Below are positions 1 through 64,000 of a stretch of 64,000 nucleotides of DNA, piece after piece (position 1 is the stretch's first letter; every line of letters begins with the position of its first letter). Location: NCBI RefSeq assembly GCF_944380985.1, contig NZ_CALWJJ010000002.1:1-64000 (forward strand), in the 5' to 3' direction. Origin of the DNA: an uncultured Agathobaculum sp. GTDB taxonomy: Bacteria > Bacillota > Clostridia > Oscillospirales > Butyricicoccaceae. The notes below the pieces were generated by a model, which ran no database searches, was not told the DNA's origin, and saw nothing but the letters and a program-made list of their open reading frames with translations. Position numbers and translations under genes: made by a program.

Positions 1-560
1 AATTTGCGGATGTATCCGTCTGCCGTTAGTTCGCTCACGACTTCGCTTCGTTCATAGGAATCGCCTTGCAGCAGGATATCCAACTGATACTCTGCCCAGG
101 GCAGCCGGTGGCAGGCTTCTACAAACCGCTCGTCCAACACATCTTCCGGCGCTTGTGGTGCATACCGTTTTTCCCAATCCAGGAGCAACCGCCGATACTG
201 GTTCAAAACAGAAAAGCACAGCTGCTCGTTCTCACGAAGTTGCTGTGCTTTGGTTTTGTGTTTCTTTTTCCGGCGAATGGCTTCCGGCAAGGGCTTGTCC
301 GGCGCAAGGTGAAAGTCCGACGCCAGTTTTCGGGCCGCATCATACAGCCGAAGGTCAAACAGTTTGGCGGTCAAATCGATCACATCCCCGTGTTCCCCGC
401 AGGCAAAACAGTGGTAGTGGTCATCCGATACATACAAGCTCGGGCGACGGTCATTATGGAACGGACACAGTGCCATGCCATAGTGGTTGACGTCAATTCC
501 ATACGCCTGCGCTGCTTCCTGTGTGTTGATACTGGCTTTCACCACTTCAAACAGATTCAT
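1..560 (-). CDS. CHC2 zinc-finger protein of a mobile element (partial, runs off left edge)
   Basis: The reverse strand is open from an ATG at 560 to the window edge, about 186 codons, with no stop in view. The N-terminal part carries a CHC2-type zinc finger, as in DNA primases: C-P-F-H-N-D-R-R-P-S, then H-Y-H-C-F-A-C-G-E-H-G-D-V-I-D (roughly residues 32-62). The rest is charged and helical without a visible TOPRIM or helicase domain. Such short primase-finger proteins are common cargo of clostridial conjugative elements, where they are thought to bind DNA; they are not complete primases. It is transcribed divergently from the DUF6076-like gene. A GGAGGG stretch lies about 9 bases before the ATG. 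The product may end just beyond the window. Confidence 0.85.
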   Translation of the reverse strand, partial: MNLFEVVKASINTQEAAQAYGIDVNHYGMALCPFHNDRRPSLYVSDDHYHCFACGEHGDVIDLTAKLFDLRLYDAARKLASDFHLAPDKPLPEAIRRKKKHKTKAQQLRENEQLCFSVLNQYRRLLLDWEKRYAPQAPEDVLDERFVEACHRLPWAEYQLDILLQGDSYERSEVVSELTADGYIRK

Positions 561-649
561 ACAGATTCCCTCCATTTCCTTTTTGATGGGGCAGTTTTCT
601 CACCCCTTTGTATAGGTTATGGGGAAAATCGAAAAAAACAGGCTAATGG

Positions 650-722
650 CATGACAAGCCGTTTTCAAAAAACATGACAAGGTCTTTGTTGTGTGCTATT
701 ATGAAAATAGAAAAACATGACA
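650..722. promoter_or_regulatory. Intergenic control region with three CATGACA repeats and a promoter
   Basis: The heptamer CATGACA occurs three times in the same orientation, at 650-656, 673-679 and 716-722. The middle copy contributes a plausible -35 (ATGACA, 674-679), followed by a 17-base spacer and TATTAT (697-702), a reasonable -10 for the rightward gene. The repeats may bind a regulator that controls both divergent genes; that is inference. Confidence 0.45.
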
Positions 723-733
723 GGAGGGAGAAG

Positions 734-1849
734 ATGGATCAAATCATCAACCATGCGGTTTTATCGCTGGATTTCTGGCAGGATACAGTAACCTATGAGG
801 GGTGTACGATGCCCGCAGGAACTATTGGCTGCGAGGTGCTGAACATCCCGGACAGCACCATTGGAAAGCTGGATACTCCTTGCAATGTGCTGAACCAGCT
901 GCTTCAGGGGATGAACACCGGTTCCGTGGATATGGAGCTGCTACCGCAGGTGCAGCAGGCCGCTGGCGAGATCATCTCTTTTTTACAGACCACATCACCC
1001 TTCTCCCGCCTGAATCGAAGCTATTTCGAGCAAAAACTTGCAACCATCTTTTCCGAAGAATACATGGAGGATGCCAAAGCTTATTTGCAGCTCACCCAAC
1101 AGGAGCAGCTGATCTGTGCCTTGACTGGTCAGCATGGCAAGGCGACCATGCTCGTGCGAATCGTGCAGGTGCTGGGGCATTTGAGTTATTCTCTGGGGCA
1201 GTACAAGGAAGCCTTGACGAAATTTGCAGAGCGGTTGAATGAACCAGACTATGACCGTACCCCGGACGGTTATGCGACAATGTTCGGGCAGTTCTTCCAA
1301 GGTGAGCCAACCCTGTCGCTGGATAACCCGGCCTGGATGACCCTAACCAATGCTTCGGTGCAGTATGTATCCGCCATTCGCCCCGGAAAGACAGAGCCGC
1401 AACTGGTCAAGCGGATGCACTATGTCTCCTTTGTGGGAATGTTCCGTTCCGATCTGTTTGAGGGACTTTGTGTGGGCCATGCACCCAAGAAATGCCCCAT
1501 CTGCGGCAGATGGTTTCTCACCATTGACGCACGGCACACCAAATACTGCGGCGGTCTGGCCCCCGGCGACCAACGGGGACGGACGTGCCGACAAATCGGC
1601 AATCTGAGAGGCCGGGAGCAGCGGGAGCTTGCAGACGATCATCCCATTAAGGCGATTTATACCCGCCGTATGAACACCATCCTACAAAATACCCGCCGGG
1701 GAAAGCTGGATGAAGGAACGGCAGCAGCTATGAAAAAGCTGGCAAAAGATAAGATGCTTCGTGCGCTTTCAGATCAGCGTTATGCCAGCACTGTCTATGA
1801 GCAGGAAATGACCCAAGATGCACTTTTGAAGGCCGTACAAAAGAAATAA
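734..1849 (+). CDS. DUF6076-like conserved protein with zinc-knuckle
   Basis: A 371-residue protein of the type carried by clostridial conjugative elements; I associate it with DUF6076. The ATG at 734 is chosen because GGAGGGAG ends four bases before it; a longer in-frame start at 674 has no ribosome site. The C-terminal half holds a zinc-binding pattern: C-P-I-C-G-R-W-F, then D-A-R-H-T-K-Y-C-G-G and a further C in R-G-R-T-C-R-Q-I. This resembles the abortive-infection-like/CGNR knuckle followed by a basic helix, suggesting nucleic acid binding. The N-terminal 200 residues are helical with no motif I recognise. The sigma-like gene follows 32 bases downstream, so the two are probably co-transcribed. 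The function is unknown. Confidence 0.7.
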   Translation: MDQIINHAVLSLDFWQDTVTYEGCTMPAGTIGCEVLNIPDSTIGKLDTPCNVLNQLLQGMNTGSVDMELLPQVQQAAGEIISFLQTTSPFSRLNRSYFEQKLATIFSEEYMEDAKAYLQLTQQEQLICALTGQHGKATMLVRIVQVLGHLSYSLGQYKEALTKFAERLNEPDYDRTPDGYATMFGQFFQGEPTLSLDNPAWMTLTNASVQYVSAIRPGKTEPQLVKRMHYVSFVGMFRSDLFEGLCVGHAPKKCPICGRWFLTIDARHTKYCGGLAPGDQRGRTCRQIGNLRGREQRELADDHPIKAIYTRRMNTILQNTRRGKLDEGTAAAMKKLAKDKMLRALSDQRYASTVYEQEMTQDALLKAVQKK

Positions 1850-1881
1850 GCAGAGAAACATCCGAAAGGTGGTGAGGGAAA

Positions 1882-3063
1882 ATGGATACAGCGTGGACAT
1901 GGGAGCTGTCCGGCTACTGTGCCAAATACAGCTTTCTGACGGAACCCAAGGGCTTGAACATGCGGGAAGTGGAACGCATCTTTCAGCTTGACCCCGAACC
2001 GCCTGTCCATGAAAATCTGAATGATTATATCATTAAGGCTGTGCAGAGCCGTAATTTGCGCTGGTTTTCCTTTTTCCTGCACCACTATGAAACCCGGCTT
2101 AATAGTCGTGTTCGCCGTTTCCTGTTGCGGGAGGGGCTGGATCGCTATGACCCGGAACGCTTTTTGGATTATAAAATGGGCTGTGTGCTTGCCATGCTGG
2201 ATTGTCTCCGGGAGTACAATCCAACACAAGGGGCGGATTTTCTGACCTATGCCCATCATTTTATTGGGAATGCTCTTTTGACCTGTCGGATGCAGGAGGA
2301 GGCCGGTTCCTTTGAAAATGTGGATGAGTACAAGGCTGTGCGAGGGATTGCATGGCTCTACAATCAATCCGGTCAGTCTGAACAGGCGGCAATCCAGAAA
2401 TATGCCCAGAAAAACGGTTGTACCGAGGAAACCGCAGCAAAGTTTTTGGCATTGGCCAAGCAAAATCGAAGCCGTGTTCCGTTTTATCAGACCATTCAGG
2501 ATGAGGACAGCGAAGAAACCGGCGAGGATGTCAGCCGGGATGACCACTGGGATTATACGGAGATTCTATGGGACGGCATCCAGGCTAAAGCTGTCCGGGA
2601 GGCATTTGAAAAGCTGAATTACCGGGAACAGACCCTCTTGGAAAAGAGAAACGCCATCTGTATGACCTGTGGACGGGTCAGTCCCACCAGCACCCGGTTG
2701 ACCTTTGAAGAACTGGCAGTCCTCTTTGAGGGCAGCACGGCCAGTGGTGCAGAACGAGCCTACCGCAAAGCCGTGGAGCATTTGGCCTGTTTGCTGACAG
2801 AAGCCGGAGTGCTTCACATGATTCGCCTGAAACGAAAATCCCAGACCAAACACAAAAAGAAAATCGCCGCCGCTGTCTACCTGTATCAGGTGGACAACGA
2901 CGGCGAATGGGGTGAGATTTCGTTTGATTTTGAGGCTGGAACAGCGGAGATTATCCGCTTGGCAGAGTGGGATACGACGGTAAGTAAGAAATTTGCAAGA
3001 AAAGTGATTCGATACTTTTTGAACAGTGATTCTGATAAATTATATAGAGAAACCTCTATATAG
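1882..3063 (+). CDS. Sigma-70-like factor of a mobile element
   Basis: A 393-residue protein that begins after a good AAGGTGGTGAGG site. Residues about 45-140 resemble sigma region 2: they include R-N-L-R-W-F-S-F-F-L-H-H-Y and a stretch ending T-Y-A-H-H-F-I-G-N. The segment around residues 235-310 (Y-R-E-Q-T-L-L-E-K-R, then T-F-E-E-L-A-V-L-F, then G-A-E-R-A-Y-R-K-A) looks like region 4 with its helix-turn-helix, interrupted by a C-x2-C-containing insert. Proteins like this accompany DUF6076 and CHC2 genes in clostridial elements and presumably direct transcription of element genes. The last codons and stop lie inside a 16-base tandem duplication, so the C-terminus may have been altered. Confidence 0.75.
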   Translation: MDTAWTWELSGYCAKYSFLTEPKGLNMREVERIFQLDPEPPVHENLNDYIIKAVQSRNLRWFSFFLHHYETRLNSRVRRFLLREGLDRYDPERFLDYKMGCVLAMLDCLREYNPTQGADFLTYAHHFIGNALLTCRMQEEAGSFENVDEYKAVRGIAWLYNQSGQSEQAAIQKYAQKNGCTEETAAKFLALAKQNRSRVPFYQTIQDEDSEETGEDVSRDDHWDYTEILWDGIQAKAVREAFEKLNYREQTLLEKRNAICMTCGRVSPTSTRLTFEELAVLFEGSTASGAERAYRKAVEHLACLLTEAGVLHMIRLKRKSQTKHKKKIAAAVYLYQVDNDGEWGEISFDFEAGTAEIIRLAEWDTTVSKKFARKVIRYFLNSDSDKLYRETSI

Positions 3064-3072
3064 AGAAACCTC
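3041..3072. repeat. Perfect 16-bp tandem duplication at the end of the sigma-like gene
   Basis: TATATAGAGAAACCTC occurs twice head to tail, at 3041-3056 and 3057-3072. The stop codon of the sigma-like gene (3061-3063) lies in the second copy. The duplication marks the edge between the element backbone and the AT-rich restriction module. It could be a slippage event or an insertion-site trace. Confidence 0.9.
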
Positions 3073-3090
3073 TTTGATATGTGAATAGAA

Positions 3091-3114
3091 GCCTGTGCCC
3101 TTGCACAGGCTCTT
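3091..3114 (+). terminator. Rho-independent terminator after the sigma-like gene
   Basis: GCCTGTGC (3091-3098) pairs with GCACAGGC (3103-3110) over a 4-base loop and is followed by TCTTTT. It ends the 734-3063 transcription unit. Confidence 0.85.
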
Positions 3115-3253
3115 TTCCATTATCGGGAGTTTGCTTTGTGGTTTGATAAAGTCTTTTCTGCTTTGCTTTTTGCAGGTTTGGTAGAATTTTTTTGGGGGAA
3201 AGTTTTCTACACCTTACCACTATCATACACAGCCATAATCGAAGGCTTTTCAA

Positions 3254-3302
3254 TTGACACTTTCTTTTAAGCATGATAGTATGTTAGTATGTAAACTTAC
3301 AT
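3254..3302 (+). promoter_or_regulatory. Promoter and probable controller operator of the type I R-M operon
   Basis: TTGACA (3254-3259), a 17-base spacer and TAGTAT (3277-3282) form a strong promoter. Immediately downstream, TAGTATGT is repeated in tandem (3277-3284, 3285-3292). It overlaps the perfect inverted repeat ATGTAA-AC-TTACAT (3289-3302). The palindrome sits at the expected transcript start, where a bound regulator would repress. The first gene of the operon encodes a small helix-turn-helix protein, the natural candidate for the ligand. Confidence 0.7.
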
Positions 3303-3328
3303 TCTAATTTGAGAATGGTGGTGATTCT

Positions 3329-3682
3329 TTGATTGTTGATGATTCTATGAAATTCTGCAATTTGCTTGCACAAATGATAAAAGAAGCAAATTTATCAAAT
3401 GTCAAGTTTTACACCGCACTTGGCATAAAGAAACCTTACTTTTACGATATTTTAAGCGGCAAAGTTAATCCGCCTCCTCCTGAAAGACAAATTGCAATGC
3501 TTCAGTTATTAAGGCCAAAGCCTGAACAAATAGCGTTGTTTTTTGACTTAGCTGCACAAGAGCGAAATGAAGTACCCGTTGATATTGCACAAAAGCTAAA
3601 AAATAAAGATTTGTGCAAACAATTGAGAAATGATATAGACTACGAAAAATTATTAAAGAACGGAGAAAACAAAGATGAGTGA
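3329..3682 (+). CDS. Small XRE-like helix-turn-helix protein, probable R-M controller
   Basis: A 117-residue protein starting with TTG at 3329; GGTGGTGA lies five bases upstream, supporting this over the internal ATG at 3347. Residues 10-60 resemble a Cro/C1-type helix-turn-helix: L-A-Q-M-I-K-E-A-N-L, then T-A-L-G-I-K-K-P-Y-F-Y-D-I-L-S-G-K. It overlaps hsdM by 8 bases, so the two are translationally coupled. Its position as first gene after a palindromic operator suggests a C-protein-like regulator timing methylase and nuclease expression. That role is established for many type II systems but only inferred here for a type I locus. Confidence 0.7.
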   Translation: MIVDDSMKFCNLLAQMIKEANLSNVKFYTALGIKKPYFYDILSGKVNPPPPERQIAMLQLLRPKPEQIALFFDLAAQERNEVPVDIAQKLKNKDLCKQLRNDIDYEKLLKNGENKDE

Positions 3683-5339
3683 TAATAAAAGAGAACAAGA
3701 GAGAGCAGAACTTCACAATACAATTTGGGCACTTGCTAATGAACTTAGAGGCAGTGTTGATGGTTGGGATTTCAAGCAATATGTTTTAGGCATGCTATTT
3801 TATAGATACATATCTGAAAACCTTACAACTTATCTCAACAAGGGTGAATGGGATGCAGGAAATACTGATTTTGATTATGCCAAAATCAGCGATGAAGAGG
3901 CTTTAAGTATTAGAGATGATATGGTACAAGAAAAAGGCTTCTTTATTTTACCCAGCGAATTGTTCGAGAATTTATTAAACAGAATCAAAAAAGCAGATAA
4001 AGATGCAAAGGATCAAGCAGAAAAAGATGGTAAAGAAGTAGAAGTTGCCGATTTGGATGAGAACTTAAATGAAATATTGCAAACAACCTTTAAAAATATT
4101 GAAGCCTCTGCTATTGGTAGTGCGAGCGAAGAAAACTTTAAAGGTTTGTTTGACGATATAGATGTAAATAGCAATAAGCTTGGGCCAACAGTTATTAAGA
4201 GAAACAAGAGGCTTAAAAAATTAATTACCGTTATCGGAGATATGAATCTTGGTAATTATCAAGATAATTCAATCGATGCTTTTGGGGACACCTATGAGTA
4301 TCTAATGGGAATGTATGCTTCTAATGCTGGCAAAAGCGGCGGCGAATTTTTCACCCCACAAGAGGTATCTGAGCTTCTGACAAAAATCTCACTTCTTGAT
4401 AATAACGGTAAAATGAAAACAGAAGTAAACAAAGTATACGACCCGGCTGTGGGAAGCGGCTCGTTACTTTTGAAGTTTGCAAAAATTCTCGGTAAAGACA
4501 ATGTTCGCAATGGATTTTTCGGTCAGGAAATCAACATTACAACTTATAATCTTTGTCGTATCAATATGTTCCTGCACGACATAGGTTACGATAAATTCAG
4601 CATTGAACACGGCGACACTTTGACTGATCCTAAACATTGGGATGAAGAACCGTTTGAAGCCATCGTTTCAAATCCACCCTACTCTATCAAATGGGAAGGG
4701 TCTGACAACGGAACACTGATAAACGATCCCCGGTTTTCTCCTGCCGGTGTATTGGCTCCTAAATCAAAAGCGGACTTTGCTTTTATTATGCATTGTCTGC
4801 ATTGGCTTGCTACAGATGGAACAGCGGCTATTGTTTGCTTTCCCGGTATTATGTATCGTGGTGGTGCAGAACAGAAAATCAGAAAATATCTGATCGATAA
4901 CAACTATATCGAATGTGTTATTCAGTTGCCTGATAATCTCTTTTACGGAACAAGTATTGCAACTTGCATTATGGTTCTTAAAAAATCAAAAGTTGACAAC
5001 CAAACTTTGTTTATTGATGCCTCAAAGGAATTTATCAAATCTACCAACAGCAATAAATTGGGGGATGGAACATCAAGCAACGAGCCTAATAATATTCAGA
5101 ATATATTAAACGCTTATATCAACCGAAAGACTGAAAAGCATTTTACTGCTCTTGTGAAAAAGGAAGATATTGAAAATGCAGATTACAATCTTTCGGTATC
5201 AACTTATGTAGAAAGCGAAGATACAAGAGAAGTTATCGACATAGCTGTCCTCAATGAGCAAATATCTCAAATCGTTCAGCGTGAAAATACATTGCGTGCC
5301 GAAATCGATGCGATTATAGCTGAAATTGAGGAGGCGTAA
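3675..5339 (+). CDS. hsdM: Type I restriction-modification DNA methyltransferase subunit HsdM
   Basis: A 554-residue adenine methyltransferase subunit. The N-terminal HsdM_N helical domain begins L-H-N-T-I-W-A-L-A-N-E-L-R-G and includes G-M-L-F-Y-R-Y-I-S-E. The AdoMet-binding motif I appears as D-P-A-V-G-S-G-S near residue 256, and the catalytic N-P-P-Y motif at residues 333-336. Length and motif order fit a full, active subunit. With HsdS it forms an M2S1 methylase, and with HsdR the R2M2S1 restriction complex. It is followed after 3 bases by a zinc-ribbon gene rather than directly by hsdS, which is unusual. Confidence 0.97.
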   Translation: MSDNKREQERAELHNTIWALANELRGSVDGWDFKQYVLGMLFYRYISENLTTYLNKGEWDAGNTDFDYAKISDEEALSIRDDMVQEKGFFILPSELFENLLNRIKKADKDAKDQAEKDGKEVEVADLDENLNEILQTTFKNIEASAIGSASEENFKGLFDDIDVNSNKLGPTVIKRNKRLKKLITVIGDMNLGNYQDNSIDAFGDTYEYLMGMYASNAGKSGGEFFTPQEVSELLTKISLLDNNGKMKTEVNKVYDPAVGSGSLLLKFAKILGKDNVRNGFFGQEINITTYNLCRINMFLHDIGYDKFSIEHGDTLTDPKHWDEEPFEAIVSNPPYSIKWEGSDNGTLINDPRFSPAGVLAPKSKADFAFIMHCLHWLATDGTAAIVCFPGIMYRGGAEQKIRKYLIDNNYIECVIQLPDNLFYGTSIATCIMVLKKSKVDNQTLFIDASKEFIKSTNSNKLGDGTSSNEPNNIQNILNAYINRKTEKHFTALVKKEDIENADYNLSVSTYVESEDTREVIDIAVLNEQISQIVQRENTLRAEIDAIIAEIEEA

Positions 5340-5342
5340 TAT

Positions 5343-6146
5343 ATGAGATTATCAGATGTGCTGTCCAAACCGATAACAACAGATTATGTACAAATAGAAG
5401 GCTTTTTAGGTAGCAGAAAGCTTAAAACCGGAAATTCTAAAAAAATTGCAGTCGGTAAGGTTGCATTAAATTATTATTGTAATAATTGCGGCGATCAGCG
5501 AACATTTTATTCTGGGGAAGACTTATTTTGTATTGGTGTAAACGAAAAAATTGTTAGCGTTGACTGTGTTCTTGAATGCCCTCGTTGCGGGGCTTCTGTG
5601 CAAATGTGGTTTTTGCTTGAGTGCAGAGAAGAAGATAATATACATAGTCAATATCCTTATGTACGTATTGCAAAAAGAAGTGAAAAATTTTCGGAAGCAG
5701 TTTCATTCAATACTGAAACTTATGGTGATTTCACAGATGCTTTGGAAAAAGCCAAAAAGGCAGCCAGAGAAGGATTTGGGGCAGGTTCTATTGTTTATTT
5801 GAGAAAGGTTTTTGAAAGAATTATTACCCAAACAGCAGAGGCTGCAAATCCTCCCATTGAAACAAGGAAACCAAACGGCAATCTTAAACCATTTATTCAG
5901 ATTCTTACACCAGTAAAAGATCAATGTAATATCATTCCTTCGGAATTTGCTGAAGATGGCTATAAACTCTTTGGTGAGCTTAGTGATGTAGTGCATGGAG
6001 ATTATGACGAAGATGAGGCATTACAAAAATTTGATGCTTTTTATCGGTTAGTTACAGGTGTGCTGGAAAAAATAAAAACTAACAGAGAACTAATGGATGC
6101 GATAGGTACCTTAGGCTGGCATACCGGAGGTGAAGAAAATGAGTAA
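5343..6146 (+). CDS. Zinc-ribbon protein with DUF4145-like C-terminal domain, inserted in the hsd operon
   Basis: A 267-residue protein encoded between hsdM and hsdS in the same operon, 3 bases after hsdM and overlapping hsdS by a few codons. The N-terminal part has two C-x2-C pairs (Y-C-N-N-C-G, later L-E-C-P-R-C-G), a typical zinc ribbon. The C-terminal half resembles DUF4145: G-A-G-S-I-V-Y-L-R-K-V-F-E-R-I-I, then an L-F-G-E-L-S-D-V-V-H-G-D helix resembling HEPN-like folds. DUF4145 proteins are often found next to type I systems. Whether it regulates restriction, acts as a separate RNA-directed effector or is only a passenger cannot be told from sequence. Confidence 0.7.
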   Translation: MRLSDVLSKPITTDYVQIEGFLGSRKLKTGNSKKIAVGKVALNYYCNNCGDQRTFYSGEDLFCIGVNEKIVSVDCVLECPRCGASVQMWFLLECREEDNIHSQYPYVRIAKRSEKFSEAVSFNTETYGDFTDALEKAKKAAREGFGAGSIVYLRKVFERIITQTAEAANPPIETRKPNGNLKPFIQILTPVKDQCNIIPSEFAEDGYKLFGELSDVVHGDYDEDEALQKFDAFYRLVTGVLEKIKTNRELMDAIGTLGWHTGGEENE

Positions 6147-7341
6147 ATTAGAACAACTTATAAATGAACTTTGCCCAGAGGGTGTAGAATATCGAAGACT
6201 TGAAAATTGCTGTGAAATATTGGATAACAAAAGAAAACCCGTAACAAAATCCGCAAGAGAAGCTGGCAAATATCCGTATTACGGAGCAAATGGTATTCAA
6301 GATTATGTATCTAATTATATATTTGATGGTACTTTTGTTCTTGTCGGCGAGGATGGTAGCGTTGTAACCGAAATAGGAACCCCTATTGTTACTTGGGCTA
6401 CAGGAAAAATATGGGTGAACAATCATGCTCATATTATTTCAGAGATAAATGGTGTTTTGCTGCGTTACTTATTTCATTATCTACAAACTGTACCTGTAAA
6501 ACACTTGATTCATGGCAATATTCCAAAATTAACAGGCGGTGATTTTAGAGCATTAAAAATCGCTGTTCCACCTCTGCCAGTACAAGAAGAAATTGTGCGT
6601 ATATTGGATAAATTTACGGAACTCACTGCGGAACTCACTGCGGAACTCACTGCGGAACTCACTGCAAGAAAACAGCAGTATGAGTACTATAGAGATGATT
6701 TGTTGAGTAAAAACACCAATAAAAAGTCATTAAAACAAATAGCACTATCAAGTCGCTCTGGCGGTACTCCTTTAAAAAGTAATAAAGATTACTATGAGAA
6801 TGGGACTATTCCGTGGCTTAGAACGCAAGAAGTTGTTTTTAATGAAATTAATAAGACAGATTGTTTTATCACAGAATTAGCCGTGCAAGAAACATCAGCA
6901 AAGTGGATACCTGTAAATTGCGTAATTGTTGCGATTTCGGGTGCATCAGCGGGACGATGTGCTATAAATAAAATACCATTAACCACAAATCAGCACTGTT
7001 TGTCAATAGAAATTAATCCAGAAGTTGCTTTGTATAAATATGTGTTTTATTGTGTTTGTAATCAATATGACGATTTGATTGCAAAAAAAGAGGGTGCACG
7101 GGGAGACCTTAATTCTTCAAGAATTTTAGGCTTAGAAATTCCAATTCCATATCCAGAAGATAAGGAAAAATCACTTGCAGAGCAACAACGCATAGTTGAT
7201 ATTCTTGATCGATTTAATAAGCTTTGCAACGATATAAGCGAGGGATTACCTGCCGAAATTGAAGCAAGACAAAAACAATACGAATATTACCGAGATAAAC
7301 TCTTAACCTTCAAAAAGAGGGAGGCGACGGAAAATGAATAG
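6139..7341 (+). CDS. hsdS: Type I restriction-modification specificity subunit HsdS
   Basis: A 400-residue specificity subunit with the usual two target-recognition domains (roughly residues 1-155 and 195-350), each followed by a helical conserved region. The ATG at 6139 is preferred: GGAGG lies eight bases upstream, whereas an in-frame GTG at 6130 overlaps that site. The central spacer contains four in-frame copies of E-L-T-A (residues 161-176), followed by A-R-K-Q-Q-Y-E-Y-Y-R-D. A matching A-R-Q-K-Q-Y-E-Y-Y-R-D closes the protein, giving the pseudo-symmetric layout of the family. The repeat stands where copy number sets the spacer of the DNA target in EcoR124-type enzymes. It overlaps hsdR by 8 bases. 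Confidence 0.95.
   Translation: MSKLEQLINELCPEGVEYRRLENCCEILDNKRKPVTKSAREAGKYPYYGANGIQDYVSNYIFDGTFVLVGEDGSVVTEIGTPIVTWATGKIWVNNHAHIISEINGVLLRYLFHYLQTVPVKHLIHGNIPKLTGGDFRALKIAVPPLPVQEEIVRILDKFTELTAELTAELTAELTARKQQYEYYRDDLLSKNTNKKSLKQIALSSRSGGTPLKSNKDYYENGTIPWLRTQEVVFNEINKTDCFITELAVQETSAKWIPVNCVIVAISGASAGRCAINKIPLTTNQHCLSIEINPEVALYKYVFYCVCNQYDDLIAKKEGARGDLNSSRILGLEIPIPYPEDKEKSLAEQQRIVDILDRFNKLCNDISEGLPAEIEARQKQYEYYRDKLLTFKKREATENE
6619..6666 (+). repeat. Four 12-bp in-frame repeats encoding ELTA in hsdS
   Basis: GAACTCACTGCG occurs at 6619, 6631 and 6643, and with a final A instead of G at 6655. It encodes E-L-T-A four times. Near-identical DNA copies are prone to slippage or recombination, changing the helix between the two DNA-binding domains by four residues per unit without breaking the frame. 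Confidence 0.97.
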
Positions 7342-10300
7342 CTTTGAAATTGTGGCAAGTTCTAATGAAAGTACGGTGGTGGCAGAGTATACACCCGAAA
7401 AAAGAAAAAGCACTGACTATCAAAGCGAAGCAGAGCTTGAACAGGATTTTATCAAGCGTCTTGTCAGCCAGGGCTATGAATACATTTCTATAAAAAGCGA
7501 ACAGGACTTAATTGACAATCTCCGTGCTCAGCTTGAAAGACTGAATAACTACACCTTTTTTGATAAAGAGTGGAACGACTTTTACAACAGCGTTATTTCA
7601 AATGGAAATGATGGCATTGTAGAGAAAACCCGCAAAATACAGGAAGATTATTTGCAAAACCTCACCCTTGATAACGGCTATGTAAAAAACATCAAGCTGA
7701 TAGATAAAACCAACATTCATAACAATCATTTGCAGGTAATAAACCAGTATGAAGAAGACGGCGGAAAGCATGATACTCGTTATGATGTGACAATTTTGGT
7801 AAATGGATTGCCGTTGGTGCATATTGAACTTAAAAAACGAGGGAACGCAATTCGAGAAGCGTTTAACCAAATCAATCGATACCAGCGTGACAGCTTTTGG
7901 GCAGGCAGCGGATTGTATCAGTATGTACAGCTGTTTGTAATCTCCAATGGTACGCATACAAAGTATTATTCTAACACAACAAGATTTCAGCATATCAAAG
8001 ATAATGCAGAGAAAAACGCAGCAAAAAAGAAAAAGACTTCTAATAGCTTTGAATTTACAAGTTATTGGGCGGATGAGAAAAACCGCACCATCCCGGACCT
8101 TGTAGACTTTACAAAAACTTTTTTTGCAAAACATACGCTGCTTAATATTTTGACTCGTTACTGTGTATTTACTTCAGAGGATTTGTTATTGGTAATGCGT
8201 CCTTATCAAATTGCGGCAACTGAAAAAATTTTAAACCGCATTATCGTTTCTACCAATCTCAAAAAAACCGGCAGAAAAGAGGCGGGCGGTTACATTTGGC
8301 ATACCACCGGAAGCGGTAAGACTTTAACCAGTTTTAAAACTGCACAGCTTGCTCAAGGATTGAATTTCATTGATAAAGTATTGTTTGTTGTGGATAGAAA
8401 AGATCTTGACTATCAGACAATGAAAGAATACGACAGATTTGAAAAAGGTGCTGCCAACAGCAACACCTCTACTAAAATTCTGCAAAAACAAATGGAAGAT
8501 GATAATGCAAGAATCATCATTACAACCATTCAAAAGTTAGATAAATTCATATCCAAGAACAAAGAACATGAAGTTTATAAAAAACACATTGTTATGATTT
8601 TCGATGAATGCCACCGTTCTCAGTTCGGAGATATGCACAAGTCGATTACAAAGCACTTTAAGAATTATCATATTTTCGGGTTTACGGGCACCCCTATTTT
8701 CGCCATAAACTCGAATAGTTCCAATGCTCCGAATATGCGTACCACAGCACAAGTTTTCGGAGGTGAGCCGGACGAAAACGGAAACAAAGTAAGACCACTG
8801 CACGCATACACCATTGTAGATGCTATTCACGATGGAAATGTCCTGCCTTTTAGAATCGATTATATCAACACGATCAAAAACCCTGAACTTTTATACGACA
8901 AGCAAGTAAAGGCAATTGACCGTGAAAAAGCTTTGCTTGATCCTAAAAGAGTATCTGAGATTACACAATACATTCTTGAACATTTTGAGCAGAAAACCTA
9001 TCGTAATCAAAGTCGCTCCTATTATGACCATAAAGTGATTACGAATGTAGAAAAAATGGCGAAGTCCAAGAATAATACGGTATCAGAGCAAAAAACAACT
9101 GCAAAAGTAAATGGTTTTAATTCGATTTTTGCAGTCGCATCTATTCCGGCAGCAATTGCATACTACAATGAATTTAAAAAGCAAATGGAGGAAACAGGTC
9201 ACAAATTAAATATTGCTACGATATTCAGTTTTAATCCAAACGAAGAAGATCCGGATGATATCTTGCAAGATGAGAATTTTGACACAAGCGGTCTTGATCA
9301 GACTTCACGGGATTTTCTTGACAGTGCGATTGATGATTATAATAAGCTGTTTAATGTTAGCTATGATACATCCGCCGATAAATTTCCCAACTATTATAAA
9401 GATGTATCATTGAGAATGAAAAATCGTGAGATTGATTTGCTGATCGTAGTCAATATGTTTCTAACGGGATTTGACGCTACTACTCTCAATACCTTATGGG
9501 TAGATAAGAATTTAAAGGATCATGGTTTGATACAAGCGTTTTCCCGTACCAATCGTATTTTAAACTCAGTTAAAACATTTGGAAACATTGTTTGTTTTAG
9601 GAACCTTGAAACAGCCACTAATAATGCCTTAGCACTTTTTGGGGATAAAAACGCAAGAGGTATGGTTATTCTAAAAACTTACAATGAGTATATGAATGGC
9701 TATGAAGATGAACACGGAAAACATATTGAAGGTTATAACGAGCTTGTAGCCAGACTGGTAAACGAATTTCCGATAAGCAGTCAAATCATCGGCGAGGATA
9801 ACGAAAAAGAATTTATCAAACTGTTTGGTCGCATTTTGAAATTGAGAAATATTTTAAGGTGTTTTGATGATTTTGAAAGCGGCAGTTCTGTATCCGTTAG
9901 AGATTTACAGGATTATCAAAGCATTTATATTGACTTATATCAAGATTATGCTAAAAAAAGCGACATTGAAAAAGAACGAATCAATGATGATATTGTTTTT
10001 GAAATCGAACTTATCAAGCAGGTTGAGGTCAATATAGATTATATTTTGATGCTTGTTGCCAAATATCACGAATCAAATTGTGAGGATAAAACGATTCTTG
10101 CTAATATTAATAAATCAATAGATGCAAGTGTTGAGTTGCGCAGCAAAAAAGCTTTAATTGAGGGGTTTGTTGCCCAAATGACAGTAAAAACAGATGTTGA
10201 AAAGGACTGGAAAGACTTTGTTAAAAAGCAAAAAGAGCAGGACTTAGAAACAATCATCAAAGATGAAAAACTAAAACACGCTGAAGCTCAAAAATTTATA

Positions 10301-10465
10301 GAAAACTCATTCAGAGATGGTGGGATAAAAACCACAGGAACAGATCTTGATAAAATATTGCCGCCAATTTCAAGGTTTTCAGGTGGTTCAAATAGAGCTT
10401 TGAAAAAACAGACTGTCATTAATAAGCTAAAAGACTTTTTTGAAAAATATTTCGGCTTAGTATAA
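7334..10465 (+). CDS. hsdR: Type I restriction endonuclease subunit HsdR
   Basis: A 1,043-residue motor and nuclease subunit. The N-terminal PD-(D/E)xK nuclease is visible as D151 followed by I-E165-L-K167. Helicase motif I (T-T-G-S-G-K-T) is at residues 324-330, and a DECH box at 424-427 is followed by F-T-G-T-P. Later motifs include L-L-I-V-V-N-M-F-L-T-G-F-D and Q-A-F-S-R-T-N-R. Its C-terminal helical region ends L-K-D-F-F-E-K-Y-F. Length and motifs indicate an intact enzyme that translocates DNA with ATP and cuts unmethylated invaders. The start overlaps hsdS, coupling nuclease translation to the specificity subunit. Confidence 0.97.
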   Translation: MNSFEIVASSNESTVVAEYTPEKRKSTDYQSEAELEQDFIKRLVSQGYEYISIKSEQDLIDNLRAQLERLNNYTFFDKEWNDFYNSVISNGNDGIVEKTRKIQEDYLQNLTLDNGYVKNIKLIDKTNIHNNHLQVINQYEEDGGKHDTRYDVTILVNGLPLVHIELKKRGNAIREAFNQINRYQRDSFWAGSGLYQYVQLFVISNGTHTKYYSNTTRFQHIKDNAEKNAAKKKKTSNSFEFTSYWADEKNRTIPDLVDFTKTFFAKHTLLNILTRYCVFTSEDLLLVMRPYQIAATEKILNRIIVSTNLKKTGRKEAGGYIWHTTGSGKTLTSFKTAQLAQGLNFIDKVLFVVDRKDLDYQTMKEYDRFEKGAANSNTSTKILQKQMEDDNARIIITTIQKLDKFISKNKEHEVYKKHIVMIFDECHRSQFGDMHKSITKHFKNYHIFGFTGTPIFAINSNSSNAPNMRTTAQVFGGEPDENGNKVRPLHAYTIVDAIHDGNVLPFRIDYINTIKNPELLYDKQVKAIDREKALLDPKRVSEITQYILEHFEQKTYRNQSRSYYDHKVITNVEKMAKSKNNTVSEQKTTAKVNGFNSIFAVASIPAAIAYYNEFKKQMEETGHKLNIATIFSFNPNEEDPDDILQDENFDTSGLDQTSRDFLDSAIDDYNKLFNVSYDTSADKFPNYYKDVSLRMKNREIDLLIVVNMFLTGFDATTLNTLWVDKNLKDHGLIQAFSRTNRILNSVKTFGNIVCFRNLETATNNALALFGDKNARGMVILKTYNEYMNGYEDEHGKHIEGYNELVARLVNEFPISSQIIGEDNEKEFIKLFGRILKLRNILRCFDDFESGSSVSVRDLQDYQSIYIDLYQDYAKKSDIEKERINDDIVFEIELIKQVEVNIDYILMLVAKYHESNCEDKTILANINKSIDASVELRSKKALIEGFVAQMTVKTDVEKDWKDFVKKQKEQDLETIIKDEKLKHAEAQKFIENSFRDGGIKTTGTDLDKILPPISRFSGGSNRALKKQTVINKLKDFFEKYFGLV

Positions 10466-10531
10466 CATATTTTATTCTACATGATGGCAAGCAACCAACC
10501 ACATCCATAAAAATCTACGAATTCTCTATGT

Positions 10532-10582
10532 AAAAAAGCCGCCAGAAGCAGTATCTCTTGGATTCGACTCTGGCGGCTTTGC
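10532..10582. terminator. Bidirectional terminator between hsdR and the DUF6061-like gene
   Basis: GCCGCCAGA (10538-10546) pairs with TCTGGCGGC (10569-10577) around a 22-base loop. A-rich sequence on the left and T-rich on the right let it serve the converging genes on both strands. Confidence 0.75.
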
Positions 10583-10585
10583 TTA

Positions 10586-10837
10586 TCAATCGAGATCTAA
10601 CTGCGGAGTCTGCGTTACGGTTCGCAGGTATTCTTCTGGATCGCCATTCAAAATCAAATCTGCATAAGACAGTGGATCGTTATAGATGAGCCAGTCCAGT
10701 TCAGACCGCTGGAAACGACTATTCGCCACCTCATCCTCAACGGCGGTACAGTTGATGGAAATCATGCTGCCGTCAGAATATCTTAGTTCAACGCAACCGG
10801 TATCCATGTTAAATTCACAGGAAAGTAATGTTTTCAT
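10586..10837 (-). CDS. DUF6061-like small protein
   Basis: An 83-residue acidic protein starting M-K-T-L-L-S-C-E-F. The ATG at 10837 has GGAGGA seven bases upstream; a longer frame to 10870 has no ribosome site. It contains a single compact unit (V-E-L-R-Y-S-D-G-S-M-I-S-I-N-C, then S-E-L-D-W-L-I-Y-N-D-P-L-S-Y). I associate this with the DUF6061 family found in clostridial mobile elements; the function is unknown. It converges on hsdR and is more GC-rich than the flanking genes, consistent with belonging to the element backbone rather than to the restriction insert. Confidence 0.65.
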   Translation of the reverse strand: MKTLLSCEFNMDTGCVELRYSDGSMISINCTAVEDEVANSRFQRSELDWLIYNDPLSYADLILNGDPEEYLRTVTQTPQLDLD

Positions 10838-10873
10838 AATGCTATCCTCCAATATAAACTCTGTCAACAAGAA

Positions 10874-10914
10874 AAACTCCCGCCCAATTCCTGTTAGGAA
10901 TCAGACGGGAGTTT
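10874..10914 (-). terminator. Orphan leftward terminator upstream of the DUF6061-like gene
   Basis: AAACTCCCG pairs with CGGGAGTTT (10874-10882 with 10906-10914), with an inner ATTCCT-GTT-AGGAAT. On the minus strand it is followed by TTTTTCTTG. No leftward gene now precedes it, suggesting that its gene was lost at the junction near 10,920-10,975. Confidence 0.6.
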
Positions 10915-10939
10915 CGTATGCACCCGAAAACCGTCAGCT

Positions 10940-10975
10940 AACAGTTGATAAGTGATTTAGTTCCTTATCACTGTT
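10940..10975. repeat. Inverted repeat at the break point of the truncated ATPase gene
   Basis: AACAGTTGATAAG (10940-10952) and CTTATCACTGTT (10964-10975) form a near-perfect hairpin with one bulged base. The right arm ends at the stop codon (10975-10977), directly before the surviving part of the ATPase coding sequence, so it may be the end of a small mobile element or a recombination scar. Confidence 0.6.
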
Positions 10976-10977
10976 AA

Positions 10978-12720
10978 GCCAAAGGAAGATTTTCTTTTAT
11001 GGCTTTTGCAACTAGTGCAAAGTGGACTACTATATATAATTGCGGTGAAGAATTAAAAACGTATGATATTATTTTGGAAAATGATAAAAAGGAAGTTATT
11101 AATTGTACAGAGCCTACAATAACAACGAAAGAAAAAACAGGTACTAAAGTAGAGTTCAATAATATTTACGGCTTGACATCAGAAAATATGGATTTTGATG
11201 TTTTAGAGCCTGTGTTGTTGAAAGAGTTTGCATGGTTTTTATATTTATTCAAAAACCGAAATGTAAATATTTATGTAAATGAAATGCTCATTGATTATAG
11301 CAAATACATTAATACTGAATTAAGTGAGAAGGTATTAAAAACAATTGATAACATTAGTTTTGAAATAAGTTTAGTAGTATGGCAGGAATCTATTAAAGAA
11401 AAATTCTGTTGTTATTATTTTGACAGTAATGATACAGTGAAGGGGAAAGAAACGACCACATTTAATAGAAATACCATAGAATTTAATCATAGCGTTTTTG
11501 TAAAATCTGTTTTTTTTGATGAAAAAAATGATGTAGAAAATCAATTAGAAACTACGCAAATAAGTTTGTTTGACTCCGAAGATGATAAGAAAACATTCAG
11601 AAAACTAAAAAAATATATATCTTCTTTTATCGAAAAGAAAATTGGAATATATATGTCTCAACGGGCTGAAGAAGCAGTAAAAGAAATGATGGAGGAAAGA
11701 AATACTTTTCCAAAATTTTCAGATGACGCTTACGGAAGAATGAGAAAGCGGGATTTAGTTAATGTAACAAAAGAAATGTATAGAATAGAACCTAAAATAT
11801 TTTATAGGCTGAAACCTATTCAAGAAAAATCCCTTCTTGGATTTTTGAATTTACTTTTGAATTCCGAGGAAAGAGAAAATGTGTTGTCGATAATTGAACA
11901 AATTGTTGAGTTATCACCGGAACAAAGACGAAATTTTTCAGATATGTTGAAAAAGACTAAGTTAGAAAATATTATAGAAGCCATAAAATTTATAGAAAGT
12001 AGATATAAAGTTATAGAGTTACTCAAAACTATTGTATACGATTTGACACAATTTGCCAACGAAAGGGATCATATCCAGAAAATAGTGGAACATCATTTCT
12101 GGCTCTTTGGTGAACAGTATAATCTTGCAAGCGCAGATCAGCGGATGAAAAAGGCATTAGAACGATATATCAATATTTTATATGGGGAAAATGATATTGA
12201 TGCGATTTTAAAAGAAGATGTTGAACAAGAACGTAGAATGGATATTTTTATGTGTAATTCAAGAGAGGCTGAGTATTCATTTGAAACAACGTTAGAAGAA
12301 AATATTATTGTAGAATTAAAAGCTCCAAAGATTACATTATCAAAGAAAGTTTTAAGACAAATTGAAGATTATATGGATTTTATAAGAAAACAACCCAGTT
12401 TCAACAGTGAGTACAGAAAATGGAAATTTATTGCTGTATGTAAACAGGTTGATGAAGATATCAAAAGCCGTTATGAAGCTTTTGCGGAAAAAGGGAAAAT
12501 AGGGTTAGTGATGCAAGTAGAAAATTATGAAGTATATGCATATACATGGGATGATGTATTTAAAAGTTTTGAATTAAGACATGCACCTATGTTGAAACGT
12601 TTGAAATATGATAGAGAACAATTAGCAAAGGAACTAATGGAGGAGGTTAAATCAGATGAAGGACGTGATAGGGTAGATGCTTTGACTAATATTGCTGTGT
12701 CGGCTACGGCAAATGTGTAA
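10978..12720 (+). pseudogene. 5'-truncated GHKL-type ATPase with C-terminal Shedu-like nuclease domain
   Basis: The frame opens at a stop at 10975-10977 and reads A-K-G-R-F-S-F-M-A-F-A-T-S-A-K-W. That looks like the glycine-rich loop of a GHKL (Hsp90/MutL-like) ATPase, so roughly the first 90-100 residues, with the N box and D-x-G-x-G, appear missing. The first ATG is at 10999 (573 codons) and has no convincing ribosome site, although GGAAGA lies at 10984-10989. The rest of the ATPase is followed by a helical linker (residues about 180-400). A PD-(D/E)xK domain follows, with M-D415-I-F, V-E439-L-K441-A-P and Q453, resembling the Shedu/DUF4263 anti-phage nuclease. It is probably a relic, but the nuclease part is intact and could be expressed. 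Confidence 0.65.
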
Positions 12721-12795
12721 CGGCTGAAAGATATTTGTTATGTCGTTTTGTGAAGAGATAATTTCATTAAAAAGGCTAGGAATATATTAACAAAA

Positions 12796-12831
12796 GGAAC
12801 AAAGGGAGACAGTAGAAAGCATCTGTCTCCC
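12796..12831 (-). terminator. Terminator of the HTH_16/sigma transcription unit
   Basis: On the minus strand GGGAGACAG and CTGTCTCCC (12804-12812 and 12823-12831) form a perfect 9-bp stem with a 10-base loop, followed by TTTGTTCC. It lies 16 bases beyond the stop of the minus-strand gene. Confidence 0.8.
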
Positions 12832-12846
12832 TGAGATCTAGTCATG

Positions 12847-13086
12847 CTACTCTTTAATTCTAACCTCAAATTTCAACATAGCCTTTACCATAGCGGTCTG
12901 GATCTCGCCTTTCCATTCTTCATCTACCTGCATGCTGACATTGCCGTTTTCGTGATAAAACGGGCGTAAGCATAGCTTGGAGATATAAGCGTCATAAAAA
13001 TTTAGGATTTCTTTGATGGATGTCTCATCTCCGCTTGACGCTTTACAGATGAGGTCAAAAGAGGGATAACCATAGTCTTTTGTCAT
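12847..13086 (-). CDS. HTH_16-type conjugative-transposon protein
   Basis: A 79-residue protein of the helix-turn-helix conjugative-transposon family (HTH_16), as in Tn916/Tn1549-type elements next to a sigma-like factor. Typical features are the N-terminal F-D-L-I-C-K-A-S-S-G-D-E-T-S-I-K-E-I-L and the central Y-I-S-K-L-C-L-R segment, then a C-terminal helix ending M-L-K-F-E-V-R. It starts directly after the stop of the sigma gene upstream, so the pair is co-translated. In Tn916 relatives such genes help control element transcription; the same is inferred here. Confidence 0.8.
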   Translation of the reverse strand: MTKDYGYPSFDLICKASSGDETSIKEILNFYDAYISKLCLRPFYHENGNVSMQVDEEWKGEIQTAMVKAMLKFEVRIKE

Positions 13087-13512
13087 TTACAATATTTCCT
13101 TTCCACTTAACATCATTTTCAATTTTTCTAAGCCTTTGTTCCGTGTATAACCAACAGCAGAACGTGATACATGGTACAGCTTGGCAATTTCTTTATCGCT
13201 CATATCATGGAAATAGTAGAGCAAAATAAACGCTCTTTGTTTCTCTGACAATTTGTTCAACGCTGTACTGATTTTTTCATCAGATATTTGAACAGTGAAA
13301 TGCAACACCGGGAATGTCGTTGCATCGCAAGAATACTTATCAACATTACCTTGCTCATTCAGCTTTGCTTCGCCCATTTCACAAAATAATACTTCCTGCT
13401 TGAAACGTCTGGTAAGCAACTTTCTCTTTTGCTTCAACGTGCCTTTTATGGTTATCATCATTAAAGCATTGAATTGTAGTCTGATGACTTCTTTAAAAGA
13501 AGATGACTTCAT
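13087..13512 (-). CDS. Sigma-70 family factor of a conjugative element
   Basis: A 141-residue sigma-like protein of the Tn916 Orf7 type. The C-terminal region-4 helix-turn-helix is clear: L-S-E-K-Q-R-A-F-I-L-L-Y-Y-F, then S-D-K-E-I-A-K-L-Y-H-V-S-R-S-A-V-G-Y-T-R-N-K. Region 2 is reduced (residues about 1-60). It lies 15 bases downstream of the ABC exporter stop on the same strand and is followed immediately by the HTH_16 gene. It probably reads an element promoter or is linked to exporter expression. Confidence 0.85.
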   Translation of the reverse strand: MKSSSFKEVIRLQFNALMMITIKGTLKQKRKLLTRRFKQEVLFCEMGEAKLNEQGNVDKYSCDATTFPVLHFTVQISDEKISTALNKLSEKQRAFILLYYFHDMSDKEIAKLYHVSRSAVGYTRNKGLEKLKMMLSGKEIL

Positions 13513-13527
13513 TCTTTCTAGTGCCCT

Positions 13528-15213
13528 TTATTTCTTTAAATGAAAATATTCTGAAAAACAAGAGGATGTATTGATAAGGTGATTAAAACTTCCCCTTTCT
13601 TTAATGTGACCATTTTCCATATAAAAGATTTCATCGTACTTATCCAATAAATTTTGTTCTAAATGATGAGTAATTGTTATGAGTGTTAAATTTTCCATTT
13701 TTAATAATCTGTTTTCAATATCGTATGCTGTCTGCATATCAATAGCAGATGTACCCTCGTCTAATATGAGAATAGGTTTGTTTCTGATCAAAGCACGTGC
13801 AACTGCAATTCTTTGTTTTTGTCCACCAGATAGATTAGAGCCATTTTCTCCGACCCGATATTGCAAGCCGGTTGGAAGTTCAGATATAAATTCGGCCAAT
13901 CCGCTGTCCTCTATAACTTTTTCAAATTGTTCCTCTGGATAATGTTCGTGTAAACAGATGTTGTCATATATGGTTTCGTCAAACATATAGATATTCTGAT
14001 GAATGATTGATGACAGCTGAACCACACTATCTTTATCCAGCATATGAAATTCCGTATCATCATATAAAATTTTGCCTTTGTATGTGGAATAATAACCAGA
14101 TAAAAGTTTAATCAGTGTACTTTTTCCGCAACCGCTTTTCCCAACGATAACGTATTTCTTACCTTTTTCAATAAGGCAGTCTATTCCGCTTAATATATCT
14201 GTTGTTCCGTCATAGGAAAAGGACAAATCTTTTGCACTTATATGAGATTGATATGTGGCTATACCTTCTTTCTGGGACAGAAATATGGAATGTTTCGATA
14301 TAATTTCCAACTTTTCTGCAATAGGGTGGACACTCTTCATTTTAGGAATATTTGTAAATATCATAATAAGTGGATTTGCCAGATTACTGCTCACTTGTAC
14401 CATTCCTAATAAAGTTCCCACAGTTATGCGTCCTGCGATAATAAAGTAAGCTGATAAGAATAAAACCACAATTTGGACCATAAGGGCTAGGAAAGCAGAA
14501 AGCCCCTCATTTAGTGCAAGTAATCTGTCGACGCTATATTTAGATTTGATTGTTTCGGTATTTGCCCTATCAAATCGTTGTATTACGGTTTTTGACATAG
14601 AATATGATTTGATAATTTCAAATCCAGACAGAATATCTTTTAAGCTGACTGTGAATTCTGCCAACTTTGAAGAAAACTTATTCTGTCTTTTTTCCAGTGT
14701 TCCACCCAGCAAACTTGGCATAAGGAACATAACTGCAATCGCTACTATTACGCAAAGTGTAACAATGATGTCAAAATAAATCATCAATACGAAAGATGAT
14801 ATAAAGATAACAGTGTATTGGACTACTTCAAACAATGGAAGTAAAAAATTGTCCTCCAGCATTTTCACATCATTTGTAACGACAGATATATAATCAGCGG
14901 TATTCTTCTTTTCAAAATCTTCTATACTGTGATTGATTGTTCCTCGAAAAACATCCGAGCGGATTTGAAGCATAATCTTACAAATCACTTTTTTGCTTAG
15001 TAACGATTGGAGATAAAGAAAAAATCCCAACACTATAAAGTAGACAATCGAAAATATAACCATTCTTATAAATTGCTGGATATTTTTATCCATAGCGATA
15101 TCCAATAGTTGCTGAAGCAGGACAGCCATAAAAACGTACCCCAGAGAAGAGATTACGCTGGTTAAAATCGTTAAGATAAATAAGAACTTGTTTTTCTTAA
15201 TATAGATACTCAT
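13528..15213 (-). CDS. ABC exporter, fused permease and ATPase
   Basis: A 561-residue half-transporter: six transmembrane segments in residues 1-320, then a nucleotide-binding domain. The Walker A motif is G-K-S-G-C-G-K-S, the signature L-S-G-G-Q-K-Q-R, and Walker B I-L-I-L-D-E-G-T-S-A. The ATG at 15213 follows AAGGAGGAAATT; a longer frame to 15318 would run into the TetR coding end and lacks a site. Half-exporters of this type act as homo- or heterodimers and expel drugs, lipids or peptides; the substrate is unknown. Divergence from normal chromosomal composition and the adjacent TetR gene suggest a resistance or efflux cargo of the element. Confidence 0.9.
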   Translation of the reverse strand: MSIYIKKNKFLFILTILTSVISSLGYVFMAVLLQQLLDIAMDKNIQQFIRMVIFSIVYFIVLGFFLYLQSLLSKKVICKIMLQIRSDVFRGTINHSIEDFEKKNTADYISVVTNDVKMLEDNFLLPLFEVVQYTVIFISSFVLMIYFDIIVTLCVIVAIAVMFLMPSLLGGTLEKRQNKFSSKLAEFTVSLKDILSGFEIIKSYSMSKTVIQRFDRANTETIKSKYSVDRLLALNEGLSAFLALMVQIVVLFLSAYFIIAGRITVGTLLGMVQVSSNLANPLIMIFTNIPKMKSVHPIAEKLEIISKHSIFLSQKEGIATYQSHISAKDLSFSYDGTTDILSGIDCLIEKGKKYVIVGKSGCGKSTLIKLLSGYYSTYKGKILYDDTEFHMLDKDSVVQLSSIIHQNIYMFDETIYDNICLHEHYPEEQFEKVIEDSGLAEFISELPTGLQYRVGENGSNLSGGQKQRIAVARALIRNKPILILDEGTSAIDMQTAYDIENRLLKMENLTLITITHHLEQNLLDKYDEIFYMENGHIKERGSFNHLINTSSCFSEYFHLKK

Positions 15214-15228
15214 AATTTCCTCCTTTTT

Positions 15229-15245
15229 ATACATGTTGCATGTAT
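15229..15245. promoter_or_regulatory. Palindromic operator upstream of the ABC exporter
   Basis: ATACATG-TTG-CATGTAT is a perfect inverted repeat with a 3-base centre, placed 16 bases upstream of the exporter start codon. Related CATG-containing palindromes occur upstream of the TetR gene at 15,939-15,983, so this is likely bound by that regulator. Confidence 0.7.
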
Positions 15246-15299
15246 GTATATTGTTAAAAATAAAATTGCCTTTCGACAATCTTATTTTCATATGCAACG

Positions 15300-15923
15300 C
15301 TAAGCGTTTTCTTTGCATAACTTGACAATTTCATCATCAATTACTGGAAGCCCTAGATTATCCATAATCGATTTGATCATTAAAAATTTCTGCCATGCTT
15401 CATCATCAGTCATGGGATATATCGTAGGTATCGACCAGAAATTCGTTAAAAGAACAAATAAATCTGCTAATAATTTTGGCTGTTCTGATTTAATAGAACC
15501 GTCTTGTATTCCTTCCTCGATCAGTTCTTGATACATAGGTGCTAGTTCTTGATTACTTTCAATCAGTTTTTTTAGAAAAGCTGGACTTCCCATAAGCTGC
15601 ATGGATGCCATACTTAACTGATGATGCTCTGTTTCATCAAAAGATGTTTTTAATACGAACTTTAACTTTTCTAATCCGTTCAGTTCTTTGTGGCTTTTTG
15701 CTTTCTCAAAGGGATTACTCTCATAAAAAAGTTTTTCACATAAAGCGTCAAATACTTCTTCCTTTGATTTGAAATGATGATAAAAAGCTCCTCTCGTCAG
15801 TCCGCCCATTTCGCTTATAATATCTAATACAGTTGTTTCTTCATACCCTTTTTCTAAAAATAATTTTAAAGAAGCGTCCAATATTTTTTGAACTGTTTCT
15901 TCTGGATATTTATTACGTGGCAA
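15300..15923 (-). CDS. TetR/AcrR-family regulator of the adjacent exporter
   Basis: A 207-residue regulator with the canonical N-terminal TetR helix-turn-helix: I-L-D-A-S-L-K-L-F-L-E-K-G-Y-E-E-T-T-V, then G-G-L-T-R-G-A-F-Y-H-H-F-K-S-K-E. The C-terminal ligand-binding domain is all-helical. The gene lies directly upstream of the ABC exporter on the same strand, separated by 86 bases that hold a palindrome. It probably represses itself and the exporter until a transported compound binds. Confidence 0.9.
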   Translation of the reverse strand: MPRNKYPEETVQKILDASLKLFLEKGYEETTVLDIISEMGGLTRGAFYHHFKSKEEVFDALCEKLFYESNPFEKAKSHKELNGLEKLKFVLKTSFDETEHHQLSMASMQLMGSPAFLKKLIESNQELAPMYQELIEEGIQDGSIKSEQPKLLADLFVLLTNFWSIPTIYPMTDDEAWQKFLMIKSIMDNLGLPVIDDEIVKLCKENA

Positions 15924-15938
15924 AAACGCATCCCCCTA

Positions 15939-15983
15939 TACATGTACTTTGCACGTATATGGTATCATGCAATCTGCATGTAT
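15939..15983. promoter_or_regulatory. Clustered TetR-type half sites upstream of the regulator
   Basis: Two palindromic segments stand upstream of the regulator: TATACATG...CACGTATA (imperfect) and CATGCA-ATC-TGCATG (perfect). Their shared CATG/GCATGTAT elements match the operator at 15229-15245, supporting autoregulation. Confidence 0.55.
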
Positions 15984-16079
15984 GTCAATGGGATTGTCCT
16001 TTTTGAAAACAGTTTATCTTTCAGTGAAGCAACAACACTCATATCCTTATTTCCTCTTGTCTACCATAAACAGAAAATG

Positions 16080-16142
16080 AAAAGCCCTGTCAAGAGCCTG
16101 CCACCGTAGGTGGTGTTTACACTCTTGATCCGGGCTTTTTAG
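16080..16142 (-). terminator. Terminator-like hairpin between TetR and XRE genes
   Basis: AAAAGCCC...GTCAAGAG pairs with CTCTTGAT...GGGCTTTTT, making a long two-part stem with flanking A and T runs. Either strand could use it; it lies just past the minus-strand XRE gene. Confidence 0.65.
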
Positions 16143-16177
16143 TTTTCTGTATCTTCTTGTAAGAGGAGAGAAGCGGT

Positions 16178-16831
16178 CTATTTTCTGTGGTTTAGTTCCT
16201 TCAGATATTCGTTGTAATCGTAGCTGTCAAAATCATCTTTCGGTGATACTTCTGGAATGTTCCGCTTATTGTTCTCGTCCGCAAGGTCAGCTAATGTTGC
16301 ATCATCATAAGGCTCAACATACGGATAGCCTTTCAAGGGTTCGCCGTAGCGCTCTTTACTATGCAGAACGTCGTAACATTTCATCAGTCGTTCTATTTTC
16401 TGTCGCTGGACTAATTTCTTTATCTCACAGAGTTCCTCCACAGAAGTCTTAGTGTCATTCATATAGTTCTGAATATATTCAGACAGTTTTGATTTCATGT
16501 AGAACTGCCATTCTTCTTGGCTCTGGAAATATTCATGGTCGGGTAAACTGTCGAGAGAAACATTGAAATCTTCTTCCCGTTTCACAACTTCCATAATGAA
16601 TTGTTCCACATGGGAAGTTTGTTCCCATTCACCTGTCAGAAGCTCATTCGGGGTTACACCCAACACATTCATAATCTTTTCCAGCGTTTCAAAGGTGGGA
16701 TAGTTTACACCACGTTCAATCTTGGAAAGACTCTGCAAGTTGATACCAATAGCGTCCGCAAGCTCCTGTTGTTTCATTTTTCTATGTTTTCGGATAATCT
16801 GTATATTCTCGCCCAAAAGCTGATAATTCAT
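16178..16831 (-). CDS. XRE-family regulator of the mobile element
   Basis: A 217-residue regulator with a Cro/C1 helix-turn-helix at residues about 5-62: I-R-K-H-R-K-M-K-Q-Q-E-L-A-D-A-I-G-I-N, then L-S-K-I-E-R-G-V-N-Y-P-T-F-E-T-L. The C-terminal 150 residues are charged and helical with no known domain visible. It is divergent from the relaxase-xis-int genes, across a strong rightward promoter overlapped by an imperfect palindrome (16934-16954). That layout matches repressors that keep integrative elements silent. Confidence 0.85.
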   Translation of the reverse strand: MNYQLLGENIQIIRKHRKMKQQELADAIGINLQSLSKIERGVNYPTFETLEKIMNVLGVTPNELLTGEWEQTSHVEQFIMEVVKREEDFNVSLDSLPDHEYFQSQEEWQFYMKSKLSEYIQNYMNDTKTSVEELCEIKKLVQRQKIERLMKCYDVLHSKERYGEPLKGYPYVEPYDDATLADLADENNKRNIPEVSPKDDFDSYDYNEYLKELNHRK

Positions 16832-16905
16832 GGAATATCTTCTTCCTTCATTTGATTTATAAGCCTATCATACTTATTTATTTGTGGAAAGTCAAGAGAA
16901 AGTTC

Positions 16906-16954
16906 TTGACAAGTAATTCTGATAGCGTTATTATATCGCTAGATATAGTGATTA
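16906..16954 (+). promoter_or_regulatory. Promoter and probable repressor operator of the mobilisation genes
   Basis: TTGACA (16906-16911), 17 bases, then TATTAT (16929-16934) give a near-consensus promoter reading toward the relaxase. An imperfect palindrome, TATCGCTA-...-TAGTGATTA (16934-16954), covers the start point and is the likely site of the divergent XRE regulator. Confidence 0.7.
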
Positions 16955-17057
16955 AGCACCACAGGGTCAATCACACGCTTGAGTAAGCATTGATAAGAGA
17001 TATTTTCACTTCATAAGCGTTAATACACGGTCTTATGGACTGAAAATCGGAGTTCCC

Positions 17058-17144
17058 AGATATGCCAGAACGGACGGGGCACGTCACCCCAGACGTGACA
17101 CGGACGGGCTGACATATCTAGGACGGAACGCCGTTAGGCGTTCC
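17058..17144. other. Structured region upstream of the relaxase (candidate oriT or nicking origin)
   Basis: AGATATGcCAG (17058-17068) pairs with CTGaCATATCT (17109-17119), enclosing an inner CACGTC/GACGTG stem (17080-17085 with 17092-17097). A second hairpin follows, GGAACGCC-GTTA-GGCGTTCC (17125-17144). CGGACGGG occurs directly at 17071 and 17101. MobT/Rep_trans relaxases nick at structured sites close to their genes, so this could be the origin of transfer or replication. It could also be a structured leader RNA. Confidence 0.5.
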
Positions 17145-17265
17145 GCAAAGGGCGAATATGTAACACCGCCCTGCGCATACAAGTCATAGTAGCTGAAAAC
17201 GTGCATGGATAAAGGGGAAATAGCTGTTCCGACTATGCACAAAATGCAACGGAAAGAAAGGAGTA

Positions 17266-18364
17266 ATGCAACATAGCAACACATGAACATCTGACAGTAA
17301 AGATTGATTACATCAGCATTGTATTTGACAGTGCAACAGCGGAAGAAGTGATAAGGCACATCTTAAATATGCCGGAAGATATCTTTATCACTTATCCGGC
17401 AAAGGTGGCTTTTAAGACTTATCAGACACGCTGGCAGTTAGGGGATATCTATATATCGGGCAACGCAAAGCCTACAGAGGACAATCCAGAGGGACTTGGC
17501 TGTTACCTCGTTATGACAGGGAGAGGGTGTGATGATATTTTTAATATCCTCGACAGTCATAACCGTACATTCGGGCATATGTTTCATCAATGCGTTCGCT
17601 GGTTCGGTACAGAGTTCCATTTTACAAGGCTGGATATCGCCATTGACGACAGGAATGAAGTACCGTTCTTCACGCCAGCACAGATACGGAAGAAATTTGA
17701 AAAAGAGGAATTTGTCTCCACCAGCGATTTCTACCACTTTGACGACAGCAAGTATGATACGGACGACTTGGCAAGGACGGCTTATCTCGGTTCTGGGAAA
17801 TCCGCTATATCTTACCGCTTCTACGATAAGGACAGAGAGGTGAGCGCAAAGTACAATAAATCCCTTGACGAAATCGGGAGCTGGAAACGTACAGAGATAC
17901 AGCTCCGTGATGAAAAGGCACACGCCTTTGCCATGCTCTTTGAGGAAAGACCTATGGAGCTGGGAGAGCTTGCGTTCGGTCTGCTGGCGGAAAATCTGCG
18001 CTTTGTCGTTCCCAACAAGAGCGAGAGCAACAAGAGCCGTTGGAAAACGTGCCGTTTCTGGAAACGCTTCTTAGGGAACGTAGAGCCTTTGAAGCTCCAT
18101 ATCCCCAAAACACAGAACTCGCTTTTGGAAACCCAGCAATGGCTGACGGACGGGGGCGTTATCTCGGCGGTCAAAGGTTTCTATTTTCTCGAAGAGCATG
18201 ATGCTTTAGGTGAGCTGAAATCAGTCGGGGAAATGCTGGACAAGGCAAGGTACAGTCCTCCATTCTCCAGCAAGCTGACGGGGCATTTACAGAGGATAGG
18301 CAGGGAAGAACTGATACCCCATATCCAGTACGATACCAAAAGCGGAAAAGGGGGTGCTGTATGA
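17266..18364 (+). pseudogene. MobT/Rep_trans relaxase, frameshifted at codon 7
   Basis: A Rep_trans-domain (MobT, Tn916 Orf20-like) initiation protein. The natural start is the ATG at 17266 after AAAGGAG, but the frame reads M-Q-H-S-N-T and then meets TGA (17284-17286). Skipping the single T at 17284 joins it to E-H-L-T-V-K-I-D-Y-I-S-I-V-F, which continues without a stop to 18364. The downstream frame has a GTG at 17348 (338 codons). Family residues remain: F-T-R-L-D-I-A-I-D-D and S-Y-R-F-Y-D-K-D. The shift would abolish normal translation, unless it is an assembly error or an internal start is used. The stop overlaps the start of xis by 4 bases. Confidence 0.75.
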
Positions 18365-18564
18365 GTAATACGGATATTCCTGTATGGGAGAAATACACCC
18401 TGACCATTGAAGAAGCGTCAAAATATTTCCGTATCGGGGAGAAAAAACTCCGCAAGCTGGCAGAAGAAAATCAAGGAGCCTGCTGGCTTATGATGAACGG
18501 CAACCGTATCCAGATCAAGCGAAGGCAGTTTGAGAAAATCATTGATGAACTGGACGCTATCTGA
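18361..18564 (+). CDS. xis: Excisionase of the Tn916 type
   Basis: A 67-residue basic winged-helix protein starting 4 bases inside the relaxase stop. [22 protein letters not shown] is the DNA-binding segment of Tn916-like excisionases. It directs the integrase toward excision. The integrase gene follows 108 bases downstream. Confidence 0.92.
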
Positions 18565-18671
18565 CGCTGTATTATAGCGTTTTATGGATTTGGATATGGT
18601 AGAGAAGTGCCGGATATGTTATACTTCAAAATGTCATATCGGGACTCTTTCAAAAGTGGAAAGGAGCGAAG

Positions 18672-19865
18672 ATGAGCGAGAAAAGACGTGATAATAAAGG
18701 TCGTGTCTTGCGAAATGGAGAGAGTCAACGTAAAGACGGACGTTTCATGTATAAATACACAGATAATGCAGGAAACATAAAATATGTGTACAGTTGGAAA
18801 CTGGTTAAGACAGATACCGTTCCCAAAGGGGCGAAAGATGATTTGTCGCTGAGGGAAAAGGAAAAGCTGATACACAGAGATTTGGAAGATGATATCGTTC
18901 CCTGCGGCGGTGAAATGACAGTGCTGGATTTGGTGAAGAAATATGTGTCGCAGAAAACAGGAGTGAAACATAATACAGAAGCCAATTATAACTTTGTCAT
19001 TAATATTATTAAGAAAGAGGACTTTGGAAAAAAGCGGATTGATAAGGTAAAATTATCTGACGCAAAAGGCTGGCTGATTAAATTGCAGAGTGACGGCAGA
19101 GGTTACAGCACCATACATTCTGTGCGTGGCGTTGTAAGACCAGCGTTCCAGATGGCGGTTGATGATGATTTGATAAGGAAAAATCCCTTTGAGTTCCAGC
19201 TTGCCACGGTAGTTGTCAATGACAGTGTGACAAGAGAAGCCCTTACCAGAAAGCAGGAACGGGCATTTCTGAAATTCGTAAAAGAGGATAAACACTTTTC
19301 CAGATACTATGAAGGTATCTATATCCTTTTTAAGACAGGACTTCGGATTTCTGAATTTGTAGGGCTGACGATTGCGGATATTGACTTAAAAAACGGCGTT
19401 ATCGACGTCAATCATCAGTTACAGAGAAAACGGAATATGGAGTATGTCATAGAGGAGACGAAAACCGAGTGCGGTACAAGGCTTGTACCCATGACAGACG
19501 AGGTGAAAAAGTGTTTCCGCAAAATCATTGAGAACCGCAAAAAGCCAAAGACAGAACCCATGATAGACGGGAAAGTGGGCTTTCTGTATCTGGACAAAAA
19601 TGATATGCCAATGGTTGCCCTGCACTGGGAAAAGTATTTCCAGCATATCTGTGAGAAATATAATAAAATTTACAAAGCCGAAATGCCAAAGGTGACACCT
19701 CATGTCTGCCGTCATACATTTTGCTCAAATATGGCAAAGTCGGGCATGAACCCTAAGACGTTGCAGAAGATTATGGGGCACTCGGATATTGGCGTGACGC
19801 TGAACACTTATACGCATGTAGGCTTTGAAGACATTCAAAAAGAGATGAAAAAGATATGTAGTTAG
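18672..19865 (+). CDS. int: Tyrosine recombinase (integrase) of a Tn916/Tn1549-type element
   Basis: A 397-residue integrase, the usual length for this family. The N-terminal 70 residues form an arm-binding domain (R-R-D-N-K-G-R-V-L). The SAM-like core-binding domain is at about 95-180. The catalytic domain shows the arginine in K-T-G-L-R-I-S-E, H-V-C-R-H-T-F and G-H-S, and the nucleophile in L-N-T-Y-T-H near the C-terminus, so all required residues are present. The integrase is the last gene before a strong terminator and the GC-rich chromosome, so the element end lies within the next 160 bases. Confidence 0.97.
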   Translation: MSEKRRDNKGRVLRNGESQRKDGRFMYKYTDNAGNIKYVYSWKLVKTDTVPKGAKDDLSLREKEKLIHRDLEDDIVPCGGEMTVLDLVKKYVSQKTGVKHNTEANYNFVINIIKKEDFGKKRIDKVKLSDAKGWLIKLQSDGRGYSTIHSVRGVVRPAFQMAVDDDLIRKNPFEFQLATVVVNDSVTREALTRKQERAFLKFVKEDKHFSRYYEGIYILFKTGLRISEFVGLTIADIDLKNGVIDVNHQLQRKRNMEYVIEETKTECGTRLVPMTDEVKKCFRKIIENRKKPKTEPMIDGKVGFLYLDKNDMPMVALHWEKYFQHICEKYNKIYKAEMPKVTPHVCRHTFCSNMAKSGMNPKTLQKIMGHSDIGVTLNTYTHVGFEDIQKEMKKICS

Positions 19866-19875
19866 GTGAGTTGTA

Positions 19876-19924
19876 AAGTTGTAAAATAGGGGAAGTTTTA
19901 CAACCTATTTTACAACTTTTCAGA
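19876..19924 (+). terminator. Strong terminator after int at the element edge
   Basis: AAGTTGTAAAATAGG (19876-19890) and CCTATTTTACAACTT (19904-19918) are perfect 15-base arms with a 13-base loop. The same symmetric sequence could be part of the attachment site. I could not identify the paired left end inside this window. Confidence 0.75.
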
Positions 19925-20033
19925 GGAAAAACCTGCTGACATATGCCAAAATACGCAAGTTCCCCTAAAATGGGAAAATGCGGAAAAGCCTGTAAAATCA
20001 AGGGAAAACCAACATATAAGGAGAAATGCGAAC

Positions 20034-20483
20034 ATGATTAAAATACTATTCGTCTGCCACGGCAACATCTGCCGCAGCCCGATGGCGGAGTTTGTGATGA
20101 AGGATTTGGTGGAAAAGGCGGGCGGGGCTGATCGGTTTGCAATCGCCTCGGCCGCGACCAGTGGCGAGGAGCTGGGCAATCCGGTATATCCGCCCGCGCG
20201 GCGCAAGTTGGCCGAGCACGGCATTGACTGCGCGGGCAAGACCGCCCGCCGTCTGACCGCAGCCGATTACGACGAATTTGACCTGCTGATCGGCATGGAC
20301 GAGGCCAACCTGCGTAATATGCGCCGCTTGTTCGGCGGCGACCCAGCCGGCAAATGCCGCCTGTTGCTTGAGTACACGGACAGCGCGCGCAGCGTGGCCG
20401 ACCCGTGGTATACCCGCGATTTTGAGGCAACGTGGAACGACGTTTATGCAGGCTGCAAGGCGCTTCTCGATACGCTGCTATGA
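20034..20483 (+). CDS. Low-molecular-weight protein-tyrosine phosphatase
   Basis: A 149-residue phosphatase with the catalytic P-loop C8-H-G-N-I-C-R14-S and the acid D-P-W near residue 122. It dephosphorylates phosphotyrosine or phosphoarginine on proteins; the exact substrate is unknown. It is the first gene of normal high-GC chromosomal composition after the mobile region. A ribosome site AAGGAG precedes the ATG at 20034. The element ends within about 110 bases upstream, so its native promoter may have been displaced. Confidence 0.93.
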   Translation: MIKILFVCHGNICRSPMAEFVMKDLVEKAGGADRFAIASAATSGEELGNPVYPPARRKLAEHGIDCAGKTARRLTAADYDEFDLLIGMDEANLRNMRRLFGGDPAGKCRLLLEYTDSARSVADPWYTRDFEATWNDVYAGCKALLDTLL

Positions 20484-20511
20484 AAAAAGGACGCTGGGCG
20501 CGTCCTTTTTT
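20483..20511 (+). terminator. Terminator after the phosphatase
   Basis: GGACGC-TGGGC-GCGTCC (20489-20505) is flanked by AAAAAA and TTTTTT, so it works in both directions. Confidence 0.9.
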
Positions 20512-20643
20512 CATTCGGATGCGGGCTGCACGGCGGCCTGATCGGAAAACACTGGGCAAAATCCCGGCTGCGTCTTTCCTTTTGCGCGGTTTTCCTGTAC
20601 AATAGGAGCGTAGGTGCATGGAAACGAAAGGGGAATTTACGTT

Positions 20644-21411
20644 ATGGCGATTCAGGAAATCTGCCGCGTGACGCACAGCAGCCGGCTGGGCGACGGTCTG
20701 TACCGGCTGACGCTCGACGCACCGCAGATTGTGGCCGCGGCGCAGTGCGGCCAGTTTGTACACATTGCGTGCGGCGAGGGCAACCTGTTGCGCCGGCCGA
20801 TCTCGATCTGCCTGGCCGATGGCGCCGCGCTGCACCTCGTGTTCCAGGTTAGGGGCAGCGGCACCGCGTGGCTCGCCGCGCGCAGGCAGGGCGATGCGCT
20901 CGATCTGCTTGGCCCGCTCGGGCGCGGGTTTGACACGCAGGCGCTCGGCGCAAGGCCGGTGCTGATTGGCGGCGGCATCGGCGTGCCGCCCATGCTGCAA
21001 ACCGCCGTTTGCGCTTTGGGCGCGGGCGCGTCGCCGCGCGCTATTCTGGGCTTTCGCAACAAGGGCGTGGTCATGCTGGAGGACGACTTTCGCGCGGTTT
21101 GCGAGACTGCCGTTACGACCGATGACGGCTCCTACGCTCGCTGCGGCTTTGTCACTGATGTATTAAAAGAGCAGATCACCGATGCGACCGGCGTTGCGGC
21201 CTGCGGCCCGCGGCCTATGCTGCGGGCGGTCGCCGCGCTTGCCAAGGAGGCCGGCGTGCCCTGCCAGGTGTCGATGGAGGAGCGCATGGGTTGCGGCATC
21301 GGCGCATGCCTTGTGTGCGCGTGTGCGCTGCGCGCAGAAAACGGCGAGACACGGTACGGGCACGTCTGCAAGGACGGCCCGGTGTTCGATGCAGAGGAGG
21401 TCGAGTGGTAA
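20644..21411 (+). CDS. pyrK: Dihydroorotate dehydrogenase electron-transfer subunit
   Basis: A 255-residue iron-sulfur flavoprotein that passes electrons from PyrD to NAD+. The FAD-binding pattern R-R-P-I-S-I lies near residue 53, and the NAD-binding G-G-G-I-G-V-P-P-M near 110. The 2Fe-2S cysteines are in [13 protein letters not shown] and [10 protein letters not shown]. The ATG at 20644 is preferred over an upstream ATG at 20614 on family length. Its stop shares one base with the pyrD start (TAATG), so the two are coupled. Confidence 0.95.
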
Positions 21412-22319
21412 TGGCGGATTTGCAAGTCAATTTCTGCGGGGTAACGCTCAAAAACCCGGTCACAACCGCGTCGGGCACCTTTGGCTTTGGGCATGAATAC
21501 GGCAAATTTTTCGACCTGTCCAAGCTTGGCGGCATCGGCGTCAAGGGGCTGACGCCGACCGAACGCCTCGGCAATCCTGCGCCCCGCATCGCCGAGACCC
21601 CGGCGGGCATTTTGAACTGTGTGGGTCTGCAAAACCCGGGCGTCGATCGGTTTATCACCGAGCAGATTCCGTTTTTGCGACAGTATGACACCGCGATCAT
21701 TGCAAACGTGTCGGGCAACACGGTTGAGGAATATGAGGATATGGTCGAAAAGATTTCGGACGCGGACGTCGACCTGATCGAGATGAACATCTCCTGTCCG
21801 AATGTCAAATGCGGCGGCATGGCGTTCGGCACCCGGCCGGACCTGGTGTCCGAAGTGGTTTCTGCCGCGCGGAAAAAGGCCAAAAAGCCGCTGGTCGTCA
21901 AGCTCTCCCCCAACGTGACCGACATCACCGAGATTGCGCGCGCGGCAGTAGATGCGGGTGCGGACGCGCTTTCGCTCATCAATACGCTGCTCGGCATGCG
22001 CATTGATGTAGAGATCCGGCGGCCCATCCTGTCCAATGTGATGGGCGGCCTGTCCGGCCCGGCGGTGTTTCCGGTCGCGGTGCGCATGGTGTATCAGGTG
22101 CGCTGTGCGGTCAAGGTGCCGATTCTCGGCATGGGCGGCATCCGCACAGGGCGCGATATAGTGGAAATGTTGCTCGCAGGCGCGGATGCAGTCGCCATGG
22201 GAACGGTGCTGTTTGCCGACCCGCTGGCGCCGGTCAGGGCGCTGGGCGAGCTGGAAGAATGGATGGACGCGCACGGCGTTAAATCGGTGCGCGAGCTGTC
22301 CGGCGCAGTGGAGGTTTAA
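21411..22319 (+). CDS. pyrD: Dihydroorotate dehydrogenase, class 1B catalytic subunit
   Basis: A 302-residue FMN enzyme that oxidises dihydroorotate to orotate in pyrimidine synthesis. The catalytic cysteine lies in [12 protein letters not shown]-binding signatures include [11 protein letters not shown] near the start, and G-G-L-S-G-P-A-V-F and G-M-G-G-I-R near the C-terminus. The ATG at 21411 has GAGGAGG upstream inside pyrK. Class 1B enzymes need PyrK, which is the preceding gene. No other pyrimidine gene is in the window. Confidence 0.97.
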
Positions 22320-22322
22320 GTT

Positions 22323-23483
22323 ATGACAACGGTTTATATCATTCGGCATGCGGAGGCTGAGGGCAACGTCTACCGGCGCTGCCATGGACAGTATGACAGC
22401 CTGCTCACCCCGCGCGCATATGAGCAGCTGCCCTATCTGGCCAAGCGGTTTGAGCAGGTTCCGCTTGACGCGGTTTACTCGTCCGACCTGTTTCGCGCGC
22501 GCGTGACCGCGCAGGCGGTCGCGCAGGCGCACGGGTTGCCGGTTATGACCCGCACGGTGTTGCGCGAGATCGATATGGGTGACTGGGAGGATCTGCCCTG
22601 GGCCGAGCTGCCCCGCCTGTGGCCCGAGGCATATGAGGCGTGGCGCGCCCGCCCGTGGAGCGCCCGCCCGCCGCACGGAGAGAGCGTCATCGAAGCCGGG
22701 CAGCGCATGTTGGACGGTGTGCGCGATCTGGTGCGCGAAAACGAGGGCAGGAGCATCGCGGTCGTTACGCATGGCTCGGCAATTCGCGGTGCGCTGACGA
22801 TTGCGCACGGCCTTGCGCCCGAGCAGATGGGCGAGATCGGCTGGGGCGACAATACCTGCGTGGCAAAATTTGAATTTGACGGGCCGGACCGGTTCGAGGT
22901 TACATATGAGAACGACGCTTCCCATCTGCCGCAGCAGCTTTCCACCTTTGCCTCGATCGGCTGGACGGATAAGAAAGACGTGCCCTCCACGCCGCAAATT
23001 TGGTTCCGCCGCGCCGACCTGGATAATCCTGCGGATGCCGACCGGCTCATCGGCTACATGCGCACGCTGCACCGCAGCGCCTATGGCACCGATCAAAACC
23101 TCGACCCGGACGCACTGCTGCGCGACGCTGCCCACGCCCTGCGCGTCAGCCCGCGCGCGGTGACCTTTGGCTGCCTTGAGAGCGGCGAAGAGGTGGCGCT
23201 TGTCTACCTCAAGGCGTTTTACGAGGACGAGCCGGAGGTTGGTCTTGTCGGCGGTTTCTGCATTAATGAGAACTACCGTGGGCAGGGCCTTAGCGGCCAG
23301 ATTCTCGGGCAGGCGATCAGCGTATACCGCACGATAGGCAAGACGTACTTATGCGCGCATGTGGCGGCGGAGAACGCCCGTGCCAAGGGTTTTTACCGCA
23401 AATTTTCGTTTGAGCCGCGCGGCAACTTTACGGACGAGAACGGCCTGCACGACCGCATGTTCCTCAAAATCAGCATGGACTGA
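22323..23483 (+). CDS. Histidine phosphatase fused to a GNAT acetyltransferase
   Basis: A 386-residue two-domain protein, 3 bases after pyrD. Residues 1-200 form a phosphoglycerate-mutase-like phosphatase: Y-I-I-R8-H9-A-E-A-E-G-N, a catalytic E in L-R-E-I-D-M-G-D, and V-V-T-H-G-S-A-I-R. Residues about 225-386 are an acetyltransferase fold with the CoA-binding segment N-E-N-Y-R-G-Q-G-L-S-G-Q-I-L-G. Both active-site signatures are intact. The pairing suggests that one small molecule or protein is both dephosphorylated and acetylated. Co-transcription with pyrKD hints at a nucleotide-linked substrate, but the true target is unknown. Confidence 0.85.
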   Translation: MTTVYIIRHAEAEGNVYRRCHGQYDSLLTPRAYEQLPYLAKRFEQVPLDAVYSSDLFRARVTAQAVAQAHGLPVMTRTVLREIDMGDWEDLPWAELPRLWPEAYEAWRARPWSARPPHGESVIEAGQRMLDGVRDLVRENEGRSIAVVTHGSAIRGALTIAHGLAPEQMGEIGWGDNTCVAKFEFDGPDRFEVTYENDASHLPQQLSTFASIGWTDKKDVPSTPQIWFRRADLDNPADADRLIGYMRTLHRSAYGTDQNLDPDALLRDAAHALRVSPRAVTFGCLESGEEVALVYLKAFYEDEPEVGLVGGFCINENYRGQGLSGQILGQAISVYRTIGKTYLCAHVAAENARAKGFYRKFSFEPRGNFTDENGLHDRMFLKISMD

Positions 23484-23492
23484 AACGGCAAA

Positions 23493-23527
23493 AGAAGGGC
23501 GCTGCATGTAGCATGCAGCGCCCTTCT
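23493..23527 (+). terminator. Terminator after the pyrKD operon
   Basis: Two perfect 16-base arms (AGAAGGGCGCTGCATG and its complement) surround a 3-base loop. There is no long T run, but the stem is very stable. Confidence 0.75.
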
Positions 23528-23828
23528 ACGGTTGATTAGCTGAGGCATACTGGTGCCCCGGGCGGAGAAGGCTCCTCTGGTGAACACAGGGCGCGCTGCC
23601 CGCCCGGCCTACGATGATATGTCCGTCGAGCGATTATGCCCAAAGGAATACTCAATAAAATACGAGTGGGATTATTGCAAAACCTGATTTGAATAAAAAG
23701 ACGGAGCGCCTCCGGTGGATCCTCAAAGCAACAACACCGAAACTGTCCAGAGCGAAAGAAATTGTCACATTTTCGTGGCAGTTGCTTGTAAATCGATATT
23801 TCTATTCGATAAAATTTATCAACAAATA
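23528..23828. other. Non-coding interval, probable mobile-element debris
   Basis: No frame here has a ribosome site or a recognisable product. The base composition drops toward AT-rich after 23,640, unlike the flanking operon. Confidence 0.4.
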
Positions 23829-23870
23829 AAAAGCAAGACCGGCTTTCCTTCAGGAGCGGTCTTGCTTTTT
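23829..23870 (+). terminator. Isolated terminator hairpin
   Basis: AAAAGCAAGACCG (23829-23841) pairs with CGGTCTTGCTTTT (23857-23869), followed by a T-rich tail. It has no obvious upstream gene and probably came with the debris around it. Confidence 0.75.
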
Positions 23871-23896
23871 TATATAATTGGAAAAACACCACTCCT

Positions 23897-24158
23897 GAAT
23901 GGGTTTACAATCGATGTTCACAAACTGCGGCTAATGCGGTGCAGTGAACTGCTACAACAGTTTGAGTACGCCGAGGATGTTGGGGTGGAAGCCTCTCGCA
24001 AGGATATTGCCGCCATGGAAGCCAGCCTCCGAAAGCTGGAGGAATAGGAGGAACGGCGGCTGTTCCTCCAGTATCAGCGGATGCGGCAAAAGGAGGTCGT
24101 ACAGACCGCCCGGAAAGAAACGCGAAGGCCGCAAGAAAGTGCTATGTTAATATAATTC
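23897..24158 (+). pseudogene. Degenerate C-terminal fragment of a mobile-element protein
   Basis: The frame reads F-T-I-D-V-H-K-L-R-L-M-R-C-S-E-L-L-Q-Q-F-E-Y, then A-S-R-K-D-I-A-A-M-E-A-S-L-R-K-L-E-E. A TAG follows (24045-24047), and the same frame continues E-E-R-R-L-F-L-Q-Y-Q-R-M-R-Q-K to a TAA near 24158. The coiled-coil, charged character resembles the tail of relaxases or similar transposon proteins. There is no start site and an internal stop, so it is a remnant. The family assignment is weak. Confidence 0.35.
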
Positions 24159-24205
24159 CGCCGTTGCCATCCGGATAATCGTTGAACCATAGTTTTCAAT
24201 GAAAA

Positions 24206-25486
24206 TCATAGGGGCAACTGGATCACAATGGTCAGCCAATGGCCGTCTGCACTCTCTGCCCGGATCTTCCCTTTATGGGCCAGCACAATGCTCTTGGCGA
24301 TGGACAGACCCAGTCCATAGCCTCCTGTCTGGCTGCTGCGGGACTGATCGATCCGATAAAACCGGTCAAAGAGGTGGGCCAACTTGTTCCGTTCCACCGG
24401 CTGAGAACAGGGATTGGACACCGAAAGCAGGATGGTGCGCCCCTGTTTCTCCAAACGCAGCTCCAACTGCCCACCGGCTGGGGAATATTTTAACGCATTG
24501 TCCAGCAGAATGGACAAAAGTTGTCGGATGGCCTTTTCATCCCCCACATAAGAAAGCATGGGCTCGATATGAAGGGCCACCTCTTTTTCCTGGCTTTTGG
24601 CAAGGGCTTGAAAAGATTGCGCCATTTCCTCAATCATATCGGAGAGAGGAAAATCAATGTGCTGGAACTGGGGCTGCTCCTCCTCCATGCGGGAGAGATA
24701 GATGAGGTCGTTGGTAAGGCCAGTAAGCCGCTGGGCCTGGTGGCGGATGTCCGAGAGCCACTGATTCTCTCCGCACTCCATCTCCGCCAGGTCGGCATCC
24801 GCACTGATAATGGTCAAGGGAGTCTTCAGTTCGTGCCCGGCGTCCGTAATGAACCGCTTTTGCTTTTCATAGCTCTCAGCCACTGGGCGAACAATGCGCC
24901 CGGAAAGGATCAGTAGTAGGATTAGTACCGCCAGCAGCCCCAACAGCGCCAGCAGCACACTGGCAATCAAAGTCGTGCGGAAAGCGGAGAGACTTCGGCT
25001 GCAGTCCAGGAAGATAATCAGGCTGCCCTGTTCCTCTACACATACAAGATAGCGATAATCATTCCAAAATCCCGAACTTTGACCAGAGACCGATACGTTC
25101 CGGGCATAGGCTACCGCCTCTTGGTCATTGACTGCGGCGATCTGCCCTGTATCGACTTGGATTACCTGCCCTGTCACGCCGAGCAGCACGGAGAAAAAGC
25201 GGGATTCATAAGGGGTCTCCGGGGAGATACTCCGTTGCCCAAAGAGGTCCTGCTGTCCGGCTGGGGCGCTGCCCGGCGGCACATCCCAGGGCGGCCGCCC
25301 CCCTTGTTCGCTGTAGCTCTTGGGAAAAGCGCCGCCGTTAGCGTCCAGCAGAGCCAGAACAGCGTCCGCATCAGAGACCACTTTTTGATAGCTCATCAGA
25401 TTGACGCCTCCCAGTATCACAACCAGAACAGCCGTCAGTGATGCCATGCATGCAACAATGAGCTTCCAGCGAAGGCGCTTAATCAT
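24206..25486 (-). CDS. Sensor histidine kinase
   Basis: A 426-residue membrane sensor. The first transmembrane segment is L-I-V-A-C-M-A-S-L-T-A-V-L-V-V-I-L near the start. An extracytoplasmic region of about 130 residues follows, then a second segment (L-L-A-L-L-G-L-L-A-V-L-I-L-L). The H box is D-A-G-H-E-L-K-T-P-L, the N box L-D-N-A-L-K-Y-S-P, and the final ATP loop is G-G-Y-G-L-G-L-S-I-A. The ATG at 25486 overlaps the response regulator stop by 4 bases. The pair is divergent from the VTC-domain operon, the most likely target. It resembles VanS-type kinases only in general architecture. Confidence 0.93.
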   Translation of the reverse strand: MIKRLRWKLIVACMASLTAVLVVILGGVNLMSYQKVVSDADAVLALLDANGGAFPKSYSEQGGRPPWDVPPGSAPAGQQDLFGQRSISPETPYESRFFSVLLGVTGQVIQVDTGQIAAVNDQEAVAYARNVSVSGQSSGFWNDYRYLVCVEEQGSLIIFLDCSRSLSAFRTTLIASVLLALLGLLAVLILLLILSGRIVRPVAESYEKQKRFITDAGHELKTPLTIISADADLAEMECGENQWLSDIRHQAQRLTGLTNDLIYLSRMEEEQPQFQHIDFPLSDMIEEMAQSFQALAKSQEKEVALHIEPMLSYVGDEKAIRQLLSILLDNALKYSPAGGQLELRLEKQGRTILLSVSNPCSQPVERNKLAHLFDRFYRIDQSRSSQTGGYGLGLSIAKSIVLAHKGKIRAESADGHWLTIVIQLPL

Positions 25487-26160
25487 GTCCGTTCCTCCAG
25501 CGTATAGCCCGCGTTCCTGGTTGCCCTGATTTGAATGTCGGCGTGGAGGGCGGCCAACTTTTTCCGCAGATAGGAGATATACACCCACACCACGTTCAGC
25601 TCCACCTCGCTGTCGTAGCCCCAGATTCGCTCCAGAAACCGTTCAGTGGGAATGAGTTGCCGGGGATTGCGCAGTAGCAGTTCCATCATCTGATACTCCT
25701 TGTTAGCTAGGCGGTAGCTGCCATGGGGGGAGGAGAGTTCAAAGGTGGTCTGATCCAACGTAATGTTGCCCATGGTAAGACAGCTGGTCATCTGTCTCCC
25801 AGCTGGACTGCGGGTCATCGCCCGGATGCGGGCCATAAGTTCGGCAGTAGAAAAAGGCTTGGTAAGGTAGTCATTAGCACCCATATCCAAGCCAGTCACC
25901 TTATTCTCGATCTCTGACTTTGCGGTGAGCATCAGGATGGGGATAGGATTGCCCTGCCGCCGCAGCCGCCGCAGCACTTCCAGCCCATCCAGCTTGGGCA
26001 TCATGATGTCCAGTATCAATGCGTCGTAGTTGCCTGCCGCCAGAAAGTCCAGCGCCTCCTCGCCGTCATACACCGCGTCTACAGAATAGTTGTTTTTCTC
26101 CAACAGAGCAGTGACCGCCCGGGACAGGGAGCGTTCATCCTCTGCCAGCAAAATTCTCAT
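25483..26160 (-). CDS. OmpR/PhoB-type response regulator
   Basis: A 225-residue regulator. The receiver domain has the acidic pocket E-D-E near the start and a phosphoacceptor aspartate in A-L-I-L-D-I-M-M-P, with T and K in M-L-T-A-K and D-Y-L-T-K-P-F. The winged helix at residues 125-225 includes N-V-V-W-V-Y-I-S-Y-L-R-K-K-L. It is cotranscribed with the histidine kinase and faces away from the VTC operon across 180 bases holding a direct-repeat operator candidate. Confidence 0.95.
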   Translation of the reverse strand: MRILLAEDERSLSRAVTALLEKNNYSVDAVYDGEEALDFLAAGNYDALILDIMMPKLDGLEVLRRLRRQGNPIPILMLTAKSEIENKVTGLDMGANDYLTKPFSTAELMARIRAMTRSPAGRQMTSCLTMGNITLDQTTFELSSPHGSYRLANKEYQMMELLLRNPRQLIPTERFLERIWGYDSEVELNVVWVYISYLRKKLAALHADIQIRATRNAGYTLEERT

Positions 26161-26297
26161 CCCATGATCCTCTCTCTTTCTTTATAATTGTAATGCTAGA
26201 ATACCGCTGACGCCTTAACTTTAATTAAAAGAGTAACACAGATCCAAAAATCTGTCATCAAAAATACAGCGATTTTTAACTCCAGTTATGGTTCGCC

Positions 26298-26315
26298 TTT
26301 TACACTGATTTTACA
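26298..26315 (+). promoter_or_regulatory. Direct repeat, candidate response-regulator site before the VTC operon
   Basis: TTTTACA occurs at 26298 and 26309, exactly 11 bases apart and 26 bases before the operon start codon. One-turn-spaced direct repeats are the usual binding pattern of OmpR/PhoB regulators, and such a regulator is encoded divergently next door. Confidence 0.55.
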
Positions 26316-26340
26316 ATTTCTAAACAAGGAGGACCTGCTG

Positions 26341-27057
26341 ATGAAGCGTCAGATGATCTTTCAGCGGTACGAATTAAAATATTTGCTGGATATCCGCCAG
26401 CTACAGGCCATACTGGCCGCTATGAAGCCCCATATGATACCGGATGAATACAGCCATAGTTCTATCCGCAATCTCTACCTGGACACTCCCGACTTTCGGC
26501 TCATCCGACGCAGTTTGGAAAAGCCTGCCTATAAAGAGAAACTGCGGGTGCGCAGTTACGGCCGCGCCGGGGAACACGATCCAGTCTTTGTGGAGTTGAA
26601 GAAGAAGTATCGCTCCGTGGTGTATAAGCGCCGTATTTCCTTGGAGCAGACTCTGGCGGCAGCCTGCATAGACAGGCGGCAGATCTGGCCGGACAGCCAA
26701 ATCGGTGCGGAGCTGGCCTATGCCATGGATTTTCACCAAGATCTAAGACCCACTGTGTTCCTCTCCTATGAGCGAGACGCCTTTTGCGGCGTGGAGAACC
26801 CGGATCTCCGGGTGACCTTCGACACAGAGATCCGGTATCGCAGAGAGGAGCTGACCCTGGATTCCGATCCATGGGGCACGCCGATCCTGCCGCCCGGCCG
26901 GGTGCTGATGGAGTTAAAAGCAGCAGGAGGACTGCCCCTATGGATGGTGCATGCTCTGTCAGAACAAAGGGCTTATAAAATATCTTTTTCTAAATATGGG
27001 GCTGCTTATCAGAAGCTCTTGCTCGCCGGGCAGAGGGGAGAACGAAAATATGCTTGA
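26341..27057 (+). CDS. VTC-domain (polyphosphate polymerase-like) protein
   Basis: A 238-residue protein with the VTC tunnel-fold signatures: R-Y-E-L-K-Y-L-L near the start, N-L-Y-L-D-T-P-D-F, K-L-R-V-R-S-Y-G, F-V-E-L-K-K-K-Y, and V-L-M-E-L-K at the end. In eukaryotes this domain makes polyphosphate; bacterial copies next to DUF4956 are of unknown substrate. The glutamates and basic residues lining the tunnel appear conserved. GGAGG precedes the start, and the next gene begins 8 bases inside its end. Confidence 0.9.
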   Translation: MKRQMIFQRYELKYLLDIRQLQAILAAMKPHMIPDEYSHSSIRNLYLDTPDFRLIRRSLEKPAYKEKLRVRSYGRAGEHDPVFVELKKKYRSVVYKRRISLEQTLAAACIDRRQIWPDSQIGAELAYAMDFHQDLRPTVFLSYERDAFCGVENPDLRVTFDTEIRYRREELTLDSDPWGTPILPPGRVLMELKAAGGLPLWMVHALSEQRAYKISFSKYGAAYQKLLLAGQRGERKYA

Positions 27058-27745
27058 TATGTTTTTTCGCGGATTGTTCGACACTGCATTGACCGATACC
27101 ATCGCCCCAACTGATTTTCTGTTGTGCATCGGGGTGTCTCTGGCTCTGGGGCTGCTGCTGTGCGGCATGACTGTATGGCGCTCCCAGTTCAGCCGGAGCC
27201 TCATCATCACCTTGGCCATTCTGCCCGCCATAGTATGCGTGGTTATTCTGATGGTCAACGGAAATGTGGGAACCGGTGTTGCGGTGGCTGGAGCCTTCAA
27301 TTTGGTCCGTTTCCGCTCCGCCCCCGGCTCAGCGCGGGAGATTGGGGCACTATTTGTGGCCATGGGAACCGGCCTTATTACCGGGATGGGTTACCTGGGC
27401 TACGGCGCTTTGTTTACCTTCATCCTTGGGGCCGCCATGATGCTCTACAATGCCGTCCACCTCCGTTTGGGGGCGGACGCCCCAACGGAACGCACCCTGC
27501 ACATCACGATCCCGGAAGATCTGGACTACGCAGGTGTATTTGACCCTGTCCTGACCCAGTACACCCGCCGCCATTCTCTGACGCAGGTAAAGACTACTAA
27601 CATGGGGAGCCTGTTCAAGCTGACCTATGATGTGACACTGAAAGACCCGTCGCAGGAAAAGCATTTCATTGACCAGCTGCGGCTGCGCAACGGCAATCTG
27701 GAGATCACGCTGGGCCACCAAGACAGCGTCTCGGCCACTCTATAA
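27050..27745 (+). CDS. DUF4956 membrane protein
   Basis: A 231-residue protein with about four transmembrane segments in its first 140 residues, for example F-L-L-C-I-G-V-S-L-A-L-G-L-L-L, and a soluble C-terminal domain of about 90 residues. The N-F-V/N-L-V-R-F-R-S motif following the third segment is typical of the family. The start at 27050 has GGGGAGAA upstream; an earlier in-frame ATG at 26951 lies deep inside the VTC gene. DUF4956 is regularly encoded with VTC-domain proteins, suggesting that the two work together at the membrane. Confidence 0.9.
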   Translation: MLDMFFRGLFDTALTDTIAPTDFLLCIGVSLALGLLLCGMTVWRSQFSRSLIITLAILPAIVCVVILMVNGNVGTGVAVAGAFNLVRFRSAPGSAREIGALFVAMGTGLITGMGYLGYGALFTFILGAAMMLYNAVHLRLGADAPTERTLHITIPEDLDYAGVFDPVLTQYTRRHSLTQVKTTNMGSLFKLTYDVTLKDPSQEKHFIDQLRLRNGNLEITLGHQDSVSATL

Positions 27746-27763
27746 AAAGGAGAACACCATACG

Positions 27764-29428
27764 ATGAAAAGAACACGATACAGGATGACCGCGATTTTGC
27801 TGTGCGTACTGTTTGTCCTCAACGGATGCACGGCTCAAACCGCAGGAGAGACGTCGTCCACTGCGGAAACCGCTGGGGGATCAGGGGCATCCGCAGTATC
27901 CGCCATCGACACAGACGCTCTGTTTAGCGACCGGGACATAGAGGGTACCTATGATGAAAGTGCGGCCATCCCCATCCAACTCAATGGAGACAGCGCCTCT
28001 TGTGACTCTGATGCGGTCATCATGGAGAGCGGCCAGATCATCATCGGAACGGAGGGAGTCTACCTCCTCTCCGGCACCCTTACCGACGGCCAGATCGTGG
28101 TAAACGCCGGGAACACAGATAAGGTGCAGCTGGTACTCGGTGGGGCGGACATCACCAGCAGCACCTCCGCTGCCATCTATGTCATGGCGGCGGACAAGGT
28201 ATTCCTTACTTTGGCAGAAGGGGCGAAAAACACACTGACTAACGGCGGGGAATATGTGGATATTGATGACAACAACATCGATGCGGTCATCTTTTCCAAG
28301 GCCGATCTGACCCTCAACGGTTCCGGCAGTCTCACTGTTAATGCCCAAGCGGGGCACGGCGTCGTATCCAAGGACGATTTGATTGTCACCGGCGGCAGCT
28401 ATACCATCTCTGCTGCCAGCCACGGACTGTCCGGCAAGGACTGTGTCGCCATTGCCGGCGGCGCCTTTTCCATTACCTCGGGTAAAGACGGTATCCACGC
28501 AGAAAACAGTGACGATCCCTCACTGGGGTACCTTTATATCGCAGACGGAAGCTATTCCATCACTTCCCAGGGAGACTCCATCAGCGCCAACGGAGCCCTT
28601 CAAATTAATAGAGGCACTTTCAATTTGTACACTGGGGAAGGCAGTGCCAGTGTAGATATGACGGGAAGCGACGGTTTCGGTCAGATGGAGGGCCGCAGGC
28701 CGGATGACAGCGCCGCTGTCCAAATGGAACCCACGGCTGAAACGGCGGCGGAGGATTCCGTCAGCCAGAAGGGCATCAAAGGGGAAAACGCTTACATTAT
28801 CAACGGCGGAGACTTCACCATCGACAGCGCCGATGACTGTCTCCACGCCGGAGGTGAAATGGTTCTTGCCGCTGGAACGTTTACCCTGCGCAGCGGGGAT
28901 GATGCCGTTCACTGCGATGATGCTCTGGCCATCCAGAGCGGCACTTTTACGATCCCCTACTGCTACGAAGGCATCGAAGGCCTATCTATCACCATTGAGG
29001 ACGGTATTTTTGATATTACTTCTCATGATGATGGGCTGAACTCTGCCGGTGGAGCGGATAGCTCGGGCTTTGGCGGCTTCGGCGGACGGCCCCAGGATGC
29101 CTTTACCGCCAGCTCCGACAGCTTCATCACCATCAACGGTGGTATGTTTACCATCGTGTCCTCCGGGGATTGCGTGGATTCCAACGGAGCGCTGACCATT
29201 AACGGGGGTACGCTCAATCTTACCTGCAACGGTAACGGCAACACAGCTCTGGACTGTGATGGTACCTATACCAATAACGGCGGCGACGTCACCACCAACG
29301 ACGGATCAGAAAACAACCCCGGCCAGATGGGCAACGGCCCGGGCGGCCAGCAAGGTATGGGTGGCCCCGGCGGCAGAGGAGAACCGGGCGTCAGGGAAGA
29401 GCAAAAAACAACAAACAGTACCGTCTAA
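27764..29428 (+). CDS. Secreted lipoprotein with carbohydrate-binding (DUF4353) repeats
   Basis: A 554-residue extracellular lipoprotein. The signal peptide ends in the lipobox L-N-G-C near residue 22. Residues about 70-500 consist of repeated beta-strand units of the pattern I-x-G-G-x-F-x-I-x-S-x-x-D, characteristic of the DUF4353/carbohydrate-binding family and suggesting a beta-helix. The C-terminus is a G/P/Q-rich tail starting G-N-G-P-G-G-Q-Q. It is the last gene of the VTC operon. The chain may anchor a surface polymer made or handled by the two upstream proteins. Confidence 0.88.
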   Translation: MKRTRYRMTAILLCVLFVLNGCTAQTAGETSSTAETAGGSGASAVSAIDTDALFSDRDIEGTYDESAAIPIQLNGDSASCDSDAVIMESGQIIIGTEGVYLLSGTLTDGQIVVNAGNTDKVQLVLGGADITSSTSAAIYVMAADKVFLTLAEGAKNTLTNGGEYVDIDDNNIDAVIFSKADLTLNGSGSLTVNAQAGHGVVSKDDLIVTGGSYTISAASHGLSGKDCVAIAGGAFSITSGKDGIHAENSDDPSLGYLYIADGSYSITSQGDSISANGALQINRGTFNLYTGEGSASVDMTGSDGFGQMEGRRPDDSAAVQMEPTAETAAEDSVSQKGIKGENAYIINGGDFTIDSADDCLHAGGEMVLAAGTFTLRSGDDAVHCDDALAIQSGTFTIPYCYEGIEGLSITIEDGIFDITSHDDGLNSAGGADSSGFGGFGGRPQDAFTASSDSFITINGGMFTIVSSGDCVDSNGALTINGGTLNLTCNGNGNTALDCDGTYTNNGGDVTTNDGSENNPGQMGNGPGGQQGMGGPGGRGEPGVREEQKTTNSTV

Positions 29429-29512
29429 ATGTATGTTTTTTGCCGTGGCAAACGACTGCCGGCCCAGCCAGCGACACTGCCTATGCAAATTGGAAACAAA
29501 ATCCCCTGTATC

Positions 29513-29541
29513 GTCCACCCTGGCGTTATGCCGGGGTGGAC
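29513..29541 (+). terminator. Hairpin after the lipoprotein gene
   Basis: GTCCACCC (29513-29520) pairs with GGGTGGAC (29534-29541). The downstream sequence is only moderately T-rich. Confidence 0.5.
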
Positions 29542-29610
29542 GTATTTCGTTATCTGACAGGTTCTCCCTTGTCCAAATCCTTCTAACTCCGCCCATCCGG
29601 CTTGTTCCCG

Positions 29611-29654
29611 TAAGGATAGGCAGGTGCTGCGTACACAACACCTGCCTATCCTTA
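29611..29654. terminator. Perfect 16-bp hairpin between converging genes
   Basis: TAAGGATAGGCAGGTG (29611-29626) and its exact complement (29639-29654) surround a 12-base loop. It sits between the converging lipoprotein and HxlR genes. Confidence 0.7.
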
Positions 29655-29714
29655 AAATCTAAAACTACCCTTGTAAGGACATGACTTTATGCCCCGTCTT
29701 TTTTGCTTATATGG

Positions 29715-30050
29715 TTATGATGTGCTTTTATTCTGCGCTTTGTACCCCTCGCCCCAGCTTTGCATGGCATCAAGAATGGGTTTGAGGCTCTTCCCCAGGT
29801 CAGTGAGCGTGTACTCCACGCGCGGCGGAACCTCGGCGTAGACCTTGCGCGTGAGCAGGCCGTTATCCTCCATGTCTCTCAGCTGCGTGGTGAGCACTTT
29901 CTGCGATACGCTGCCGATGGACTGTTTAAGCTCGCCAAAGCGTTTGGTGCCGTCCATCAGGTCGCGCAGTATGAGCACTTTCCACTTGTCGCCTATGAGC
30001 AGCAGCGTTGTCTCCACCGGGCAGGCAGGCAGCGTTTTTGTCACGGGCAT
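29715..30050 (-). CDS. HxlR-family transcriptional regulator
   Basis: A 111-residue winged-helix regulator with the family pattern C-P-V-E-T-T-L-L-L-I-G-D-K-W-K-V-L-I-L-R-D-L, then R-F-G-E-L-K and S-Q-K-V-L-T-T-Q-L-R-D-M-E. The cysteine near the N-terminus is where HxlR-like proteins sense electrophiles or redox state. It is divergent from the flavin/4Fe-4S gene and probably controls it. Confidence 0.93.
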   Translation of the reverse strand: MPVTKTLPACPVETTLLLIGDKWKVLILRDLMDGTKRFGELKQSIGSVSQKVLTTQLRDMEDNGLLTRKVYAEVPPRVEYTLTDLGKSLKPILDAMQSWGEGYKAQNKSTS

Positions 30051-30181
30051 ATGTGAGTTCCCCCTTTAATGGTTTCCATCTGGTAACTATGGTACAATAA
30101 TGTGCTCACTTTACAGTTTACGATTACTCCCTTAAAATAACATCAGAACAAAACCCTGTCAAGAGTGAGGGAGGAACGATT

Positions 30182-30799
30182 ATGAACGCTCAAAAATGTT
30201 TGGAAATACTCCGTGAGATAAAAGACTGTACTTTCTCAACAGTCGATGCGTTCGGCGCTCCATGCGCGCGCATTATTGATGTGATGCTCGTCGAAGCGGG
30301 CGCGCTCTACTTTTGCACTGCGCGCGGTAAAAGCTTTCACGCACAGCTCGAGCGCGACGGCCGCGTAGCCATAACTGGCCTGAACAGCAACTGGCAGACG
30401 GTGCGGCTTACGGGCCGGGCGAGGAGGCTTGCAAACTCGCGCGAGTGGATAGACCGTATCTTTGCGGCTAATGTCTCTATGAACAGCATCTACCCAGGCG
30501 AGAGCCGGTATATCCTTGACGCTTATGTGATAGATTCCGGTAAGATTGAGTTTTTTGACCTGGGTGTCTCGCCGATATACCGCGAGAGCTTCACATTGGG
30601 AGAGGCTAAAGTGGAGCCGAAGGGCTTTCACATCACCGGCGATTGCATCGGCTGTAGTCTCTGCGCCAGGTGCTGCCCGCAGCAGTGCATAAGGCCGGGC
30701 GAGCCTTATGAGATAGAACAGGCGCACTGCCTGCATTGTGGGCTGTGCTTTGAAAACTGCCCTGCCGGGGCGATAGTCCGAAGGGAGGAAACAAAGTGA
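30182..30799 (+). CDS. Flavin-binding (PNPOx-like) protein with C-terminal two-cluster ferredoxin
   Basis: A 205-residue protein. Residues 1-130 have the pyridoxamine-phosphate-oxidase split-barrel fold, for example V-D-A-F-G-A-P-C-A-R and L-Y-F-C-T-A-R-G-K-S. Residues 155-205 hold two 4Fe-4S motifs: C-I-G-C-S-L-C-A-R-C-C-P and C-L-H-C-G-L-C-F-E-N-C-P. Such fusions act as anaerobic flavin reductases or electron carriers. Its stop overlaps the Opu-like transporter start, so it is coupled to that operon. Confidence 0.85.
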   Translation: MNAQKCLEILREIKDCTFSTVDAFGAPCARIIDVMLVEAGALYFCTARGKSFHAQLERDGRVAITGLNSNWQTVRLTGRARRLANSREWIDRIFAANVSMNSIYPGESRYILDAYVIDSGKIEFFDLGVSPIYRESFTLGEAKVEPKGFHITGDCIGCSLCARCCPQQCIRPGEPYEIEQAHCLHCGLCFENCPAGAIVRREETK

Positions 30800-32346
30800 T
30801 AGCTGATGTCTTCGGCCTACTTGTAAGCCGGTGGAACTTTTTCGCAGGGCTTCTTTTGGAGCATGTGCAAATTTCGCTTGCGTCGATCATAATTGCCGTC
30901 GTCATAGGTGGTGCGGCGGGGATACTCATAAGTGAGTTTACATGCGCATCCAAGCCCACGCTCGCGGTGATAAATTTTCTCTACACCATACCGTCTATCT
31001 CTATGCTGGGCTTTTTGATTCCATTTTCCGGCGTTGGCAACGCGACCGCGGTGATTGCGCTGACGGTCTACGCTCTCTTGCCCATGGTGCGCAATACATA
31101 TACGGGCATGACAAACCTAAGCCCCGCCATACTCGAGGCTGCCAAAGGCATGGGCTCAACGCGCTGGCAAATACTGTATAAGATAAAGCTGCCGCTTGCT
31201 ACACCGGTTATAACCAGCGGCATACGCAGCATGGTCACGATGACCATCGCCTTGGCGGGCATCGCAAGCTTTATCGGCGCGGGTGGCCTCGGTGTAGCCA
31301 TCTACCGCGGCATCACGACGAATAACGCCGCCATGACAATGGCCGGCAGCCTGCTGATAGCTGTGCTCGCGCTCGTGCTGGACTTCATCCCCGGCGCGGT
31401 CGAGCGGCGTATGGACCGCCGCTTTGTGCGGGCAAAACGCACGGGGCGTGTAACCGGCGCAGTTGTGGCTCTTGCGTGCGCCGCGCTGGTGCTCGTTCCG
31501 TTCTTCACCGGGCACAGCGCGGACACGATACACATCGCCACCAAACCTATGACCGAGCAGTATATCATGGGCGAGGCGCTCGATATACTCATTGAGCAGG
31601 ACACCGACCTCACCGTCGAGCTTACGCAGGGGGTGGGCGGCGGCACCTCGAACATACAGCCGGCAATGGAGTCAGGCGAATTTGACATCTATCCTGAGTA
31701 CACCGGCACCGGCTGGAACTTAGTGCTCATGGAGGAGAGCGTCTATGACGAAAGCCTGTTCCCCACGCTCGCAGAGCGCTATGCGGCGGACTACGACATG
31801 AGCTGGCTTGGCATGTACGGCTTTAACAATACCTACGGTCTTGTCGTTCGCAGCGAGATCGCCAGGCAGTACGGCCTTGAGACCTACTCTGACCTTGCCG
31901 CTATTGCGCCGCAGCTCACTTTCGGCGCAGAGTACGATTTTTTCGAGCGCGAGGACGGCTACGACGCCCTGTGCGAAACCTATGGGCTTGTGTTCGGCGC
32001 GACGATGGATCTCGACATCGGGCTTAAGTACCAGGCGCTCGCGCAGGGTGAGATAGACGTCATGGTCATCTTTACGACCGACGGTCAGCTATCGGCCGCC
32101 GATGCCGTGGTGCTTGCGGATGACAAGGGTTTCTTTCCCTCGTATCTCTGTGGCAACGTGGTGAGAAACGAGGTGCTTGCGGCGCATCCGGAGCTTTATG
32201 CGGTTTTTGACAAGCTTGCGGGAACCATACATGACGAGGACATGGCCGCAATGAACTATGCGGTTGAGACCGAAGGTGCGGAGCCGCGTGACGTGGCGAT
32301 GGACTTGCTCGTTGAGCGCGGGCTATTAAACAAGGAGGCGAAATGA
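30796..32346 (+). CDS. Osmolyte ABC importer, permease fused to substrate-binding domain
   Basis: A 516-residue protein of the OpuCB-OpuCC fusion type. The N-terminal 210 residues hold six membrane spans and the permease EAA loop (A-A-K-G-M-G-S-T-R-W-Q-I-L-Y-K-I). A further segment near 220-240 anchors a periplasmic-type domain that starts I-H-I-A-T-K-P-M-T-E-Q and ends V-E-R-G-L-L. The binding domain includes P-E-Y-T-G-T-G-W and N-N-T-Y-G-L-V-V. The substrates are likely glycine betaine, choline or similar quaternary amines. It overlaps the ATPase gene by 4 bases. Confidence 0.92.
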   Translation: MIADVFGLLVSRWNFFAGLLLEHVQISLASIIIAVVIGGAAGILISEFTCASKPTLAVINFLYTIPSISMLGFLIPFSGVGNATAVIALTVYALLPMVRNTYTGMTNLSPAILEAAKGMGSTRWQILYKIKLPLATPVITSGIRSMVTMTIALAGIASFIGAGGLGVAIYRGITTNNAAMTMAGSLLIAVLALVLDFIPGAVERRMDRRFVRAKRTGRVTGAVVALACAALVLVPFFTGHSADTIHIATKPMTEQYIMGEALDILIEQDTDLTVELTQGVGGGTSNIQPAMESGEFDIYPEYTGTGWNLVLMEESVYDESLFPTLAERYAADYDMSWLGMYGFNNTYGLVVRSEIARQYGLETYSDLAAIAPQLTFGAEYDFFEREDGYDALCETYGLVFGATMDLDIGLKYQALAQGEIDVMVIFTTDGQLSAADAVVLADDKGFFPSYLCGNVVRNEVLAAHPELYAVFDKLAGTIHDEDMAAMNYAVETEGAEPRDVAMDLLVERGLLNKEAK

Positions 32347-33149
32347 TGGCAGCGGCAATCGAATTTCACGGCATTGCCAAGCGCTACGGCGGCAAAGCGG
32401 TTATCGAGCACTTCAATTTAAAAGTGGAGAAAGGCGAGTTTGTGACTATTATCGGTTCGTCCGGCTGCGGAAAGACCACGGCGCTTAAGATGGTCAACGG
32501 CCTTATTGAGCCGAGCGAGGGCAAGATTCTGATAAACGGAAAGGATATACGCGGCATGGACCAGGTGCAGCTTCGGCGCAACATCGGTTACGCCATACAG
32601 GGCAGCGTGCTCTTTCCGCACATGACGGTCGAGCAGAACATTGCCTATGTTCCAAACCTGTTAAACGGCCGGAACAGGGCGCGCACCCGCGAGGCCGTGG
32701 ACAAGTGGATGGGCATCGTCGGCCTTGACACGGACTTAAAGCGCCGTTATCCCGACGAGCTTTCGGGTGGGCAGCAGCAGCGCGTCGGCATAGCCCGCGC
32801 CCTGGCCGCCTCGCCCGAGATACTGCTCATGGACGAGCCTTTTGGCGCGGTCGACGAGATAACCCGCGGCCAGCTTCAAAGCGAGATAAAGCGTATCTGG
32901 GCGCAGACACGCATCACCGTGCTCTTCGTCACGCACGATATTTCCGAGGCGCTGAGGCTCGGCACGCGCGTGCTTGTGATGGACGCCGGCGTTATACAGC
33001 ATTACGCCCCGCCCGTCGAGCTGCTGCGCGCGCCGGCGACCGATTTCGTCCGCCGCCTTGTGGAGAAAGAGCGCCGTACCTGCCGCATGCCCGACAATCG
33101 GCTTGCCGACTGTGAGTGGTCGGGCGCTTGCTGCGATGCAAACGAATGA
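32343..33149 (+). CDS. Osmolyte ABC importer ATPase
   Basis: A 268-residue ATPase of the OpuCA/ProV type. The Walker A motif is G-S-S-G-C-G-K-T, the signature L-S-G-G-Q-Q-Q-R, and Walker B I-L-L-M-D-E-P-F-G-A. The start ATGATG overlaps the previous gene. There is no C-terminal CBS pair, so it is a shorter form than OpuAA. It drives the fused permease and binding protein upstream. A tail rich in cysteine (D-C-E-W-S-G-A-C-C) closes the protein. Confidence 0.95.
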   Translation: MMAAAIEFHGIAKRYGGKAVIEHFNLKVEKGEFVTIIGSSGCGKTTALKMVNGLIEPSEGKILINGKDIRGMDQVQLRRNIGYAIQGSVLFPHMTVEQNIAYVPNLLNGRNRARTREAVDKWMGIVGLDTDLKRRYPDELSGGQQQRVGIARALAASPEILLMDEPFGAVDEITRGQLQSEIKRIWAQTRITVLFVTHDISEALRLGTRVLVMDAGVIQHYAPPVELLRAPATDFVRRLVEKERRTCRMPDNRLADCEWSGACCDANE

Positions 33150-33340
33150 CGACAGATCAGTGCAAGCCAAATGCCTTCTTCAAAGTAACTGCGGTACAAC
33201 AAGGTCGGCCCAGACGACTTTTGTGAGCCTTAAAAGGTAGATTCGCTGTATTGCCTGCCTGCTCCTCTGGGCCATCGGCACGCTGCTATCGGGCATTCGC
33301 CGCAAACCGGCGGGCGAGGCGTAATCCGCTGCAAAAGAAC
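33150..33340 (+). other. Interval after the importer, with a small membrane-protein-like remnant
   Basis: From about 33,240 one frame reads I-R-C-I-A-C-L-L-L-W-A-I-G-T-L-L-S-G-I-R-R and stops at 33,324. This looks like the last transmembrane segment of a lost protein. There is no start codon or ribosome site for a complete gene. Confidence 0.3.
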
Positions 33341-33411
33341 AGGAGGCGCAAAATCCGCTAAAAGGGATTTTGCGCCTCCTGTTGGTTTTCTCCGGCGGCT
33401 TGCCGCCGGAG
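33341..33411. terminator. Two consecutive hairpins serving both strands
   Basis: AGGAGGCGCAAAATCC with its exact complement (33341-33356, 33365-33380), then CTCCGGCGG-CTTG-CCGCCGGAG (33390-33411). They separate the importer operon from the small minus-strand gene. Confidence 0.75.
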
Positions 33412-33421
33412 AATGCAGCGA

Positions 33422-33520
33422 TTAATACTGCTGATCGTTTTTCTTGTTCTGCTGGTTATTCTGCTGATTGCTCTGCTGCTGGTTGGCAGTGGACGGATTT
33501 TGGTTCTTGTTCTGCTTCAT
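33422..33520 (-). CDS. 32-residue glutamine/asparagine-rich protein
   Basis: A minus-strand gene of 32 codons plus stop. The ATG at 33520 follows AGAGGTG with seven bases between. The product begins M-K-Q-N-K-N-Q-N-P-S-T-A-N-Q-Q-Q and ends K-K-N-D-Q-Q-Y. Over half of its residues are Q or N, with scattered lysines and no hydrophobic segment. It resembles the short hydrophilic peptides of spore or coat biology, but I do not recognise a named family. The clear ribosome site and its position between terminator hairpins support a real gene. Confidence 0.65.
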   Translation of the reverse strand: MKQNKNQNPSTANQQQSNQQNNQQNKKNDQQY

Positions 33521-33691
33521 TATAAGTCACCTCTTTTTTGGGATTTTGAGCATAGTCTGCGTGCCTGCGGCGAAAAATATACGCCGAGGTATTGAAAAAA
33601 GGCAAAATATTTGATAAAATTTTTGTGCGCCACACGGCGTTTTTTGAGATTATATCAAAATTACCAAGCATAGAAAGAAGGACATTTCGAT

Positions 33692-34435
33692 ATGTCGGGA
33701 CATTCCAAGTGGCATAATATTGCCAAGCGCAAGGGCGCAAACGACGCGAAAAAGGCCAAGATTTTCACTAAGATTGGCCGCGAGATGGCGATCGCCATCA
33801 AGGAGGGCGGCTCGGCCAACCCGGATTTCAACGCCCGCCTGCGCGACTGTATCGCCAAGGCCAAGGCAAATAACATGCCAAACGACAACATCAAGCGCAC
33901 GCTGGACAAATACTCGGGCGCGAACGGCCAGGTAAACTACGAGGCCAACAACTATGAGGGATACGGCGTCGGCGGCGTCGCGGTTGTCGTCGAAACGCTG
34001 ACCGATAACAAAAACCGCACGGTAGCTGACGTGCGTCATCTGTTTGACAAATACGGCGCGGGTCTCGGCGCGACAAACTGCGTTTCCTGGCAGTTTGATA
34101 AAAAGGGCGTCATCATCATCGAGCGCGGCGAGCTTGAAGAAGACACCGTTATGATGCAGGCGCTCGAGGCGGGCGCTGAGGACTTCCAGGCCGATGAGAA
34201 CACCTTTGAGATCTATACCACCCCCGAGGACTTCTCCGCGGTGCGCGAGGCGCTCGAGACGCTTGGCTATTCGTTTGTCGAGGCCGAGGTCGAAATGGTG
34301 CCGCAGAACTACATCACGCTCGAGAAAGAAGAGGATATGGCGCAGATGCGCAAGCTGCTCGACAATCTTGAGGATAATGACGATGTGCAGGCGGTTTGGC
34401 ATAACTGGGAAAACGAGAGCGACTACGAGGGGTAA
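33692..34435 (+). CDS. yebC: YebC/PmpR family protein (TACO1-like)
   Basis: A 247-residue protein of usual family length starting M-S-G-H-S-K-W-H-N-I, an invariant signature of the YebC family. It also has N-M-P-N-D-N-I and the acidic C-terminal domain. Family members act as transcription regulators or, as recently proposed, as factors for translation of difficult sequences. AAGAAGGA precedes the start at 33692. It is followed by a stable hairpin. Confidence 0.96.
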   Translation: MSGHSKWHNIAKRKGANDAKKAKIFTKIGREMAIAIKEGGSANPDFNARLRDCIAKAKANNMPNDNIKRTLDKYSGANGQVNYEANNYEGYGVGGVAVVVETLTDNKNRTVADVRHLFDKYGAGLGATNCVSWQFDKKGVIIIERGELEEDTVMMQALEAGAEDFQADENTFEIYTTPEDFSAVREALETLGYSFVEAEVEMVPQNYITLEKEEDMAQMRKLLDNLEDNDDVQAVWHNWENESDYEG

Positions 34436-34461
34436 GAAAAAAACGCCGGAAAGACAAGATA

Positions 34462-34502
34462 CAGCCCTTTTATGCAGGCGCCGCGCCTGTGTAAAAGGGC
34501 TG
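34462..34502 (+). terminator. Hairpin after yebC
   Basis: CAGCCCTTTTA...GGC pairs with GCC...TAAAAGGGCTG with a small internal mismatch and a 3-base loop. It lacks a clear T run. Confidence 0.55.
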
Positions 34503-34661
34503 ATTGATATATGCCGGGCGGCCCGGGCAAAAGGGTGATTTTGTCACAGAGCGCGGCCGGCTGACCGGATATAATGGAAAAAGATTAGGCGAAAGCGGCA
34601 GGCAGCCGCCTTCTAAATCACTCCCTATGGAAGGGGGCGTTTGTAAAGGAGAGACCATATT

Positions 34662-34982
34662 ATGGGACTATTTGATTTTTTAAGAGGCGCGGATATCAAC
34701 TATGGCCTACAGGAATACCAGGCCGAGCCGAACGCCGTGCTTTTGGATGTACGCACACAGCAGGAGTATATTGGGGGGCATATCCCGGGCAGCCAAAACC
34801 TGCCGCTGCAGCGGATCGAAGCAATCGAAACCGTTGTAGAGGATAGGAACCGGCCGATATATGTCTATTGTCACTCGGGTGGCCGCAGCCAGCAGGCGGC
34901 GCGCATGCTCGGGCAGATGGGATACAGCCGCGTCAAGAACATCGGCGGTATTATGAGTTATAACGGAAAGGTGGAGCGGTAA
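34662..34982 (+). CDS. Single-domain rhodanese-like protein
   Basis: A 106-residue sulfurtransferase-like protein. The active-site loop is Y-C-H-S-G-G-R-S-Q-Q-A with the cysteine in place, and the fold motif L-D-V-R-T-Q-Q-E-Y-I-G-G-H-I-P-G is present. It overlaps nothing but lies 1 base before the next redox gene and probably hands sulfane sulfur to it. AAAGGAGAG precedes the start at 34662. Confidence 0.9.
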   Translation: MGLFDFLRGADINYGLQEYQAEPNAVLLDVRTQQEYIGGHIPGSQNLPLQRIEAIETVVEDRNRPIYVYCHSGGRSQQAARMLGQMGYSRVKNIGGIMSYNGKVER

Positions 34983-34983
34983 A

Positions 34984-36675
34984 ATGAAAGTTGTAATCGT
35001 GGGCGGCGTTGCCGGCGGAGCGAGCGCCGCGGCAAGAATCCGCAGGCTGGATGAGCAAGCCGAGATCGTAGTATTCGAGCGCACGCATTACATCTCCTAT
35101 GCCAACTGCGGCCTGCCGTATTACATTGGCGGCGTGATCGAGGATAAGGCGGCGCTGACGCTGCAAACGCCGGAGAGCTTTTTCTCCCGTTTCCGGGTGG
35201 ATATGCGCGTGCGGCACGAGGTGACCGCTATCCACCCGGACCGAAAAACGGTTTCGGTTAAAAACCTTGAAACCGGCGCGGAGTTTGAGGAGAGCTATGA
35301 TAAGCTGCTGCTCTCTCCGGGCGCAAAGCCCGCCCGTCCACGTTTGCCGGGCATTGATCTAGAGGAGCTGTTCACCCTGCGAACGGTCGAGGATACGCTG
35401 CGTATTCGCTCTTACGTTGAGCAGAACAAGCCCAAGTCGGCGGTGCTCGCGGGCGGTGGCTTTATCGGGCTTGAGCTTGCGGAAAACCTGTGCGAGATGG
35501 GCATTGAGGTAACGATCGTCGAGGGCCTCAATCAGCTGATGACCCCGTTTGACGCGGATATGGCGGCCTTCATCCATGCCGAGGTACGCCGCCATGGCAT
35601 CAAGCTGGCGCTTGGCAGTATGGTAGAGGGCTTTAAGGCGCAGGGTGGCGGCGTGGACGTCATGCTCGCCGGCGGCAGGCAGCTGCATGCCGATATGGTC
35701 GTGCTGGCGATCGGCGTAGCGCCGGATACCGCGCTGGCGCAGCAGGCCGGTCTTGCGATGGGCCTTAAGGGCAGCATTGTGGTAAACGACCGCATGGAGA
35801 CCTCGGCGCCGGATATTTACGCGGTGGGCGACGCGGTGCAGGTCAAGCACTTTGTCAGCGGAAAGGAGACGCTGATCGCACTGGCAGGTCCGGCAAACCG
35901 GCAGGGCCGCATCGCGGCGGATAACATCTGCGGCGGCGACAGCCGCTATGCGGGCAGCCAGGGCAGCTCGGTCATCAAGGTGTTTGATATGACCGCGGCC
36001 GCGACCGGCCTGAATATGGCGGGCGCCAAAGCGGCGGGTATCGACGCCGACCAGGTTGTACTCTCTCCGATGAACCATGCGGGTTATTATCCGGGCGGCC
36101 AGCTGATGACCATGAAGGTGGTTTTTGAAAGGCAGACCTGCCGTCTGCTGGGCGCACAGATCGTGGGATACGCGGGTGTGGACAAACGCATCGACGTGCT
36201 GGCCACAGCCATTCGCGCGGGAATGAGCTCGACGCAGCTGGCCGAGCTTGACCTTGCGTATGCCCCGCCGTATTCCTCGGCCAAGGACCCGGTGAATATG
36301 GCCGGCTTTATGATTGAGAACATCGCCAGCGGCAAGGTCAAGCAGTTCTACCTGGAGGATGTGCAGCAGCTGCCGCACGACGGCAGCGTCACCCTGCTGG
36401 ATGCGCGCACCGTTAAGGAATACAGCGGCGGCCATATCGAGGGATTTGTCAACATCCCGGTTGACGAGCTGCGCGAGCGGATGGACGAAATCCCATCCGG
36501 CAAGCCGGTCTATGTCATCTGCCAGAGTGGCTTGCGCAGCTATATTGCGTGCCGCATCCTATCGGGATACGGCTACGACTGCTATAACTTTACCGGCGGC
36601 TTCCGCTTCTATGACGCTGTGATGAACGACCGCGCGCTGGCTAAGGCGGCGGCCGATTGCGGCATGGATCAATAA
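34984..36675 (+). CDS. CoA-disulfide reductase-like flavoprotein with C-terminal rhodanese domain
   Basis: A 563-residue enzyme. The FAD-binding G-G-V-A-G-G-A-S-A-A is near residue 8, and the redox cysteine lies in S-Y-A-N-C-G-L-P-Y-Y near 43. NAD(P)H-binding G-G-G-F-I-G-L-E is near 160, with a dimerisation domain to about 450. The final 100 residues are a rhodanese module with the active cysteine in V-I-C-Q-S-G-L-R-S. Enzymes of this architecture reduce CoA persulfides or polysulfides. The adjacent single rhodanese suggests a sulfur-trafficking pair. Confidence 0.93.
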   Translation: MKVVIVGGVAGGASAAARIRRLDEQAEIVVFERTHYISYANCGLPYYIGGVIEDKAALTLQTPESFFSRFRVDMRVRHEVTAIHPDRKTVSVKNLETGAEFEESYDKLLLSPGAKPARPRLPGIDLEELFTLRTVEDTLRIRSYVEQNKPKSAVLAGGGFIGLELAENLCEMGIEVTIVEGLNQLMTPFDADMAAFIHAEVRRHGIKLALGSMVEGFKAQGGGVDVMLAGGRQLHADMVVLAIGVAPDTALAQQAGLAMGLKGSIVVNDRMETSAPDIYAVGDAVQVKHFVSGKETLIALAGPANRQGRIAADNICGGDSRYAGSQGSSVIKVFDMTAAATGLNMAGAKAAGIDADQVVLSPMNHAGYYPGGQLMTMKVVFERQTCRLLGAQIVGYAGVDKRIDVLATAIRAGMSSTQLAELDLAYAPPYSSAKDPVNMAGFMIENIASGKVKQFYLEDVQQLPHDGSVTLLDARTVKEYSGGHIEGFVNIPVDELRERMDEIPSGKPVYVICQSGLRSYIACRILSGYGYDCYNFTGGFRFYDAVMNDRALAKAAADCGMDQ

Positions 36676-36680
36676 AGTAA

Positions 36681-36719
36681 AAAAAACAGTGCCCACAAGA
36701 CTTTGTGGGCGCTGTTTTA
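36681..36719. terminator. Bidirectional terminator between redox gene and Crp/Fnr gene
   Basis: AAAACAG and GCCCACAA pair with TTGTGGGC and CTGTTTT, with A and T runs on both sides. Confidence 0.85.
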
Positions 36720-37376
36720 TGCTTTGCAGACCGCTTGGAGTTTTGCTCGGTCGACAATCGTCACCGTGCCGCGGGCGAGGCGGACCATACCCTCGCTTTG
36801 GAAATAGCGCAGCATGCGCGTGACGACCTCGCGGGCCGTACCCAGGTGGTTGCCAATGATCTCGTGGGTGATGCGCAAGTGGTCGGTGCCGTCGAGATTG
36901 GCTTCTTCGAGCAGAAAGGCGGCCAGCCGTTTGTCAAAACTTTTCCACATGATCTGCTCAATCAGCCACATGACCTCGGAAAAGCGGGCGGCCATGACCT
37001 CGCCGGTGAAATTCGCCACCGGGGCCGAGGCGGACATCAATTCCTGATATATATCGGACGGAATCAGCCAAAAGGCAGTGTCTTTTTCGGCCTCAACCGT
37101 TATATCAAACTGGATGCTGCGCAGGATACAGGAGGCCGAAAGCAGGCATATGTCGCGGTCAAACAGGCGATAAAGCGTGATCTCGCGCCCTTCGTCCGAC
37201 AGGATGTAGGCGCGCAGTTGGCCGGACTCGATGAGCAGAAGTCCGGTACAGTCCGCGCTGCCGTTGTGCAGTACGGTGCCTTTTGCAGCATGTTGCCGGC
37301 GGATACTTGCCAAAATCGTTTGCCGCTGCGTTTCGGTCAGCTGCTCCCATACGGGGAAAATATCTGAAAATTCCAT
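36717..37376 (-). CDS. Crp/Fnr-family regulator
   Basis: A 219-residue regulator. The N-terminal cyclic-nucleotide-binding fold (residues 15-130) has G-T-V-L-H-N-G and S-G-Q-L-R-A-Y-I. The C-terminal helix-turn-helix is T-H-E-I-I-G-N-H-L-G-T-A-R-E-V-V-T-R-M-L. No Fnr-type cysteine cluster is visible at the N-terminus, so sensing of oxygen by iron-sulfur is unlikely. It converges on the rhodanese redox pair and may regulate it. Confidence 0.93.
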   Translation of the reverse strand: MEFSDIFPVWEQLTETQRQTILASIRRQHAAKGTVLHNGSADCTGLLLIESGQLRAYILSDEGREITLYRLFDRDICLLSASCILRSIQFDITVEAEKDTAFWLIPSDIYQELMSASAPVANFTGEVMAARFSEVMWLIEQIMWKSFDKRLAAFLLEEANLDGTDHLRITHEIIGNHLGTAREVVTRMLRYFQSEGMVRLARGTVTIVDRAKLQAVCKA

Positions 37377-37504
37377 CGGTCACAACCCTCCGTTTGCGGC
37401 CCGCGCTACCGTGCGCGGCCGTTTATTTTTAGTATAATCACTCAGAGCCGATCGCGCAAGCGGTAAATTAGGGGCTGGGCCGCGCGCGATCCGGCAAATT
37501 ATTG

Positions 37505-37533
37505 TTGCAAAACGGCAGGTAATCGGTTATAAT
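37505..37533 (+). promoter_or_regulatory. Promoter of the queT-queF-queC operon
   Basis: TTGCAA (37505-37510), a 17-base spacer and TATAAT (37528-37533) form a near-consensus promoter about 45 bases upstream of the preQ1 aptamer. Confidence 0.75.
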
Positions 37534-37579
37534 ACATAACTGTCTGATACAAGGCAGACGTTACTTCCAGATATAGAAT

Positions 37580-37620
37580 TGACAGTTCGAGACCATCCTG
37601 TCGTAAAACAAAACTAGGGA
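37580..37620 (+). ncRNA. preQ1 class I riboswitch
   Basis: The leader has the stem GACAG/CTGTC enclosing TTCGAGACCATC, then an A-rich tail leading to CTAGGG, whose last bases can pair with the loop (GACC). That is the H-type pseudoknot pattern of preQ1-I riboswitches. It lies upstream of queT (a preQ1 transporter), queF and queC, exactly the genes it is known to control. A hairpin at 37702-37731 followed by TTCTTCTTATTTT is a likely expression platform. Confidence 0.85.
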
Positions 37621-37701
37621 CAACAAAAAGAGAAGATTATGAAAGGGCAGGCCGCGCCGTATTTGGATGTTAAAAACGGCATTGCCCGCAGTTGTTGTTT
37701 G

Positions 37702-37742
37702 ATCCCCGGTCTCATGATATGACGCGGGGATTCTTCTTATTT
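37702..37742 (+). terminator. Leader terminator of the que operon (probable expression platform)
   Basis: ATCCCCG (37702-37708) pairs with CGGGGAT (37725-37731), followed by a T-rich run. It lies between the aptamer and the queT ribosome site. Confidence 0.65.
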
Positions 37743-37757
37743 TGGAGGTGAACGAAT

Positions 37758-38267
37758 ATGGATATTGCAAAAAATATGAACCGTGTGCAGAAAATGACCT
37801 TTTCTGCCATGGTGATCGCGCTTTACATCGTCATCCTTGCGTTGACGCAGAGCTTTTCTTTCGGTGCGTACCAAATCCGCATTGCGACCAGCCTGTATGC
37901 GCTTGCTTATCTTTTTCCGTTCCTGGTTGTACCGCTTGGTCTGGCCAATTTTATATCGAATATGCTGTTTGGCGGCTTCGGCATTGTGGATATGCTAGGC
38001 GGCTGCATCGTTGGCATGGTTGCCACGGCCTGCATTGTCCTGATCCGCCAGAAAAACTGCAACCGCATTTGGATCGCGGCGCCGATTGTACTGGTGCCGG
38101 GGCTGGGAGTGGCGATCTATCTATCCTATTTTCTGGCAATGCCTTACCCACTCATGGCGCTCAACCTGTGTATCGGACAGCTCATCCCGTCGATCGTTGG
38201 CGTGGTGCTGGTAAAGGCGCTGGAGCGCGTCTGGCGGCCGGCGGCGCAGGGTGAAAACAACACTTGA
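37758..38267 (+). CDS. queT: QueT family preQ1-precursor transporter (ECF S component)
   Basis: A 169-residue membrane protein with about five spans (for example [21 protein letters not shown] near residue 22). Q-I-R-I-A-T-S-L-Y and the hydrophobic pattern match QueT, which imports preQ0/preQ1 or a related base. It is first in the riboswitch-controlled operon. The shared ATPase and coupling subunits of the ECF transporter are not in this window. Confidence 0.9.
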
Positions 38268-38332
38268 CCGATCATGCCGGAGGGTGCGCGCCGCTTCCTC
38301 CGGCAAAATTATACCGAAAGGAGCAATGGAAA

Positions 38333-38830
38333 ATGGGCGGACGAGCCAAAGAGGAGCTGGAGGGTGTATCACTTTTGGGCAACCAGAACGTGTCCTACCC
38401 GACCGACTATGCTCCGGAGCTGCTCGAAACCTTTGCAAACAAGCATCCGGAAAGCGATTATTTTGTCAAATTCAATTGCCCGGAGTTTACCAGTCTGTGC
38501 CCGATGACCGGCCAGCCGGACTTTGCGACCATCTACATATCTTATGTGCCGGGTGAGCGCATGGTCGAGAGTAAGTCGCTCAAGCTGTATTTGTTCAGCT
38601 TCCGCAACCATGGCGACTTTCACGAGGACTGTGTTAACATTATTATGAAAGACCTCATCCGGCTGATGGACCCGAAGTACATCGAGGTATGGGGTAAGTT
38701 CACCCCGCGCGGCGGCATTTCGATTGACCCTTATTGTAATTACGGCAAGAAGGGCACGCGGTGGGAGCAGGTCGCATTCGAGCGCCTGACCCATCACGAC
38801 CTCTACCCGGAAAAGGTAGACAACCGATAA
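38333..38830 (+). CDS. queF: NADPH-dependent preQ0 reductase (QueF)
   Basis: A 165-residue enzyme that reduces preQ0 to preQ1. The family signature [12 protein letters not shown] has the catalytic cysteine, and the ligand-binding E-S-K-S-L-K-L-Y-L and F-H-E-D-C-V-N are present. ATG 38333 with AAAGGAG ten bases upstream is preferred; an earlier in-frame ATG overlaps queT. The single-domain length fits the type I (YkvM-like) subfamily. Confidence 0.95.
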
Positions 38831-38843
38831 GGGGGCGCGGCAC

Positions 38844-39530
38844 GTGACGAAAAAAGCAACGGTGCTCTTTAGCGGCGGCGTGGACAGCACAACCTGTCTC
38901 GGCCTTGCGATCGAGCGGTATGGTAAGGAAAACGTCATCCCGCTGTCCATTCACTACGGGCAGAAGCACGACAGGGAGATCCGGGCCGCCCAAGCTATCC
39001 TTGCGCACTATGGCATGCAGGGCGTGGAGATCGACCTGACGCCAGTCTTTGCTTACAGCAGCAGCTCGCTGCTTGCGCACTCGGATGCCGAAATCCCGTC
39101 ATTCTCCTACGCCGAGCAGCTCGCGGGCACGGCGGGCGCGCCGGTCTCGACCTATGTGCCGTTCCGCAACGGCCTGTTTTTGTCATGCGCGGCAAGCATA
39201 GCGCTGTCGCTGGACTGCTGCTGTGTCTACTACGGCGCGCACCGGGATGACGCGGCGGGCGCGGCCTATCCGGATTGCAGCGAGGATTTCTTCCAGAGCA
39301 TGGACCGTGCGGTCTTTGCGGGCAGCGGCAGGGCGCTGCACATCGAAGCGCCGTTTATTACCAAGAACAAGGCCGAGGTCGTGGCTGAGGGTCTGCGGTT
39401 GGGCGTGCCCTATGCGCTGACCTGGAGCTGCTACCAGGGCGGGAACAGACCCTGCGGCGTATGCGGCACCTGTATCGACCGCCGGCGGGCGTTTGAGGCA
39501 AACGGTATCAGCGATCCCGCGTCGGAGTGA
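38844..39530 (+). CDS. queC: 7-cyano-7-deazaguanine (preQ0) synthase
   Basis: A 228-residue enzyme that converts CDG to preQ0 with ATP and ammonia. The PP-loop is L-F-S-G-G-V-D-S-T-T near the start. The zinc site at the C-terminus is C-Y-Q-G-G-N-R-P-C-G-V-C-G-T-C. It lies 13 bases after queF. Genes queD and queE, normally needed to make CDG, are absent from the window. Confidence 0.95.
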   Translation: MTKKATVLFSGGVDSTTCLGLAIERYGKENVIPLSIHYGQKHDREIRAAQAILAHYGMQGVEIDLTPVFAYSSSSLLAHSDAEIPSFSYAEQLAGTAGAPVSTYVPFRNGLFLSCAASIALSLDCCCVYYGAHRDDAAGAAYPDCSEDFFQSMDRAVFAGSGRALHIEAPFITKNKAEVVAEGLRLGVPYALTWSCYQGGNRPCGVCGTCIDRRRAFEANGISDPASE

Positions 39531-39586
39531 CGCGCCCGGCCTGCTGTGCGGTCGGGCAGGGGGTTCACCTGCGATAAAAGGGGAAA

Positions 39587-39622
39587 GCGGAGCCGCGATG
39601 GCAGCTGCCATCACGGCTCCGC
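39587..39622. terminator. Bidirectional terminator between queC and the FNT gene
   Basis: GCGGAGCCG and CGGCTCCGC arms enclose GATGGCAGCTGCCATC, itself an inverted repeat. Confidence 0.75.
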
Positions 39623-39637
39623 TTGTCGTTATGTAAG

Positions 39638-40318
39638 CTATGCGCGGTGTTCGTCCTGCTTGGGCGGCGCGGTCAGCTTTTTTGCCAGGCCGTGCAGTTC
39701 GGCCACCAGCACCGAGCCGACGGCGTTTCCCAGCACGACAGCCGCCATTGAAAGCCATGCACGGCTGTCGCCCCAAACACCGGCTACGGTGTAGTAGTAG
39801 ATATTGGCAATGCAGTGTTCAAAACCCGACAGAACGAACACGGCCACGGCGAGGAATACCGCGCCATACCGCCCGGCAGCATCGGTGAGCGACTGATAGC
39901 CGCCTACGGCAAAATACAGCAGCGCACCGCAGAACATCGCCAGTATGAACAGACTGAGCAGTGAATCATCCAGCTTGAGGGCACATAGCTCGGCCGCGCG
40001 GCCAAATAGACCGCCGGCCGTTCTCGTCTGCCGCAGCAGCAGCGCGACGCCGGCCGAGCCTACAAAATTGCCCGCGAGTGTGATGAGCAGCTGAATCACA
40101 TAGGCGCCGCCGTTCCGGCACAGCCAGCAGACTTTGCCGGTGAACAGCCAGAGCTGCATTGAAACAACAAAAAACAGACCGATTGTGAAAAAGCATGCGC
40201 CGACCACGCGGTTTTCAATGGATAGATTTACCGTGCCGCCCAGCGCAATCAGCGCTCCGGCAAGCACGCCGGAAAGCAGCGTGCCGCTCGCAGCTTTTGT
40301 AGTCAGATGCGTTGCCAT
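39638..40318 (-). CDS. Formate/nitrite transporter (FNT) family channel
   Basis: A 226-residue membrane protein with about six spans. It has the family patterns L-S-G-V-L-A-G-A-L-I-A-L-G-G near the start, F-T-G-K-V-C-W-L and N-F-V-G-S-A-G in the middle, and V-L-S-G-F-E-H-C-I-A-N-I-Y near residue 165. The conserved H in G-F-E-H-C-I-A-N is present. The protein is shorter than typical FNT members (about 260-285 residues). FNT channels carry formate, nitrite, hydrosulfide or lactate. A promoter of form TTGTGT-N17-TATAAT precedes it (40389-40361). Confidence 0.85.
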   Translation of the reverse strand: MATHLTTKAASGTLLSGVLAGALIALGGTVNLSIENRVVGACFFTIGLFFVVSMQLWLFTGKVCWLCRNGGAYVIQLLITLAGNFVGSAGVALLLRQTRTAGGLFGRAAELCALKLDDSLLSLFILAMFCGALLYFAVGGYQSLTDAAGRYGAVFLAVAVFVLSGFEHCIANIYYYTVAGVWGDSRAWLSMAAVVLGNAVGSVLVAELHGLAKKLTAPPKQDEHRA

Positions 40319-40360
40319 AAAGCAATGCCCCCTTTATTTTTTGAGTGAAAATCTGGTTCT

Positions 40361-40389
40361 ATTATAGCAAAATCGCAGGGAAAACACAA
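40361..40389 (-). promoter_or_regulatory. Promoter of the FNT gene
   Basis: On the minus strand TTGTGT (40389-40384), a 17-base spacer and TATAAT (40366-40361) read toward the channel gene 43 bases away. Confidence 0.6.
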
Positions 40390-40541
40390 TCGGCAATTGC
40401 GGTATAGGCATGTTTACATAGGGCGGACACATACGGATAGTGATGCGGGCGACGCAGCGCTGCATGGACAGGCACTTCAATTATAGACGAACTTATTCTA
40501 CATTATATCTTAAAAACAATGTATTTTTAAAAGAAATTATG

Positions 40542-40581
40542 TTGACTTTGCATATTTATTGCAGTATTATGTATACATAAG
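40542..40581 (+). promoter_or_regulatory. Promoter and perfect palindrome before the hydroxyacid cluster
   Basis: TTGACT (40542-40547), 17 bases and TATTAT (40565-40570) form a strong promoter for the larA-like operon. The perfect palindrome TTATGTATACATAA (40568-40581) overlaps its -10 and start point. It shares TATGT...ACATA with an inverted repeat in front of the GntR gene (45826-45840), making that regulator the likely ligand. Confidence 0.7.
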
Positions 40582-40728
40582 ACAAAGTGTAACATGTGGC
40601 GCGCATCATCTGCGGCAGTATAAGAGGGAGCGCGCACAATGGCGGCGGCGCAATGTGGTTTGGCAGCTTGCCGTGCTGCAGGAAAACGGCAGCTCCTCCG
40701 TACGCCCGGCAGAAAGGAATGAGTATCA

Positions 40729-42006
40729 ATGAAAACTTTTTCCATCCCCTATTACACCTCATCTCTTGCACTGCATGTGGACGAGAAAAACCTCAAGGCG
40801 GAGCTAAACTCGCGCACGGACACCTATGATGCGGGCAAGAGCGAGGCCGAGCTGGTGCGCGACGCGCTTGCAAACCCGATTGGCACGCCGCGCCTGTCCG
40901 AGCTTGCACGGGGGAAGAACAATATTGTGCTGGTGACAAGCGACCATACCCGTGCCGTGCCGAGCAAGCTGACACTGCCCATCTTGCTTGACGAGATCCG
41001 CGCAGGCAACCCGGACGCCGACATCACCATTCTGATTGCGACCGGCTTGCACCGCGCCACAACCGAGCAGGAGCAGCGCCGCATGTTCGGCGACAATATT
41101 GTGGACAATGAAAAGATCGTGGTCAATCAGGCGTTTGTGGACGAGGATTTTGAGCGTGTGTGCGAGCTGCCTTCGGGCGCCGAGCTATGGGTCAACAAGC
41201 TCGCGCTGCACTGCGACTTGCTGGTTACCGAGGGTTTTATCGAGCCGCACTTTTTCGCGGGATTTTCGGGCGGCCGCAAGAGTATCCTGCCAGGCATCTG
41301 CAATGCGGTCACGGTCAACGAAAACCATTCCTACAAGGCGATTGCAAGCCCGTATTCAACCACGGGCGTGCTCGAGCACAATCCCATCCACGAGGACATG
41401 GTTTATGCCGCGCGCGCGGTCAACGTGCAGTTTATTATGAATGTTGCGCTCAACGCGGAGAAAAAGGTCATTGCGGCCTTTGCGGGCGATCTCGAGCAGG
41501 CGCACGAGAAGGGCGTGGAGTTCGTGCGCGGCCTGGCGCAGTGCCCGAGCGTGGAGGGCGACATTGTTATCACCTCAAACGGCGGCTATCCGCTCGACCA
41601 GAACCTGTACCAAAGCCCCAAGGCGGTCGCGACTGCCGAGGCCTGCTGCCGCCAGGGTGGTGTGATCATCATGTGCGCCTCCTGCTGCGACGGTATGGGT
41701 GGCACGCATTTTGAAAAACTGATCGTGCGCGGCACAGTCGACGAAATAGACGAATATCTGTCCAAAATCCCGCCCAAGGAGACTATCCCTGAGATGTGGT
41801 GCGCACAGATTTTCGCCCGCATACTGAAAAAGCACAAGATCATCCTGGTGACCACCTATCTCGACCACGAGATGGTGCGCAAGGCCAATATGATCCCCGC
41901 GTCCTCGCCAGACGAGGCGCTCGAAATGGCCTATGAGATCATGGGGCGCGATGCCGAAGTGGTCGTCATTCCGGACGGCGTGGCCGTCCTTGCGGTCAAG
42001 GAGTAA
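40729..42006 (+). CDS. LarA-like lactate racemase family protein (nickel-pincer-type)
   Basis: A 425-residue protein of the LarA/DUF2088 family, which racemise or epimerise 2-hydroxyacids with a nickel-pincer cofactor. Residues matching the catalytic set include S-D-H-T-R-A-V-P, the histidine in A-T-G-L-H-R-A, P-H-F-F-A-G-F-S-G-G-R-K-S-I-L-P-G (with the cofactor lysine) and N-E-N-H. Cofactor genes larBCE are not in view. It heads an operon with UxaA and GntP genes, suggesting that its substrate is a sugar acid such as altronate or a similar hydroxyacid rather than lactate. Confidence 0.85.
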   Translation: MKTFSIPYYTSSLALHVDEKNLKAELNSRTDTYDAGKSEAELVRDALANPIGTPRLSELARGKNNIVLVTSDHTRAVPSKLTLPILLDEIRAGNPDADITILIATGLHRATTEQEQRRMFGDNIVDNEKIVVNQAFVDEDFERVCELPSGAELWVNKLALHCDLLVTEGFIEPHFFAGFSGGRKSILPGICNAVTVNENHSYKAIASPYSTTGVLEHNPIHEDMVYAARAVNVQFIMNVALNAEKKVIAAFAGDLEQAHEKGVEFVRGLAQCPSVEGDIVITSNGGYPLDQNLYQSPKAVATAEACCRQGGVIIMCASCCDGMGGTHFEKLIVRGTVDEIDEYLSKIPPKETIPEMWCAQIFARILKKHKIILVTTYLDHEMVRKANMIPASSPDEALEMAYEIMGRDAEVVVIPDGVAVLAVKE

Positions 42007-42018
42007 GGAGGGAGCGGT

Positions 42019-42333
42019 ATGGAACGCAAACTGGCGCTCAAGGTAGACGATCTTGACAATGTGGCAACCATCTTTGCCGATGGCATTGCCGATGGCGCCA
42101 AGGTCGAGGTGCGGGATAAAAAAGGCAACATAGAGCAGATCACCGTACACGGGAACGTACCCTACGGCCATAAGATCGCGCTGTGCGACATTGAAAAGGG
42201 CGCGCACATTATGAAGTACGGCGAATGCATCGGCGCGGCGAGCTGTAACATCAAGAAGGGCGACTATGTTCATGTGCACAACTTGGAGGCGTTGCGCGGC
42301 CGCGGCGATCTTGGAGGAGGAAGCGAGTCATGA
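42019..42333 (+). CDS. UxaA-family SAF-domain subunit
   Basis: A 104-residue N-terminal SAF-domain half of an altronate/galactarate-type dehydratase. It contains G-N-V-P-Y-G-H-K-I-A-L and an exposed loop ending A-S-C-N-I-K-K-G-D-Y-V-H-V-H. The histidines are consistent with family metal binding. It overlaps the large-subunit gene by 4 bases. The two together make one split UxaA enzyme. Confidence 0.9.
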   Translation: MERKLALKVDDLDNVATIFADGIADGAKVEVRDKKGNIEQITVHGNVPYGHKIALCDIEKGAHIMKYGECIGAASCNIKKGDYVHVHNLEALRGRGDLGGGSES

Positions 42334-43508
42334 GCTATACGTTTCAGGGTTACCGGCGGGCAAATGGAAAATTCGGCGCCCGCAATCTGGTTGCCGTTAT
42401 TCCGAGCGTTATCTGCGCTAACGATGTCGGTCAGGCGATCTGCCGGCAGGTGCAGGGCACGATTGGCTACTTCCATCACCAGGGCTGCTGCCAGTTGCCG
42501 ATTGACCTGAGGCGCGTGACAGACACGCTGTCCAACCTCGGGCAAAGCCCAAACGTGGGCGCGGCGCTGATTGTCAGCCTGGGCTGCGAGGGCACTGACC
42601 ACGAGCGGCTGGTTGAAGAGATCAGCGCTGCGGGCAAGCCGGTGGAGATCATCCGCATCCAGGAGCTTGGCGGCACCTCGCGCGCGATTCAGGCGGGCAT
42701 CGACGCGGCGCAAAAGCTTGTGCAGGAGATTTCGGCCGAACAGCGCGAGCCGGTGGATATTTCCGAGGTTATTATGGCAATCAAGTGCGGCGCGTCGGAC
42801 ACCACCTCGGGCATGGCTTCCAACTGCGTGATTGGCTATGTAGCGGATAAGCTGGTCGATCTGGGCGCAACCGTTGTATTCGGCGAAACGACCGAATTTC
42901 TCGGCGGCGAGCATATTCTGGCGCGCCGCGCGGTCGGCGGCGAGCATGGCCCGGTCGGACAGAAGATCTATGAGATCGTTGACCGCATGGAAAAGCGCGC
43001 CAAATCGGTGGGCGAGGATATGCGCGGCGGCCAGCCCACGCCCGGCAATATTGCGGGCGGCCTTTCGAGCATTGAGGAAAAGAGCCTTGGCGCGATCGTA
43101 AAATCGGGCCACCGGCCGATCCAGGGCGTGCTGGAGTACACCGACCGTATAGACGGTCAGAAGGGTCTGTGGATTAAGGATGCACCCGGCCGTGAGCCTG
43201 AAATTCTGACCGGCATGGCTGCGACAGGCGCGCAGTTTATGATGTTTTCGACCGGGCGCGGCGCTCCGCAGGGCTTTCCATCGATGCCGGTCATCAAAAT
43301 CTGCGGCAATCCGAATACATATGCGCGCATGCAGCATGATATGGATCTGAACGCCGGCCGTATTATTACTGGGGAAAAGACTATCGAGCAGGTAGGTGAG
43401 GAAGCGTTCGAGCTAATGCTCCGCGTGCTTTCCGGGCAAATGACGAAGAACGAGGCGCTGGGCTATTATGGCTCAATGGATATTTTCTGCCTCGGCCCGG
43501 TCATCTGA
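42330..43508 (+). CDS. UxaA-family dehydratase catalytic subunit
   Basis: A 392-residue large subunit with family blocks including G-A-R-N-L-V-A-V-I-P, H-H-Q-G-C-C-Q, S-L-G-C-E-G-T, I-K-C-G-A-S-D-T-T-S-G and F-S-T-G-R-G. The cysteines likely hold the metal. Family members dehydrate D-altronate, galactarate or related acids to 2-keto-3-deoxy acids. The exact substrate is not given by sequence. The operon order larA, uxaA-N, uxaA-C, gntP suggests uptake, epimerisation and dehydration in one route. Confidence 0.9.
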   Translation: MSYTFQGYRRANGKFGARNLVAVIPSVICANDVGQAICRQVQGTIGYFHHQGCCQLPIDLRRVTDTLSNLGQSPNVGAALIVSLGCEGTDHERLVEEISAAGKPVEIIRIQELGGTSRAIQAGIDAAQKLVQEISAEQREPVDISEVIMAIKCGASDTTSGMASNCVIGYVADKLVDLGATVVFGETTEFLGGEHILARRAVGGEHGPVGQKIYEIVDRMEKRAKSVGEDMRGGQPTPGNIAGGLSSIEEKSLGAIVKSGHRPIQGVLEYTDRIDGQKGLWIKDAPGREPEILTGMAATGAQFMMFSTGRGAPQGFPSMPVIKICGNPNTYARMQHDMDLNAGRIITGEKTIEQVGEEAFELMLRVLSGQMTKNEALGYYGSMDIFCLGPVI

Positions 43509-43634
43509 CAGCCGGCACTGCAAAACAGAACGATTCGGCAAAACGGAAGGGAGGTGCGCGACCGGCCTTTGAGGACACGAATAAAGTAAAACGCAATGCG
43601 CCTGATTACAGGCTCAAGAGGGGGTAAATTTGTT

Positions 43635-45083
43635 ATGATGCTCAATCCAGTAGTAGCAATGCTGATCGGCATTGTCGTTATGATGGTGCTTATCATTTTC
43701 ACCAAAATGCACGCATTCCCGTCGCTGATTATCTCTGCGGTGCTAATTGCCGTGCTGGCCATGCCGTTTGGCGATGTCACCACGCTCACGCAGTGCATCT
43801 CAACCGTGACCGCGGGCTTTGGCAGCACGATGACCAGCATTGGCGTCGTGATCGGCTTTGGCTGCATCATGGGTATTTTTCTGGAGAAAAGCGGTGCTGC
43901 CAAGTGCATGGCGCTGACCATCCTCAAGGCGGTCGGCGTGAAGAACTGCGACGTCGTGCTCGGCCTGACAGGCTGGGTGGTATCTATCCCTGTGTTCTGC
44001 GATTCCGGCTTTGTCATCCTGTCCTCGCTGGCTAAGGAATTCTCGCGCCTGACCAAAAAGTCAATGGTGGGGCTGGGCGGCATTCTTGGTATGGGCCTGT
44101 ACATCACGCACTTTATGGTGCCGCCGACTCCCGGACCGCTGGCTGTTGTTGGCACATTTGCGGAAAATGGCCTTGGCGTCGACCTTGGCATGTTCATTAT
44201 TTTCGGCATGGCGATCTCGGTTCCACTGTTTATCTTCGCGGTTCCGCTGTTCCGCCATTTTGGCAAGAAGTACCCAGATTTTGTCGTGCCGTATGAGATC
44301 GACCGTTCACAGTATTCCGAGGCTCAGCTGAAGGTGCTCGACCGCATCAACGACAAGTATCAGAAGCATGAAGACCTTACCACTGAGGACTTTGCCGAGT
44401 TGTTGGCGGCTGAAAAGCTGCCGAGCGCCGTCCTGTCGTTTGCGACCCTGCTCATCCCGATCATTCTGATCTTTGCCAATACGATCGTCGGCCAGATTGC
44501 CTCGCTTGAGGGCACTGTGGTTGCAAACGTGATCGAGTTCCTCGGCCAGCCGGTCATTGCGCTGTTCATCGCGCTATGCATGGGCGCGTTCCTGCTTTGC
44601 AAGGATTATGATAAAAAGACCTGCGTCGATTTGATGCAGCAGGCTTGCTGCGACGCCGGCCCGATCGCTTTCATCACTGCGGCCGGCGGTGCGCTCGGCG
44701 CGGTTATCAACGCGACTGGCGCGGCGGCCATGATGGCGGACTGGATTGTCGCTGCAGGCATCCCAGGCATTCTGATTCCGATTATTATCGGTGTTATTAT
44801 GCGCTTCCCGCAGGGTTCCGGCACGACCGCAATGATCACCGGCTCGGCGATCATCGCGCCGATGATTGCCGCCGGCCTGGACGTCAACCCGTATCTCGCG
44901 GCGCTGGCGCTCTGCCTTGCAACCATGTGCCCGAGCTACTTGAACGACTCCTATTTCCACGTTGTCACCAACTTTTCGGGCATGGACATCAAGACCAGCC
45001 TCAAAACCTGGTCGATCGGCTCGATTTTGGTGCCGGCATTCGGTTCGTGCATCTTTATTATCCTGTCGTTCTTCATCCATTAA
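43635..45083 (+). CDS. GntP family sugar-acid permease
   Basis: A 482-residue transporter with about 12 spans. The ATG at 43635 after AGAGGGGGTAAA is preferred over 43596. Typical features are P-P-T-P-G-P near residue 165 and R-F-P-Q-G-S-G-T-T-A near the C-terminus, patterns of the gluconate:H+ symporter family. Permeases of this family import gluconate, glycerate or related hydroxyacids. It presumably brings in the substrate of the LarA/UxaA proteins. A strong hairpin follows. Confidence 0.92.
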   Translation: MMLNPVVAMLIGIVVMMVLIIFTKMHAFPSLIISAVLIAVLAMPFGDVTTLTQCISTVTAGFGSTMTSIGVVIGFGCIMGIFLEKSGAAKCMALTILKAVGVKNCDVVLGLTGWVVSIPVFCDSGFVILSSLAKEFSRLTKKSMVGLGGILGMGLYITHFMVPPTPGPLAVVGTFAENGLGVDLGMFIIFGMAISVPLFIFAVPLFRHFGKKYPDFVVPYEIDRSQYSEAQLKVLDRINDKYQKHEDLTTEDFAELLAAEKLPSAVLSFATLLIPIILIFANTIVGQIASLEGTVVANVIEFLGQPVIALFIALCMGAFLLCKDYDKKTCVDLMQQACCDAGPIAFITAAGGALGAVINATGAAAMMADWIVAAGIPGILIPIIIGVIMRFPQGSGTTAMITGSAIIAPMIAAGLDVNPYLAALALCLATMCPSYLNDSYFHVVTNFSGMDIKTSLKTWSIGSILVPAFGSCIFIILSFFIH

Positions 45084-45097
45084 GCGGAGGAAAAAAC

Positions 45098-45125
45098 AAT
45101 GGCTGCCGCGTCAGCGGCAGCCATT
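45098..45125. terminator. Bidirectional terminator after gntP
   Basis: AATGGCTGCCGC-GTCA-GCGGCAGCCATT is a perfect 12-bp hairpin with an A run on its left and T residues on its right. Confidence 0.85.
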
Positions 45126-45135
45126 TGCCTGTCAG

Positions 45136-45795
45136 TCAGGTTCTGCACCTCTGCTTTTTTTCGAGTTGCTCCTTAATACACGCGCGGGCCAGCTCCAGGT
45201 GATGGCGGTTAAGCCGCTCGGCCTGCGCGGCGTCGCCCTCGATCAGCGCGTGGATGATCTGCTTGTGCTCGTCGAGCGATTCCTCAAAGCGTTGGCGCAC
45301 CGAGAGCGAGAGCACGCGGAACTGCTGGTTCATCGAGCCAACGCGATAATAGGTCGAACTGACGATGCTGTTGTTGCCCAGCGCGATAATCTCGTTGTGC
45401 AGCAGCTCGTCCGCGCGGGTGTATTCTTCAAGGTCGCCCGTCCGGCAGGTGGCTTCCATGCGGTCGAGGATGTCTAGCAGCTGCTGGATGTGCGCTGAGG
45501 TCAGGTTAGCACGGCTGTTGCGGATGGCGTAGCCCTCGAGCATAACGCGCATGTCAAAGATCTCGTCAATATCCCGGCAGGTGAACTCCCTGACAAAAGT
45601 GCCCTTGTTCGGAATGCTGATAACCAGCCCGTCCGAGACCAGCCGGCGCAGCGATTCGCGCACCGGGCTTCGGCTGACGCCGAGCTGCTCACACAGATCG
45701 TTCTCTTGCAGCCAGAAGCCCGGGGGATACTGCCCTTCGCAGATATTTTTTCGCAGAATGGAATAAACCTGGTCTGCGATCGTTTGGATCGGCAT
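45136..45795 (-). CDS. GntR-family (FadR/FCD) regulator of the hydroxyacid cluster
   Basis: A 219-residue regulator. The N-terminal winged helix reads V-Y-S-I-L-R-K-N-I-C-E-G, then L-G-V-S-R-S-P-V-R-E-S-L-R-R-L. The C-terminal FCD ligand domain carries H-N-E-I-I and two further histidines that usually bind a metal. The ATG at 45795 follows TCAGGAGGAA; 45837 lacks a site. Its own promoter carries an inverted repeat (45826-45840) similar to the palindrome before the larA-like operon. It is thus the likely repressor of both. Confidence 0.93.
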   Translation of the reverse strand: MPIQTIADQVYSILRKNICEGQYPPGFWLQENDLCEQLGVSRSPVRESLRRLVSDGLVISIPNKGTFVREFTCRDIDEIFDMRVMLEGYAIRNSRANLTSAHIQQLLDILDRMEATCRTGDLEEYTRADELLHNEIIALGNNSIVSSTYYRVGSMNQQFRVLSLSVRQRFEESLDEHKQIIHALIEGDAAQAERLNRHHLELARACIKEQLEKKQRCRT

Positions 45796-45825
45796 ATTTT
45801 TTCCTCCTGATGTTTTGGGGAAAGA

Positions 45826-45879
45826 TATGTGTGGCACATAATATATGGTTTATTATACATCTTGTGCTAAAATTTGCAA
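45826..45879. promoter_or_regulatory. GntR gene promoter with inverted-repeat operator
   Basis: TATGTG-TGG-CACATA (45826-45840) is a perfect inverted repeat placed at the expected leader start of the GntR transcript. Its -10 is TATAAT (45857-45852, minus strand) and its -35 TTGCAA (45879-45874). TTGCAA is self-complementary and might also serve the rightward kinase gene. Confidence 0.6.
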
Positions 45880-45925
45880 GACACCGTCGGCATTTAGGAT
45901 AAAATAAGGAAGGAAGCGAGCAGTT

Positions 45926-47164
45926 ATGACCTTACGCGAGGATGCCAAACGCATTGTCGATGCCTCCATCCGCGCGGTGCTGCCGGACGCGGCGGTGCAG
46001 CGCGCGCTCAAGGGCTTTACCCCACCCGCGGGCAAGCTTATACTGGTTGCGCTGGGCAAGGCCGCCTGGCAGATGGCGGCCGCCGCGGCCGACTGCCTGG
46101 GAGACGCTATCACGGCAGGCATTGTCATTACCAAATACGGCCATGCTATCGGCGAGATCCCGCATGTGCGTATCCGCGAGGCCGGGCACCCGGTGCCCGA
46201 CCAAAACTCGTTTGAGGCAACTGAAGAGGCCATTCATCTGGTCGAGCCGCTCGGCGCGCAGGACGGCGTGCTGCTGCTCATTTCGGGCGGAGGCTCGGCG
46301 CTGTTTGAAAAGCCGCTGTGCACGCCGGACGAGTTGACCGGCCTGACAGACCAGCTGCTGCGGTGCGGGGCCGACATCGTTGAGATGAACACGCTGCGCA
46401 AGCGGGTCAGCGCGGTCAAAGGCGGACGGTTTGCCCAGCTTTGCGCGCCGGCAAAGGTTTTTTCTATCGTCCTGTCGGATATTGTGGGCGATCCGCTTGA
46501 TATGATTGCCTCAGGCCCTGCGTATCCGGACCGTTCGACTGCGGCGCAGGCGCACGCAGTCGTCCAAAAATACGGCTTGCAGCTTTCCGATGGGGTGCGC
46601 GAGCTGCTCAACCGGCCCATGCCCGAGCGGCTGGACAATGTCGAGACCCACATCACCGGTTCGGTGCGCGAGCTGTGCGACGCGGCTGCGGCGGCATGCC
46701 GCACGCTTGGCTATGAAACGCAAATACTGACCGCAAGCCTTGGCTGTGAGGCGCGTGAGGCAGGCAGCTTTCTGGCTTCGGTCGCACAGTATCACGCAGA
46801 TACCGACAGGCCGCTTGCATTTATCGCGGGCGGCGAGACTGTGGTGCACATCACCGGTACGGGTAAGGGCGGCCGCAACCAGGAGCTTGCGCTCTCGGCC
46901 GCACGCGGCATTGCAGGCATGCAAAACGCGCTCGTATTCTCGGTCGGCTCGGATGGCACGGACGGCCCGACCGATGCTGCAGGCGGCCTTGCCGACGGCG
47001 GCACCTGCGCCGCGCTTACCGCACAGGGCGTTTCGGTCGACCGCGCGCTGGCAGACAACGACGCCTATCACGCGCTGCAAAAGGCGGATGGGCTGATTAT
47101 CACCGGCCCGACCGGCACCAACGTCAATGATGTGGCCGTGCTGCTGGTGCGCCCGGCAGACTGA
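45926..47164 (+). CDS. Glycerate kinase, MOFRL/GlxK-like type II
   Basis: A 412-residue glycerate 2-kinase with the DUF4147 N-terminal domain (V-A-L-G-K-A-A-W-Q-M-A-A) and C-terminal MOFRL domain (G-S-D-G-T-D-G-P-T-D-A-A-G-G). L-L-I-S-G-G-G-S-A-L is the phosphate-binding loop. It makes 2-phosphoglycerate, linking hydroxyacid catabolism to glycolysis. It is encoded divergently from the GntR gene and completes the cluster's logic. AAGGAAG precedes the start at 45926. Confidence 0.92.
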   Translation: MTLREDAKRIVDASIRAVLPDAAVQRALKGFTPPAGKLILVALGKAAWQMAAAAADCLGDAITAGIVITKYGHAIGEIPHVRIREAGHPVPDQNSFEATEEAIHLVEPLGAQDGVLLLISGGGSALFEKPLCTPDELTGLTDQLLRCGADIVEMNTLRKRVSAVKGGRFAQLCAPAKVFSIVLSDIVGDPLDMIASGPAYPDRSTAAQAHAVVQKYGLQLSDGVRELLNRPMPERLDNVETHITGSVRELCDAAAAACRTLGYETQILTASLGCEAREAGSFLASVAQYHADTDRPLAFIAGGETVVHITGTGKGGRNQELALSAARGIAGMQNALVFSVGSDGTDGPTDAAGGLADGGTCAALTAQGVSVDRALADNDAYHALQKADGLIITGPTGTNVNDVAVLLVRPAD

Positions 47165-47173
47165 AAACGGAAA

Positions 47174-47218
47174 AAACGCGCCGCTGGCTGCCGGTAACGG
47201 ACAGACGGCGGCGCGTTT
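47174..47218. terminator. Terminator between glycerate kinase and the ECF gene
   Basis: AAACGCGCCGC (47174-47184) pairs with GCGGCGCGTTT (47208-47218). The left flank is A-rich. Confidence 0.8.
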
Positions 47219-47245
47219 GCTTCTGCAAAGCCCCGTGGCAAGCGG

Positions 47246-47803
47246 TTATGGCTGCGCGGCCTCGGCTTTTTTGCGCGTAAAGCGCACAAGCCCGGTCTTA
47301 TCAAGTGCGACCATGAGCGCCGGGATGAAAACAAGCTGCAATATGATGCCGGGGATTGCGGTCAGCAGCGCGCCGGATATAAACAGCTGCCAGGTAAACG
47401 GCTCGCCCGCCACGCCGGTCAGTATAACGCGCACCGCACCCCATACCAGGCGGCCCGCTACCATCGCGGTGATGAGCGAGCGGTAAAGCGAAAAGATGCA
47501 CTTGAAGCGCGAGCGGCTGTACAGTAGGCCGACTACAAGCCCATATGCCAGCATTTCAAAGGACATGGCGATTGCGGTGAGCACCGGCGGCATGCCAAAT
47601 AGGAAATAGCGCAGCATGGGCAGGATCAGCCCAACCACGGCGCCATACTGCCACCCGCACAGCAGCCCGCAGATGAGCACCGGCAGATGCATAGGCAGCA
47701 GCATGCCGCCGATCTGGGGAATCTGGCCGGTGAAAAACGGTAGCACTAGGCCAAGAGCCACAAACAGTGCAGCCAGCACGAGGTTTTTGGTGTTTTGCTT
47801 CAT
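47246..47803 (-). CDS. ECF transporter S component
   Basis: A 185-residue membrane protein with about six spans. It starts M-K-Q-N-T-K-N-L-V-L-A-A-L-F-V-A-L and has the family's P-Q-I-G-G-M-L-L-P-M-H-L-P near residue 30. This is the substrate-capturing S unit of a vitamin-type ECF transporter. The vitamin cannot be assigned from the sequence. AAGGAGAA precedes the ATG. The ECF ATPases are presumably encoded elsewhere. Confidence 0.85.
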   Translation of the reverse strand: MKQNTKNLVLAALFVALGLVLPFFTGQIPQIGGMLLPMHLPVLICGLLCGWQYGAVVGLILPMLRYFLFGMPPVLTAIAMSFEMLAYGLVVGLLYSRSRFKCIFSLYRSLITAMVAGRLVWGAVRVILTGVAGEPFTWQLFISGALLTAIPGIILQLVFIPALMVALDKTGLVRFTRKKAEAAQP

Positions 47804-47931
47804 AAAACATTCTCCTTAAAACAAATTGCAGCGGCCTGCTGGCACTGCACCGCCTTCCTGGCGGCATTTTCAGGAGAGGTAGAAACGAGCCCCCTTCGTG
47901 GCGGGCTGTGGAAAGCAGGGAGAAAGCGGCG
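47804..47931 (-). other. Leader/intergenic region before the ECF gene
   Basis: Several short G/C-rich hairpins (for example CCGCC-AGGAA-GGCGG on the minus strand) lie between the DUF3842 gene and the ECF gene. This spacing would suit a riboswitch leader, but I do not recognise a known aptamer. Confidence 0.3.
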
Positions 47932-48366
47932 CTACTCTGCCAGCAGCCGCACTGCAAGGTCGGCGGCGTGGTGCAGATATTCCTCCAGCCGGAGCGCGTC
48001 GACCCCAGCCACATGGACGCCGCAGCTTGAGGAGGGGATGAGCACTTTTTGGGCGCGTGCGCCCGAAATGGCGGCCGCCATGCGGGGCGAAACCTCGCCC
48101 ATGATGCCGTTTGCAACGATGATGCCCATCGGGCCGGCGATCAGATCGGCCTGCGCGGCGTTATGGCAGACGGCGTTCTCGCCCGTTGCCCCGCGTGCGG
48201 CCCCGGCCTTAAGCATCGCGCCTGTCGCGAGCGAATTGGTACCAACGCAGCACAGCGCACAGTCCGCCGCAAGGCGCGGCCGCAGCAGCCGTACAAGCTG
48301 GCTGCCGATGCCGCCGCCCTGGCCATCAATTACAAGGACGAGGCGTGTGCTCAAATGGGTGCCCAT
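47932..48366 (-). CDS. DUF3842 family protein
   Basis: A 144-residue protein with the family pattern V-I-D-G-Q-G-G-G-I-G near its start, followed by V-G-T-N-S-L-A-T-G-A-M-L-K-A-G-A and G-A-T-G-E-N-A-V. The Rossmann-like glycine loop suggests a nucleotide-binding protein; function is unknown. It is upstream of the ECF transporter gene on the same strand, so transcription may be shared. Confidence 0.88.
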   Translation of the reverse strand: MGTHLSTRLVLVIDGQGGGIGSQLVRLLRPRLAADCALCCVGTNSLATGAMLKAGAARGATGENAVCHNAAQADLIAGPMGIIVANGIMGEVSPRMAAAISGARAQKVLIPSSSCGVHVAGVDALRLEEYLHHAADLAVRLLAE

Positions 48367-48469
48367 GAAAAAACCTCCACACTCTCTGCATTCTCTTTAT
48401 GTAATATAGTATAGCACATTCGTGCGCGAGCGTAAAGCGGTATCGGCGCTTTATCGCAGGCAAAGTGTC

Positions 48470-48955
48470 TTACTCCAGCGGCTTTTCGCGAAAAATCAGG
48501 CCGAAAACGCGACGCACAAGCGGGCCGGCAAAGAAGAACTGCCAGATAAGCGCCATAGGGAAATTGAAAAAAGTGGTCTCAAGCCAGGTGGAAACAACGC
48601 TGGGCTGAACGCCGCCCTTGAACAGCAGCGTGGCAATCAGGCTCATGGAAGGGCACATCATCCAAACGGATGCGGCCGAGATTGCGAGCATGACCGGGGT
48701 CGGGCCGGCCTTTGCCGGATCGACCAGGCGGAACGCGACCAGCTTGGACAGCCGGCCGACAAAGATCAGCTCGAGCAGCACGGCGGCGAGCGTCATAATC
48801 GGCCACTCGCCAAGCGCCATGGCGAACACCTCGTTTCGCATGCCGCCGGTCGCGAGCGAGATATTATAGCATACCATCCCATATACCATGACGGCGGCCA
48901 TCAGAACGGTAAAGATCACTTCTTGCACTTTGTTTTTGGGCATTTTTTCTTTCAT
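48470..48955 (-). CDS. DUF2798 membrane protein
   Basis: A protein of about 161 residues with four spans: V-I-F-T-V-L-M-A-A-V-M-V-Y-G, L-A-A-V-L-L-E-L-I-F-V, W-M-M-C-P-S-M-S-L-I-A-T-L and F-P-M-A-L-I-W-Q-F-F-F. The pattern is the DUF2798 family; function is unknown. AGGAG lies only two bases from the ATG at 48955, so translation might start instead at 48943 (M-P-K-N-K). A near-consensus promoter and an intrinsic terminator stand in its leader. Confidence 0.8.
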   Translation of the reverse strand: MKEKMPKNKVQEVIFTVLMAAVMVYGMVCYNISLATGGMRNEVFAMALGEWPIMTLAAVLLELIFVGRLSKLVAFRLVDPAKAGPTPVMLAISAASVWMMCPSMSLIATLLFKGGVQPSVVSTWLETTFFNFPMALIWQFFFAGPLVRRVFGLIFREKPLE

Positions 48956-48997
48956 TCTCCTCTTACTATAAAACTTTGCATGCGGCGCGGCGCGCAT

Positions 48998-49034
48998 AAA
49001 AAAGACGCAGGGGAAACTTTCGTTTCACTGCGTC
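48998..49034 (-). terminator. Leader terminator in front of the DUF2798 gene (attenuator candidate)
   Basis: On the minus strand GACGCAG...GAAAC-loop-GTTTC...CTGCGTC (49034-49004) is followed by TTTTTT (49003-48998). It lies between the promoter (49097-49069) and the gene, with no other gene in between on that strand. Confidence 0.8.
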
Positions 49035-49068
49035 TGCAAGACTCGCTCCACTACCATTTATTGTATAT

Positions 49069-49097
49069 AGTATACAGAAAAAGATGAAAAAAGTCAA
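49069..49097 (-). promoter_or_regulatory. Near-consensus promoter for the DUF2798 leader
   Basis: TTGACT (49097-49092), 17 bases and TATACT (49074-49069) on the minus strand predict a start near 49,062. The terminated transcript would be about 65 bases. Confidence 0.8.
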
Positions 49098-49135
49098 GTA
49101 CGCCGGCAAGATGGCCGCCTCGACGCCCCGCCCCC

Positions 49136-49164
49136 TTGTACATCCGGGCAAAAGGTGGTATACT
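49136..49164 (+). promoter_or_regulatory. Promoter of the ATP-grasp envelope operon
   Basis: TTGTAC (49136-49141), 17 bases and TATACT (49159-49164) lie 31 bases before the ATP-grasp start codon. Confidence 0.75.
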
Positions 49165-49194
49165 GAACCATATATTTTGGGAAGGAGGCCGGTC

Positions 49195-50379
49195 ATGCTC
49201 GCCATCGTCACCGACGTGCACTACCGCATGTCGCTTGCTTTGATCCGTGATCTAGGACAGGCTGGGGTGCGGGTCGTTACCTGCGAAAAGGAGTGCTGCC
49301 GCCGGTCTCGCTCGTCTCCGGCGCTCGGTGCGTTTTCTCGCTACACCGCTCGCCATGTGTGGCTGCCCGACGAGGAGTATCTGGACGCGATCTACGACCT
49401 CTGCCGGCGGGAGGGGATGGAGAGCGGTTGCAAGCCTGCCCTTATGCCGGTGGGCGCGGCCACGCTCGCCCTGCTCGCCGCCGATCGGGCGCGGTTTGAC
49501 GAGGTTTGCGGCCTGTGCATCCCCACAGCCGCGCAGCTAGATCTGTTTAACAGCAAGCAGCAGGTGGCGGCGCTTGCCGGCTCGCTGTCCGTTCCCGTGC
49601 CGGTGTGCTTTACCCGGCGTGAGGGGGAGGAGGATGCGGCGTTTGTCCGCCGCCTGCCGCTGCCGGTGGTTGTCAAGCCGGTGTGCGGGGAAAAGCTCGG
49701 CCTGTCCGCGGCGGAGCGTTATGCGGTCGCACACACGGCGGCGCAGGCGGCCGAGGCCATCGGCCATTTCCGCGCGCTGGGCGGAGAAGAGCCGATCGTT
49801 CAGCAATATTTGACCGGCGCGGGCCTCGGCTGCTCGGTGTTGGCGCAGGGCGGTGAGGTACTCAGCGCGATCTGCCACCGCCGTGTGCGGGAATATCCGG
49901 TGTCCGGCGGACCGTCCTCGTGCTGCCGGTGGGAGGATCGGCCGGCGCTCCGGCAGATAGCGCAGGATATGGTGCGTGCCACGGGCTATACCGGCCTTGC
50001 GATGTTTGAGTTTAAGGAGGATGCAGAGGGTACGCCCCGCCTGCTTGAGGTCAACCCGCGCATCTGGGGCACTTTTCCGCTCACGCGGGTCAGCCGCAGC
50101 GGTATGCCGCTTTTGTGGTGCACGCTCGCCTGGAACGCCGGCAATCCGACGTTAGCCGTGCCCCTGCCGCAGCCGCAGCCGCAGCGCGGCGGCAAGATGA
50201 TCTTCGTGGCTTCCGACCTGATGGCGGCCAGGGGCTATCTGCGGCAGGGTCGTCCGGGGCGCGCGCTCGGCGCGGTGGCCGATCTCATCAATCCCTTTGT
50301 ACGCGACGGCCTGTTTGAATGGACGGACTGCGCGCCCGCGCTTGTCTATTACCGCGCTCTGTTTGGACGGGGGAAGTGA
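49195..50379 (+). CDS. ATP-grasp family ligase
   Basis: A 394-residue ATP-grasp protein. The ATG at 49195 follows AAGGAGG; an in-frame ATG at 49084 overlaps a minus-strand promoter and is upstream of the operon's own promoter. N-terminal preATP-grasp fold begins M-L-A-I-V-T-D; the nucleotide-binding lobe has V-V-K-P-V-C-G-E-K-L, and the metal ligands appear in L-A-M-F-E-F-K and L-L-E-V-N-P-R-I-W-G. Such enzymes join a carboxylate to an amine via an acylphosphate. The substrates are unknown; downstream deacetylase and MurT-GatD genes suggest an envelope role. Confidence 0.88.
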   Translation: MLAIVTDVHYRMSLALIRDLGQAGVRVVTCEKECCRRSRSSPALGAFSRYTARHVWLPDEEYLDAIYDLCRREGMESGCKPALMPVGAATLALLAADRARFDEVCGLCIPTAAQLDLFNSKQQVAALAGSLSVPVPVCFTRREGEEDAAFVRRLPLPVVVKPVCGEKLGLSAAERYAVAHTAAQAAEAIGHFRALGGEEPIVQQYLTGAGLGCSVLAQGGEVLSAICHRRVREYPVSGGPSSCCRWEDRPALRQIAQDMVRATGYTGLAMFEFKEDAEGTPRLLEVNPRIWGTFPLTRVSRSGMPLLWCTLAWNAGNPTLAVPLPQPQPQRGGKMIFVASDLMAARGYLRQGRPGRALGAVADLINPFVRDGLFEWTDCAPALVYYRALFGRGK

Positions 50380-50381
50380 CC

Positions 50382-51128
50382 ATGCAGCACGATACCATGC
50401 ATACCTACCGCGTGGATTTGCACGTCCACACTATCGCTTCGCCGGACGGACGCTCGACGATCGAGGAGATTGCCGTAGCGGCAAAGCGCGCCGGGTTGGA
50501 TGCAATCGCGATATGCGACCATGACAGATGCACCCCGGTGCCTGATTTTCAGGCGGGTGTGCTGCTGATCCCCGGCTGCGAGGTTTCGACCCGGGCAGGG
50601 CACATTACCGCGCTGTTTCTCGAGCGTCCGATTGATCTTGCGGCGCTCGGTACGCTGCCCGCGCCCGAGGCGGCAGTCACAGCGATACGCAGAGCCGGCG
50701 GGCTGGCGGTTATCGCTCACCCGTTTTACCGGCCCGGCAAAGCGGCCGAGGATTTTGCTTTCGATTTGGACGGCGTGGAGACCGCCAACGCCCGCGCTTC
50801 GTTCAAAGCGGCTGACGCTAATGAAAGAGCGGCCGCGCTGGCGCAAGCGCGCGGCCTGCCCGCTGTCGGCGGCAGCGACGCGCACGATGCCAAAGAGGTC
50901 GGTAACGCTTATACTGAGCTTACCGCACCCGCGCTTACCCTGCCCGCGCTGCGTAAGGCGCTTTTAGACGGGCGCAGCCGGGCTGTGCTGGTCAAAAACA
51001 CGCCGCACATCCGCAAGGGGCTGAGCCAGTGGACCAAGGCGCGGCGGACCGGTAGACCGGGCCGGCTTGTAAAGGCGGCAGCCTATCTTGCTTACTGCGT
51101 CTGGCTCGACATGACACGCAGACATTGA
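50382..51128 (+). CDS. PHP-domain metal-dependent phosphoesterase
   Basis: A 248-residue protein with the four PHP motifs: D-L-H-V-H-T, C-D-H-D, P-G-C-E-V-S-T and G-S-D-A-H-D. An additional H-P-F-Y-R-P-G-K is present. These bind two or three metals and hydrolyse phosphate esters. The start at 50382 lies 2 bases after the ATP-grasp stop. It is a stand-alone PHP protein like the trpH group. Its position in the operon suggests processing of a phosphorylated intermediate made by its neighbours. Confidence 0.9.
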   Translation: MQHDTMHTYRVDLHVHTIASPDGRSTIEEIAVAAKRAGLDAIAICDHDRCTPVPDFQAGVLLIPGCEVSTRAGHITALFLERPIDLAALGTLPAPEAAVTAIRRAGGLAVIAHPFYRPGKAAEDFAFDLDGVETANARASFKAADANERAAALAQARGLPAVGGSDAHDAKEVGNAYTELTAPALTLPALRKALLDGRSRAVLVKNTPHIRKGLSQWTKARRTGRPGRLVKAAAYLAYCVWLDMTRRH

Positions 51129-51152
51129 GATATATCACAGGAGGACAAGCCT

Positions 51153-52511
51153 ATGTCATTGCTCACAAAGGGCATCGGCCTTGCGAAAAAGGCCAAGCAT
51201 CGCTTTGCGGATCAGCTGCGCGCACGCACGCCGGTCTATCTTTCGCCGGTGCGCCGGATCGAGCGCGTCGCCCTGCACGAGCGGGTGTGCGCTATGACCT
51301 TTGACGATGGACCCTGCCGCCTGCCGGCAAACCCCGATCATTTTAACGGTAAAAGCCTGACCCAGGTGCTGGCGGATACGCTCGAGCAGTACGGGGCCCG
51401 CGGCACGTTTGACGTGGTGGGGGATACCTCGGCCAACTATCCAGATAAGGCCGGCAAGCACGGCTCGGCCTCCTGGGGCGGCGTGGCATATGACCATTAT
51501 CCGGATTTCGGCAAGGACGATCAGGGCGGCGTTATGCACTGCCCTGAGCTGATCACGCGGCTGATTGAGGGCGGGCATGAAATTACCAGCCACACCTACT
51601 CACATGTGCTGTTTGGTTTCAAGCCGCTGGTTTATGGCCGGCGCAAGCATTTAAATGGTCTCGACCCGGTGGTGGACGACTTAAAGCGCCTGCACGAGCG
51701 CATGGAGCAGGGATGGAACTATACCATCCGCTTAAGCCGCCCGCCCCATTATGTCGATAGTATACAGGGCGGATTTACCAGCTATGATGCATACGCCCTA
51801 ATGGGATACCAATATATGGCGGCAAGCTTTGACGGTGCGGGCTGGCTGCCGCTTGCGAGCTATCAGGCCGAGGTCGAGGCGACCTGGCGGCCTATGGAGC
51901 AGGCGCTGCAAGCCGATCCGGACTGCTTTTGCGGGCAGATTATCTTCCAGAAAGACGGGTTTAACATGGCCCGCCGCACCCCGATTGCCGATGGGCTTGA
52001 AAAGCAGTTGCAGCTGCTCACAGACAGCGGCTATCAGGTAGTCACAGTGTCCGAGTTGCTTGCGCGCTCGCCGTTTCGGGATGTGCTGCCGGACAGTGAG
52101 ACGGGGCGTGCGGCGCGCCGTCTGCTCGATTACGGCTGGTGCGTGGCCTATCGGGATAACACCGTCCGCCCGGATCAGATCGTCACACGCGGCGAGCTTG
52201 CGATGACGGCCTACGGCTGGGCGGCGGCGCGTGACCGTATCGCGTTTGTGCGCGCGGGCAAGCCGCCTTTCCGTGATCTGCCCTGCCGTCACCCGTATGC
52301 CGCCGCCGCCGTGCTGGCCGACCGGGCCGGTGCGGTTTGCGCGGCATCCGGCCGCTTCCGGCCGGATGAGCCGGCCTCAGCGCGTGAAATCATGCAGTTT
52401 GCCACGGTGTGCCTTGGCAAAAAGCCGTCCGCAGGAAAAGAGGGCGTGATGACCCGTGGCGCATTTTTGCAGCTGGCTGCAAGCCTGCTGGATAGCCAGG
52501 CGGCTGAATAA
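51153..52511 (+). CDS. Polysaccharide deacetylase-like protein with C-terminal repeats
   Basis: A 452-residue protein. The NodB-type domain shows C-A-M-T-F-D-D-G-P near residue 50 and S-H-T-Y-S-H near 145, the metal-binding and catalytic residues of carbohydrate esterase family 4. Residues 330-450 include R-P-D-Q-I-V-T-R-G-E-L-A-M-T-A, resembling surface-layer (SLH-like) repeats. There is no obvious signal peptide; the N-terminus is basic. It probably removes acetyl groups from a wall or surface glycan. Confidence 0.82.
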   Translation: MSLLTKGIGLAKKAKHRFADQLRARTPVYLSPVRRIERVALHERVCAMTFDDGPCRLPANPDHFNGKSLTQVLADTLEQYGARGTFDVVGDTSANYPDKAGKHGSASWGGVAYDHYPDFGKDDQGGVMHCPELITRLIEGGHEITSHTYSHVLFGFKPLVYGRRKHLNGLDPVVDDLKRLHERMEQGWNYTIRLSRPPHYVDSIQGGFTSYDAYALMGYQYMAASFDGAGWLPLASYQAEVEATWRPMEQALQADPDCFCGQIIFQKDGFNMARRTPIADGLEKQLQLLTDSGYQVVTVSELLARSPFRDVLPDSETGRAARRLLDYGWCVAYRDNTVRPDQIVTRGELAMTAYGWAAARDRIAFVRAGKPPFRDLPCRHPYAAAAVLADRAGAVCAASGRFRPDEPASAREIMQFATVCLGKKPSAGKEGVMTRGAFLQLAASLLDSQAAE

Positions 52512-52603
52512 CGCGTGCTGCGCGCAATTCCATTTTAGATAGAAAGGCGACCGTCCGCCTGCTCCCGCCTGCTGGATCCGGCGGCGGCAGCGGTGCGGCC
52601 GGT

Positions 52604-53986
52604 ATGGTGATTGATATGAAGCTCCGATCCAGACTGGCGGTGCTGGCATGCAAGGTATCGGGCGCGGCGCTGCGCAAACTGGGCCGCGGTGGCACCAATC
52701 TGCCCGGCAAGCTCGCGCTTGCGATTGATAAGGACATTCTCGGCACGCTATCACGTGGGGTGCGCGTTACAGTTGTAACCGGCACCAACGGCAAGACCAC
52801 AACCTCCCGTATGATCGAGCAGGCGTTTGCGGATGCAGGACTGAAATACTTTGCCAATAAATCGGGCGCCAACCTGCTGACCGGTATTGTCGCGGTGTTT
52901 GCCCAGCACTGCACGCTTTCCGGCAAGTGCCGGTATACCGACGCGCTGATCGAGTGCGACGAGGCGGCTTTTCGCCGCACAAGCGAGTATCTGCCGGTCG
53001 CGTGCCTGGTGGTAAATAACATTTTCCGCGACCAGCTCGATCGCTATGGCGAGATCACCCATACGCTCGACGCCATCCGCGAGGGCATTACCCATATTCC
53101 GGATGCGACGCTCTGCTTAAACGCAGATTGCTCACTGACCGCCTCGCTTGCCCGAAAGATCCCAAACAAGGTGGTGTGGTTTGGCGTCAATGTGCCGATC
53201 TACCGGCAGACAGCACATGAATTGTCGGATGCGCCCTATTGCATCCACTGTAAGACCGAATATGAATACGACTATATCACCTACGGTCATCTGGGTGGTT
53301 TTCGCTGTCCGAAATGCGGCTATCACCGGCATACGCCCGATGTGGCCGTCACCCGTGTGCTGGAGACCGGCGCGGATTCGTCCGACGTTGCGCTTAGCAT
53401 TTTCGGCCGGCTGTACGAGGTGCATGTCAACCTGCCTGGCGGATACAATATTTATAACGCTGCGGCTGCGGCTGCGGCGTGCCATGTTGCCGGCATTGAC
53501 GAGGAGACCGCGGTCGGCGCGCTCGCCCAGTTTGAGTGCGGCTTTGGCCGTGCCGAGCAGTTCACGCTTGGCACGGCGCCCGCGCGCATGATGCTAGTCA
53601 AAAACCCGGCGGGCTTTAACCAGGTCATCAACCTGATCGTGCACGACGATGGCGTGTACCAGCTGGCTTTTCTGCTCAACGACCGCTTTGCCGACGGCAC
53701 GGATATTAGCTGGATCTGGGATGTTGATTTTGAAACGCTCGCGGCGCAGCAGGCGCGCTTTACGCATATCTTTGTCTCCGGTGTGCGCGCAGACGATATG
53801 GCGCTGCGCCTGAAGTACGCGGGCTTTGCGGCGGACCGGCTCGAGGTGATCCGCGGGTATGCGGATTTACTTGCTGCGCTCGGCGCGAGCGAGACGCCCG
53901 CTTTCCTCATGCCGACCTATACCGCGATGTTCGACTTGCGCGGCGAAATCGGCAAGCACACCGACGTTAAAGCGTTTTACGAATAA
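52604..53986 (+). CDS. murT: Lipid II isoglutaminyl synthase, ligase subunit MurT
   Basis: A 460-residue Mur-ligase-like subunit. The ATP loop is G-T-N-G-K-T-T-T-S-R, and a zinc ribbon with C-I-H-C...C-P-K-C-G-Y sits in the middle. The C-terminal DUF1727 domain includes W-I-W-D-V-D-F-E. With GatD it amidates the D-glutamate of lipid II. M-V-I-D at 52604 or M-K-L-R at 52616 may be the start. It is followed 13 bases later by gatD. Confidence 0.95.
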   Translation: MVIDMKLRSRLAVLACKVSGAALRKLGRGGTNLPGKLALAIDKDILGTLSRGVRVTVVTGTNGKTTTSRMIEQAFADAGLKYFANKSGANLLTGIVAVFAQHCTLSGKCRYTDALIECDEAAFRRTSEYLPVACLVVNNIFRDQLDRYGEITHTLDAIREGITHIPDATLCLNADCSLTASLARKIPNKVVWFGVNVPIYRQTAHELSDAPYCIHCKTEYEYDYITYGHLGGFRCPKCGYHRHTPDVAVTRVLETGADSSDVALSIFGRLYEVHVNLPGGYNIYNAAAAAAACHVAGIDEETAVGALAQFECGFGRAEQFTLGTAPARMMLVKNPAGFNQVINLIVHDDGVYQLAFLLNDRFADGTDISWIWDVDFETLAAQQARFTHIFVSGVRADDMALRLKYAGFAADRLEVIRGYADLLAALGASETPAFLMPTYTAMFDLRGEIGKHTDVKAFYE

Positions 53987-53999
53987 GGAGGCGGGGGAT

Positions 54000-54737
54000 A
54001 TGGAACTGAATATTTGTCATCTGTACCCCGATATTCTCAACCTATACGGCGACCGGGGCAATATCATCACGATGAAGCGGCGGCTTGAGGACCGGGGCAT
54101 CCGGGTGACAGTTGAGGAATGCTCGATCGGCCAGCCGCTCGATATTGACCGGCATGACATTTTTTTTATCGGCGGCGGGCAGGATTTTGAGCAAGAGGTG
54201 CTGCTGCGCGACCTGGCTGCGGGCAAGGCGCGCGACATCCGTAGCGCGGTAGAGGACGAAAAGGTGTTTCTCGCCATCTGCGGCGGCTATCAGATGCTCG
54301 GGCAGTATTACAAGACCTGGGACGGCAGCCAGCTCGATTTCATCGGCGCGATCAACATCCACACGATCGGCGCCAGGGAGCGCATGATCGGCAATTATAT
54401 GTTCCGGCTCACGCCCGAGAGCGGCGGCTCGATCGTAGTTGGGTTTGAAAACCATTCGGGTAAGACCTGGCTGGGCGAGGATGTTGCTCCGCTCGGCATG
54501 GTGCTCAAGGGCGGCGGCAACAATGGCGAGGATCAGACCGAGGGCGCGCGGTATAAAAACGTGTTTGCGACCTATTCGCACGGCTCGCTGCTGCCCAAAA
54601 ACCCTGTTTTGTGTGATTTTATCTTGCAAACCGCGCTGCGGCGCAAGTATGATACCGACGAACCTCTCGCGCCGCTTGACGATACGCTCGAAAACCGCGC
54701 GCACGACTATATGCAGCAGCGACTGCAAAAGGGATAG
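54000..54737 (+). CDS. gatD: Lipid II isoglutaminyl synthase, glutaminase subunit GatD
   Basis: A 245-residue class I glutamine amidotransferase-like subunit supplying ammonia to MurT. The nucleophile cysteine lies in L-A-I-C-G-G-Y-Q-M-L-G and the histidine in T-Y-S-H-G-S-L-L-P-K-N-P. AAGGAGGCGGGGG precedes the ATG at 54000. The pair makes amidated peptidoglycan precursors, important for cross-linking. Confidence 0.95.
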   Translation: MELNICHLYPDILNLYGDRGNIITMKRRLEDRGIRVTVEECSIGQPLDIDRHDIFFIGGGQDFEQEVLLRDLAAGKARDIRSAVEDEKVFLAICGGYQMLGQYYKTWDGSQLDFIGAINIHTIGARERMIGNYMFRLTPESGGSIVVGFENHSGKTWLGEDVAPLGMVLKGGGNNGEDQTEGARYKNVFATYSHGSLLPKNPVLCDFILQTALRRKYDTDEPLAPLDDTLENRAHDYMQQRLQKG

Positions 54738-54752
54738 CATCTGTGCTGACTG

Positions 54753-54790
54753 AAAAACGGCTCTCCGTCGAAACGAGAGAGCCGTTTTTT
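54753..54790. terminator. Bidirectional terminator between gatD and mntP
   Basis: AAAAACGGCTCTC and GAGAGCCGTTTTTT arms around an 11-base loop. Confidence 0.9.
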
Positions 54791-54826
54791 ATCATGTGCG
54801 CGGGATTTGGGTATAGACCGGACCTT

Positions 54827-55390
54827 TTACCCGATAACGCCAAGATGCTCAAGCAGGATTTTCAGCCCCATCAGGATGAGCACGGCGCCGCCGAACAGTT
54901 CGGCGCGGCTTTTATACTTTGCGCCAAACACGTTGCCGACCTTGACGCCGGCGCACGAGAGCGTAAAGGTCGTCACGCCGATCAGGCTGACCGCGTAGCC
55001 GATGCGCACCTGTAAAAAGGCAAACGTCACGCCGATCGCGAGTGCATCGATGCTGGTCGCGACCGCGAGCGGAAGCATGGCGCCGGGCGAAAAGGAGTCG
55101 CTCAGTTCGGCCTCGTCTGTCTCACATGACTCGCGGATCATATTGCCGCCGATCAGCACAAGCAGCACGAAGGCGATCCAGTGGTCAACGCTCGTGATCA
55201 GCGACTGAAAGCGCACGCCGAGCAGATAGCCGATGAGCGGCATGAGCGCCTGAAACCCACCGAAATACAGTCCGGTGACAAGCGCGTAACGCGGACGCAG
55301 CGCGCTCATGCTGAGCCCCTTGCAGATCGCCACTGCGAACGCATCCATCGACAGGCCGACCGCGATAATCAATAATTCGAGTAAATCCAT
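54827..55390 (-). CDS. mntP: MntP-type putative manganese efflux pump
   Basis: A 187-residue membrane protein with six spans. The family signatures are [10 protein letters not shown] near residue 13 and [10 protein letters not shown] near 110, each with the conserved aspartate. The ATG at 55390 follows GGAGGACGGG; a longer frame to 55450 would cross the leader terminator. It has an unusually long leader with a consensus-like promoter and a terminator, as expected of a manganese-responsive riboswitch gene. Confidence 0.93.
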
Positions 55391-55433
55391 TTCCCGTCCT
55401 CCAAGCCTTTTGGGCGCGCAGTGCGGCAGGCGC

Positions 55434-55565
55434 AAAAAAACAAGACCCATCCGCTGCGCAACAGATCGGTCTAGTCACTTTCTGCAAAACCAAGGGAGCG
55501 TCCTCCCCTGTGCTGGCTCTGCCGCGCGGCGAAAATCGCCCACGCCGACTAAGTGCCTTAATCTG
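55434..55565 (-). promoter_or_regulatory. Long structured leader of mntP with an intrinsic terminator
   Basis: The predicted transcript starts near 55,563 and runs about 170 bases before the mntP ATG. On the minus strand AGACC/GGTCT plus ATC/GAT (55472-55443) form a terminator followed by TTGTTTTTTT. Upstream TTAGTC can pair with GACTAG, which overlaps the terminator's 5' arm, giving a mutually exclusive fold. The region includes a GGGGAGG-CGCTCCC hairpin. The layout is that of a metal-sensing riboswitch, but I cannot match the yybP-ykoY consensus confidently. Confidence 0.6.
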
Positions 55566-55569
55566 CCCT

Positions 55570-55598
55570 ATAATAGCATATATGCTACTGCAAGTCAA
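55570..55598 (-). promoter_or_regulatory. Promoter of the mntP leader
   Basis: TTGACT (55598-55593), a 17-base spacer and TATTAT (55575-55570) on the minus strand. Confidence 0.8.
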
Positions 55599-55688
55599 GA
55601 TATGGCATTGGCCGGTGTATGCAACAGCCCGCGCCTGGAGGAAACCCGGCGCGGGCTGTTTTGCATTTTGTAAGTTGCGCGGTGCAGA

Positions 55689-56750
55689 TTACGGCTGACC
55701 GGCCGGACCGCTTTGCCCGGCGGGCGCACCGTCGGCTCTGCCCTCTGTAGACGTCGGTTTGTGCCGCCGGCGTCCGCCCCGGCGGCGACGGCGGCGCGGC
55801 GCCGCGCCCTCGGCCGGCTGATCCTCTCCACCGTCCTGAGGCTTGTCTGGCATATCCTTTTCGTCGCGTGTGGCTGCGGCCTGCTCCTCACGGCGGCGCT
55901 CCTCGGCCATAGCAGCGGCGTTGTGCCGGTTGCGGCACGCACCCTTGACCATGCAGCAGTCAGCGCACCGGAACTCGGTCAGCGTATGATCGGGGCTATC
56001 ATCCAGCTGCACCTTGCAGGTGCCGCGCAGCATTTGCGCCGAAATCACCTTGCCGCGGCCATCGGGCGTATCGACCACACTGCCCAGCTTGGGCGTTACC
56101 TTTTGCAGCTCGGCATAGGCTTCGTGCTCATATTTAAGGCAGCACATCAGGCGGCCGCATACGCCCGAGATCTTGGCCGGGTTGAGCGACAGGTTCTGAT
56201 CCTTCGCCATGTTGATGGAAACAGGGTGGAAATCATCGAGATATGAGCAGCAGCACAGTTCTCGTCCGCAGGTACCCAGGCCGCCGATCATCTTGGCCTC
56301 GTCACGCACGCCGATCTGGCGCAGCTCGATGCGGGTGCGAAATACGCTTGCCAGGTCCTTGACCAGCTCGCGAAAGTCGATGCGGCCGTCCGCTGTAAAA
56401 TAGAACAGCATCTTGTTCATGTCGAATGTGCACTCCGCAGTGACAAGATTCATCTCAAGGCCGCGCTCTTCGATCTTGCGCTTACACACGATAAACGCCT
56501 CGTCCGCGCGCTTTTTGTTGCGCTCGAGGGTTTTTTGGTCGGCGTCGGTTGCGATGCGCACCATGCGCTTGAGCGGCTGTACGACCGTCTGGTCGGGCAC
56601 ATCGGTGTTGCCTTGCACGCACTCGCCGTACTCAAGGCCGCGCGAAGTTTCGACGATGACGCCCGTACCCGCGGCGACCTGTGTATCCTGCGGGTCAAAA
56701 AAATATTTCTTTCCGCCTGATTTGAAGCGGACTCCGATAATAGTCGTCAA
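55689..56750 (-). CDS. ricT: RicT/YaaT-like (PSP1 domain) protein with basic tail
   Basis: A 353-residue PSP1-domain protein. It has the cysteine-rich segment G-T-C-G-R-E-L-C-C-C-S-Y-L-D-D-F-H-P-V-S and S-G-V-C-G-R-L-M-C-C-L-K-Y-E. In Bacillus, RicT (YaaT) with RicA and RicF activates RNA maturation and sporulation. The C-terminal 60 residues are R/G-rich (R-R-R-R-R-R-G-G-R-R-R-H-K), an extension not present in the Bacillus protein. The gene follows holB as in Bacillus. Confidence 0.92.
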   Translation of the reverse strand: MTTIIGVRFKSGGKKYFFDPQDTQVAAGTGVIVETSRGLEYGECVQGNTDVPDQTVVQPLKRMVRIATDADQKTLERNKKRADEAFIVCKRKIEERGLEMNLVTAECTFDMNKMLFYFTADGRIDFRELVKDLASVFRTRIELRQIGVRDEAKMIGGLGTCGRELCCCSYLDDFHPVSINMAKDQNLSLNPAKISGVCGRLMCCLKYEHEAYAELQKVTPKLGSVVDTPDGRGKVISAQMLRGTCKVQLDDSPDHTLTEFRCADCCMVKGACRNRHNAAAMAEERRREEQAAATRDEKDMPDKPQDGGEDQPAEGAAPRRRRRRGGRRRHKPTSTEGRADGAPAGQSGPAGQP

Positions 56751-56766
56751 AAAAACGCTCCTCCTA

Positions 56767-57648
56767 TTAAGATTGAAAACAGATGCGGTATACGTCGCTT
56801 GTCAGCGCGCAGGTCACCGCTGCGGCCGCAGCGTTGCGGGAGACACGGTCTGACAGCTCGCCGATAAAATCGTAGCACGCGAGCAACCGCTCTGCCGGTA
56901 CCGCACGGGCGAGCGCTGCGGTCTGCTCGTGCAGCACGGGCACAAGCGGCGGCAGCGCCAGGGCGCGGGCGGTAAATACCGCGTCGCGCAGCGCAGCTTG
57001 CATCGCGCCCAGTATACCGGCAAGCGTATGACGTGCCAGCTTTTCGAGCGCAAGCGCGGCCAGCATCATCTGATCCTCCCGCGCTGCGGCCAGCGCAGCA
57101 AGATAAGGCGCGAGATAGGCATCGGCCTGCTCGTCGGGCACGGTCGCGCGCGGCGGCTCGAGCGCGAATTTGGCGCAGCGCGAGCGCACGGTTTGCAGCA
57201 GCGCGTCCGGCTGCTCGGCGGTCAGGATAAAAAATGCGTAGGCCGGTGGTTCCTCCAGCTCTTTGAGCAGCGCGTTCTGCGCCATGGGGTTTAAGTTTTG
57301 CGCATGACGGATGATGGTCACGCGGCGCGCGCCGTCATTCGGGATGATGGCGTTTTCCGCCTTGATGCGACGCGCCAGATCGACCTTGAGTTCGTTTTCG
57401 CCCTGGTCTATCACGATCAGGTCGGGGTGCACCCCCTGCTCGACCTTGCGGCAGGACAGGCACGCGCCGCACGGGCGGCCGCCCGTGTTTTCGCACAAAA
57501 TACCCGCAGCGAGCACGATAGACAGCGATTGCAGCCCGTCCGCATCATCGCCCGAGAGCAGCACGGTTTGCGGAAAACGGCCGGCAAGCGCGTTTTGCAG
57601 GCTTTCTTTGAGCGCGGCATTGCCGGGCACAGCGTCAAACGAAATCAA
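56767..57648 (-). CDS. holB: DNA polymerase III delta' subunit-like protein
   Basis: A 293-residue clamp-loader subunit. The N-terminal AAA+ fold has L-L-S-G-D-D-A-D-G (a degenerate Walker A) and a zinc motif C-G-A-C-L-S-C-R. P-N-D-G-A-R-R-V-T-I-I-R-H-A and A-Q-N-A-L-L-K-E-L-E-E-P-P are the usual delta' signatures. Without a canonical ATP loop it acts structurally in loading the sliding clamp. It overlaps the darA gene stop by 4 bases. Confidence 0.92.
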   Translation of the reverse strand: MISFDAVPGNAALKESLQNALAGRFPQTVLLSGDDADGLQSLSIVLAAGILCENTGGRPCGACLSCRKVEQGVHPDLIVIDQGENELKVDLARRIKAENAIIPNDGARRVTIIRHAQNLNPMAQNALLKELEEPPAYAFFILTAEQPDALLQTVRSRCAKFALEPPRATVPDEQADAYLAPYLAALAAAREDQMMLAALALEKLARHTLAGILGAMQAALRDAVFTARALALPPLVPVLHEQTAALARAVPAERLLACYDFIGELSDRVSRNAAAAAVTCALTSDVYRICFQS

Positions 57649-57968
57649 AGCTTTTCAAACCGCTCGACGTTCAGCACGAATACGGTCGCACCGCCCACCT
57701 CGACCTGTACGGGCGTTGAAGGGAAAAATCCCACGCCAAGTTCGGCGGTGGTCGGGATGATCTGTTTGCGGCAGGAGGAATGCTCGCGGATGATGCCAAA
57801 GCATTCGTCCAGCTTGGCTTCATCCAGGCCGATCAGAATGGTGACGTTGCCCGCCTTGAGAAAGCCGCCGGTCGTCGCCAGTTTGGTGATCTGGAAACCG
57901 GCCTGCATGAGGTTATTAATCACGTCTTGAGCATCATCGTAGTTGATGATCGCAAGTACCATTTTCAT
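57645..57968 (-). CDS. darA: Cyclic-di-AMP receptor of the DarA/PstA family
   Basis: A 107-residue PII-like protein starting M-K-M-V-L-A-I-I-N-Y, with the conserved T-T-G-G-F-L near residue 33 and N-V-T-I-L-I-G. The C-terminal V-E-V-G-G-A-T-V-F-V-L completes the fold. Members bind cyclic-di-AMP and signal the cell's osmotic and potassium state. It is placed between a decarboxylase gene and holB, as in Bacillus (yaaO-yaaQ-holB-yaaT). The alternative start at 57974 adds two residues. Confidence 0.95.
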   Translation of the reverse strand: MKMVLAIINYDDAQDVINNLMQAGFQITKLATTGGFLKAGNVTILIGLDEAKLDECFGIIREHSSCRKQIIPTTAELGVGFFPSTPVQVEVGGATVFVLNVERFEKL

Positions 57969-57970
57969 TA

Positions 57971-59431
57971 TCATTTCCCCCTTTTGGAGATTGACGAAAC
58001 CACTACGGTGATTTCGTTAATTTCATTGTACCATCTTTCGCAAATAAGTTCAATGTGCGCGCGGGTAATTTTCTCACCCGGCCAAATCAGCGGTACGCCG
58101 GGCGGGTAGGGGGTGACCGGCCGCGCACAAATCAGGCCCTCGGCGGCTGCGGGCGCAACACGGCCGGACGGTGCAAACCATGCCTCGCGCACGCGCATCA
58201 CCCGTTCGGCGGATGGGAAAGGCGCGGTGGGGGCGGGCGGCAAATCTTCGTGCCGGCGGTCGGAAACGCGGCGCAGGCCGCGGCGCAGCCGGTAAAGCGA
58301 AGAGCTGGTGTCTGCACCGGTCAGGATGAACACCGCGTTGCGCTCGTCCGCCATTTCGCAGGCAACGCCGTATTCGCTCCACAGCATGTCCGCCAGACGG
58401 TGGCCAGTGGTATCCGTGCCTGCGGTGCATACGGTCAGGCGGCAGGGATCGAGTGCGGGGAAGTCGTCCTCGGTCAGCGGCGTAAAGCCCGTGCGGCGCA
58501 CAATGTAGGCACGCAGATCGCCGCAGGCCTCGGCCGCGCGCAGATAGGCGGCGCGGCCCGGACCCTCGATGTAGGCGCGGGCAAGATCAATAGACGCCAT
58601 GATCGGATAAGATGGGCTTGAAGTGCCAAATAGCGCGGTGTTCTCGCGCAGCGCGCGCTTGTCCACCCCCGCGCCGGCGAGCACGACCGCGCCCTGCCCC
58701 AGGCAGGGCAGCGTTTTGTGCATGGACAGCACAGCCATGTCCGCACCCTGCTGCGTGGGCGTCATCAGGCCGACTGCGGGAAAGTGCGCGCCGTGCGCCG
58801 CGTCGACCAGCAGCGGCTTGCCGAATGCATGGCACAAATCGGCCAGCGCGGGCAAGGCGCGGCGCACGCCGTAATAGGTCGGCGAGGTGACGAGCACGGC
58901 GCGGATGTCGGGATGCTCGACCAGTTGGCGCTCAACCGCATCCACCGGCAGCTCACCCGAGACGGCAAACGGCTCGATCAGCGGCGCCGAGACAAAGTAG
59001 GGCGTGATGTCGAGCAGCGCACAGGCGTGGCAGACGGATTTGTGGCATTCACGGTCAAGCAGCACGGCGCCGCCCTGGCCGACTGCGGTGGCGAGCATGG
59101 CGAGAATGCCCTGTGATGATCCGCCGGTGAGGAAAAAGCAGTCTGCCGCGCCGAAGTACCGTGCTGCTGCGACCTCGGCATCGCGAATCGGGCCTTCGCC
59201 GAGGTACAGATCGCCCGTGGCCCGGGTTTCGGTAAAATCGATCGCGAACACCTCGGCATAGGTGTTAAACAGCGGCTCGCCCTTATGGCCCGGCATGTGA
59301 AAGCGCGCGGGGTCGCCTGTGGCCAGCAGCTGCAGCGTGTGGAACAGCGGCGCGCCGGTAAACGGCAGCAGACGGTTGATCTGCCGGTGGGACAGCTGTC
59401 CGCGCCCGGCCGATCGCTTGCGTCGGAGCAT
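57971..59431 (-). CDS. PLP-dependent Orn/Lys/Arg decarboxylase-like protein (YaaO-like)
   Basis: A 486-residue decarboxylase-type protein. The PLP lysine is in L-S-M-H-K-T-L-P near residue 230, and the substrate domain begins R-F-H-M-P-G-H-K-G. D-A-A-H-G-A-H-F and T-G-G-S-S-Q-G are also typical. Family members decarboxylate lysine, ornithine or arginine to polyamines; specificity is not evident. The ATG at 59431 follows AAGGAGG. It lies first in the operon with darA, holB and ricT. Confidence 0.9.
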   Translation of the reverse strand: MLRRKRSAGRGQLSHRQINRLLPFTGAPLFHTLQLLATGDPARFHMPGHKGEPLFNTYAEVFAIDFTETRATGDLYLGEGPIRDAEVAAARYFGAADCFFLTGGSSQGILAMLATAVGQGGAVLLDRECHKSVCHACALLDITPYFVSAPLIEPFAVSGELPVDAVERQLVEHPDIRAVLVTSPTYYGVRRALPALADLCHAFGKPLLVDAAHGAHFPAVGLMTPTQQGADMAVLSMHKTLPCLGQGAVVLAGAGVDKRALRENTALFGTSSPSYPIMASIDLARAYIEGPGRAAYLRAAEACGDLRAYIVRRTGFTPLTEDDFPALDPCRLTVCTAGTDTTGHRLADMLWSEYGVACEMADERNAVFILTGADTSSSLYRLRRGLRRVSDRRHEDLPPAPTAPFPSAERVMRVREAWFAPSGRVAPAAAEGLICARPVTPYPPGVPLIWPGEKITRAHIELICERWYNEINEITVVVSSISKRGK

Positions 59432-59474
59432 GGGCTCGGCCTCCTTTTTGTCATATGGCAACTGTTATGCGGAT

Positions 59475-59504
59475 AGTATATCATACCGGGCGCGAGACTT
59501 GCAA
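59475..59504 (-). promoter_or_regulatory. Promoter of the yaaO-darA-holB-ricT operon
   Basis: TTGCAA (59504-59499), an 18-base spacer and TATACT (59480-59475) on the minus strand, 44 bases before the first gene. Confidence 0.6.
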
Positions 59505-59695
59505 ACCCACGGCCAAATGAGGGGCGGGCAGTCGAATCATGATCGATACTGTCCATATTGTGCATACATTCGTCTTTTTGGCGTGGAATTTTGGGATATT
59601 TTAACGTGGTAAATCGGATAGTCATATATTATAATGGGTGGTACATTCCATTTGGGGAATGCCACACTGATCTTGAAAGGCAGGGAACTATCACT

Positions 59696-60787
59696 ATGGC
59701 AGACAATCGTATTTACAATTTTTCCGCTGGTCCATCCATGCTTCCGGTGCCCGTCCTCGAGCGATGTGCATCCGAAATGCTCAGTTATAAAGGTTCCGGC
59801 ATGTCCGTCATGGAGATGAGTCACCGCTCCAAGGTATATGACGGTATTATCAAGGAAACCGAGGCATGCCTGCGCCGTGTGCTCTCCATTCCGGAGAATT
59901 ACAAGGTTTTGTTTTTGCAGGGCGGCGCGTCGACCCAGTTTGCGGCTATCCCGATGAACCTGATGAAGACCGGCAAGGCGGATTACGCTATCACCGGCAA
60001 CTTTGCCAACAACGCATACAAAGAGGCAGTTAAGTTTGGCGATATTCACATTGCTTTTACTTCTAAGGAGACGGGCTTTGACCATGTGCCCACTCAGTCC
60101 GAGCTGCAGGTCCGCCCGGACGCGGATTATCTATACATCTGCGCCAACAACACGATTTTCGGCACCGAGTATCAGTATGATCCAGAGACGCCGGCGGGCG
60201 TGCCGCTGGTGGCCGATATGTCTTCGAACATTCTGTCAAAGCCGGTTGACGTATCCAAATACGGCGTGATCTATGCGGGTGCGCAGAAGAACATGGGTCC
60301 TGCGGGCGTCACGGTCGTTATCGTGCGCGAGGATCTACTGGGCAGCTACCCGCTTGACAAGTATCCGGTCATGCTGGACTGGAAGACCATGGCCGACAAG
60401 GAGTCCATGTACAACACTCCGCCGACTTACGGTATCTATGTGCTGGGGCTTGTGCTTGAGTGGGTCGAGCAGATGGGCGGCGTAAAGGCCATGCAGCAGC
60501 GTGCGGAAAAGCGCGCCTCGCTGCTGTATGACTATCTGGATAGCCAGGATTTCTACAAGGCGGTCGCACAGAAAGCATCGCGCAGCCATATGAACGTCAC
60601 CTTCCGCACCGGCAGCGATGAGCTGGACGCCAAGTTTGCAAAGGAGTCTGCCGAGGCTGGCATGACCAACCTTAAGGGCCACCGCTCGGTCGGCGGTATG
60701 CGCGCCTCGATCTATAATGCGATGCCGATCGAAGGCGTCGAGTATCTGCTTGATTTTATGAAGAAGTTTGCGGCGGAAAACGCCTGA
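59696..60787 (+). CDS. serC: Phosphoserine aminotransferase
   Basis: A 363-residue enzyme that transaminates 3-phosphohydroxypyruvate with glutamate. Typical motifs are N-F-S-A-G-P-S-M-L-P near the start, L-Q-G-G-A-S-T-Q-F, and Y-A-G-A-Q-K-N-M-G-P-A-G with the PLP lysine. The ATG at 59696 fits the family start better than an earlier in-frame ATG at 59558. It is followed by serA after 129 bases. Confidence 0.96.
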   Translation: MADNRIYNFSAGPSMLPVPVLERCASEMLSYKGSGMSVMEMSHRSKVYDGIIKETEACLRRVLSIPENYKVLFLQGGASTQFAAIPMNLMKTGKADYAITGNFANNAYKEAVKFGDIHIAFTSKETGFDHVPTQSELQVRPDADYLYICANNTIFGTEYQYDPETPAGVPLVADMSSNILSKPVDVSKYGVIYAGAQKNMGPAGVTVVIVREDLLGSYPLDKYPVMLDWKTMADKESMYNTPPTYGIYVLGLVLEWVEQMGGVKAMQQRAEKRASLLYDYLDSQDFYKAVAQKASRSHMNVTFRTGSDELDAKFAKESAEAGMTNLKGHRSVGGMRASIYNAMPIEGVEYLLDFMKKFAAENA

Positions 60788-60916
60788 TTACCCGGGTGAA
60801 CATGGAGAATGTAACAGAATGTACGCTGTGTCACGGTTTCATATGATTACCGCACGCGCCGCCTCCCATTCTCTATGATCCATTTGCAACCGAATAAAGA
60901 GGAGAAGTGCTTTCCT

Positions 60917-62068
60917 ATGTATAACGTAAAGCTTTATAATAAAATTTCCAAAGTCGGCCTGGACGCTTTCGATGCGGCGAAGTATGCCTGCTCGGAGGAT
61001 TTTGAGGATTATGATGCGGTGCTCGTCCGCTCGGCCAAGCTGCACGACGTGCAGTTCCCGCAATCGCTCAAGTGCATTGCGCGCGCGGGCGCGGGTGTAA
61101 ACAATATTCCGCTGGACCGCTGCGCCGAGCAGGGCATTGTGGTATTCAACACCCCTGGTGCAAACGCCAACGCGGTCAAGGAGCTGGCCATCTGCGCGCT
61201 GCTGCTCGCCTCGCGCAAGGTGGTGCAGGGCGCCAACTGGGTAAAGGGCCTGGCTGGCACGCCGGACATCGGACCCGCAGCCGAAAAGGGTAAATCGACC
61301 TATGCCGGCCCGGAGATTTTGGGCAAAAAACTGGGCGTGATCGGCCTTGGTGCGATCGGCGTCAAGGTTGCCAACGCCGCGGTCGGCCTGGATATGGAGG
61401 TCTGGGGTTACGATCCGTTTTTGTCGGTCGACGGCGCGCTGGCGCTCAGCCGTGCGGTTAAGCATGTAACCCAGCTGGATGAGATCCTTGCAAACTGCGA
61501 TTACATCACCATCCATGTGCCGCTTAATAATGACACGCGCGGCATCCTTAGTGCCGACGCCATTGAGCGGATGAAGGACGGCGTGCGCGTGATCAACCTT
61601 GCGCGCGGCGAGTTGGTCGATACCAAGGCCATGGCCGCAGCGCTTGCGAGCGGCAAGGTTGCGGCCTATGTGTCCGACTTTGCCTCTGACGAGATCCTCG
61701 CGCAAGAGAACGCGGTCACGCTGCCGCATCTTGGCGCCTCCACGCCGGAGAGCGAAGATAACTGCGCCAAAATGGCAGTGCATGAAATCACCGAATACCT
61801 CGAAAAAGGCACCATCCGCAACTCGGTCAACTTTCCCAACCTCAAGGTGCCGTATGAGGGCGGCTACCGCATCTGCATGATCCACCGCAACATACCGAAT
61901 ATGATCGCCTCGATCACTGCGGCGGTCAAGTGCAATATCGAAAACATGGGCAACCGCTCCAAGGGCGATTATGCCTATACCATCATTGACATTGCCGAAA
62001 AACCCACCGAGGCCAACCTGGACGCGCTCCGCACGATTGGCGGCATGATCTCGGTGCGCGCGCTCTGA
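60917..62068 (+). CDS. serA: D-3-phosphoglycerate dehydrogenase
   Basis: A 383-residue NAD-dependent dehydrogenase starting serine synthesis. The nucleotide loop is G-L-G-A-I-G-V-K-V near residue 145. The catalytic arginine, glutamate and histidine are in I-N-L-A-R-G-E-L, and L-P-H-L-G-A-S-T. The final 70 residues are a short ACT-like domain, R-I-C-M-I-H-R-N-I-P. The ATG at 60917 follows AAAGAGGAGAAG. With serC it forms the serine pathway. Confidence 0.95.
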   Translation: MYNVKLYNKISKVGLDAFDAAKYACSEDFEDYDAVLVRSAKLHDVQFPQSLKCIARAGAGVNNIPLDRCAEQGIVVFNTPGANANAVKELAICALLLASRKVVQGANWVKGLAGTPDIGPAAEKGKSTYAGPEILGKKLGVIGLGAIGVKVANAAVGLDMEVWGYDPFLSVDGALALSRAVKHVTQLDEILANCDYITIHVPLNNDTRGILSADAIERMKDGVRVINLARGELVDTKAMAAALASGKVAAYVSDFASDEILAQENAVTLPHLGASTPESEDNCAKMAVHEITEYLEKGTIRNSVNFPNLKVPYEGGYRICMIHRNIPNMIASITAAVKCNIENMGNRSKGDYAYTIIDIAEKPTEANLDALRTIGGMISVRAL

Positions 62069-62100
62069 TTGCGCCTCGCGGCACAGCCGATCGGGTTTTA

Positions 62101-62130
62101 GCGCCCCGGACCAGACGGTCCGGGGCGCTT
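62101..62130 (+). terminator. Terminator after serA
   Basis: GCGCCCCGGACC-AGAC-GGTCCGGGGCGC is a perfect 12-bp stem followed by TTTGCC. Confidence 0.8.
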
Positions 62131-62346
62131 TGCCGTCTGCCGTCACTGGACGGTAAAATAACGGTAGCCTGGATGACCTGACAGAAAAAACCCAAATAAC
62201 CGAAAATACACGGTTATATTTGTGCAAAACTGCCGATGTAAATAATATTTTTTTGTTCATTCGCGCAGAACCTCTTGCATTGACGGGCATATCTTGTATA
62301 ATTTACATAGATGGCTTGCGCCAAAAATCAGGATGAGGTGATACCC

Positions 62347-64000
62347 ATGGATTACATGTCGGAGTACAAGCGTTGGCTGGATAATGCTGCCCTTTCCGCG
62401 CAGGAGCGTGCGGAGTTGCAGGCGATTGAGGGCAATGCAGAGGAGATCGAAAGCCGCTTTTTTGCGCCGCTGTCGTTCGGCACGGCCGGACTGCGCGGTG
62501 TGCTTGGCATCGGCCTGAACCGTATGAACCGCTGGACGGTTGGCCAGGCGGCGCAGGGCCTTGCCAATCTAATCGTCTCTAACGGCAAGGCCGCGATGGA
62601 GCGCGGCGTCGCTATCGCGTATGACAGCCGCCACTTTTCGCCCGAGTTTGCCCGCCAGTCGGCGTGTATTCTTGCGGCAAGCGGCATCAAAACGCTGCTG
62701 TTCGACGAGCTGCGCCCGACGCCTGAGCTGTCCTTTGCAATCCGGCGCTATGGCTGTATCGCGGGCATCAATATCACCGCGTCCCACAACCCGAAGGAGT
62801 ATAACGGCTACAAGGTCTACTGGGAGGACGGCGCACAGCTGCCGCCCGCAGAGGCCGATGTAGTCGCAAGGGAGATGGCCGCCACCGATATTTTCACCGG
62901 CGTGCGCACAGGCGATTATGACGGATTCGTAAAGAGCGGCATGATCCGCCTACTGGGCCGTGAGACCGACGAAGCCTATCTCGGCGAGGTCATCAAGGTT
63001 GCAGTCAATCCGGAGTGCGTCAGACAGGTAGCCGATGAGTTTAAACTGGTTTACACGCCGTTTCATGGTGCGGGCTACCGTCTCGTGCCCGAGATCCTGC
63101 GCCGCCTGGGCTACAAGCATATCCTGTGCGAGCCGGAGCAGATGAAGATCGACGGCGATTTCCCGACTGTTAAAGACCCCAACCCGGAATATAAGGAGGG
63201 CTTCCGGCTCGCCATCGAGCTGGCAAAGCAAAACAACGTCGATCTCATCATCGGCACCGACCCCGACGCCGACCGCACCGGCATCGTGCTCAAGGATAAA
63301 TCGGGCGAATACGTCACGCTGTCGGGTAACCAGGTGGGCGTGCTGCTGATCGATTATATCATCACCGCGCGCAAGATAACCAATACCATGCCGCCGCATC
63401 CAGCAGTGCTCAAGAGTATCGTGACGACCGAGATGGCGCGTGCCGCCGCTACCATGAACGGCGTTGCATGCTTTGACACCTTCACGGGCTTTAAGTTCCT
63501 TGCCGAGAAGATCAAGCAGTTTGAAAAGAGCGGCTCGTATCAATATCTGTTCGCGTATGAGGAGTCCTACGGCTATCTTGCGGGCGACTATGCGCGCGAT
63601 AAGGACGCGGTTACCGCCTCGATGCTGATTGCCGAAATGGCGGCCTACTACCGCACCCAGGGCAAGACCCTGTTTGACGCGATGGAGGAAATGTACGAGA
63701 AATACGGTCACTACTGCGAGCAGACCATCTCGATCGTGATGCCCGGTGTATCCGGTCTTACGCGCATGAAAGAGTTGATGGCCGAGCTGCGTGAAAAGCC
63801 ACTGACCCAGATCGGTCCGGATAAGGTGCAATATATCCGCGATTACCAGAGCGGCGTGCGCACCTGCGTAGCAGACGGCACGACCGAGCAGATGGAGCTT
63901 TCAGGCCAGAACGTTATGTACTATGAGCTTGCAGGCGGCACGATGTTCATTATCCGCCCATCGGGCACCGAGCCTAAGGTCAAGGTTTATATCATGGCCA
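62347..64000 (+). CDS. Phosphoglucomutase/phosphomannomutase (partial, runs off right edge)
   Basis: The frame from the ATG at 62347 stays open to the end of the window, over 551 residues, of an enzyme of the alpha-D-phosphohexomutase family. Motifs: F-G-T-A-G-L-R-G near residue 45, the phosphoserine loop T-A-S-H-N-P-K-E near 145, the magnesium loop D-P-D-A-D-R near 310, and the phosphate loop R-P-S-G-T-E-P-K near the end. It interconverts hexose 1- and 6-phosphates. The length matches the large PgcA-type; only a few residues are missing. Confidence 0.96.
   Translation, partial: MDYMSEYKRWLDNAALSAQERAELQAIEGNAEEIESRFFAPLSFGTAGLRGVLGIGLNRMNRWTVGQAAQGLANLIVSNGKAAMERGVAIAYDSRHFSPEFARQSACILAASGIKTLLFDELRPTPELSFAIRRYGCIAGINITASHNPKEYNGYKVYWEDGAQLPPAEADVVAREMAATDIFTGVRTGDYDGFVKSGMIRLLGRETDEAYLGEVIKVAVNPECVRQVADEFKLVYTPFHGAGYRLVPEILRRLGYKHILCEPEQMKIDGDFPTVKDPNPEYKEGFRLAIELAKQNNVDLIIGTDPDADRTGIVLKDKSGEYVTLSGNQVGVLLIDYIITARKITNTMPPHPAVLKSIVTTEMARAAATMNGVACFDTFTGFKFLAEKIKQFEKSGSYQYLFAYEESYGYLAGDYARDKDAVTASMLIAEMAAYYRTQGKTLFDAMEEMYEKYGHYCEQTISIVMPGVSGLTRMKELMAELREKPLTQIGPDKVQYIRDYQSGVRTCVADGTTEQMELSGQNVMYYELAGGTMFIIRPSGTEPKVKVYIMA

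What the first reader, a model, noticed from the sequence alone, without database searches (positions are those of the whole stretch)
10940..12720. Relic of a GHKL ATPase fused to a Shedu-like nuclease beside a restriction operon
The frame resumes directly at the glycine-rich loop of a GHKL ATPase (K-G-R-F-S-F-M-A-F) after an inverted repeat and a stop, so the nucleotide-binding N-terminus is lost. The C-terminal PD-(D/E)xK domain with D415, E439-L-K441 and Q453 looks intact. A combined Hsp90-like ATPase and Shedu-type nuclease would be an anti-phage protein; the full-length version may be poorly described.
Basis: partly seen in the sequence, partly recalled or inferred. Interest (0 to 1): 0.75.

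Follow-up and report, generated by a model that had tools for sequence, protein, structure and literature searches.

The report
Shedu-type nuclease gene split by IME
The apparent remnant is the back two-thirds of a known type of anti-phage gene (a GHKL ATPase joined to a Shedu nuclease); its missing front is still in the genome, cut off by a mobile element that inserted into the gene and brought the neighbouring restriction system with it.

Summary
The ORF at 10999-12720 is the C-terminal 573 residues of a ~674-residue GHKL-ATPase/Shedu-nuclease protein of the paraMORC3/VcSduA kind. This kind was predicted in 2008 and shown to be anti-phage in 2025. The N-terminus is not lost. Its 95 codons lie on another contig of the same genome (C12:833-1119), against the end of a mobile element with a large serine recombinase. 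The other end of that element is at window 10980. The ends are inverted repeats (GGCTTAAYAGTGATAAGG); with a 2-bp overlap (AA) the two host flanks join into one open frame with every GHKL motif. The type I restriction operon (3675-10465) and DUF6061 gene are therefore cargo of this integrative mobilizable element (IME), not ancestral neighbours. Seven related elements also show a 2-bp overlap (AA or TT). Both gene pieces still look like selected protein (dN/dS ~0.06-0.07), so the insertion is probably recent. Foldseek puts E. coli SduA first for the C-terminal domain and Hsp90/MutL for the N-terminal part. I rate it a new member of a known kind. Side result: five of eight elements sit in terminator hairpins.

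The parts
10981..12720 (+). 3' two-thirds of the interrupted GHKL-Shedu (paraMORC3/VcSduA-type) gene, from the second half of the GKG(R)FS box to the stop. An in-frame ATG at 10999 gives the 573-aa ORF.
   Evidence: 84% DNA identity to L002 begins at 10988. All complete homologues extend upstream.
12241..12363 (+). PD-(D/E)xK core of the nuclease domain: D415, E439-L-K441, Q454
   Evidence: Invariant in 20 homologues; residue numbers checked; top PDB fold hit E. coli SduA 8ps5.
10963..10980 (.). Terminal inverted repeat of the inserted mobile element (its right end); insertion point 10980/10981, AA overlap at 10981-10982
   Evidence: Same end with different host DNA after it in about 20 genomes. 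Mirror end at C12:815-832 of the same genome.
1..10980 (.). Right-hand part of the IME (the left-hand part is on contig C12:1-832; about 4.9 kb between them is not in the assembly)
   Evidence: Window 1-2998 is 93% and C12:1-832 is 95% identical to the complete 19.4-kb element G053:C17:93055-112439.
3..575 (-). IME backbone: CHC2 zinc-finger primase-type protein (runs off the contig end)
   Evidence: PF01807, E 1.8e-15
674..1849 (+). IME backbone: DUF6076 protein
   Evidence: PF19553, E 2.3e-57; same gene in the G053 element
1882..3063 (+). IME backbone: 393-aa protein of unknown function, with a counterpart in the G053 and G266 elements
   Evidence: no Pfam hit
3675..5339 (+). Cargo: HsdM, type I methyltransferase subunit
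   Evidence: N6_Mtase E 1e-111, HsdM_N
5343..6146 (+). Cargo: 267-aa protein of unknown function between hsdM and hsdS
   Evidence: no Pfam, NCBIfam or PADLOC family above cut-off
6139..7341 (+). Cargo: HsdS, type I specificity subunit
   Evidence: Methylase_S, PADLOC Specificity_I
7334..10465 (+). Cargo: HsdR, type I restriction subunit
   Evidence: HSDR_N, EcoR124_C; TIGR00348
10586..10837 (-). IME gene next to the right end: DUF6061 protein
   Evidence: PF19537, E 1.3e-42; same gene next to the same end in many elements
10873..10915 (-). Strong terminator-like hairpin inside the element, between its end and the DUF6061 gene
   Evidence: the repeat finder I1

Best explanation
This is a chromosomal anti-phage gene of the GHKL-ATPase/Shedu-nuclease type (paraMORC3; VcSduA-like, Shedu type I-D) that has been split in two, probably recently. 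An integrative mobilizable element with a DUF4368 large serine recombinase inserted just after the codon for G95, within the codon for K96 of the GKG(R)FS ATP-binding box, using an AA core dinucleotide. Shown by sequence: both halves, both inverted ends, the 2-bp overlap, the restored frame, and the element's relatives. Inferred: the intact protein would work as a dimer whose N-terminal ATPase and clamp-like middle domain gate the C-terminal nuclease to cut phage DNA. The split gene is probably inactive, because the 3' half has no ATP-binding site and no promoter-like site was found upstream. The element replaces that defence with the type I restriction system it carries. Precise excision would restore the gene.
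For: Intact homologues: 86, 79, 73, 71, 68, 51 and 38% identity, all with the full GHKL N-terminus. N-terminal half in the same genome at C12:833-1119, 87% identical, ending at an element end. Ends CTTATCACTGTTAAGCC|AA and AA|GGCTTAATAGTGATAAGG; joining with a 2-bp overlap gives a 688-codon frame, while overlaps of 0 or 1 do not restore it. Element genes: large serine recombinase with DUF4368, Mob_Pre relaxase, primase. Seven other elements of the family show an AA or TT overlap at the ends. The element ends on C12 and C2 match one complete 19.4-kb relative. dN/dS is 0.072 (C-part) and 0.055 (N-part) against L002, with no stop or frameshift. Fold search: N-terminal part to Hsp90/TRAP1, MutL, Topo II; C-terminal part to E. 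coli SduA, E 3.3e-4, prob 0.99. Profile comparison to Shedu sequences E 4.9e-6, prob 86%. No promoter-like site on the + strand upstream of 10999.
Against: C12 and C2 are separate contigs of an incomplete genome, and about 4.9 kb of the element is missing from the assembly, so physical linkage is inferred. No relative with the same flanks and an empty site was found. The window's own C-terminal domain does not reach Pfam SduA_C (PF14082); only 2 of 20 homologues do, and the one whose score was seen lies below the curated cut-off. Anti-phage function is by homology only.
Confidence: 0.92

Rival explanations
1. A true relic: the 5' end was deleted and the 3' part is decaying.
For: Within the window alone the frame begins in the middle of an ATP-binding box, with unrelated DNA upstream.
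Against: The missing 95 codons are in the genome, cut at the matching base. There are no stops or frameshifts, and dN/dS is as low as between intact homologues.
Confidence: 0.04
2. A functional shortened nuclease: translation restarts at ATG 10999 and the ATPase-free protein works as a stand-alone Shedu-like nuclease.
For: The ORF opens with ATG shortly after an AGGA-like stretch (10983-10986) and is fully open. Other Shedu proteins use different N-terminal domains (stated in PMC12137116).
Against: No homologue starts at that position: complete relatives all extend upstream, and most do not even have a methionine there. No promoter-like site on the + strand. The ATPase mutation E27A abolishes VcSduA activity (PMC12137116).
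Confidence: 0.04
3. The restriction operon and the GHKL-Shedu gene form one composite defence locus, as in paraMORC-containing restriction operons.
For: In one relative (L004) an intact GHKL-Shedu gene starts 15 nt after the hsdS of an hsdR-hsdM-hsdS operon. Iyer et al. 2008 describe such linkage for paraMORCs (PMC2292703).
Against: Here the element end lies between the two. No type I operon was seen directly next to the homologues in L002, L003, L005-L007 (ORF lists read by eye). The G053 element carries a different type I system in the same cargo region.
Confidence: 0.03

Closest known systems
VcSduA, Vibrio cholerae Shedu with GHKL ATPase (type I-D Shedu), PMC12137116
   Same: N-terminal GHKL ATPase, middle clamp-like region, C-terminal PD-(D/E)xK Shedu nuclease in one protein; a glutamate at position 27 is conserved here too
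   Different: Different phylum and presumably divergent sequence (VcSduA's sequence was not at hand to compare directly). The copy here is interrupted by an IME.
paraMORC3 family (Iyer, Abhiman and Aravind 2008, PMC2292703)
   Same: GHKL plus S5-like module fused to a restriction-endonuclease-fold domain; patchy, mobile distribution
   Different: That work was sequence-only prediction; the split state described here is not in the passages read
Canonical Shedu, E. coli SduA (PDB 8ps5) and SduA_C/DUF4263
   Same: C-terminal nuclease fold and W-h-F-G-x-x-Y / D / E-h-K / Q motif order
   Different: Canonical Shedu has no GHKL ATPase. SduA_C does not match the window protein by HMM.
Multi-targeting large serine recombinases with DUF4368 (TndX-like clade; Durrant et al. 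2022, PMC10083194)
   Same: DUF4368 recombinase, TT/AA core dinucleotide, T- and A-rich arms, many different target sites
   Different: Five of eight sites here are palindromic terminator hairpins. 'Terminator' does not occur in that paper's main text.
IME_Rho_tet family (PMC12904643)
   Same: Gut Bacillota IME with a relaxase, a serine recombinase and about 21-bp terminal inverted repeats
   Different: Different gene set: 10.7 kb with mobC and tet(W) as described there, against Mob_Pre, DUF6076, DUF6061 and restriction cargo here. I did not compare the sequences directly.

Membership tests
paraMORC3 / VcSduA-type (Shedu I-D) | N-terminal GHKL ATPase with conserved motifs | tested here: met
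   In homologues and in the C12 half: E27, N31, DNGDGI, GKGRFS; HATPase_c_3 E 6e-17 in L002. Not encoded in the window ORF itself.
paraMORC3 / VcSduA-type (Shedu I-D) | Middle S5-like/clamp domain after the ATPase | tested here: met
   Model of the full-length relative aligns over about 400 columns with Hsp90 (TRAP1) N-M domains and also with MutL, E about 1e-10. Mean pLDDT only 63.
paraMORC3 / VcSduA-type (Shedu I-D) | C-terminal PD-(D/E)xK nuclease domain | tested here: met
   D/E-x-K/Q invariant in 20 sequences; weak HSDR_N_2 and PDDEXK_3 hits
paraMORC3 / VcSduA-type (Shedu I-D) | One intact polypeptide | tested here: not met
   The gene is split by the IME in this genome. Relatives are intact.
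paraMORC3 / VcSduA-type (Shedu I-D) | Anti-phage activity that needs both ATPase and nuclease | not testable with these tools
   Shown for VcSduA (E27A, K557A) in PMC12137116 only
Shedu nuclease superfamily (SduA_C / DUF4263) | Match to PF14082 above its cut-off | tested here: not met
   No hit for the window protein; 2 of 20 homologues hit at best E 8e-4; the one scored (G186) lies below the cut-off
Shedu nuclease superfamily (SduA_C / DUF4263) | Shedu fold of the nuclease domain | tested here: met
   Only PDB hit with E at or below 0.001 is E. coli SduA 8ps5, prob 0.99, although TM-scores are low at 0.23-0.27. hhalign to Shedu sequences E 4.9e-6, prob 86%.
IME with multi-targeting DUF4368 large serine recombinase | Large serine recombinase with DUF4368 next to one end | tested here: met
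   Full set of domains in the G053 element; Zn_ribbon_recom and DUF4368 in the C12 fragment
IME with multi-targeting DUF4368 large serine recombinase | Relaxase but no full conjugation machinery | tested here: inconclusive
   Mob_Pre in the G053 element. The corresponding 4.9 kb is not in this genome's assembly.
IME with multi-targeting DUF4368 large serine recombinase | 2-bp core shared by both insertion flanks, many different targets | tested here: met
   AA or TT overlap in all 8 elements examined, different host sequence each time

The most novel reading that the evidence does not exclude
The insertion is reversible: the recombinase with a directionality factor excises the IME precisely, so the population switches between 'Shedu on' and 'Shedu off, restriction system on'. 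An IME would then act as a genetic switch between two defence systems.
Probability: 0.08. Interest if true: 0.6.

Novelty: new member of a known kind. Interest (0 to 1): 0.34.

Why it matters
It corrects a tempting reading, a truncated fusion protein in a defence island. One mobile element carrying a restriction system knocked out a resident anti-phage gene at its ATP-binding box. It shows that 'relic' genes in fragmented gut genomes should be checked for a missing half on another contig. It also points to an IME family that seems to settle mainly in terminator hairpins, which would be a gentle way to insert without harming genes.

Tried and rejected
Pfam, NCBIfam and PADLOC on the ORF gave only weak nuclease hits. 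A sequence search of PDB found no Shedu. A viral-contig scan found no relatives. I considered that the conserved 66-bp stretch before the junction was a structured RNA or an IS200/IS605 end. Rfam found nothing, and the shared sequence stops at about the same base with unrelated DNA after it; the C12 half then showed it to be an element end. Profile comparison with a poor three-sequence Shedu alignment was not informative; a better one was. A search for the flanks as one empty site in 87 family genomes found none. The missing 4.9 kb of the element was not found in the assembly.

Full report
What is there. The frame at 10999-12720 encodes 573 residues and is open from just after a stop at 10975-10977. 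Pfam sees only weak nuclease signals at its C-terminus and PADLOC sees none.

Relatives. One scan of genome contigs gave eleven related loci. Ten encode full-length proteins in which the window ORF corresponds to everything after residue 101 of a 675-residue protein, and all ten have the GHKL N-terminus. The closest, L002 (a Lachnospiraceae genome bin), is 86% identical over all 573 residues. The eleventh (L012) is broken into short frames. The N-terminal motifs E27, N31, D59-x-G-x-G and G-K-G-R-F-S and the nuclease residues D516, E540, K542 and Q555 (L002 numbers) are invariant or nearly so in up to 20 sequences. HATPase_c_3 matches the N-terminus of L002 at E 6e-17.

The junction. DNA identity to L002 starts at window 10988. 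The 66 bp just upstream (10915-10980) recur in about 20 genomes of the same order, and in each the DNA that follows is different, with the shared sequence ending at about the same base. That is the signature of an element end.

The missing half. A search of the window's own genome with the N-terminus of L002 found it on contig C12:833-1119, minus strand, 87% identical. It abuts C12:832, the end of a sequence that codes for the C-terminus of a large serine recombinase (Zn_ribbon_recom and DUF4368). The element ends on C12 and in the window are inverted copies, GGCTTAATAGTGATAAGG and GGCTTAACAGTGATAAGG. Joining the two host flanks with a shared AA gives one 688-codon open frame containing IWNGLEAHA, DNGDGI and NKGKGRFSFMAF; overlaps of 0 or 1 do not restore it. 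The gene is therefore split, not truncated.

The element. Its right part is window 1-10980 and its left part is C12:1-832; about 4.9 kb between them is absent from the assembly. A complete relative, G053:C17:93055-112439, is 93-95% identical to both backbone parts. It encodes a large serine recombinase, a Mob_Pre relaxase, a D5-type primase, a DUF6076 protein, a DUF6061-like protein at the same end, and a different type I restriction system. This is the layout of an integrative mobilizable element. The type I operon of the window (hsdM, an unknown 267-aa gene, hsdS, hsdR) lies in the same cargo region. In one relative, L004, an intact GHKL-Shedu gene does sit 15 nt after an hsdS gene, so linkage with restriction operons does occur elsewhere, as Iyer et al. 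described for paraMORCs (PMC2292703).

Target sites. In the window and seven other elements both host flanks share the same dinucleotide, AA or TT, at the insertion point. DUF4368, a TT core and A/T-rich arms are the described marks of multi-targeting large serine recombinases (PMC10083194). Five of the eight sites are near-perfect palindromes with A- and T-runs, i.e. terminator hairpins (z -6.6 to -8.5); the window site is a weaker hairpin (z -4.4) inside coding sequence with T-runs at the same distance from the core. The sample is small and I state this as an observation only.

State of the gene. dN/dS against L002 is 0.072 for the C-terminal part and 0.055 for the N-terminal part, with no stops or frameshifts. 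Private changes in the window copy (10) fall in the range of the intact copies (6-29). The insertion is probably recent. No + strand promoter-like site was found upstream of 10999.

Fold. A model of the full-length L002 protein (mean pLDDT 63) matches Hsp90/TRAP1, MutL and topoisomerase II ATPase regions. A model of the C-terminal 330 residues (pLDDT 72) has E. coli SduA bound to DNA (8ps5) as its only PDB match at E <= 0.001; the TM-scores are low, so the family link rests on E-value, probability, motif order and profile comparison together. Pfam SduA_C itself is not matched by the window protein.

How it most likely works. By homology with VcSduA, in which ATPase (E27A) and nuclease (K557A) mutants both lose phage protection (PMC12137116), the intact protein would be an ATP-gated nuclease that restricts phage DNA. 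In this genome the gene is disrupted at the ATP-binding box, so its product is probably inactive; this last step is inference. Precise excision would restore it.

Limits. The two halves are on different contigs of an incomplete genome; linkage is inferred from the exact fit. No empty site with the same flanks was found in relatives. Nothing here tests function.

Noticed in passing
window 10963-10980; G053:C17, G321:C40/C15, G147:C12/C18, G134:C8/C12, G266:C24 (loci L035-L039, L089-L095): Five of eight insertions of this IME family sit in the loop of palindromic terminator hairpins with an AA or TT core (z -6.6 to -8.5), suggesting that the recombinase homes to terminators.
   Followed up: partly
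L090/L044 (G393) and L089/L042 (G300): Two other elements of the family interrupt coding sequence: a 728-codon frame with a DUF5054 region in G393, and in G300 a P-loop-like sequence (GEAKSGKSTFIN) beside a CRISPR-like repeat array.
   Followed up: partly
window 5343-6146: A 267-aa protein between hsdM and hsdS, apparently in the type I operon, with no family match above cut-off.
   Followed up: no
L004:1653-9722: An intact GHKL-Shedu gene begins 15 nt after hsdS of an hsdR-hsdM-hsdS operon, a possible true composite defence operon.
   Followed up: partly
L012:7725-8500 (Tyzzerella UBA1042): A copy of the same gene broken into short frames, apparently decaying.
   Followed up: no
Pasteurella phages OR544131.1:13830-15161 and OR544134.1:8039-9370: Phage records encode relatives (about 23% identity, query residues 82-543) annotated hypothetical protein; possibly prophage-borne defence genes.
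   Followed up: no
window 17348-19865: A 338-aa protein that looks replication-initiator-like, a small excisionase-like protein and a tyrosine integrase-like protein in a row, suggesting a second, Tn916-like element to the right of the split gene (from reading the sequence only).
   Followed up: no
window 10586-10915: The DUF6061 gene of this element family is preceded by a strong leader hairpin/terminator that is conserved in many elements, possibly attenuation.
   Followed up: no
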